NCBI GenBank assembly: GCA_017462645.1
Contig: JAFTQR010000010.1
Location: 1-33,414, forward strand
DNA length: 33,414 nucleotides
Direction of reading: 5' to 3'
Source of the DNA: Acholeplasmatales bacterium
GTDB taxonomy: Bacteria; Bacillota_I; Bacilli_A; Acholeplasmatales; Anaeroplasmataceae
The notes beneath the pieces were generated by a model, which was not told where the DNA came from, ran no database searches, and was given only the letters and a program-made list of their open reading frames with translations. Position numbers and translations under genes: made by a program. Position 1 is the stretch's first letter. The number at the start of each line of letters is the position of its first letter. Shown in pieces: positions 1 to 33,414 of this stretch.

Positions 1-1
1 A

Positions 2-481
2 GAAGAAATTACTGAAGAGGTAGTTGAAGAGGTACAAGAAGAACTAACTGAGGAAGTAGTTGAAGAGGTACAAGAAGAACTAACTGAGGAAGTAGTTGAA
101 GAGGTACAAGAAGAACTAACTGAGGAAGTAGTTGAAGAGGTACAAGAAGAACTAACTGAGGAAGTAGTTGAAGAGACACAAGAAGAACCAACTGAGGAAG
201 TAGTTGAAGAAGAAGCTACTGATGAAGTGTCTGAAGAGGATGAAAATGTTATTGATGAATTGATCCAGGAAAATGCTATTGAGGAAATAGTAGAGGAGCC
301 TGAAGAGGTTTTCTTTGAAGATGATGGAATGGATCTAAGAGATGTAAGAAAAAATGAGCAATATGGCTCTAATATATTTGAAAAGCAAAGTAAAGGACCA
401 GGTAAGATTATTGCTTTATCAGCATGCGCTTTAGTCGCTTTAGCAATAATTATTTACTGTGCTGTAGTATTATTGAAGTAA
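2..481 (+). CDS. Acidic repeat protein with C-terminal membrane anchor (5' end outside window)
   Basis: The reading frame is open from base 2 to a TAA at 479-481, so only the C-terminal ~159 residues are seen. The first ~75 residues are about six copies of a 12-residue acidic unit (TEEVVEEVQEEL and variants) built almost wholly of Glu, Val and Thr. A non-repetitive acidic stretch follows, then a basic patch (KQSKGPGK), then one hydrophobic segment (IIALSACALVALAIIIYCAVVLL) ending one residue before the stop. This predicts a single-pass protein whose acidic tail is probably cytoplasmic and whose anchor is at the extreme C-terminus. I do not recognise the family. A GTG at 227 could be read as a start, but the frame upstream is clearly coding, so it is internal. 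It ends 16 nt before mutS and may be co-transcribed with it. Confidence 0.75.
   Translation, partial: EEITEEVVEEVQEELTEEVVEEVQEELTEEVVEEVQEELTEEVVEEVQEELTEEVVEETQEEPTEEVVEEEATDEVSEEDENVIDELIQENAIEEIVEEPEEVFFEDDGMDLRDVRKNEQYGSNIFEKQSKGPGKIIALSACALVALAIIIYCAVVLLK
11..226 (+). repeat. 36-bp in-frame tandem repeat (about 6 units)
   Basis: Units begin at 11, 47, 83, 119, 155 and 191. Units 2 to 4 are identical; unit 1 differs by synonymous changes (GAAGAG versus GAGGAA); unit 5 carries Val-to-Thr and Leu-to-Pro changes; unit 6 is degenerate. The period is 12 codons, so gain or loss of a unit would change protein length without a frameshift. Confidence 0.92.
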
Positions 482-497
482 AAATGTAGGTGATAAT

Positions 498-3044
498 ATG
501 GGTAAGGCTAAATATACCCCTATGATGGAACAATATTTAGATATTAAAAAAGACTATAAGGACTCTATAGTCTTTTTTAGATTAGGCGATTTTTATGAAA
601 TGTTTTTCGAGGATGCTCATTTAGCATCTAAGGAGTTAGAAATTGCTTTAACTGGTAGAGATGCAGGCGTAGAGGAAAGAGTACCAATGTGTGGTGTACC
701 ATTTCATGCGACAGATACATATATTGAAAAGCTTGTTTCTAGAGGACATAAGGTTGCTATTGTTGAGCAAATTCAAGATCCAAAGGATGCTATAGGTATA
801 GTTAAAAGAGGTGTTATTAGAATTGTAACGCCTGGTACTATTGATTCAGGCTTAAAGGAAAATGAGAATAATTATATAGCCTCTATTATGTATATTAATA
901 AAGAATATGTGCTATGCTATAGTGATATTTCAACAGGTGAGGTTTATATAGCTTCATTTAAGAGCTTTGATTTATTAGCTAATGAGCTATTATCATTACA
1001 TATTAAGGAAATTATTATCAATGATAGCTTTAATAATAATAGCTTAGATGGATTTGCGAAAAATAACAATATTATTGTTTCTTATGAAAATAATGATATT
1101 ATACCAGAACAAATTAAATATATTGTTAGTGATATATCCTTAGATTACTATCCTTGTGTTGGCTTATTAATTCAATATTTTATATCAACACAAAAGAAGG
1201 AGCCTAGCTACTTTAAAAAGGTTAAGTCATATATTGCATCTAGCTATTTACATTTAGATGCATTTACAAAAAGAAATCTTGAAATAACAGAAACATTAAG
1301 ATATGGATATCGTAATGGCTCTATTTTATGGCATGTTGATAAATGCTCAACAGCTATGGGCTCAAGATTAATGCATAAATGGATAGATAAGCCACTAATC
1401 AATAAGAATGATATTAATAATAGATTAGATATGGTTGAGCTATTAAATAATAATTTTATTATTAAATCAGAAATTAAGGCTCATTTTAAAGAGGTTTATG
1501 ATTTAGAAAGAATTATAGGAAGAATCTCTTCTGGTAATGCCAATGCTAAGGATTTAGTATGGCTAAGAAGATCTTTAAAGAATATACCTAGTGTTATTGA
1601 TTTAATTAGATCTTTAAATAATCCTTTAGCTTTAGAGCTTGCAGATGAAATGAATCCTCATTCTGAATTAAATGACTTATTAGAGTCTGCATTAGTTGAA
1701 AATCCACCTTTATCTGTAAAAGAGGGCGGAATGATATTAGAGGGCTTTAATAAGCATCTTGATGAAATAAGAGATATATCTGTTAACGGTAAAAATTGGA
1801 TATTAAACTATGAGGCAGAACAAAAGGCTAAAACTGGCATTAAGACAATGAAGGTTGGCTATAATAGAATAACTGGCTATTATATTGAGGTTTCTAAGGG
1901 AGCTATTAAGGAGCTTCCAGAGGATTGTGGCTATGAAAGAAGATCTACATTAGCTAACAGTGAAAGATTTATTACTGAAGAGCTTAAGCAATATGAATCT
2001 ATGATTTTAAATGCTAAGGACCAAATAGAATCTATTGAATATGAAATATTCTGTTCATTAAGAAATGAATGTAGTAAATATGTTCAATCATTACAAGAAT
2101 TAGCTGATACTATTTCTAAAATCGATTGTCTTATTTCATTATCTGATGTAGCAATCAAATATAATTATGTAAGACCTACATTTAATGAAAATAGATTCGT
2201 AAATATTGTTGATGGACGTCATCCTGTATTAGAAACTCTATTAGAGGATAGCTATATTGTAAATGATGTAGTTATTAACAAATACAACATGATGCTTATA
2301 ACAGGACCTAATATGAGTGGTAAATCTACTTATATGAGAATGCTAGCATCAATTGTAGTTTTAGCACAAATGGGATCATTTGTTCCTGCAAAAAGTGCTG
2401 ATTTAATGATATTTGATTCAATATTCACTCGAATTGGAGCATCAGATGATTTAGTCTCTGGACAATCTACATTTATGGTTGAAATGCTTGAGGCAAATTA
2501 TGCAATCAGTAATGCTACTAAGAATAGCTTAGTATTATTTGATGAGATTGGTAGAGGTACCGCAACATTTGATGGTATGGCTTTAGCCCAATCAATCCTA
2601 GAATATTTACATGAAAAGGTAGGCTGTATTACATTATTTTCTACACACTATCATGAGCTTACAGCCTTAGAGGGTAAGCTTAAGAGATTAAAAAATGTTC
2701 ATGTAGAGGCTAAGGAAACTAAAAATGGTGTTGCCTTCTTGCATAAGGTATTAGATGGTGCGACTGATAAGAGTTATGGTATTAATGTTGCATCCTTAGC
2801 TGGATTACCAAAATCATTAATAGAAAGAAGTAAGCAGGTTTTAAATGTTTTAGAGGAGGACTCTAAAACTCATAAGGGTATTTCATTAGATTTATTTAAT
2901 TTTGATTCATTTGATGAAGAGCCTGAGGTAAAAGAGGAAACAACAGCTTTAAAAATAAAAAATAGATTAGATGAGTTAGATATAAATAAGATTTCACCAA
3001 TTGAGGCTTTAAATATTTTATATGAGCTAAAGGAGGTGGAATAG
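498..3044 (+). CDS. mutS: DNA mismatch repair protein MutS
   Basis: MutS clamps mismatched DNA and recruits MutL using ATP. The protein has 848 residues, a normal length. The N-terminal mismatch-reading domain carries the Phe-x-Glu motif (GDFYEMF, Phe32/Glu34). The connector, lever and clamp domains occupy the middle. The ATPase has Walker A (GPNMSGKST, about residue 602), the signature region STFMVEM, Walker B (LVLFDEIGRGT) and the switch STHYHEL. Near the C-terminus SLDLFNF resembles a sliding-clamp binding motif. The ATG at 498 is preceded by AGGTGA. The mutL ATG follows one base after the stop, so the two are almost certainly translated from one message. Confidence 0.98.
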   Translation: MGKAKYTPMMEQYLDIKKDYKDSIVFFRLGDFYEMFFEDAHLASKELEIALTGRDAGVEERVPMCGVPFHATDTYIEKLVSRGHKVAIVEQIQDPKDAIGIVKRGVIRIVTPGTIDSGLKENENNYIASIMYINKEYVLCYSDISTGEVYIASFKSFDLLANELLSLHIKEIIINDSFNNNSLDGFAKNNNIIVSYENNDIIPEQIKYIVSDISLDYYPCVGLLIQYFISTQKKEPSYFKKVKSYIASSYLHLDAFTKRNLEITETLRYGYRNGSILWHVDKCSTAMGSRLMHKWIDKPLINKNDINNRLDMVELLNNNFIIKSEIKAHFKEVYDLERIIGRISSGNANAKDLVWLRRSLKNIPSVIDLIRSLNNPLALELADEMNPHSELNDLLESALVENPPLSVKEGGMILEGFNKHLDEIRDISVNGKNWILNYEAEQKAKTGIKTMKVGYNRITGYYIEVSKGAIKELPEDCGYERRSTLANSERFITEELKQYESMILNAKDQIESIEYEIFCSLRNECSKYVQSLQELADTISKIDCLISLSDVAIKYNYVRPTFNENRFVNIVDGRHPVLETLLEDSYIVNDVVINKYNMMLITGPNMSGKSTYMRMLASIVVLAQMGSFVPAKSADLMIFDSIFTRIGASDDLVSGQSTFMVEMLEANYAISNATKNSLVLFDEIGRGTATFDGMALAQSILEYLHEKVGCITLFSTHYHELTALEGKLKRLKNVHVEAKETKNGVAFLHKVLDGATDKSYGINVASLAGLPKSLIERSKQVLNVLEEDSKTHKGISLDLFNFDSFDEEPEVKEETTALKIKNRLDELDINKISPIEALNILYELKEVE

Positions 3045-3045
3045 T

Positions 3046-4812
3046 ATGGGTAAAATATCTAAGATGTCTGTTAAGCTAGCTAATATGATAGCGGCAGGAG
3101 AGGTAGTAGAAAGACCATCAAGTGTTGTTAAGGAGCTAGTAGAAAATGCTATTGATGCTAATTCAAGGAATATAAAAATATATTTAAAAAATGGCGGATT
3201 AGAGGAAATTAAAATTATAGATGATGGTGATGGAATGGATGCAGATGATGTATGCATGGCATTCCTACCTCACGCAACATCTAAGATTAAAAATGAATAT
3301 GATTTATTTAGAATAAGTACATTAGGCTTTAGAGGAGAGGCTATTGCATCAATTGCCTCAGTTTCTAATATGCAAATTATTTCAATCCAAAATGGTATTG
3401 AAGGCTATCAATGTACATATTCAGCAGGTGTATTACAAAGCAATGGAATTATTAATTCTAATAAGGGTACTACAGTTATAGTTTCAGGCTTATTTTTTAA
3501 TACTCCCGCAAGATTAAAATATATGAAAACAGCTAAAAGCGAGCTAGCATCTATAATGTTTTTTATAGATAGAATAGCTATGGCACATGCTGATTTAAGA
3601 TTTACAGTTTATCATGATAATAAGGCTATATTTCAAACAACTGGTTCAAATGATTCAAAAACATTAATTGGAGAGCTTTATGGAATTGATGCAGCAAAGA
3701 ATGTATTATTACATTCATATGTAAGTGATGGATATAAGGCTAAGCTAGTATTTGTTAAGCCTAGTATATATCGCTCTAACAAGCTTGAAATTACAACGAT
3801 AGTTAATGGAAGATATGTTAAAAATTATAACGTTACTAATGCTGTTATTGATGGCTTTTCAACATATTTACCAATAGGAAAATATCCTATAGGTATTATC
3901 TATATGGATATAGATCCTATGCTTGTAGATGTAAATGTACATCCTAGCAAGGTTGAAATTAAAATAGCTAATGAAGAAGCTTTATGTGAGCTTTTAAAGA
4001 ATGAAATAAAGAAAATGCTAGGTGCTGATACTCATATTCCAGAAAGAAAAATTGAGGAAAAGCCTACCTACTATCAAAAGACTTCAATTTTTGATAATAT
4101 TGAAGCTTATGATTTACATGAGGATAATACTCCAATCTATAAAAATGAAGAAAAGATTGAAATAAAGCCTACTTTAAAAGAGGAAAAAGTAGAGATAAAA
4201 AGAGAAATACCTATTATTAAACAAAAAAAGCTTCCATACATGGAATATGTAGGTACTGTATTTGGAACATATTTAATATTTCAAAATAATGAGGGTATGC
4301 ATTTAATTGATCAGCATGCTGCGGCAGAAAGAATTAATTATGAAAAAATATATAAGCTATTAGCTGATTCTAATCAGCCTAAAACAGCTTTATTATTTCC
4401 TATTTTATTAACATTTACAAAACAAGAGGCTTTATATATAGAGGAAAATTTAGATGAGCTTTCTAATATAGGCTTTGAGTTAAGCCAAGCAGGTAATTGT
4501 GATTATGTATTAAGAGAGATTCCTATGTGGGCTCATGTTGATGAGCTAGAGTCTATAATCTATGATATATTATCAATGATGATTAGTAATAAAAAAATAG
4601 ATATTATGTATTTTAGAGATTATATAGCTAAGCAAATTAGCTGTAAATCATCTATTAAGGCTAATCATCAAATATCAAGAATTGAGATTGATTCATTATT
4701 AGCCCAATTAGAGGAATGTGAAAATCCATTCACATGTCCTCATGGTAGACCTACAATTATTAAGCTAAGCGTTAATGAAATAGAAAAAATGTTTGAAAGG
4801 ATTCAAAAGTAA
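3046..4812 (+). CDS. mutL: DNA mismatch repair protein MutL
   Basis: MutL couples MutS to strand incision. It has 588 residues. The GHKL ATPase motifs are ENAIDA (the Glu/Asn of motif I), DDGDGM and TLGFRGEAIASI. The C-terminal domain keeps the metal-binding endonuclease motif DQHAAAERINYE (about residue 422) and the CPHGRP motif near the end, so this is the nicking type of MutL found where MutH is absent. The linker (about 335-400) is Lys/Glu-rich and poorly conserved, as usual. The start is fixed by AGGAGG in the end of mutS. The stop TAA shares one base with the ATG of miaA. Confidence 0.98.
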   Translation: MGKISKMSVKLANMIAAGEVVERPSSVVKELVENAIDANSRNIKIYLKNGGLEEIKIIDDGDGMDADDVCMAFLPHATSKIKNEYDLFRISTLGFRGEAIASIASVSNMQIISIQNGIEGYQCTYSAGVLQSNGIINSNKGTTVIVSGLFFNTPARLKYMKTAKSELASIMFFIDRIAMAHADLRFTVYHDNKAIFQTTGSNDSKTLIGELYGIDAAKNVLLHSYVSDGYKAKLVFVKPSIYRSNKLEITTIVNGRYVKNYNVTNAVIDGFSTYLPIGKYPIGIIYMDIDPMLVDVNVHPSKVEIKIANEEALCELLKNEIKKMLGADTHIPERKIEEKPTYYQKTSIFDNIEAYDLHEDNTPIYKNEEKIEIKPTLKEEKVEIKREIPIIKQKKLPYMEYVGTVFGTYLIFQNNEGMHLIDQHAAAERINYEKIYKLLADSNQPKTALLFPILLTFTKQEALYIEENLDELSNIGFELSQAGNCDYVLREIPMWAHVDELESIIYDILSMMISNKKIDIMYFRDYIAKQISCKSSIKANHQISRIEIDSLLAQLEECENPFTCPHGRPTIIKLSVNEIEKMFERIQK

Positions 4813-5702
4813 TGAGAAAGGTTATAGTAGTAGTTGGCCCTACAGCAGTAGGTAAAACAAAAATATCTATAGAATTAGCTAAATATTATAATCTTGATGT
4901 TATAAGTGGTGATAGTGTAGCTATATATAAGGAGCTTAATATAGGTAGTGCTAAGCCAACTATAGAGGAACAATCAGGTGTTATTCATCATTTAATAGAT
5001 ATTAAAGAGCCAGGTACAGATTATAGTGTTGCGGATTTTCAAAATGATGCTAGAGCTATAATAGATAATAATGATTTATCATTAATATGTGGTGGTACAG
5101 GATTATATATTCAAAGTGTTTTATATAATTATGAATTTAATGCTTCAAAAAGAGATTTTGATTATGCTAAAAGATATGAGGGCTATTCTAATGCTGAGCT
5201 TTATGATTTATTACTTTCAAAGGATCCTAATATAGATAGGAATAAGCTTCATCCTAATAATAGGAAAAGAGTATTAAGAGCTTTAGAGGTTATGGAGGAG
5301 CTAGATACATCTATTCATTCATTTAATAAAAAGAATGAAAAAATGTATGATTACTTCATTGTATATTTATCAATGGAAAGAGAAAAGCTTTATGAAAGAA
5401 TTAATTTAAGAGTTGATGAAATGATTAAGTTAGGTCTTTTAGAAGAGGTAAGAGCTTTATATAATAAAAAAATATATCCTCATGCTATAGGCTATCAGGA
5501 ATTTATTCCTTATTTTGAGGGATTGATATCCTTAGAAAGTGCTATAGATGAGGTTAAAAAGAACACTAGACATCTTGCAAAGAGACAAGAAACATGGTTT
5601 AGAAATCAGATGGATAGTCATTTTTATAATGTTAATATAGATGATATTAATGAAACTATATTAAATATTAAAAATGATATAGATGGGTGGTTAAAAAAAT
5701 GA
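4812..5702 (+). CDS. miaA: tRNA dimethylallyltransferase
   Basis: MiaA transfers a dimethylallyl group to N6 of A37 in tRNAs reading UNN codons. The protein has 296 residues. Walker A is GPTAVGKT at residues 8-15. The substrate segment reads DSVAIYKELNIGSAKPT, where most homologues have DSMQIY and DIGTAKP; HHLID follows. The insertion domain and the C-terminal KRQETWFRNQ motif are present. It sits directly after mutSL, a common arrangement. No hfq follows, unlike many Bacillota: the next gene is aroK, overlapping by an ATGA junction. Confidence 0.96.
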   Translation: MRKVIVVVGPTAVGKTKISIELAKYYNLDVISGDSVAIYKELNIGSAKPTIEEQSGVIHHLIDIKEPGTDYSVADFQNDARAIIDNNDLSLICGGTGLYIQSVLYNYEFNASKRDFDYAKRYEGYSNAELYDLLLSKDPNIDRNKLHPNNRKRVLRALEVMEELDTSIHSFNKKNEKMYDYFIVYLSMEREKLYERINLRVDEMIKLGLLEEVRALYNKKIYPHAIGYQEFIPYFEGLISLESAIDEVKKNTRHLAKRQETWFRNQMDSHFYNVNIDDINETILNIKNDIDGWLKK

Positions 5703-6178
5703 GATTATATTTGATAGGTATGCCTGGATGTGGTAAATCTACATTAGGTAAAAGACTAGCTAAAGAAATTAATTATGAGTTTATAGATATGGATATCTAT
5801 ATTGAAAAACAGGCAGGTATGTTTATAGATGAAATATTTGAGGCATATGGTGAGGATTTCTTTAGAGCGTTAGAAACTAATGTATTAAAGGAATTTTTAC
5901 AAATGGATAATGTCATTATAGCTACAGGTGGTGGAGTTATTAAGAATAAGTCTAATAAAAAGCTTATGGATGGTAAATGTATATTCTTAAATGTGCCAAC
6001 TGATGTTTTACAAGTAAGATTAGATGAATCAACTATAGTAAGACCACTATTAAAAACTAAAACAGTAGATGAATTATATAATGAGCGTAAGGATTTATAT
6101 GATTATTTTAGTGATATTAGTGTTGATAATATCGATGTAGCTAAGGCAATAGATACTATAAAGGAGAAACTATTATGA
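5699..6178 (+). CDS. aroK: Shikimate kinase
   Basis: It phosphorylates shikimate to shikimate-3-phosphate in the chorismate pathway. The protein has 159 residues, counting from the ATG at 5699 that overlaps the miaA TGA (ATGA). A GTG in frame at 5687 would add four residues but has no advantage. The P-loop GMPGCGKST is at residues 7-15. The DMD shikimate-binding motif, the RALET segment, the GGGVI motif and the lid region with VRPLL are all present. Its stop overlaps the aroQ start, and together with aroQ it forms a two-gene shikimate block inside the mutSL operon. Confidence 0.95.
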   Translation: MRLYLIGMPGCGKSTLGKRLAKEINYEFIDMDIYIEKQAGMFIDEIFEAYGEDFFRALETNVLKEFLQMDNVIIATGGGVIKNKSNKKLMDGKCIFLNVPTDVLQVRLDESTIVRPLLKTKTVDELYNERKDLYDYFSDISVDNIDVAKAIDTIKEKLL

Positions 6179-6594
6179 AAAAGGTTTTAGTATTAAATGG
6201 TCCTAATCTTAATATGCTAGGTAAAAGACCAAAGGAGCATTATGGCTCATTAACTTTAGATCAAATTAATGAATTAATGATTAAAGAGGCAGATGGTGAA
6301 TTAGAATTAGAATTTTATCAAAGTAATTACGAGGGTGATTTAGTTACTAAAATTCAAAAGTCACTTACATATGATGCAATCATAATTAATCCTGCCGCAT
6401 ATACTCATACAAGTGTTGCGATACATGATGCATTAGAGATGTTTACTGGTGTTAAAATTGAGGTTCATTTATCACATGTTGATGATAGAGAAGCATTTAG
6501 AAGAATTAACTTTGTAAGAAGTGTTTGCAATGTTTGCTTTAGTGGAGAATTTGAGGGTAGCTATATCCAAGCTATAAAATATTTGAAAGATTAA
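6175..6594 (+). CDS. aroQ: 3-dehydroquinate dehydratase, type II
   Basis: It converts 3-dehydroquinate to 3-dehydroshikimate, two steps before the adjacent kinase. The protein has 139 residues, typical of the dodecameric type II enzyme. Motifs: NGPNLNMLGKRPKEHYG (with the flexible-loop Arg and catalytic Tyr), FYQSNYEGDLV, INPAAYTHTSVAIHDAL and EVHLSH (catalytic His). An ATGA overlap with aroK indicates translational coupling. The order aroQ then efp matches the region of Bacillus where yqhS lies near efp. Confidence 0.96.
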   Translation: MKKVLVLNGPNLNMLGKRPKEHYGSLTLDQINELMIKEADGELELEFYQSNYEGDLVTKIQKSLTYDAIIINPAAYTHTSVAIHDALEMFTGVKIEVHLSHVDDREAFRRINFVRSVCNVCFSGEFEGSYIQAIKYLKD

Positions 6595-6611
6595 AAAAAA
6601 TGTGTTATAAT
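6583..6611 (+). promoter_or_regulatory. SigA-type promoter for efp
   Basis: A -35 TTGAAA (6583-6588) and a -10 TATAAT (6606-6611) are separated by 17 bp, with TGT before the -10 giving an extended -10. It overlaps the last codons of aroQ, so efp can be transcribed independently of the upstream operon. Confidence 0.8.
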
Positions 6612-6643
6612 GTCTATTAGATTTTATAATAATGGAGGAAATT

Positions 6644-7201
6644 ATGGTTTCGAGTAATGATTTTAAGAATGGTATGACTATTCTTTATGAAGGTAAAATC
6701 TATAAAATCATCGAATTTATGCATGTTAAGCCTGGTAAGGGTGCAGCATTTGTTCGCACAAAATTACGTGATTTAAGAAATGGTGGTATTGTAGATATTA
6801 CATTCAACGCAGCTGAAAAGGTTGAAAAGGCAATGATTGAAAAGGTTGCTATGCAATATTTATATGATACAGGTGATGCATTAGTTTTCATGGATAATGA
6901 AACTTATGATCAATTAGAGCTTCCTTATGCTTTAGTAGAGTATGAAAGAAAGTTCTTAAAGGAAAACGAAAATGTAAACATTGAAAAATATGGTGATGAA
7001 ATATTAGGTGTTATTTTACCTGATAAGGTTACATTACGTGTTACAGAATGTGAGCCAGCAGTTAAGGGCGATACAAAAACTAACGCATTAAAGGATGCGA
7101 TTGTTGAAACTGGTCTACTTGTAAAGGTTCCTATGTTTATTGAAATTGATGAGGAAATCATCATAAACACAGAAACTGGTAAATATTCAAGTAGAGCTTA
7201 A
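6644..7201 (+). CDS. efp: Translation elongation factor P
   Basis: EF-P enters stalled ribosomes and promotes peptide bond formation at polyproline stretches. From the ATG at 6644 the protein has 185 residues, exactly the usual length. The upstream ATG at 6632 is rejected because the Shine-Dalgarno GGAGGA (6634-6639) would then lie inside the coding region. Three OB-like domains are expected. The tip loop is KPGKGAAF with Lys32 at the position modified in other bacteria (5-aminopentanol in Bacillus). No modification enzyme is encoded nearby. A SigA promoter lies just upstream. Confidence 0.97.
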   Translation: MVSSNDFKNGMTILYEGKIYKIIEFMHVKPGKGAAFVRTKLRDLRNGGIVDITFNAAEKVEKAMIEKVAMQYLYDTGDALVFMDNETYDQLELPYALVEYERKFLKENENVNIEKYGDEILGVILPDKVTLRVTECEPAVKGDTKTNALKDAIVETGLLVKVPMFIEIDEEIIINTETGKYSSRA

Positions 7202-7219
7202 TTATAGGAGTGTAGAAAA

Positions 7220-8614
7220 TTGGACAGTCAGTCGAGTATCTTATTTAGCACTATTTTAGGTGCAGAACCAAAGTTTAATGTAGTATTATTTGTTATCATG
7301 CTATGCTTAGTTATGATGTCAGCATTTTTCTCTATGAGTGAGACAGCGTTCTCATCTTCAAGTGATATAAAGCTTAGAATTGCCGTGGAGGAAAGAAGAG
7401 CTGGAGCTAAGAAAGCTTTATTATTAACTGAGAGATTTGATAAGACAGTTACAACATTATTAATAGGTAATAACCTTGTTAATACTGGTTTATCAACTAT
7501 CGCAGTTACCTTCTTCGTTGATTTAGCTATTGATGGTAATTGGGTTGAATTAGTTTCTACATTAGTAGTAACTGTTACCCTATTAATATTTGGTGAAATA
7601 GTTCCAAAGATGATTGCTAAGCTTCATCCAGAGGCTATTTGCTTAAAGGTTTCATTTATAGTTTATTTATTATCATTTTTATTTTATCCATTTGTAATGT
7701 TCTTTGTTGGTATACAAAAGCTAATTCATAGAAATAAGGAAGAACAACAAATGGATGAGTCTGAGCTTGAGGTTATTATTGATAAAATGGAAGAGGATGG
7801 CTCTATTGAAAATGATGAAGCCACTATTATTAGAAATGTTTTTGATTTAAATGATAGAACTGTTGAGGATATAATGGTTCCACGTATTAAGATGGAGGCA
7901 TTAGAATATTCAACTTCCTTAGAAGAGGTTAAGGCATTTATGCTTGATAATGCTTATTCTAGAGTTCCGGTTTATAAAAAGGATAAGGACCATGTTGTTG
8001 GTATTCTATATGAAAGAGATTTCTTCCCTGCTTTAGTAAAGAATCCTAAGATGTCATGGAAGAGATTAATTAGACCTGTTAAATATGTTGCTGCATCAAT
8101 GAAGGTTGATGGATTAATCCAAGAGCTTCAAGCGTCAAAAACACATATGGCTATTGTAAGTGGTGAATATGGAGATGTATTAGGCTTAGTTACAATGGAG
8201 GATGCGTTAGAGGAATTAGTTGGCGAAATCTATGATGAGCATGACGTTCCCGGTGATAATGATATTAAATTTGAACAACAAGAGGATGGAAGCTATTTAG
8301 TTGATGGTGAAATCTTTGTTGAGGATTTATTTGAAAAATTAAATGTTGGTGATATTCCAGAGGATGTTCCTAGTAAGCTATCTGGTTGGTTATTTGCTAA
8401 GTGTGAAAGTTTACCAGAGGTAGGATATACAATGGATTATGTAGCAATGTATACAATGCAAAATGAAGAAACTGACGAATATTCAGATTATGCTAAGGTT
8501 TTAACAATTTCTATTCATGAGGTTAGGGATCGTAGAATAACTATAGCTCATGTTTTAGTTCGTGATGCTACTCAAGAGGAAATTGATAATCATGTTGAGG
8601 CTTTAGATGATTAA
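7220..8614 (+). CDS. CNNM/HlyC-CorC family membrane protein with CBS pair
   Basis: 464 residues, starting at a TTG (7220) set by AGGAG at 7206-7210. The N-terminal DUF21/CNNM domain has about four membrane segments (roughly residues 18-45, 85-110, 112-135 and 145-170) with the MSETAFSS and FGEIVPK motifs typical of the family. A CBS pair follows (about 205-325, beginning VEDIMVPRIKM), and a C-terminal CorC_HlyC domain (about 340-430). Family members are implicated in Mg2+ efflux (for example MpfA in Staphylococcus); older labels call them hemolysin C, for which nothing here argues. It follows efp by 18 bp and ends at a strong terminator. Confidence 0.92.
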   Translation: MDSQSSILFSTILGAEPKFNVVLFVIMLCLVMMSAFFSMSETAFSSSSDIKLRIAVEERRAGAKKALLLTERFDKTVTTLLIGNNLVNTGLSTIAVTFFVDLAIDGNWVELVSTLVVTVTLLIFGEIVPKMIAKLHPEAICLKVSFIVYLLSFLFYPFVMFFVGIQKLIHRNKEEQQMDESELEVIIDKMEEDGSIENDEATIIRNVFDLNDRTVEDIMVPRIKMEALEYSTSLEEVKAFMLDNAYSRVPVYKKDKDHVVGILYERDFFPALVKNPKMSWKRLIRPVKYVAASMKVDGLIQELQASKTHMAIVSGEYGDVLGLVTMEDALEELVGEIYDEHDVPGDNDIKFEQQEDGSYLVDGEIFVEDLFEKLNVGDIPEDVPSKLSGWLFAKCESLPEVGYTMDYVAMYTMQNEETDEYSDYAKVLTISIHEVRDRRITIAHVLVRDATQEEIDNHVEALDD

Positions 8615-8618
8615 TAAT

Positions 8619-8650
8619 ATGCAACCCACACTGGGTTGCATTTTTATTTA
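8619..8650 (+). terminator. Intrinsic terminator after the CNNM gene
   Basis: Perfect 10-bp stem ATGCAACCCA/TGGGTTGCAT with a CAC loop (8619-8641), followed by a T-rich run. Confidence 0.92.
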
Positions 8651-8675
8651 TATTTTAAAATTAATATGCTATAAT
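8647..8675 (+). promoter_or_regulatory. Extended -10 promoter for the small membrane protein / fabZ pair
   Basis: TGC-TATAAT (TATAAT at 8670-8675) forms an extended -10. The -35 (TTTATA, 8647-8652, 17 bp spacing) is weak, as often seen with extended -10 promoters. AGGAGGGG follows at 8681-8688. Confidence 0.6.
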
Positions 8676-8693
8676 TAGCTAGGAGGGGATTTT

Positions 8694-9083
8694 ATGGACT
8701 ATTTTGAACAAAAATCTAAAGAAGCAGTCGAAAAGGAAGCCTTTGAAAAGACATATAAAAAGCAGGTTAAACTAACAAAGCTAATACTTACTATCATATT
8801 TACTATTATGGGCTTTATTTTTACTTCTGTAGGAACACTTGTGCTTTTATTACCAACGGGTGAGCCTGATGCTGATATTATAGGATATATTTTTATTCCT
8901 TTTGGAATTGTATTCTTAATTGTAGCGTTATGTGTTTCATTATTTGTAAAACCAAGTAAAAATGCCTATGAAAAATACAAAAAAAGAGTTAACAGATTTG
9001 GCATTATAAATATTTATGATGTAAATGCTAAAATTCAAATGCTAGAGGCTAGAATAGAAGAATTAGAAAGAAGGATTAATTAA
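8694..9083 (+). CDS. Small two-TM membrane protein with C-terminal coiled coil
   Basis: 129 residues; I do not recognise the family. A charged N-terminus (about 25 residues, Lys/Glu-rich) is followed by two hydrophobic segments (about 28-53 and 61-84) joined by a short loop containing PTGEPDAD. The C-terminal half is basic and ends in a short heptad-like stretch (IQMLEARIEELERRIN). Both ends are predicted to be cytoplasmic. A strong Shine-Dalgarno (AGGAGGGG) sets the ATG at 8694. fabZ starts one base after its stop, so the two are translated from one message; a link with membrane lipid synthesis is only suggested by this pairing. Confidence 0.8.
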   Translation: MDYFEQKSKEAVEKEAFEKTYKKQVKLTKLILTIIFTIMGFIFTSVGTLVLLLPTGEPDADIIGYIFIPFGIVFLIVALCVSLFVKPSKNAYEKYKKRVNRFGIINIYDVNAKIQMLEARIEELERRIN

Positions 9084-9084
9084 T

Positions 9085-9519
9085 ATGCTATATGATATAA
9101 ATCAAATTAAAGAAATATTACCACATCGTTATCCATTCTTACTTATTGATAGAATTGATAAAATAGAGGTAGTTGACGGTAAAAGAGTTATAACAGGAAC
9201 AAAAAATGTAACAATAAATGAGCCATTCTTTCAAGGTCATTTTCCTGATTTCCCAGTAATGCCTGGTGTATTAGTATTAGAGGCCTTAGCTCAATGTGGA
9301 GCTGTAATGGTTTTAAGTCAAGAGGAATATAAGGGTAAGCTTGTTTTCTTTACAGGTGCTAATAATGTTAAATGGAGAAAAATGGTATTACCAGGAGATG
9401 TTTTAACATTAGAGGTAACAGAGGATAGAATGATTAGAGGAATCGGTCGTGCTTATGTTAAGGCAATGGTTGGTAATGAGGTTGCCTGTACAGGTGAAAT
9501 AAATTTTGCTATTAAATAA
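9085..9519 (+). CDS. fabZ: 3-hydroxyacyl-[acyl-carrier-protein] dehydratase FabZ
   Basis: It dehydrates beta-hydroxyacyl-ACP in the elongation cycle of fatty acid synthesis. The protein has 144 residues with a single hot-dog fold. The catalytic His lies in ILPHRYPFLLIDR and the catalytic Glu in MPGVLVLEALAQ; GHFPDFPVMPG is the family signature. It is not next to other fab genes in this window but is paired with a small membrane protein, and the pair ends at a terminator. Confidence 0.97.
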   Translation: MLYDINQIKEILPHRYPFLLIDRIDKIEVVDGKRVITGTKNVTINEPFFQGHFPDFPVMPGVLVLEALAQCGAVMVLSQEEYKGKLVFFTGANNVKWRKMVLPGDVLTLEVTEDRMIRGIGRAYVKAMVGNEVACTGEINFAIK

Positions 9520-9547
9520 ACCACTTAGGTGGTTTTTTTCTTTTTTT
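9518..9547 (+). terminator. Intrinsic terminator after fabZ
   Basis: Stem AAACCAC/GTGGTTT with loop TTAG (9518-9535) running into a long T tract interrupted by one C. Confidence 0.9.
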
Positions 9548-9573
9548 CTTCATATATTTAATAGGTGATTCAA

Positions 9574-10524
9574 ATGATATTATTTACAGGTGGAAAAACA
9601 GGTGGTCATATTATTCCGTTAATTAATATTATTAAAGCCTCACATCTTGATTCAATATATGTAGGCTATAAGGGCTATTTAGAGGAAAAAATATGTAAAA
9701 CTAATATGATTGAGTTCATAGGAATAGATGTACATAAAAATAAATATAAAACTATTTTAAAGGGTTATAAATATTTAAAAAGAAAATTAAAATATTTAAA
9801 TATAAAGGCAGTTGTTTCAACAGGTGGCTTTGTGTCAACACCTGCTGTTTTATATGCCATAAAAAATAAAATTCCAATCTATTTAATAGAGGAAAATTTA
9901 ATTTTAGGCTCATTTAATAAGGTATTTTATCCTTTTTGTAAAAAAACCTATTTAGCATATGATTTAAACAAAATGAAAAGAAAATATGAGACTATAGGAT
10001 TGCCCTTATTGATTGATAATTCAAGCTATAAAATTGAATATGATATTCTAATTATTGGAGGCTCATTAGGCTCTAGAAAGCTATGTGATTTGGCTTTAAT
10101 ATTAGCTGAAAAATATAAGGTTTTACTGATAGCAGGAAGATACAAAAATGAGTATAAAAATGATAGCTATACTACGCTTGAATATTCAAATGATTTACAT
10201 ACCTTAATAAAAAAATCAAGGATTATTATATCAAGAGCTGGCGCTATGACCTTAGGTGAAATAATGTATATAAAAAAGCCATTAATTTGTATTCCGAGTA
10301 AGTCAACAAAGGGAAATCATCAATTCTATAATGCTAAATATTTTCAAGATAAAAACGCACTAATAATGCTTGATGAAGATAGTGCTAAGAATAAGATTTT
10401 AAAAGCAGTTGATAGTATTGATGATATTAAATATGCAGATATGATTAATAATCAAAATAAGCTTATGAAAAAAGATTCGATTAAAATAATAACAGAGGAG
10501 CTAATGAGAATAAATGAACTTTAA
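9574..10524 (+). CDS. murG: MurG-like UDP-GlcNAc transferase (lipid II synthesis)
   Basis: MurG adds GlcNAc from UDP-GlcNAc to lipid I to give lipid II on the inner face of the membrane. The ATG at 9574 with AGGTGA (9563-9568) five bases upstream is preferred over an in-frame GTG at 9565, giving 316 residues; MurG is usually about 355-365, so this is a compact member. Glycine-rich loops are present: TGGKTGGH (normally GGGTGGH-like, here with Lys at one Gly position), STGGFVSTP and IGGSLGS. The nucleotide-sugar region SRAGAMTLGEI and the KGNHQFYNAKYF motif match the family. It overlaps murB by 11 bp. MurG is the likeliest function; another GT28 transferase is less likely given the murB neighbour. 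Confidence 0.85.
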   Translation: MILFTGGKTGGHIIPLINIIKASHLDSIYVGYKGYLEEKICKTNMIEFIGIDVHKNKYKTILKGYKYLKRKLKYLNIKAVVSTGGFVSTPAVLYAIKNKIPIYLIEENLILGSFNKVFYPFCKKTYLAYDLNKMKRKYETIGLPLLIDNSSYKIEYDILIIGGSLGSRKLCDLALILAEKYKVLLIAGRYKNEYKNDSYTTLEYSNDLHTLIKKSRIIISRAGAMTLGEIMYIKKPLICIPSKSTKGNHQFYNAKYFQDKNALIMLDEDSAKNKILKAVDSIDDIKYADMINNQNKLMKKDSIKIITEELMRINEL

Positions 10525-11398
10525 GCAATATATATTAGAAAATAATTTAGGTATAATTAATGATGAGTATTCATTCAAGGATATCACAACAATAGGCTGT
10601 GGTGGTAAAATAAAATGCTTATATATTCCTAAAAGTATAGAGGCCTTAGCTAAGGCATTTAAATATATAAAGGAAAAAAATTTAAGCTATTTTATTATTG
10701 CCAATGGAAGTAATATTTTAGCATCTGATTCTCTTCATAATGAAATTGTTATTTGGGTAAAAAAGCTAGACTATACCTATGTTTTTTTAGAAAATTCAAT
10801 AAAGATTAGTGCCTTTTATCCAACCATTAAGCTTGCTTACGATTTAGCTAATTTAGAGTATGGAGATTTATCATTTTTAGGTGGTATTCCAGGTACATTA
10901 GGTGGCGCAATTTATAATAATAGTGGTGCTTATAATGATAATATAGGAAATCATATTTTAGAGGTTGAATATATAGATACTGCCGGACAAATAAAAACAA
11001 TAAGTAATAGTCTATGTGCCTTTGGATATAGAAGATCAATTTTTCATTTTATTGAAGGGATTATTATAAGTGCTACCTTAAAAATAGAAAAAATTAAGAC
11101 AAAAGAATTATTAGAAAAAAGAAGAAAGCAAAGGCTAGAAAGTCAGCCGCTAGATAATAAAAGCATGGGCTCTATATTTAAAAATAATCCATTAATCCCA
11201 AGCTGGAAAATAGTAGATGCTTTAGGGCTTAGAGGATTTAGAATTGGAGATGCTTCAGTATCCGCAAAGCATTCTAATTTTATTATCAATTTAGGTAAGG
11301 CAAAAGCTAGTGATATACTCGCAATTATCAATCTAATTGAGACACGCTCAAGGCTTGAATTTGGCATAAATTTAATAAAGGAAATTACAATCATTTAG
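10514..11398 (+). CDS. murB: UDP-N-acetylenolpyruvoylglucosamine reductase
   Basis: It reduces enolpyruvyl-UDP-GlcNAc to UDP-MurNAc using NADPH and FAD. The protein has 294 residues, the size of the shorter type II enzymes. The FAD-binding PCMH part shows IIANGSNILASD and FLGGIPGTLGGAIYNNSGAY. FGYRRSIF holds an active-site Arg, SMGSIFKNNP the catalytic Ser, and the C-terminal FGINLIKEITII aligns with the FGxxLxPEVxxI segment that bears the catalytic Glu. It overlaps murG and is followed by the ftsZ promoter, a remnant of a division/cell wall cluster. Confidence 0.95.
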   Translation: MNFKQYILENNLGIINDEYSFKDITTIGCGGKIKCLYIPKSIEALAKAFKYIKEKNLSYFIIANGSNILASDSLHNEIVIWVKKLDYTYVFLENSIKISAFYPTIKLAYDLANLEYGDLSFLGGIPGTLGGAIYNNSGAYNDNIGNHILEVEYIDTAGQIKTISNSLCAFGYRRSIFHFIEGIIISATLKIEKIKTKELLEKRRKQRLESQPLDNKSMGSIFKNNPLIPSWKIVDALGLRGFRIGDASVSAKHSNFIINLGKAKASDILAIINLIETRSRLEFGINLIKEITII

Positions 11399-11446
11399 GC
11401 CTCTAAAATCACCCCTAAAAAATCTAAATTTTATTAGGGATATTTA

Positions 11447-11475
11447 TTGAAATAAATATCTTTTTAAGGTAAAAT
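11447..11475 (+). promoter_or_regulatory. SigA-type promoter for ftsZ
   Basis: A -35 TTGAAA (11447-11452) and a -10 TAAAAT (11470-11475) with 17 bp spacing. The leader is about 35 nt, ending in the strong Shine-Dalgarno AAGGAGGGG (11503-11511). Confidence 0.75.
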
Positions 11476-11517
11476 AAAAGGTACAGGGATATTTGTTTTG
11501 ATGAAGGAGGGGTACGT

Positions 11518-12792
11518 ATGATTTTTGATGAGTTAGACACATTAGAGGCCGCAAAAACGAAGATTAAGGTAATCGGTGTTGGTGGTGCAGGTAAGAATGC
11601 AATTGACCATATGATTGAAAATGCCGTACATGGTGTTGAGTTTTTCGCAGTTAACACTGATGCACAGGACTTAAAGGTTTCTAAGGCTGACAATAAATTA
11701 TTAATCGGTAAAACAAAAACACACGGTCAAGGTGCAGGTGCTAATCCAGATGTTGGTAGAGCTGCAGCCTTAGAGGGTGAAGATGATATACATGAAATGA
11801 TTGGTGATGCTGAAATGGTATTCATCACTTGTGGTATGGGTGGTGGAACTGGTACAGGAGCTGCACCAGTTATCGCAAGAATCGCAAGAGAGCATGGTTG
11901 CTTAACAGTTGGTATTTGTACAAAACCTTTCCAATTCGAGGGTCCTACGCGTATGAATAATGCGGTTGCAGGATTAGAAGAATTACGTCAATATGTAGAT
12001 ACATTAATCGTTATACCTAATCAACGTTTATTACAAATTGTTGATGTACATACATCAGTTTTAGCTGCATTTAGAGAGGCTGATAATGTATTAAGAAAAG
12101 GTGTTCAGGGTATAGCTGAAATTATCGCTATTCCAGGACTTATTAATGTAGACTTTGCAGATGTTAGAGCTGTAATGGCTAATAAGGGTACAGCCCTAAT
12201 GGGTATCGGTGCTGCAAAGGGTGAAAATAGAGCAGTAGAGGCTGCTAGACATGCAATTCACTCTGCGTTACTAGAGGTTACTATTGATGGTGCTACAGAT
12301 GCTATTGTTAATATAACTGCATCACAAGAGCTTTCACTTAAGGAAGTTGATGTTGCAATTGCTGAAATTAGAAATAACTGTGGTAAGGATTTAAATATTA
12401 TTTATGGTACAGCTATTAATAATGATTTAAAGGATGAGCTTGTTATTACAGTAGTTGCTACAGGCTATGAGCTTAAGGCTCAAAGCAGTGGTTATGATGA
12501 TTTAGCTGAAACAATCTATAGAAATATGTCTGATGAAAATATTGTTTATTCAGGTATTAGCTCAATAGATGATGAGGATGATGATTTATATGCTGAATCA
12601 GATTTAGACTCTCAAGAACAACGTGTAAGTGAAATATTTGATACTGTAGGAAGTAAGAAGGAAGAAAAGAGAAGATTAAAATATGAAGCTCGTCAACGTA
12701 AGCTTGAAAATAAAGCTCAAAAGAAGGAGACGGCTAAAAAGCCTCAGGCTGCAAATAATAACTCTCTTCCAGATTGGTTAACAAGACAATAA
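11518..12792 (+). CDS. ftsZ: Cell division protein FtsZ
   Basis: FtsZ is the tubulin-like GTPase that forms the division ring. It has 424 residues. The GTP-binding tubulin signature GGGTGTGAAP is at about residues 109-118, preceded by the VIGVGGAGKNAI loop. T7-loop residues lie in the NVDFADVRAVM region. An acidic then basic, poorly conserved linker (about 320-410) ends in LPDWLTRQ, which fits the C-terminal conserved peptide (usually D/E-I-P-x-F-L) in a Leu/Trp variant. ftsA is not adjacent. It has its own promoter and a shared bidirectional terminator with the convergent coiled-coil gene. Confidence 0.97.
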   Translation: MIFDELDTLEAAKTKIKVIGVGGAGKNAIDHMIENAVHGVEFFAVNTDAQDLKVSKADNKLLIGKTKTHGQGAGANPDVGRAAALEGEDDIHEMIGDAEMVFITCGMGGGTGTGAAPVIARIAREHGCLTVGICTKPFQFEGPTRMNNAVAGLEELRQYVDTLIVIPNQRLLQIVDVHTSVLAAFREADNVLRKGVQGIAEIIAIPGLINVDFADVRAVMANKGTALMGIGAAKGENRAVEAARHAIHSALLEVTIDGATDAIVNITASQELSLKEVDVAIAEIRNNCGKDLNIIYGTAINNDLKDELVITVVATGYELKAQSSGYDDLAETIYRNMSDENIVYSGISSIDDEDDDLYAESDLDSQEQRVSEIFDTVGSKKEEKRRLKYEARQRKLENKAQKKETAKKPQAANNNSLPDWLTRQ

Positions 12793-12826
12793 AAAATAAG
12801 CTTCTAGCCTTGGCTAGAAGCTTTTT
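12790..12826. terminator. Bidirectional terminator between ftsZ and the coiled-coil gene
   Basis: Perfect stem AAGCTTCTAGCC/GGCTAGAAGCTT (12798-12823; minimal TT centre, so the real loop is wider), with T5 on the plus side and A6 on the other side. The last codons and the TAG stop of the minus-strand gene lie inside the stem. Confidence 0.9.
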
Positions 12827-15800
12827 GCTTTTCAGCATCTCTTTTACGCTTTTCTTTTATTATATTCTTTTGATGCTCATCATTTAGCTCACTAAGCTTA
12901 TCATCTAATGCATTTTGGATATTAGAAATATTCTTTTGAATACCTTTTTTCTCTAAATTATACTTAAGCTTTGTTTCCTTAATTGTTTCATCAATTTGTT
13001 GATTTAACTCTCTGGTTTCCTTATTTAGCTGAGCTGTATTGAATTTTGCAGCTACAGGTAATCTTTCGATAAGCTCATCCTTTGCCTTGATAAAATCATT
13101 TAAATTATTATTAAGCTCTTTTCTCATATTAGTAGTATTTCTAATTAAATTAAGCTTATTAATATCAAAGCTCTTATTTAGATTATGCATAAAATCCTTA
13201 TAATCAGCTGTGATTGCATCCTGATTATCACATGTAGCATAATAATCAACATAGAATTGCTTTTCACTATTTTTGCGTGCGGTAAGAATAAAATTAACGT
13301 TATCCTTATAAATTTTATCATTTTCCTTAAGCATATTATTATATCTCTTTGTTGTGTTATTAAGCTTTCTTTGAAGACCTCTAATTTCACTATCATGAAC
13401 ATTTAATATCTTATTAAAGTCATATTTATTATCGCTAATTAATCCATCAAATCTTCTATAAATTTCATTTAATTCACTTTCATAGTTTATTTTAGAGAAA
13501 TTATTATTATTATCAATAGAGGAAACAGTAGAGGTAAAGAATTTATCTACAATATTATAAAATGATTCTATAATATTATCATTAATATTTTTAAATGATT
13601 TATATTTATTATAAATAAATGGCTCAATACCATCTATTTCTAGATCACTTAAATCCTCTTTAATCACATTCGTATGCTTAGGCATAGTATTTGTCATATA
13701 CTTTTCTAAGCTATCCTTTAGCTTATGATATGTCATTGCACTATTATATTGCATATCCTTAAGCAGCTTAAGGTTTTTCTCATATAAATTATCAGATTTA
13801 GTCATTTGATTATTAATGTTATTTAAATCATTAATTAATGTTTCCTTTAATTCAGTGATATCAGTAATTTTCTTTTTATAATCATTGATATCTAATAAAT
13901 TTTGATTTATTTTAGTTTTTAATTCGCTCTTTTCATGAGTAAGCTTAGAGCCTAATCTTTCATTTAATAATAAATTTTGGCTTTCAAGATTATATATTCG
14001 ATTTCTGAAGGTATCAATAGTATTAGTATAATTATCGATAGTATCACTAATAGATTTTTTCTTATTAGCTAAATTATTAATCTCTAATTCATGTCTATTA
14101 TTTAAGCTATCATAATATGATTTGAATTTAAATTCCTCTTCAAATTCGATACGCTTAGATATAAAATCATTTTCCTCGTTAATAAAATCATTAATTATAG
14201 AGAAGTAATATTCATTAACAATTCTATTAAAATGCTTTAAGAATTTCTTTATATCATTAATATACGTCATATCAATATTAGATGTCTTAAATAATTCAAT
14301 CATTACTTTTTTAGTAAAGTCTATAATTTCCTTGTTTAATAATACATATGTAGATAATGTTTGGTGTATAGATCTAATTTCAAATTTAAATCTTTGATAT
14401 AAAACATTTTGATTTCCAATTTCTATTTCATAATTAGTTTTTCTTGCGGCAATAGCCTTATCTAATTGTTCTAAAAGCTCAAGCTCTTTAATTCTGTAAT
14501 TAGAATGTACTATATTTCTTTGAAGAGTAGCACTAGAGATTTGAATGTTTACATTTGTTTCAGCATCAAATTTCTCATTTTGAATTTGAATTTTCTTAAT
14601 ATTATATTCTCTTACAGTTTTAGTGTTAGAAATATTATGATAATGCTTATTTGAATTAAATTCATTTAGAACCTTACATTTTTCAATTTCTAATAGAGTA
14701 TAAACAGAATGGTAATGCTTTTCCTTAATGTATTTTTCAATCTCGTATTTATTAATCATATCCTTTAATGTTTGTGCAGATTCAAGATCAAGCCTTTGCT
14801 TAGCTATTTTAGTTCTAATAGCCTCTATTTGCTTTTGAAAATTAGCTTCACCAATATCATAATTCTTTTCGTTATTAATGCTATTTATACGACTTTTACA
14901 TTTAAGATTATTAGCTTTTTGATTAAATTTAAGGTTAGCAAGCTGAATTAATAGATTCATATTATTTTCATGAATACCATTTAGCTCCTGATAATATTTA
15001 TTATCACTTTGTTCCTTTTCAGTTAATGTCTTTAAAGAATGAATTCTATCTATCTCAAGTAAGGATTTATTATGCTTTGCATTTTCAATATTATCATGAT
15101 AATCCTTTTCTAGATTAATAATGTTCTTTTTAGAAGAATTTCTTTCAGACATTTGCATGCGATGATATTGCTTGTTTTTGCTTTTTAAAGCATTTTTAAC
15201 TACCTTAGGAAGCTCATCATCTGGATAATTATTTATAAGCTTGCTGATTTCAGCATTTTGTTTTTTTGTAATTTCATATAAATTATAAAATAGATTTCGT
15301 TGTTCTTCCTCAACATTTTTATTAAATTGTGCCTTAATATCATTTAATATATCATCAAGATAGTTAATATTATATACAAAATCCTTTTGTATTTTTTGAT
15401 TGTCCTGATTATATAATGTCTTTTTATTTTCCTTTTCAATAGCAGAAGAGGCTAATGCCTTAGAATAGCCCTCCTTAGCATCTACTATATCTTTATTTTT
15501 CTCTTCAACTAATGTTTTAATTGATTCATTTAATGAAATACTTTCCTTACGGTATGTTTCTTTACCCTCTGTTTGATATATTTTATACTGTTCTAATAAT
15601 TCATTTAATGAAGCCTCAGTTTCAGAAATTTTAGATTCGTATTTATCAATAAGCTCCTGATGCTGGATTTCAAAATCCTTAATTATCAATTTAAATTCTT
15701 CATCATGTGCTTTTAATTTGTTATGCAGAATTTCATTATATTTACTGATATTCGAATTATATGATTCCTTAGCCTGAGATATTTGATAATCAAATCGATT

Positions 15801-16241
15801 AATGCTTTCTAAATATTCATCCTGAATAATTTCTTCCTTTTGAACAGAAGAACTTATAAAGAATTCTACATCCTGTTTAAGTGTTACAATAGAGGATTTT
15901 GTATCTACCTTAAAGTTTTCCATTTCAAGGTTAATATCCTTAACCTTTTGAATATAGGTTTTAGTTATTTCATCAATATTTTGAGATAATCTTTTATTGA
16001 TTTCATTAGATTTGATATTATTTTCCTTTAAAATATTATTAAAGATATAATTAAATCTTTTAATCTGTTTTTTTAAAGTATTATTGTAGCTATTACATAT
16101 ATTAGCTAGCTTATTTAAATTAGATTTTATATAAACAAAGAAGTCGTTATTAAATGGCTCATTATTCACTATATTATATTCATCTATAAATTTTAAAAGC
16201 TCTTCACTAAGCTTTTTTATACTATTAGAATAATCGCTCAT
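12804..16241 (-). CDS. Giant coiled-coil protein of unknown function
   Basis: 1145 residues from the ATG at 16241, which is preceded by GAGGAGGTG; an ATG nine codons further upstream is ignored because it would swallow this ribosome binding site. I do not recognise a family. The sequence is almost entirely charged and polar (Lys, Glu, Asn, Asp, Ile, Leu) with long heptad-like stretches, few Pro or Gly, no signal peptide and no membrane segment. No Walker A motif is visible, so it is not an SMC or Rad50 ATPase. The C-terminus is strongly basic (KEKRKRDAEK). Codon and AGCT usage match the core genes, arguing against recent transfer. It is convergent with ftsZ and divergent from a methyltransferase remnant. 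A cytoskeletal, scaffold or chromosome-organising role is possible but not shown. Confidence 0.85.
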   Translation of the reverse strand: MSDYSNSIKKLSEELLKFIDEYNIVNNEPFNNDFFVYIKSNLNKLANICNSYNNTLKKQIKRFNYIFNNILKENNIKSNEINKRLSQNIDEITKTYIQKVKDINLEMENFKVDTKSSIVTLKQDVEFFISSSVQKEEIIQDEYLESINRFDYQISQAKESYNSNISKYNEILHNKLKAHDEEFKLIIKDFEIQHQELIDKYESKISETEASLNELLEQYKIYQTEGKETYRKESISLNESIKTLVEEKNKDIVDAKEGYSKALASSAIEKENKKTLYNQDNQKIQKDFVYNINYLDDILNDIKAQFNKNVEEEQRNLFYNLYEITKKQNAEISKLINNYPDDELPKVVKNALKSKNKQYHRMQMSERNSSKKNIINLEKDYHDNIENAKHNKSLLEIDRIHSLKTLTEKEQSDNKYYQELNGIHENNMNLLIQLANLKFNQKANNLKCKSRINSINNEKNYDIGEANFQKQIEAIRTKIAKQRLDLESAQTLKDMINKYEIEKYIKEKHYHSVYTLLEIEKCKVLNEFNSNKHYHNISNTKTVREYNIKKIQIQNEKFDAETNVNIQISSATLQRNIVHSNYRIKELELLEQLDKAIAARKTNYEIEIGNQNVLYQRFKFEIRSIHQTLSTYVLLNKEIIDFTKKVMIELFKTSNIDMTYINDIKKFLKHFNRIVNEYYFSIINDFINEENDFISKRIEFEEEFKFKSYYDSLNNRHELEINNLANKKKSISDTIDNYTNTIDTFRNRIYNLESQNLLLNERLGSKLTHEKSELKTKINQNLLDINDYKKKITDITELKETLINDLNNINNQMTKSDNLYEKNLKLLKDMQYNSAMTYHKLKDSLEKYMTNTMPKHTNVIKEDLSDLEIDGIEPFIYNKYKSFKNINDNIIESFYNIVDKFFTSTVSSIDNNNNFSKINYESELNEIYRRFDGLISDNKYDFNKILNVHDSEIRGLQRKLNNTTKRYNNMLKENDKIYKDNVNFILTARKNSEKQFYVDYYATCDNQDAITADYKDFMHNLNKSFDINKLNLIRNTTNMRKELNNNLNDFIKAKDELIERLPVAAKFNTAQLNKETRELNQQIDETIKETKLKYNLEKKGIQKNISNIQNALDDKLSELNDEHQKNIIKEKRKRDAEKQKASSQG

Positions 16242-16257
16242 TTTATTCACCTCCTCG

Positions 16258-16286
16258 TTGATATACACTCTAATATATTATATAAT
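16258..16286 (+). promoter_or_regulatory. Promoter for the methyltransferase remnant
   Basis: -35 TTGATA (16258-16263), 17 bp spacer, -10 TATAAT (16281-16286): a near-consensus SigA promoter. It overlaps the divergent promoter of the coiled-coil gene and lies over that gene's leader. Confidence 0.7.
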
Positions 16287-16305
16287 TATTTTGTTATTTA
16301 GTAAA
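16277..16305 (-). promoter_or_regulatory. Promoter for the coiled-coil gene
   Basis: On the minus strand: -35 TTTACT (plus 16300-16305), 17 bp spacer, -10 TATAAT (plus 16277-16282). The -10 overlaps the -10 of the divergent promoter. Confidence 0.6.
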
Positions 16306-16323
16306 GAAAGGGGATTAAGAAAT

Positions 16324-16920
16324 ATGTTATGTTTTTGTGAAAAAGAAATGATTTTAAGACAAATTAATAAAATATCTTATTATGAATGTCATAATTGTGG
16401 CTATTTAAGAAAAAAGGATATTTCTACTCCTGAATTAGAAAAGAAAAGATATGATGCTCATATATGTGATAATGGCTATTTAGAATATATGAATAATGTA
16501 TTTCTTAAGATTAAAAAATATTTAAATAATGGTAAATCATTAGATTACGGTTGTGGTCAAATTCATGCATTGAGTGATATTTTAAATAATAATAATTATC
16601 AATGTGATTATTATGATTTATATTATTATAATAACTTAAAAAATGAAAAATATGATAATATAATTTTAATAGAGGTTTTTGAGCATATATTAGATATATA
16701 TAATTTATTAATTAATTTAAAAAGCATGCTAAATGCAAATGGTAGAATAATTATTATGACTAAGGAAAAGCCGGTGGATTTAAATAATTGGTGGTATTTA
16801 AGAGATATTACACATGTAAGCTTTATTGAATATAGAACGATGCTTAAGCTTGCATAAATGCTTGATTTAAGGCTTATATATGACAAGGAGAATTCATTAT
16901 TTATATTTGAATGCATATAA
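16324..16920 (+). pseudogene. SAM-dependent methyltransferase with zinc-ribbon N-terminus, broken by an in-frame TAA
   Basis: The ATG at 16324 follows AAAGGGGAT. An intact frame of 177 codons runs to a TAA at 16855-16857. The N-terminus has a CxC...CxxC zinc-ribbon pattern (CFCEKE and YECHNCGYL). A class I methyltransferase core follows: LDYGCGQ (motif I), IILIEVFEHI (motif IV-like) and the post-IV segment NGRIIIMTKEKP, then RDITHVSFIEYRTMLKLA. In the same frame directly after the stop the sequence reads MLDLRLIYDKENSLFIFECI before a second TAA at 16918-16920. That is the kind of terminal strand expected to follow 'HVSF...KLA', so codon 178 looks like a nonsense mutation in a 198-codon gene. 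The shorter product might still fold. Substrate unknown; related proteins modify small molecules or surface polymers. Confidence 0.75.
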
Positions 16921-16935
16921 TATAATGGTGATATT

Positions 16936-17328
16936 ATGCTTGAGCATGTTGTTAAGGCGAATGAAAGTGTTGATAGTATTTTAAGTGGATATCATATAAC
17001 TCTTGATGAGCTTAAAAGATATAATTCTCATATAACTGATTTTTCACATTTAATAGGAGGAGTTAAGCTGATGATACCTATTATAAGCCAGGAGGTTGAT
17101 CAAATATTAGATAGAACTGAGGGGTTTGTGATGGATTATTATCCGAAAATTAGTGAAGAAATTATTCCATTGTTAAATGATAAGAAAATAGAGGTTTTTG
17201 AGAAAAAAGAGCCTGTTTTTGAAGAAAAAAAGGCTAATAAAATAGATGAAAATTTAAGAGCTGAGAAATCTAGGATAGCCTATCCTGGAATAATGCCTCC
17301 TAAGGCTCCTTATAAAGGAAGAATATAG
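16936..17328 (+). CDS. LysM-domain protein, SafA-like
   Basis: 130 residues. The N-terminal ~48 residues form one LysM domain (EHVVKANESVDSIL...LDELKRYN...LIGGVKLMIPI) with no signal peptide before it. The middle is acidic and Lys/Glu-rich, and the end is Pro-rich (IAYPGIMPPKAPY). Bacillus SafA, a spore coat morphogenetic protein, also has an N-terminal LysM with no secretion signal and is encoded a few genes upstream of ruvAB-queA-tgt, as here. The coat protein at 21655-22086 supports a sporulation role. The match is by architecture and synteny only; a vegetative peptidoglycan-binding role cannot be excluded. The start is set by GGTGAT at 16926-16931. Confidence 0.8.
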   Translation: MLEHVVKANESVDSILSGYHITLDELKRYNSHITDFSHLIGGVKLMIPIISQEVDQILDRTEGFVMDYYPKISEEIIPLLNDKKIEVFEKKEPVFEEKKANKIDENLRAEKSRIAYPGIMPPKAPYKGRI

Positions 17329-17348
17329 CTATTCTTTCTTTTTTTTTT
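17319..17348 (+). terminator. Intrinsic terminator after the LysM gene
   Basis: Stem AAGAATA/TATTCTT (17319-17336) with a TAGC loop that contains the gene's TAG stop, followed by a long T tract. Confidence 0.8.
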
Positions 17349-17358
17349 GCTTTATTTA

Positions 17359-17367
17359 TGATAAAAT
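17359..17367 (+). promoter_or_regulatory. Extended -10 promoter for ruvAB-queA-ppi-tgt
   Basis: TGA-TAAAAT (17359-17367) 17 nt before the ruvA ATG; no good -35 is seen because the upstream DNA is a T tract. AAAGGTGAT serves as Shine-Dalgarno. Confidence 0.5.
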
Positions 17368-17384
17368 AAGAAAGGTGATTATTT

Positions 17385-17942
17385 ATGTATGGATATATTA
17401 TTGGAAGAATTACAAAGGTTTCTCCTAAATATATAATTTGTGAGAATAATGGTATTGGATATTTACTTATTGTAAGTAATCCATATAATTTTAAATTAAA
17501 TGAGGAATATAAGGTTTATACGCATCAATATGTAAGAGATGATTTAATAGATTTATATGGTTTTAAATCTGAGGATGAAAAGGAATTATTCTTAAGATTA
17601 ATTTCAGTAAGTGGCATAGGTCCTAAGAGTGCTTTAAGTATTTTAGCATCTGGCTCAGTTAGCGATATATGTAAGGCTATTGAAACAGGTAATGCTAATT
17701 ATTTAAAGAAATTCCCAGGTATAGGTGCTAAGGCAAGCCAGCAAATTATTTTAGATTTAAAGGGTAAGCTTGATTTTAGTGATGATATGCCATTATCAAG
17801 TGATAAGATGGCAGATGTAGAGGCTGCGTTAATAGCCTTAGGATATGCTAAAAAGGAGATTACTAAGGTATTAGCCAAGCTAGATCCTACATTAGACGAG
17901 GGAGTATTAGTTAAGCAGGCACTTCAAAAAATGATTAAGTAG
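17385..17942 (+). CDS. ruvA: Holliday junction branch migration protein RuvA
   Basis: RuvA binds four-way junctions and loads the RuvB motor. The protein has 185 residues. The N-terminal OB domain ([19 protein letters not shown]...) is followed by two helix-hairpin-helix motifs ([14 protein letters not shown] and [19 protein letters not shown]) and a C-terminal RuvB-binding domain (about 140-185, [15 protein letters not shown]). It is the first gene of ruvA-ruvB-queA-cyclophilin-tgt, which closely follows the Bacillus order. Confidence 0.97.
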
Positions 17943-17953
17943 TGGAGGAAATT

Positions 17954-18964
17954 ATGGAAAAAAGAATTGTAGATCCTAATGAACAATTAAATGAAGAGGA
18001 TGCTGAGCTTTCATTAAGACCAGAATATTTAAGAGAATATATTGGACAAGCAGAGGCTAAGGAAATGATGGAGGTTTATATTAAGGCTGCCTTAAAAAGA
18101 AATGAAGCCCTAGACCATGTTTTATTATATGGTCCTCCAGGCCTAGGTAAAACAACTTTAGCCCAAATTATAGCTAATGAGCTTGATGTTAATATTAAGG
18201 TTATTTCAGGTCCGTCAGTTGAAAGAAGCGGTGATTTAGCTGCCGTTTTATCGACACTTGAGGAGGGCGATGTATTATTCATTGATGAAATACATAGATT
18301 ACCTCGATATGTTGAGGAGGTTTTATATAGTGCAATGGAGGATTATGTTTTAGATATTATGGTTGGAAAAGACAGCCAAGCTAGAAGCATAAGAGTTGAT
18401 TTGCCTCCGTTTACACTTATTGGAGCAACAACAAGATTTGGCGATTTATCAGCACCATTACGTGACCGCTTTGGTGTTGTTTTAAGATTAGAGTATTATA
18501 CAATTGATGAGTTAAAAACAATTATAGAAAGAACATCATCTGTATATAATACTAAAATAGATAGTGAAGCAGCATTAGAGCTTGCAATGAGAAGTAGAGG
18601 TACTCCACGTATCGCAAATAGATTATTTAGAAGAGTAAGAGATTTTGCGGATGTTAAGAATGATGGTGTTATTTCACTTGATATATGTAAGGAGGCATTA
18701 TCTAAACTTGGTATTGATAATAATGGCTTAGATTATACTGATTATAGATATTTAAAGGCCATTATAGAAACATTTAAGGGTGGTCCTGTTGGAGTAGAGT
18801 CATTATCGGCTACTATTTCTGAGGAGGTTACAACTATCGAGGATGTTTATGAACCATATTTATTACAGGAAGGGTATATTAAAAGATCTAATCGTGGTAG
18901 AATCGCAACAGAAAAGGCGTATCAGCAATTAGGTATTAAATATTATAGTGGTATGTTTAAATGA
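17954..18964 (+). CDS. ruvB: Holliday junction branch migration ATPase RuvB
   Basis: Hexameric AAA+ motor of branch migration. The ATG at 17954 follows GGAGG (17944-17948), giving 336 residues; a GTG at 17942 in frame is rejected because it would contain the ribosome binding site. Walker [10 protein letters not shown] (about 60-68), Walker B IDEIHRL, sensor 1 GATTRFG and the Arg-finger region [14 protein letters not shown] are present. The C-terminal winged helix ends with [18 protein letters not shown]. Its TGA overlaps the queA ATG (ATGA). Confidence 0.98.
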
Positions 18965-19983
18965 TTTTAACAAGTGATTATGATTATAATTTACCAGAGG
19001 AGCTTATTGCTCAAACGCCTTTACAAAATAGAAGTGATTCTAGATTAATGGTTTTAGATAGAGCTACTAAGACAGTAGAGCATAAGCATTTTAGTGATAT
19101 TATAGATTATCTAGATTCTAATGATGTATTAGTATTAAATGATACTAAGGTTATTCCAGCAAGATTATATGGTAATAAAACTGATACTAACGCTTTAATT
19201 GAGGTTTTATTACTAAATGATAAGGGAAATAATGTATGGCAGACGCTTGCTAAACCACAAAGAAGAGTTAAAATTGGAACTATAGTATCATTTGGCGATG
19301 GTAGATTAAAGGCTAAATGCATTAAAAAGGAAGATATGGGAATATGTGAGTTTGAGCTTATATATGAGGGTATTTTAATGGAAATATTAGATTCATTAGG
19401 TGAAATGCCATTACCACCATATATTCATGAAAAGCTATCTGATAAGGATAGATATCAAACAGTATATGCAAAAAATCCTGGTAGTGCGGCAGCACCTACT
19501 GCGGGATTGCATTTTACACCAGAGCTTTTAGAAAAGATAAAGGCTAAGAGAATTGAAATTATATATGTTACATTACATGTTGGGCTAGGTACATTTAGAC
19601 CAGTAGAGGAGGATGACCTTACCAATCATGTAATGCATTCTGAATATTATGAAATTAGTAAGGATGCCGCCTTAAGGCTTAATAACGCAAAAGCTTTAGG
19701 TAAAAGAATAATAGCTGTAGGAACTACATCTACAAGAACTCTAGAGTCAGCCTATGATAATGGCTTTAAGGAATGCTGTAATAATACATCTATTTTTATA
19801 TATCCAGGGTATAAATTTAAGGCAATAGATGCCCAAATTACTAATTTCCATTTACCAAAATCAACATTAATAATGCTAGTAAGTGCCTTAGCTGGTAGAG
19901 AATTTATATTAGATAGCTATAATAAGGCTGTAGAGGAAAAATATAGATTCTTTAGCTTTGGTGACGCAATGTTTATAAAATAA
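18961..19983 (+). CDS. queA: S-adenosylmethionine:tRNA ribosyltransferase-isomerase
   Basis: QueA transfers and isomerises the ribosyl part of SAM onto 7-aminomethyl-7-deazaguanine in tRNA to make epoxyqueuosine. The protein has 340 residues. Motifs include [55 protein letters not shown] and [10 protein letters not shown]. It is translationally coupled to ruvB and lies in the same operon as tgt, which performs the preceding base exchange. Confidence 0.98.
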
Positions 19984-19993
19984 AGGAGCTTTT

Positions 19994-21652
<1,659 letters not shown>

Positions 21653-21654
21653 TA

Positions 21655-22086
21655 TTATGCAGCAGTAGATGCCATACATACCTCTACAGTTGTAGGCTCA
21701 AAGCATTGGATAGCTCCGATACAGTCTAAATCAACTGTAATTGTATAATTAGTTCCAGTCACAACAGCATCCTCACCTGTACCCTCAACTGATAATAATC
21801 TTAATGTTGCGTATTGACCACATCTAACTGATTCAACACGGAAATAAGTTGTTGTATCGCCATTCATACCTACAACAGCCTCTAAAACTGTACCACCACA
21901 ATATGTTAATCTTACAGGAATTGTGTTGTTTGCAGAATTATATAAAGATGTTTCACATGATACACAAAATGCAGCATCAGATACAACATCCTTTTGTAAT
22001 CTATCGATTTTAATAATAGTATCCTTAATATAACTACAGCTACAAGAATCGCTATTATTAAAAGTATTGTTAGTATTATTATTCAT
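21655..22086 (-). CDS. CotY/CotZ-like Cys-rich spore coat protein
   Basis: 143 residues with nine Cys. After an Asn/Ser-rich N-terminus (MNNNTNNTFNNSDSCSCS) comes a body with FCVSCETSLYN, TIPVRLTYCGGT, TTYFRVESVRCGQYATLRLL and ITVDLDCIGAIQCFEP. The pattern (short SCxC start, IPV...CGG, FFRVE...CxxCATL, and a final VDLxCxxAIQCL-like motif) matches the CotY/CotZ family that forms the disulfide-rich outer spore layer of Bacillus. Pairwise identity looks low, so the call rests on motif order. The start is set by AGGAGGTG. It is monocistronic and convergent with tgt. It strongly suggests a spore-forming lineage. Confidence 0.8.
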   Translation of the reverse strand: MNNNTNNTFNNSDSCSCSYIKDTIIKIDRLQKDVVSDAAFCVSCETSLYNSANNTIPVRLTYCGGTVLEAVVGMNGDTTTYFRVESVRCGQYATLRLLSVEGTGEDAVVTGTNYTITVDLDCIGAIQCFEPTTVEVCMASTAA

Positions 22087-22103
22087 TTTTTCACCTCCTA
22101 CTA

Positions 22104-22112
22104 TAATTTATG
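22104..22112 (-). promoter_or_regulatory. Possible sporulation sigma (SigE/SigK-like) -10 for the coat gene
   Basis: On the minus strand CATAAATTA matches CATAnnnTA. No convincing -35 is seen and the implied leader would be only about ten bases, so this is weak. Confidence 0.25.
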
Positions 22113-22163
22113 CAATAAAAAATAATATTCTAAGGCAAATATCTATGATATTTAAACTTATTC

Positions 22164-22192
22164 TTGATTAAATCAAAGAAAATTCTTATAAT
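22164..22192 (+). promoter_or_regulatory. SigA-type promoter for the EIIB-like/HPr pair
   Basis: -35 TTGATT (22164-22169), 17 bp spacer, -10 TATAAT (22187-22192); GAGGTG follows at 22208-22213. Confidence 0.75.
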
Positions 22193-22219
22193 ATTATTAT
22201 AAGGTTCGAGGTGATTTAA

Positions 22220-22570
22220 ATGTTTTTAATGTCTAAAGAGACTATCGCAATGATTATTGCGGCAGCATTAGCACTATTAACAGTATTAATAATTGTATTC
22301 CTTTTATATTTTAGAAAGCCAAAGGGTGTTAAAATAGATGAGGAATTTATTAACAATTTATTAAATATATTAGGTGGCAATAATAATATTAAGGAAGTAA
22401 GTGTAGATAACGGTAGACTAAAGTTTTTAGTTGATGATTTAGATAAGGTGAATTTGAATTCATTAAAGGAAGTATCTACATCAGGAGTGTTTGTTACTGG
22501 TAATGTTATTAAAACATTATTTAAGCTAGATTCACAAACAATTAAAAAAGCGATTGAAGAGCGTATATAG
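22220..22570 (+). CDS. Membrane-anchored PTS EIIB-like domain protein lacking the phosphorylation Cys
   Basis: 116 residues. One membrane segment (about residues 8-30, ending LYFRKPK) leads to a soluble domain that aligns with the glucose-family EIIB domain: ILGGNNNIKEV, then RLKFLVDDLDKVN, then TSGVFVTGNVIKTLF and a closing helix. In true EIIB the stretch reads ACITRLR with a phosphorylated Cys. Here the matching residues are VDNGRLK, with Asp where the Cys should be. It cannot be a normal phosphocarrier. It has no EIIC channel, and HPr follows nine bases after its stop, so a regulatory or scaffolding tie to the phosphotransferase system is plausible but inferred. Confidence 0.72.
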   Translation: MFLMSKETIAMIIAAALALLTVLIIVFLLYFRKPKGVKIDEEFINNLLNILGGNNNIKEVSVDNGRLKFLVDDLDKVNLNSLKEVSTSGVFVTGNVIKTLFKLDSQTIKKAIEERI

Positions 22571-22579
22571 GAGGCTTCT

Positions 22580-22852
22580 ATGATATTAAAGAATTTTAGA
22601 ATTACAAATGAGACTGGTATTCATGCAAGACCTGCAACAGCATTAGTTAATACTGCAATGGAATTTGAATGTGATATTGTATTATCTGCTTTAAAGAAAA
22701 GTGTAGATTTAAAATCTATTATGGGTGTTATGTCATTAGGTATATATAGTGGCACAACAATTGAAATTAAAGCAACTGGTGTGGATGAGGCAAAGGCTAT
22801 TAAGGCCTTAGCTGATAAGATTGCTGAAATGAATTTAGGAAAAGAAATATAA
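22580..22852 (+). CDS. ptsH: Phosphocarrier protein HPr
   Basis: 90 residues. His15, the site phosphorylated by Enzyme I, lies in TGIHARPAT with Arg17 in place. Ser46, the site of HPr kinase in Bacillota, lies in DLKSIMGVMSLG, so this looks like a competent HPr rather than a Crh-type protein (which lacks His15). Enzyme I (ptsI) is not next to it, which is unusual; instead an EIIB-like membrane protein precedes it in the same transcript and a terminator follows. Confidence 0.93.
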   Translation: MILKNFRITNETGIHARPATALVNTAMEFECDIVLSALKKSVDLKSIMGVMSLGIYSGTTIEIKATGVDEAKAIKALADKIAEMNLGKEI

Positions 22853-22859
22853 TTTTATG

Positions 22860-22900
22860 ACAAAATAAATTGTCCATCAATTTATTTTGTTTTGTTTTTA
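22860..22900 (+). terminator. Intrinsic terminator after ptsH
   Basis: Perfect 12-bp AT-rich stem CAAAATAAATTG/CAATTTATTTTG (22861-22889) with loop TCCAT, then TTTTGTTTTT. Confidence 0.82.
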
Positions 22901-22910
22901 GGTGATATTT

Positions 22911-24260
22911 ATGGATATAAAAAAACAAATTATTGATAATAAGGAATATGCTATAAAGCTACTTTCAGATTTAATATCATTTGAAAGTGTATTAGATGAA
23001 TTTAATCCAAATAGTGAAGCACCATTTGGATTAGAAAATAAGAAATGCTTAGAGTACTTATTAAATGCTGCTAAAAAGGATGGCTTTATTGTTAAAAATG
23101 TTGATAATTATGCTGGTCATATTGAATATGGTACTGGAGAAGAGGCTTTAGGTATTTTAGCTCATTTAGATGTTGTTCCTGTAAAAAAGGATGAATGGGA
23201 TTCATATCCCTTTAAGCTAGATATAAGAGATGGCAAAATGTATGCGAGAGGTGCTATTGACGATAAGGGCCCTTTAGTAGCCTCATATATTGCACTTAAA
23301 ATGCTTAAGGATAATGGCTTCAAGCCTAATAAAAGAATAAGATTAATTGTAGGCTGTGATGAGGAATCTGGTAGTAGATGCCTTGGACACTATTTCAAGC
23401 ATGAGGAAAAGCCTTCAATTGGCTTTTCACCTGATGCTGAATTCCCAGTTATATATGGTGAAAAGGGTATGATGTCTTATGACATTATAGGTGAATTAAA
23501 TGATGATTTTATTTTAGAGTTTAGCTGTGGCGAAAGATATAATATAGTACCATCTATAGCTAAGATGAAGCTAGCAAAGGATTTATCAAAGGAATATAAG
23601 GAGTATTTAGCTTTAAATAATTATAATGGTGAAATAATAGATGATTATTATATTGCTTATGGTAAGGCTGCTCATGCAATGTGTCCGCAAAATGGTGTTA
23701 ATGCAGCTTATATTCTATTTGATTTCTTAAATAAATATACAAGCTCTAGAATAGCTAAATTTATGGATGAATATTTTTTATTTGATGTAAATGGTAAAAA
23801 GCTAGGCTATTATATTTATGATGATGATATGAAGCATTTAACAAGTAATTTTGCGATTGTAGATATTAAGAATAATAAGCTAAGAATGGGTATTAACTGT
23901 AGAATACCAGTTGATAGCCAGGCTCAGGTTATTAAGGATTGTGTTTCTAATGCTACAGGTAAATATAATTTATCATATGAGGTTATTAATGAATCAAAAA
24001 GACACTTTGTTGACCCTAATAGCAATTTAGTTAAGTCATTAATGAAATGCTATCAGGAGGTAACTGGCGATTATGAAACTAAGCCATTTACTATTGGTGG
24101 AGGCACTTACGCTAGAGAGCTTAATACCGCAGTAGCATTTGGTCCAGTATTTGTAGGAAGAGAGGATGTTTGTCATATAGCTAATGAATATATGTATGAA
24201 GATGATTTTTATAATTCTATAGAGGTATATTATAAGTCTATATACGAGCTAACTAAATAA
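22911..24260 (+). CDS. pepV: M20 family dipeptidase, PepV-like
   Basis: Zinc aminopeptidase/dipeptidase. The ATG at 22911 with AGGTGAT upstream is preferred over a GTG at 22902 that overlaps the ribosome binding site, giving 449 residues. Metal and catalytic motifs: AHLDVVP (His and following Asp), GAIDDKGP, DEESGSR (Glu pair), DAEFPV and a late CHIANE. The GGGTYAR segment near the end is typical of PepV. The insertion (lid) domain lies between. Its stop shares a base with the trmB start, and these genes plus the following two or three appear to form one transcript. Confidence 0.93.
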   Translation: MDIKKQIIDNKEYAIKLLSDLISFESVLDEFNPNSEAPFGLENKKCLEYLLNAAKKDGFIVKNVDNYAGHIEYGTGEEALGILAHLDVVPVKKDEWDSYPFKLDIRDGKMYARGAIDDKGPLVASYIALKMLKDNGFKPNKRIRLIVGCDEESGSRCLGHYFKHEEKPSIGFSPDAEFPVIYGEKGMMSYDIIGELNDDFILEFSCGERYNIVPSIAKMKLAKDLSKEYKEYLALNNYNGEIIDDYYIAYGKAAHAMCPQNGVNAAYILFDFLNKYTSSRIAKFMDEYFLFDVNGKKLGYYIYDDDMKHLTSNFAIVDIKNNKLRMGINCRIPVDSQAQVIKDCVSNATGKYNLSYEVINESKRHFVDPNSNLVKSLMKCYQEVTGDYETKPFTIGGGTYARELNTAVAFGPVFVGREDVCHIANEYMYEDDFYNSIEVYYKSIYELTK

Positions 24261-24901
24261 TGAGATTAAGAAAAGTTAAAAACGCAACAGAAAGATTAAA
24301 GATAAATAATAATAGCTATTTTATAGAAAAGCCTGATTGTTATAAGGGTAAATGGAATGAGCTATTTGGAAATAATAATCCTATTCATATTGAAATAGGC
24401 TGTGGCAAGGGACAATTTATGTCTACGCTTGCTAAGGAAAATCCAGATATAAATTATATAGCTATTGAAAAATATGATTCTGTATTATTAAGATTTTTAG
24501 AAAAAATTATTGATGATAATATTCCTAATTTAAAGCTAACAGTATTAGATGCTGCAGCTATAACTAATTATTTTAATAATGCTGAGGTTGATAGAATTTA
24601 TTTAAATTTCTCTGATCCATGGTCTAAAACGGCTCATGCTAAGAGAAGATTAACATCTAAGAGCTTCTTAGAACAATATAAGATTATTTTAAATGATAAG
24701 GGTGAAATATTCCAAAAAACTGATAATAGAAAGCTATTTGAATTCTCATTAGAATCATTTAATGCTGAAGGCTTTAAGCTAAGTAATATTTCACTAGATT
24801 TACATAAGGATTATGAAAAATATCCTAATAACATTACAACAGAATTTGAGGATAAATGGTCTAAATTAGGTCCTATTTATCGCTTAGAGGCAAGAAAATA
24901 G
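24260..24901 (+). CDS. trmB: tRNA (guanine-N7)-methyltransferase
   Basis: It makes m7G46 in the tRNA variable loop. The protein has 213 residues. SAM-binding IEIGCGKGQFM (about 45-55), AIEKYDSVLLR, DAAAITNYF, the active-site NFSDPWSKTAHAKRRL and the C-terminal TEFEDKW...PIYRLEA motifs are all present. A one-base overlap with pepV indicates coupling; the same pepV-trmB proximity occurs in several Bacilli. Confidence 0.97.
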   Translation: MRLRKVKNATERLKINNNSYFIEKPDCYKGKWNELFGNNNPIHIEIGCGKGQFMSTLAKENPDINYIAIEKYDSVLLRFLEKIIDDNIPNLKLTVLDAAAITNYFNNAEVDRIYLNFSDPWSKTAHAKRRLTSKSFLEQYKIILNDKGEIFQKTDNRKLFEFSLESFNAEGFKLSNISLDLHKDYEKYPNNITTEFEDKWSKLGPIYRLEARK

Positions 24902-24909
24902 AGGTAAAT

Positions 24910-25629
24910 ATGGCTTATTTTGGATTGATTGGTGGCAAAAGTAATAAGGAGATATTAGATAATAAGATAGAACAATATTTAATTAGTCTAACTAATAAAA
25001 AATGTCCTACAATTCTTTATTGTCCATATGCTGCAGTCAATGATATCGAAAAGTCAAATAATAAATTTAAAAGACAAATGAATGGTCTTGATTGTAATAT
25101 TATTTATATGGGATTAGATGATATTAATAATTTTGATTATTTATTAAATAAAGCTGATATATTATATATCGGTGGTGGTCATTGTGATGATTTGGTTGAA
25201 TTGTTTGTTAAAAATAATTATTATGAGATATTATTAAAATATCTTAATACGGACAAAATATATGCAGGAGTATCTGCAGGAGCTATGATTTGGTGTAAAT
25301 ATGGTATGGGTGATAAGTATATTTATCATGATAACTTTCATACATATAATTACAAAATGGTTAAATGCTTAGGTATTCTTGATATTACAATATGTCCACA
25401 TTATCAAAATGATGATTTAATTGTTTATAATGAGGTAATTAAAAATTATAATTTAGATTCCTTTGGAATTGAGGATGATGTAGCCTTAATAATAAATGGA
25501 AATAATTACCAAATTATTAAAGAGGATAAAAGAAGAAGCTGTTATTATTTTGGCAAAAATAATAGCTTTAAGATGATACCATTATATGAAGGAGTTGATT
25601 ATGATGAAGATTGCAGCGTTAGGTCCTAA
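24910..25629 (+). CDS. Peptidase S51 (dipeptidase E-like) family protein
   Basis: 239 residues. The class I glutamine-amidotransferase-like fold of family S51 shows LYIGGGHCDDL, then the nucleophile elbow AGVSAGAMIW with the catalytic Ser (about residue 123), then GILDITICPHY with the usual His and FGIEDDVALI. PepE acts on Asp-Xaa dipeptides, and cyanophycinase is related; the substrate here cannot be told from sequence. No signal peptide, so cytoplasmic. AGAGGT precedes the ATG. Its 3' end overlaps pheA by about 29 bp. Confidence 0.85.
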   Translation: MAYFGLIGGKSNKEILDNKIEQYLISLTNKKCPTILYCPYAAVNDIEKSNNKFKRQMNGLDCNIIYMGLDDINNFDYLLNKADILYIGGGHCDDLVELFVKNNYYEILLKYLNTDKIYAGVSAGAMIWCKYGMGDKYIYHDNFHTYNYKMVKCLGILDITICPHYQNDDLIVYNEVIKNYNLDSFGIEDDVALIINGNNYQIIKEDKRRSCYYFGKNNSFKMIPLYEGVDYDEDCSVRS

Positions 25630-26425
25630 GGGCACATATTGTGATATTGCATGTCAAAATTATTTAAATGAGAATAATTTAGATTATGAAATAGTATATT
25701 ATCCAAGTATACTTAAAACAGCATTATCTATTAGTGAAAATGATTTTGCAATATTACCATTTGAAAATACTTTAGATGGCTTTGTGATGGAAAGCCTAGA
25801 CCAAATTATTAATAGTAATTTACATATTATTAAACAATTAAAGCTTAATATAGATTTCGCATTTGTAACAAATGCTAAAGCTATAGAGGATGTAGAAAAA
25901 TGCTATGTGCAATTTAAGGCTTATGGACAATGCTTAGATTTTATAAGCAGTAATAAATTTTCTATTAGTCAAACTCAAAGTAATACTCAAAGCCTAGAGA
26001 GGCTATTAGAATCTAATGATAAATGTGGAGCTATTATTCCAGTTCATTTATTAGAAAATAATAGCTTTAATTTAGTAATTAATCATATAGCAGATTCAAC
26101 ACATAATGAAACAAGATTCTTTGTTATATCTAAGGAAAATATCCAAAATGAAATATATGATATAGCAAATATATCAATAGTTATTACAGCTATTGAGGAT
26201 AGATCAGGTATATTATTTGATATTTTAAAGGAGTTTCATTATTTAGATATTAATCTAAAGGCAATTATGTCTAGGCCTATGAAGACAGAAATGGGTAAAT
26301 ATAAGTTTTATATAGAATGTAGCTTGGATAAAAATAATTTAGATAAGCTTGATAAGCTAATTAAGCAGCTAGAAACACAAAATCATTTTAAGGTAAATGT
26401 GCTAGGAGCTTATAACGAAATTTAG
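25601..26425 (+). CDS. pheA: Prephenate dehydratase
   Basis: It converts prephenate to phenylpyruvate for Phe synthesis. The ATG at 25601 (six bases after AAGGAG) or the adjacent ATG at 25604 is the likely start; the longer frame from 25586 would contain the ribosome binding site. About 274 residues. The PDT domain has LGPKGTYCDIA, LPFENTLDGFV and the catalytic TRFF motif (about residue 170). The C-terminal ACT domain (about 195-270, with DRSGILFDILKEF and a MSRP in place of the usual ESRP) should sense Phe. There is no chorismate mutase domain. It is the third aromatic-pathway gene in the window, separated from aroKQ. Confidence 0.93.
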   Translation: MMKIAALGPKGTYCDIACQNYLNENNLDYEIVYYPSILKTALSISENDFAILPFENTLDGFVMESLDQIINSNLHIIKQLKLNIDFAFVTNAKAIEDVEKCYVQFKAYGQCLDFISSNKFSISQTQSNTQSLERLLESNDKCGAIIPVHLLENNSFNLVINHIADSTHNETRFFVISKENIQNEIYDIANISIVITAIEDRSGILFDILKEFHYLDINLKAIMSRPMKTEMGKYKFYIECSLDKNNLDKLDKLIKQLETQNHFKVNVLGAYNEI

Positions 26426-26436
26426 AAGGTGAAATT

Positions 26437-27735
26437 ATGCGTGCTGTAGATATTATTATGAAAAAGCGTGATGGCTATAAATTAACTGAGGAAGAGATTG
26501 TTTTTATGGTTGATGGCTTTACAAAGGGTGAGATTGAAAACTATCAAATGTCGGCCTTTACTATGGCAGTGTTTTTTAAAGGCATGGATGATGATGAGGC
26601 AACATCATTAACTAAGGCTATGCTAAATAGTGGAGATATATTAGATTTAAGTGAAATTAAGGGAATTAAGGTTGATAAGCATTCAACTGGTGGTGTTGGT
26701 GATAAAACATCACTTGTTATTGCCCCTATTGTTGCCTCACTTGGTATAAAATTTGCTAAAATGAGTGGAAGAGGGTTAGGACATACTGGTGGTACTTTAG
26801 ATAAGCTTGAATCAATTCCAGGATATTCTATTTCATTAACAGAGGAGCAATTTATCAATCAGGTTAATGAAATAGGTGTATCCTTAATTGGTCAAACAGG
26901 TACATTAGCACCTGCAGATAAAAAGCTATATTCTCTAAGAGATGTTACCGCAACTGTTGACTCTATTCCTTTAATTGCATCATCAATCATGAGTAAAAAG
27001 CTTGCAAGTGGTGCAGATGCCATCTGCTTAGATGTTAAGGTTGGTAGTGGAGCATTTATGAAGAATATAGAGTCTGCTACTAAGCTTGCAGAGCTTATGG
27101 TTGAAATAGGTAAAAAATGTAATAAGAAAATGACAGCTATTTTAACTAATATGGATGAGCCATTAGGCTTTGCTGTTGGTAATTCCTTAGAGGTTATTGA
27201 GGCAATTAATACGCTTAATGGTAATGGGCCAAAGGATTTATTAGATATATGCATTGAAATATCTGCTCATTTAATCTTGGATGCAGGTGTTGCTAAAAGC
27301 CTTAAAGAGGCTAAGGATTTAGCCTTAAATCAAATTAATAACAAAGAGGCTTTAAATACATTAGCTAAGCTTATTAAGGCACAGGGTGGAGATGTAGCTT
27401 ATGTATATGACACTAATAGCTTTGCTAAGGCTAAATATATTACTGAGGTTAAAATAGAAAATGCTGGTTATATAAAAAGAATAGATGCCTTAGCTATTGG
27501 TAATGCTGCTATGAAGCTTGGGGCAGGTAGAGCTAAAATTACAGATAAAATAGATCATAGCGTTGGTATTATCTTAAAACAAAAGGTTGGAGACTATGTA
27601 AATAATGGTGATATTATCGCAACTATTTACGCTAATAAGGAGGATATTTCAGCTGAGTATAATGAAATATTAAATGCCTTCTCGTTAAGCCAAACTATTA
27701 CCACACCTGAATTAATTCTTAAAATTGTCAAATAA
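26437..27735 (+). CDS. pdp: Pyrimidine-nucleoside phosphorylase
   Basis: It cleaves uridine, thymidine or deoxyuridine with phosphate. The protein has 432 residues, close to the Bacillus/Geobacillus enzyme. The family signature SGRGLGHTGGTLDKLESIPG follows KHSTGGVGDKTSL, which holds phosphate-binding residues, and LDVKVGSGAFMK is present. The C-terminal lipoyl-like domain is intact. AGAAGGTGA precedes the ATG. A thymidine-only DeoA role is the alternative. No partner nucleoside genes are adjacent, so it is a stray at the end of the pepV-pheA run. Confidence 0.93.
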   Translation: MRAVDIIMKKRDGYKLTEEEIVFMVDGFTKGEIENYQMSAFTMAVFFKGMDDDEATSLTKAMLNSGDILDLSEIKGIKVDKHSTGGVGDKTSLVIAPIVASLGIKFAKMSGRGLGHTGGTLDKLESIPGYSISLTEEQFINQVNEIGVSLIGQTGTLAPADKKLYSLRDVTATVDSIPLIASSIMSKKLASGADAICLDVKVGSGAFMKNIESATKLAELMVEIGKKCNKKMTAILTNMDEPLGFAVGNSLEVIEAINTLNGNGPKDLLDICIEISAHLILDAGVAKSLKEAKDLALNQINNKEALNTLAKLIKAQGGDVAYVYDTNSFAKAKYITEVKIENAGYIKRIDALAIGNAAMKLGAGRAKITDKIDHSVGIILKQKVGDYVNNGDIIATIYANKEDISAEYNEILNAFSLSQTITTPELILKIVK

Positions 27736-27747
27736 TTAAAAAATAAC

Positions 27748-27776
27748 TTGCAATTAGTATTCAATTTAGGTATAAT
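27748..27776 (+). promoter_or_regulatory. SigA-type promoter for secG
   Basis: -35 TTGCAA (27748-27753), 17 bp spacer, -10 TATAAT (27771-27776). AAGGAGG follows at 27798-27804. Confidence 0.8.
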
Positions 27777-27812
27777 ACTCAATAGATATTTACGCGTAAG
27801 GAGGTTTTTAAA

Positions 27813-28043
27813 ATGAATTTCATAGTAGATATTTGCTTAGCAATTGTATCAATTTTATTAATTATATTTGTAATGCTTCAAGGTTCTAAGGATGATATCA
27901 ATGATGCTTTCAATGGTAGTAAATCAGAGTTATTTAAAAACCAAAAGACACGTGGAGTTGAATTATTCATGGTTAGAGCAACAGCTTTACTAGCGATTTT
28001 ATTTATTGCTTTAGTAATTGCATCTTTAGCTATACATGCATAA
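27813..28043 (+). CDS. secG: Protein translocase subunit SecG
   Basis: Small SecYEG partner. It has 76 residues with two membrane segments (about 3-22 and 54-75) flanking the conserved cytoplasmic loop; the LLIIFVMLQGSKDD...AFNGSKSELF pattern is typical. secG-rnr-smpB-ssrA is a familiar order in Bacillota. A hairpin terminator between secG and rnr suggests that only part of transcription reads through. Confidence 0.95.
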   Translation: MNFIVDICLAIVSILLIIFVMLQGSKDDINDAFNGSKSELFKNQKTRGVELFMVRATALLAILFIALVIASLAIHA

Positions 28044-28057
28044 ATAATTGATAATTA

Positions 28058-28093
28058 ATGGGATTTATTTGCTAAATAAATCTCATTTTTTTC
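28058..28093 (+). terminator. Terminator or attenuator between secG and rnr
   Basis: Thirteen-bp stem ATGGGATTTATTT/AAATAAATCTCAT (one G-T wobble, loop GCT; 28058-28086) followed by T7. Confidence 0.85.
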
Positions 28094-28126
28094 TTAATAT
28101 TTGTAATAATAAGGAGTGGTGGTAAT

Positions 28127-30424
28127 ATGATAAATAAAAATAGAATAGTTGAAGTATTATCAAGCACTTCATTAAGTTTAGAGCTTATAGCTGAAGTGCT
28201 TGAATGTAATACTTCGGATTTAAAACCATTATTAGATGAAATGGTAAAAAAGAATGAAATTAAATATTTAGAGGACAAAGCCTTATATAAAATTAATAAG
28301 AACGGAAAAAGATTAGATAAGGCATATGTGTATTCCTTAATTAAGAATAATAATATTTATGATTATTATATGATTCAAAAATCTATTAAGGCTAGCTATA
28401 AAGAAATTAATGCTATATTAGATGAGCTTATAAAGGATGGTAAAATAGATTATTTTGAGGAATATGATACCTATGGTGATATTAAGCTTGCAAGGGTTAA
28501 TGTAAAGCCACAGGGCTATGCGTTTGCTTATGTTGAAGAAGAAAATAAGGATTACTATATTCCTTTAGACTTTCTAAACAATGTATATGATGGTGATATA
28601 TGTACAATTGTACCTTATGAAATAGGTCATAAATTAATTAATGCCTATATTTATAAGGTAGAGGAAAGAGCACATAGCTATGTTATTGGTGTTTTAAAAG
28701 AAAAGAAAACTAGAAAGGGTATTAAATATTATATTAAATCTACAATGTCATCCTTTGATGTAAACGTAGGTGTTAGACCTGAAGCCTTAAATGGGGCTCC
28801 AATAGGTAGTATTGTAGAGGCGGATGTTATTTATCAGGGTACAGCTATTATTGGCAGTATTAAAAGTGTAGTAGGTTATCCTGATGATCCAGGTATTGAT
28901 ATATCTCAAATAGCCCTTGAATATGGCTTTAAAACAGCCTTTAGTGATGAAACAGTAAAAGAGATAGAGAATATTCCTGATATTGTATTAGAAGACCAAT
29001 TAGAGGGTAGAAGAGACTTTAGAAATAAGAATGTTATTACTATTGATGGAGATGATTCAAAGGACTTCGATGATGCTGTATGGGTAGAAAGGCTACCTAA
29101 TGGTAATTATCAGCTAGAGGTTTATATAGCTGATGTTGCTGAATATGTTAAGGAAAACACATCACTTGATAGTGATGCGTTAGATAGAGGAACATCTGTA
29201 TATTTAGCTGATAGAGTTATTCCAATGCTTCCAAGAAAGCTATCTAATGGAATATGCTCATTAAATGAGGGTGTTGATAGACTAGTATTAGCATGCTTAA
29301 TGGAAATTGATTTAAAGGGTAATCTAGCTAATTATGAAATAGTAGAGGGAGTAATTAAATCTAGCCATAGAATGACATATAAAAATGTTAATAAAATATT
29401 AGATGGTGATATTGATTTATCTAATCAATATTCTGATATTTTAGATATGCTTCATACTATGAAGGAGCTTTCGGATCTTATTAGAAAAAGAAGATATAAA
29501 AAGGGTGGTATTGAATTTGATACACTTGAGTATAAATTTAATTTAAATCAAGATGGCTCACCTAAGGAAATAATTAAAAGAGATAGATTAGATGCTGAAA
29601 AGCTTATAGAGGATTTTATGCTTATGGCAAATGAAACTGTTGCGTATCATATGAGTATTATGAATTTACCTTCAGTTTATAGAATTCATGAAAAGCCAGA
29701 TCAAGAAAAGCTTCATCAGGTATTTTCAAGCATTCAATCTATGAATGTTCCTGTTAAAAATATTAAAAATGATATTCATCCAAAGCAAATTCAAACTGTT
29801 TTAGAGGATGTATCAGATAATCCTAATAAATTAATTATTAATAATATGCTATTAAGAAGCATGATGAAGGCTAAATATAGTCCTGATAATTTAGGCCATT
29901 ATGGGCTTGCGATGAATTATTATTGTCATTTTACTTCTCCTATAAGAAGATATCCTGATTTAATGACTCATAGAATGATTAAAAAATTATATCTTCATCC
30001 TAATAATTTTGATGTAGATTTACAAAAATATGCTACAATAGTAGGTGAGGTATCGTTAAGAAACTCAGCTAGTGAAAGAAAGGCTATTGAATGTGAAAGA
30101 GCAGTAAATGATATGTTATTTGCATGGTATATGTCTAGCTATATTACTAAATCATTTACTGGCACTATAACATCAATGACATCATTTGGTATGTTTATTA
30201 CCTTGGATAATGGTGTTGAGGGTCTATTAAGCTATCAAAATATGAATGGATATTTTGAATATAATGAAGCAAAATATATAGCTATTGGTCCTAATAAGGT
30301 ATATCACCTTGGAGATAAGGTTAAAATAGTTGTAGTATATGCTAACAAAAAGGATAGAAAAATAGACTTTATGTTAGAAGAAGATTATAAAAGGGTTGAA
30401 AGAAATGAAAATTATTTGTTCTAA
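28127..30424 (+). CDS. rnr: Ribonuclease R
   Basis: Processive 3'-5' exoribonuclease of the RNB family that can unwind structured RNA and works with SmpB-tmRNA on stalled messages. It has 765 residues. A winged-helix N-terminus (about 1-65) is followed by cold-shock domains, the RNB catalytic domain with the Asp cluster DGDDSKDFDDAV (about 306-317), and a C-terminal S1 domain (FTGTITSMTSFGMFITL...GLLSYQNM). The Lys-rich tail of some RNase R proteins is absent. AAGGAG precedes the ATG. Its end overlaps smpB by 20 bp. Confidence 0.97.
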   Translation: MINKNRIVEVLSSTSLSLELIAEVLECNTSDLKPLLDEMVKKNEIKYLEDKALYKINKNGKRLDKAYVYSLIKNNNIYDYYMIQKSIKASYKEINAILDELIKDGKIDYFEEYDTYGDIKLARVNVKPQGYAFAYVEEENKDYYIPLDFLNNVYDGDICTIVPYEIGHKLINAYIYKVEERAHSYVIGVLKEKKTRKGIKYYIKSTMSSFDVNVGVRPEALNGAPIGSIVEADVIYQGTAIIGSIKSVVGYPDDPGIDISQIALEYGFKTAFSDETVKEIENIPDIVLEDQLEGRRDFRNKNVITIDGDDSKDFDDAVWVERLPNGNYQLEVYIADVAEYVKENTSLDSDALDRGTSVYLADRVIPMLPRKLSNGICSLNEGVDRLVLACLMEIDLKGNLANYEIVEGVIKSSHRMTYKNVNKILDGDIDLSNQYSDILDMLHTMKELSDLIRKRRYKKGGIEFDTLEYKFNLNQDGSPKEIIKRDRLDAEKLIEDFMLMANETVAYHMSIMNLPSVYRIHEKPDQEKLHQVFSSIQSMNVPVKNIKNDIHPKQIQTVLEDVSDNPNKLIINNMLLRSMMKAKYSPDNLGHYGLAMNYYCHFTSPIRRYPDLMTHRMIKKLYLHPNNFDVDLQKYATIVGEVSLRNSASERKAIECERAVNDMLFAWYMSSYITKSFTGTITSMTSFGMFITLDNGVEGLLSYQNMNGYFEYNEAKYIAIGPNKVYHLGDKVKIVVVYANKKDRKIDFMLEEDYKRVERNENYLF

Positions 30425-30857
30425 TAAAAAAGCTACGCATGAATATTTCATATTAGAAAAATATGAAGCAGGTATTAAGCTTAAGGGTACGGAAATTAAA
30501 TCAATTAGAGAGGGTAAATGTAATATTAATGATGCCTATGTAATATTAAGAAATAATAGACCTTATATTCTTAATATGTTTATCTCTAAATATGAGCAAG
30601 GTAATATCTTTAATCATGACGAATTAAGATCTAGAGAATTACTTTTACATAAGCATGAATGTGATAAGCTTGCTAGTAAAATAAAGCTTGAGGGCTTAAC
30701 ATTAGTAGCCCTAAAGGCTTACTTTGTAGGCTCTTTAGTTAAAATAGAAATTGCCTTATGTAAAGGTAAAAAGCTTCAAGATAAGAGGGAAGATTTAAAA
30801 CAAAGAGATGCAAAAAGAAATATCGAAAGAGAGTTAAAAAATTCCTATAGATATTAA
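30405..30857 (+). CDS. smpB: SsrA-binding protein SmpB
   Basis: SmpB binds the tRNA-like part of tmRNA and takes it to stalled ribosomes. The ATG at 30405 gives 150 residues; a TTG at 30396 in frame is less likely. Motifs: NKKATHEYFILEKYEAGIKL, GTEIKSIREGKCNINDAYV and a basic C-terminal tail (GKKLQDKREDLKQRDAKRNI) that enters the mRNA channel. It overlaps rnr and is followed by ssrA after 36 bp, so all parts of trans-translation are together. Confidence 0.97.
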   Translation: MKIICSNKKATHEYFILEKYEAGIKLKGTEIKSIREGKCNINDAYVILRNNRPYILNMFISKYEQGNIFNHDELRSRELLLHKHECDKLASKIKLEGLTLVALKAYFVGSLVKIEIALCKGKKLQDKREDLKQRDAKRNIERELKNSYRY

Positions 30858-30866
30858 TAAAAATTG

Positions 30867-30875
30867 TGCTATAAT
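30867..30875 (+). promoter_or_regulatory. Extended -10 promoter for ssrA inside an inverted repeat
   Basis: TGC-TATAAT (30867-30875) lies 18 bp before the tmRNA 5' end. It is embedded in the inverted repeat AAATTGTGCT/AGCACAATTT (30861-30888), with its last five bases in the 8-nt centre. Confidence 0.6.
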
Positions 30876-30893
30876 ATAAGCACAATTTCATAT

Positions 30894-31295
30894 GGGCTTG
30901 TTATGGATTCGCTATGATTCATGAAGTTTTGTAAGCATGTAGCAGTAGACTGCTTTAAAAACGTCGAGGTTTAAATAACCGCAGAAGAAAACAATGATTA
31001 TGCATTCTTAGCTGCAAGAAGCAATTCTTGTGCTAACTATGCTTTCGCTTGCTAATAATATAATATAAGCGGCTCACCCTAGAAATCTCCCATGTTTTTA
31101 GGCTTGAGTTTTATTTCAGTGGGATATATCACTGCTGTGCTACTCTAACAGTAAATGATGAATACAATAGAGTGTAGTCAGTTTTTGGTTTGCTTATTCG
31201 CTTAGGGCTGATGAAGTATTTTGGATAAGATAAACATGTAGAAAGCAAAATGAATTGGGTTGTATACCGGGGTTCAAATCCCCGCAGGTCCACCA
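30894..31295 (+). ncRNA. ssrA: Transfer-messenger RNA (tmRNA)
   Basis: 402 nt. The 5' end GGGCTTG pairs over seven positions (two wobbles) with CAGGTCC before the encoded ACCA at 31292-31295. GGATTCG near the 5' end is conserved. The T-arm is CGGGG-TTCAAAT-CCCCG (31268-31284). The tag reading frame starts at GCA 30981 and ends with TAATAA (31053-31058). The 24-residue tag begins AEENNDYAFLAA and ends ANYAFAC. The ending resembles Mollicutes tags (-NYAFA) with an extra Cys instead of the common -ALAA. Position directly after smpB confirms the call. Confidence 0.95.
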
Positions 31296-31307
31296 TAAGA
31301 GAACACA

Positions 31308-31338
31308 GGTTTGATACAGTGTATCAGGCCTTTTTTTT
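31308..31338 (+). terminator. Intrinsic terminator of ssrA
   Basis: Stem GGTTTGATAC/GTATCAGGCC (two T-G wobbles, loop AGT; 31308-31330) followed by T8. Confidence 0.9.
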
Positions 31339-31447
31339 GTGCTTTTTTTAGGATTCGAGTCTCCTACGTATTTTTCTATAACGATTATTAATATAAAAAA
31401 ATAAGCAAAATATGGGTTCGAAACTCCGTGCTTATCAAAACTATTCG
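31339..31447 (+). other. Gene-free stretch with tRNA-like fragments
   Basis: No coding region is seen. Two pieces look like T-arm/acceptor remnants: GGATTCGAGTCTCC around 31352-31365 and GGGTTCGAAACTCC at 31414-31427. The second is framed by a 7-bp inverted repeat, ATAAGCA (31401-31407) and TGCTTAT (31429-31435), followed by CA, like a tRNA acceptor stem without its other arms. They could be scars of past integration at tRNA or tmRNA ends; neither forms a complete tRNA. Confidence 0.35.
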
Positions 31448-31537
31448 TTAAACGATTTGAGCGGGTGGTTTCAAAAAAAAGAGGGTGGTTTCAAAATTAA
31501 ACGATTTGGCTAGGTGGTTTCAAAATTAAACGATTTG
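31448..31537. repeat. Short tandem repeats at the 3' end of the recombinase gene
   Basis: Two full 25-bp units (GGTGGTTTCAAA...AAACGATTTG) lie at 31484-31508 and 31513-31537. A partial copy of the left half is at 31464-31476 and a copy of the right half (TTAAACGATTTG) at 31448-31459. Full units recur every 29 bp. The last unit encodes the final residues of the recombinase (KSFNFETT, read on the minus strand). Confidence 0.85.
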
Positions 31538-32121
31538 CCAATTTTATGTTCTTTTACTAATCTAAAAAATGTTCCTCTAGATACACCAATTATTTTAGCA
31601 GCTTCAATATTTGTTAATTCTTTATTTAAATATTTATCTAGTATGTCATTAACATTAGATGGAAGAATAGCTTTTGGTCTACCAAATTTAACACCTTTTT
31701 CTTTAGCAATTCTAATTCCTTCAGCTTGTCTTTGTTTGATGTTAGTTCTTTCATTTTCAGCTACAAAAGATAAAACCTGAAGAACTATATCAGATATAAT
31801 TTTTCCAACGAGATTTTTACCTTCAATTCTAGTATCAAGAAGCGGCATATCAAGTACCTTAATATCAGCGCCTATTGTTTTAGTAATTCTTGCCCATTCT
31901 TCTAAAATCATATGATAATTTCTACCAAGACGGTCTATTGATTTAATTATCAATAAATCGTCTTTTTTTAATTTCTTTATAAGCCTTTGATAATTAGTTC
32001 TAACAAAATCTTTACCAGACTCTTTATCGATATAGATATATTTATCATCTATATCAAATGCTTTAATTTCTTCATATTGTCTATCTATTTTTTGTTGTTT
32101 AGTTGATACGCGAATATATAG
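31510..32121 (-). pseudogene. Serine recombinase (resolvase/invertase family), 5' end lost at a junction
   Basis: About 203 residues remain. The catalytic Ser is in LYIRVSTKQQ at the very start. The conserved IDKESGKDF and the SIDRLGRN motif (catalytic Asp/Arg residues) follow, then a long helix with FVAENERTNIKQRQAEGI, the hinge GVKFGRPK and a Hin-like helix-turn-helix (TNIEAAKIIGVSRGTFFRLV). Members normally begin only 3-6 residues before YIRVST, but here no start codon exists there: the frame continues open for about 85 codons up to an ATG at 32382, antisense to the methyltransferase. So the gene has lost its first few codons at the head-to-head junction near 32120, or that junction is artificial. 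Function, if intact: site-specific inversion, resolution or transposition. Confidence 0.8.
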
Positions 32122-32122
32122 A

Positions 32123-33414
32123 TGTGCTGGTACAGGAAATTTGGAAGATGTTTTGACCGATGAAGAGTTATCACACGTTATTATAAATACATATGAACTT
32201 AAGGAATGGTATGTTCTTAAAGACAGGATTGGACATAGAGTTAGATATATTATACCGCCAATTCCACAACCACCCAAAGAATTACCAGATTTAAATGAAG
32301 AAGGTTTTTTAAGCGGTGCAAATGCATTATCTAAGGATTTTATTGATTCTGTTTTAAAAATAATTGATGAAACTAAAATCAAAGAGAAAGTAAATATTAT
32401 CTTATATGAAAATCCACCATATGCTGAAACTACAAGTATAGAATTTCAAAAACGAAATCAAGGAAAAGAACAATCAGATTGGAAAAATTCGTACGTAGTT
32501 AAAGAAATGAAAAAAGATGTTAAAGGACCAGCATCGAATGATATGGGAAATGCATTTATTTGGTCAGGTTTCAAATATTTCTTAAAAGATATAAACGATA
32601 GTTATGTAATTTTTTCACCTGCTAAATATTGGAAGGCTCAGCATTTAATTAATAAAAAATTTATTGATGGGTATGCATGTAATAGAAGCTTTTTTCATGC
32701 ACCAACTCCAGCATGCATAATGTTATGTCTTTGGAGTAATGAAGATGAAATAATTGATGAAATTGAAATTAATGCAATAAATTTAGACGAACATGAAGGT
32801 TTCATTGATGAAGGTTTTATTAAAGTTAAAAGAATTTATTCGTTATTTAGTGACAGATTTTATGATAATCGTACTTTTGATGATGATACATTTGATGGTA
32901 TAGTTTGTGAATTGGATGGTACAGAATCATTTAAAGAAGAAAGTCAAATTAGATTGAATAAGAATTATAATAGTAATATATTAGGATATTTAGTGGCACA
33001 AGCTTCAGGTTTTGATAATAACAGACTTTTATCTTCATTTCATATATCAGGTAGATATAATGCGAATGGTTTTTATTTAAGAAATGACTCTTTTATAGAT
33101 AAACTACCAATATTTGTTGCTTCTAGATATTCTGATCATTATAACGATTGGAAGATAATGTCGATGATTATGAAATCTGCTGATATGGCTGATAAATATT
33201 ATGAAGACATAAAAAATGGTAAATTGAATAACTTTTTATGCAAGTGTTTAATATGGGTATCATTATCACATTATCCACATATGCGTTCTTTAAAAGGAAG
33301 TGATAATAGGTTATATATTAATCAAATTTGTTTTGATGGTGATGACACATTAGCTTCAATTAAATTAAAAGAATTTATTTTAAATGGATATATTTTAACG
33401 CCTGAAGAAGAAGA
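32123..33414 (+). pseudogene. Adenine-N6 DNA methyltransferase (type IIG/Eco57I-like), N-terminus missing, runs off the window
   Basis: The frame is open from the junction to the last base (about 430 residues) with no start codon at its head. It begins exactly at motif I: CAGTGNLE, which in intact enzymes is preceded by DP or similar. Motif IV, the adenine target motif NPPY, is at 32411-32422. Downstream, FIWSGFKYFL, VIFSPAKYWK and later segments fit the catalytic and target-recognition parts of such enzymes, and the rest lies beyond the window. Without the sequence before motif I it could not bind SAM normally. Glu is nearly always GAA and AGCT is rare, unlike the core genes. The exact class (orphan methylase, type IIG or type I-like) cannot be told. 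Confidence 0.72.

Follow-up and report, generated by a model that had tools for sequence, protein, structure and literature searches.

Near the end of the window (the whole stretch of DNA analyzed here, a contig of 33,414 bp designated G000:C40), the genes for a small serine recombinase and for an N6-adenine methyltransferase are transcribed divergently, and both lose their 5′ ends at a single point, positions 32118 to 32119, located 1,296 bp from the contig end. With a probability of roughly two in three, this junction is the scar of a deletion of ~1.0 to 1.2 kb in a locus whose genes naturally stand head to head. The native partner is presumed from distant homologues, through which alone the parental locus is known. 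Such a locus would comprise a serine invertase gene reading leftward, an intergenic invertible segment of ~110 to 125 bp, and a divergent restriction-modification (R-M) gene reading rightward; where the locus is whole, as in relatives, the segment would carry a promoter, and its inversion by the invertase would switch R-M expression between on and off. The deletion would have removed ~12 nt from the start of the invertase gene, the entire switch, and the first ~260 to 300 codons of the methyltransferase gene (sizes estimated by comparison with relatives), joining the ends over a 2-bp overlap, with permanent loss of the switch. As a broken copy, the junction itself is of little weight and the scar is ordinary; it leads to a family of invertase-opposite-R-M loci that constitutes a modestly new variation on invertible-promoter phase variation.

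Two genes truncated at one point

The recombinase gene (31510..32119, minus strand) is coherent from its stop codon at 31510 up to 32119, and its remaining frame contains no internal stop or frameshift. Its relatives start with ATG/TTG-ATT-TAT-GCA-TAT-AT(A/T)-CG, encoding M/L-I-Y-A-Y-I-R-V-S-T (one copy has F for Y and one has G for A), and agreement of the window sequence with them begins at the final base of GCA; no ATG, GTG, or TTG is found at the expected start. The product is thus a truncated member of the small serine recombinases in which neither the start nor the first beta strand is intact (~4 residues are missing). It retains the Resolvase N-terminal catalytic domain (PF00239, E value of 4.9e-24), including the catalytic Ser of the IRVST motif, matches the PHROG family “DNA invertase” (E value of 2.9e-47), and has Sin/Tn552 bin3 as its nearest relative among solved structures (E value of 2.7e-26). 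The nearest NCBIfam model is Mpi, but the score of 76 bits is far below the model cutoff of 272, which rules out an assignment to Mpi itself. An apparent 290-aa open reading frame at 31510 to 32382 reflects accidental read-through of the recombinase frame into antisense methyltransferase sequence.

The methyltransferase gene (32118..33414, plus strand), which also runs off the contig at its 3′ end, is coherent from 32118, where AT-AGA-TGT encodes [D]RCAGTGNLE, again with no internal stop or frameshift. Its relatives read I(I/L)DRCAGTGNLE in this region, and the match to the window begins with the final two bases of the codon for Asp. The preserved part therefore starts inside motif I (CAGTGNLE) and includes NPPY, while the N-terminal domain and motif X (GAFYT), which lie within the ~260 (P0003) or 303 (P0004) residues that precede CAGTG in full-length relatives, are gone. 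The two coherent parts have the AT at 32118 to 32119 in common, a count that assumes the codons GCA and GAT usual in relatives. With the base composition of the window, an overlap of at least 2 bp is expected by chance in ~21% of cases, so this one carries no mechanistic weight. Both window genes should be nonfunctional or nearly so.

An earlier sequence-only reading had already described a head-to-head pair that loses both starts at one point, with a resolvase/invertase-type recombinase coherent up to the IRVST region without a start codon and a methyltransferase coherent from CAGTGNLE, and all of this is borne out by comparison with relatives. Its description of the cut parts as “catalytic N-termini” holds for the methyltransferase to the extent that the N-terminal domain and motif X are lost; it does not hold for the catalytic Ser of the recombinase or for the CAGTG and NPPY motifs of the methyltransferase, all of which are kept.

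The methyltransferase family has no match in Pfam, NCBIfam, or PADLOC. The 25 relatives detected in public genomes include those from gut Clostridia and Prevotella (~41 to 49% identity for most) and from Patescibacteria (~37 to 39% identity); phage records and viral contigs contained no relative. The structure of one full-length relative, predicted by AlphaFold with moderate quality (pLDDT of 73.9, pTM of 0.50), has MmeI as its best fold match, followed by CamA, M.BseCI, and DrdV (TM scores of about 0.2). Full-length relatives display the motif order X-I-IV and an N-terminal D..ExK-like stretch, which we read as a predicted nuclease part. In our reading, the window gene would encode the portion of a single-chain R-M-like enzyme that carries the methyltransferase. 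The predicted fold, the motif order, and the D..ExK-like stretch liken the family to single-chain Type IIG/IIL R-M enzymes such as MmeI; the modest quality of the model and the lack of Pfam or PADLOC hits set the window family apart from them.

Native head-to-head layout and the invertible segment

In the close relatives of the locus, whose recombinases are 83 to 87% identical to that of the window, the next gene upstream of the recombinase is divergent and usually belongs to an R-M system. The recombinase faces a set of genes for an HTH regulator, a D12 methyltransferase, and an HNH nuclease in locus L049, D12 and N6_N4 methyltransferases in L053, and, in L050, the N-terminal part of an R-M-like protein that is truncated close to the end of the contig; in L102, a recombinase pseudogene faces an operon encoding a Methylase_S protein. 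An HTH protein occupies this position in L054, and in L052 the contig ends within the intergenic region. In L051, which comes from the same genus as the window, the opposite gene encodes a 763-aa methyltransferase with the CAGTGNLE motif. This protein, a full-length distant homologue, aligned with the window family profile over 654 columns (hhalign probability of 98.2%), and L051 thus represents the unbroken counterpart of the window junction, except for a nonsense codon in its recombinase gene. Direct searches with the window methyltransferase gave no match in related genomes, including that of L051, and same-genus DNA matches beyond the recombinase included none convincing to the methyltransferase.

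More distant recombinases (61 to 68% identity) face DpnII-type cassettes in L057 (identified by Pfam) and in L060, L061, and L065 (whose genes are similarly ordered), a Type III pair in L059, and another methyltransferase in L064. They also face non-R-M genes, such as the one encoding a 2,854-aa protein in L058. In that locus (+332 to +8893), the invertase gene lies opposite the gene for this large protein, and two sites may form an inverted pair there, although 3 of the 60 shuffles reached its level; the module may thus also switch a large non-R-M protein. L060 and L062 occupy the same chromosomal site (oriented on the recombinase start): L060 carries two inverted sites together with a DpnII-type cassette, whereas L062 has neither the cassette nor the second site, and the left boundary of the difference falls at the recombinase-side site.

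The segment of 110 to 124 bp between the recombinase and the divergent R-M gene points one way in some relatives and the other way in others, which is why we consider it invertible. The inverted alignment of the L049 and L050 segments scored 126, compared to 60 for the same-way alignment (null mean of 54.8, standard deviation [SD] of 6.5), and that of the L054 and L052 segments scored 109, compared to 59 (null mean of 54.1, SD of 6.5); the difference between L049 and L052 was weaker (84 and 53, respectively). Local alignment reproduced the same grouping, with L049 and L054 on one side and L050, L051, and L052 on the other, some single comparisons being near the null range. Farther away, L056, L057, L060, L061, and L068 each carry, between the recombinase and the divergent gene, an inverted pair of 19- to 27-bp sites around ~90 to 110 bp, and each pair exceeds all 60 dinucleotide shuffles. 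The sites of the window clade are asymmetric around a GTATA center; because of these asymmetric half-sites, scanning for simple inverted repeats fails to reveal the switch in most members of this clade, where its detection requires the comparison of orientations.

The segment is placed so as to drive transcription of the R-M gene and would be flipped by the adjacent invertase. In L049, an extended −10-like element, TGATATAAT, reads toward the R-M gene, which fits an ON state, but a consensus promoter scan of L049 found no excess over shuffles; TATACT stands at the matching place in L050. The contig end of L052 (G008:C58, positions 1 to 76) is an exact 76-bp reverse complement of its own recombinase leader that turns back at the crossover site, which suggests either the presence of both orientations in one sample or a snap-back artifact. 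In L053, the region from +1 to +140 relative to the recombinase start contains a single half-site region, and nothing intervenes between it and the methyltransferase start, so that the switch segment seems to be missing there too. In-frame stops are present in the invertase copies of L051, L055, L066, L100, and L102; if they do not stem from sequencing errors, the switch enzyme has been inactivated repeatedly.

A probable deletion and its alternatives

A deletion in such a locus explains the loss of two 5′ ends at one point, the intactness of both remaining frames, and the absence of a reciprocal product. No convincing similarity to the relatives' switch was detected at 32051 to 32350 of the window, where no trace of it is left, and the only match to a AAGGTRTACCTT-type site is at chance level and lies elsewhere in the window. 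No second copy of the junction was found in the same genome or in viral contigs.

The main rival, itself rather unlikely and also raised in the sequence-only reading, is a chimeric join within this one locus: an assembly error or a chimeric fragment in the library would have skipped the middle of the head-to-head locus (or, in another version, joined unrelated pieces), leaving the locus in the genome intact. The proximity of the junction to the contig end, 1.3 kb away in a fragmented assembly of 47 contigs (1.0 Mb, estimated to be 65% complete), speaks for such an origin, and related loci break or are misassembled at the same place, the contig end of L052 mirroring its own leader and L050 ending in the R-M gene. 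A break of nonbiological origin is also expected to leave both frames undecayed, as they are. On the other hand, a k-mer assembler would need reads spanning a join with a mere 2-bp overlap and then coverage for a further 1.3 kb, the two parts have similarly low GC3 values (0.12 for the recombinase and 0.15 for the methyltransferase), and the two genes that meet here form just the sort of pair that relatives natively carry side by side.

The sequence-only reading had instead placed one end of an inversion at 32120, with the missing gene ends joined elsewhere. This is very improbable: the adjoining enzyme is indeed invertase-like, but the head-to-head arrangement is native in relatives, the DNA that flips there is the 110- to 124-bp intergenic segment and not the coding ends, and the junction displays no recombination half-site or trace of a switch. 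A search of the same genome for the missing methyltransferase N terminus, with a probe from a distant relative and a genome that is 65% complete, did not find it; a distant-relative probe for the C terminus likewise found nothing there. Phase variation of an R-M locus caught in the OFF orientation, proposed in the same reading, stands in part: the locus belongs to an invertase-switched R-M family, but OFF is inapplicable where the switch itself is gone. The accompanying suggestion that loss of the recombinase would lock the state is supported. Hardly credible, finally, is an aberrant reaction in which the invertase cut two pseudo-sites sharing an AT core, one within its own gene and the other within the methyltransferase gene, and the DNA between them was deleted: the common 2 bp are AT, and the GTATA(C) site center of relatives is compatible with a 2-bp core of AT or TA, but half-site likeness does not extend past these 2 bp, and overlaps of this length are common by chance.

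Relation to known switches and genomic setting

The loci described here resemble invertons, such as those of the Bacteroides fragilis Mpi family, in having a small serine recombinase beside a short intergenic segment that occurs in both orientations and is placed to drive a divergent operon. One report (PMC11892184) describes known gut invertons as often located near cell surface genes; in contrast, the commonest neighbors in the window's family are R-M genes. An R-M system under a recombination-based switch is also the hallmark that these loci share with phasevarions. Phase variation of R-M systems by site-specific recombination has been described chiefly as hsdS shuffling within the coding region (PMC11868660, PMC11096450), which in Mycoplasma hominis involves a tyrosine-type invertase (PMC11096450), unlike the intergenic segment and serine recombinase of the window's family. 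Invertible promoters have been suggested as possible methyltransferase switches (PMC10333322). The open-access literature searched yielded neither an account of this serine-invertase/R-M family nor a report of Type II or Type III R-M systems under a promoter switch flipped by a serine invertase, which is weak evidence of absence.

A broader proposal, whose chances appear evenly balanced, is that one portable module of invertase and promoter switch, which repeated exchanges have linked to unrelated R-M systems (Type I-like, II, IIG-like, and III) and which often resides in tRNA- or tmRNA-side islands, makes host defense phase-variable across a bacterial order, with repeated loss or breakage of the switch locking the state. 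If the switch works as outlined above, restriction and genome methylation would flip on and off at random in these bacteria, with effects on resistance to phages, on the uptake of DNA, and on gene expression that depends on methylation.

In the window, the broken module lies directly downstream of the 3′ end of the tmRNA (ssrA) gene (30894..31295, plus strand). A same-genus contig (G017:C8, locus L059) begins within the tmRNA 3′ end (positions 1 to 77), which is separated by a 6.4-kb island with invertase and Type III R-M genes from a sequence at 6452 to 6626 whose counterpart follows the tmRNA directly, with no island, in the tmRNA region of the window (30894 to 31537). The tmRNA 3′ end thus looks like an integration hotspot. 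A tRNA gene is found just downstream of the recombinase in 4 of the 7 relatives of the 83 to 87% identity clade (L049, L050, L052, and L053) and, together with the tmRNA island of L059, this indicates that the module tends to adjoin tRNA or tmRNA genes.

Between the tmRNA and recombinase genes of the window, short direct repeats of the form TTAAACGATTTG..GGTGGTTTCAAAA occupy positions 31448 to 31537, and a similar unit flanks the island in the same-genus genome (L059, 6584 to 6626). Blocks of this kind, some of them variant, reappear in the interval that separates the invertase 3′ end from tRNA or tmRNA genes and are perhaps the ends of an insertion element. Repeat blocks of the same type are also present downstream of the recombinases in L006, L007, and L009.
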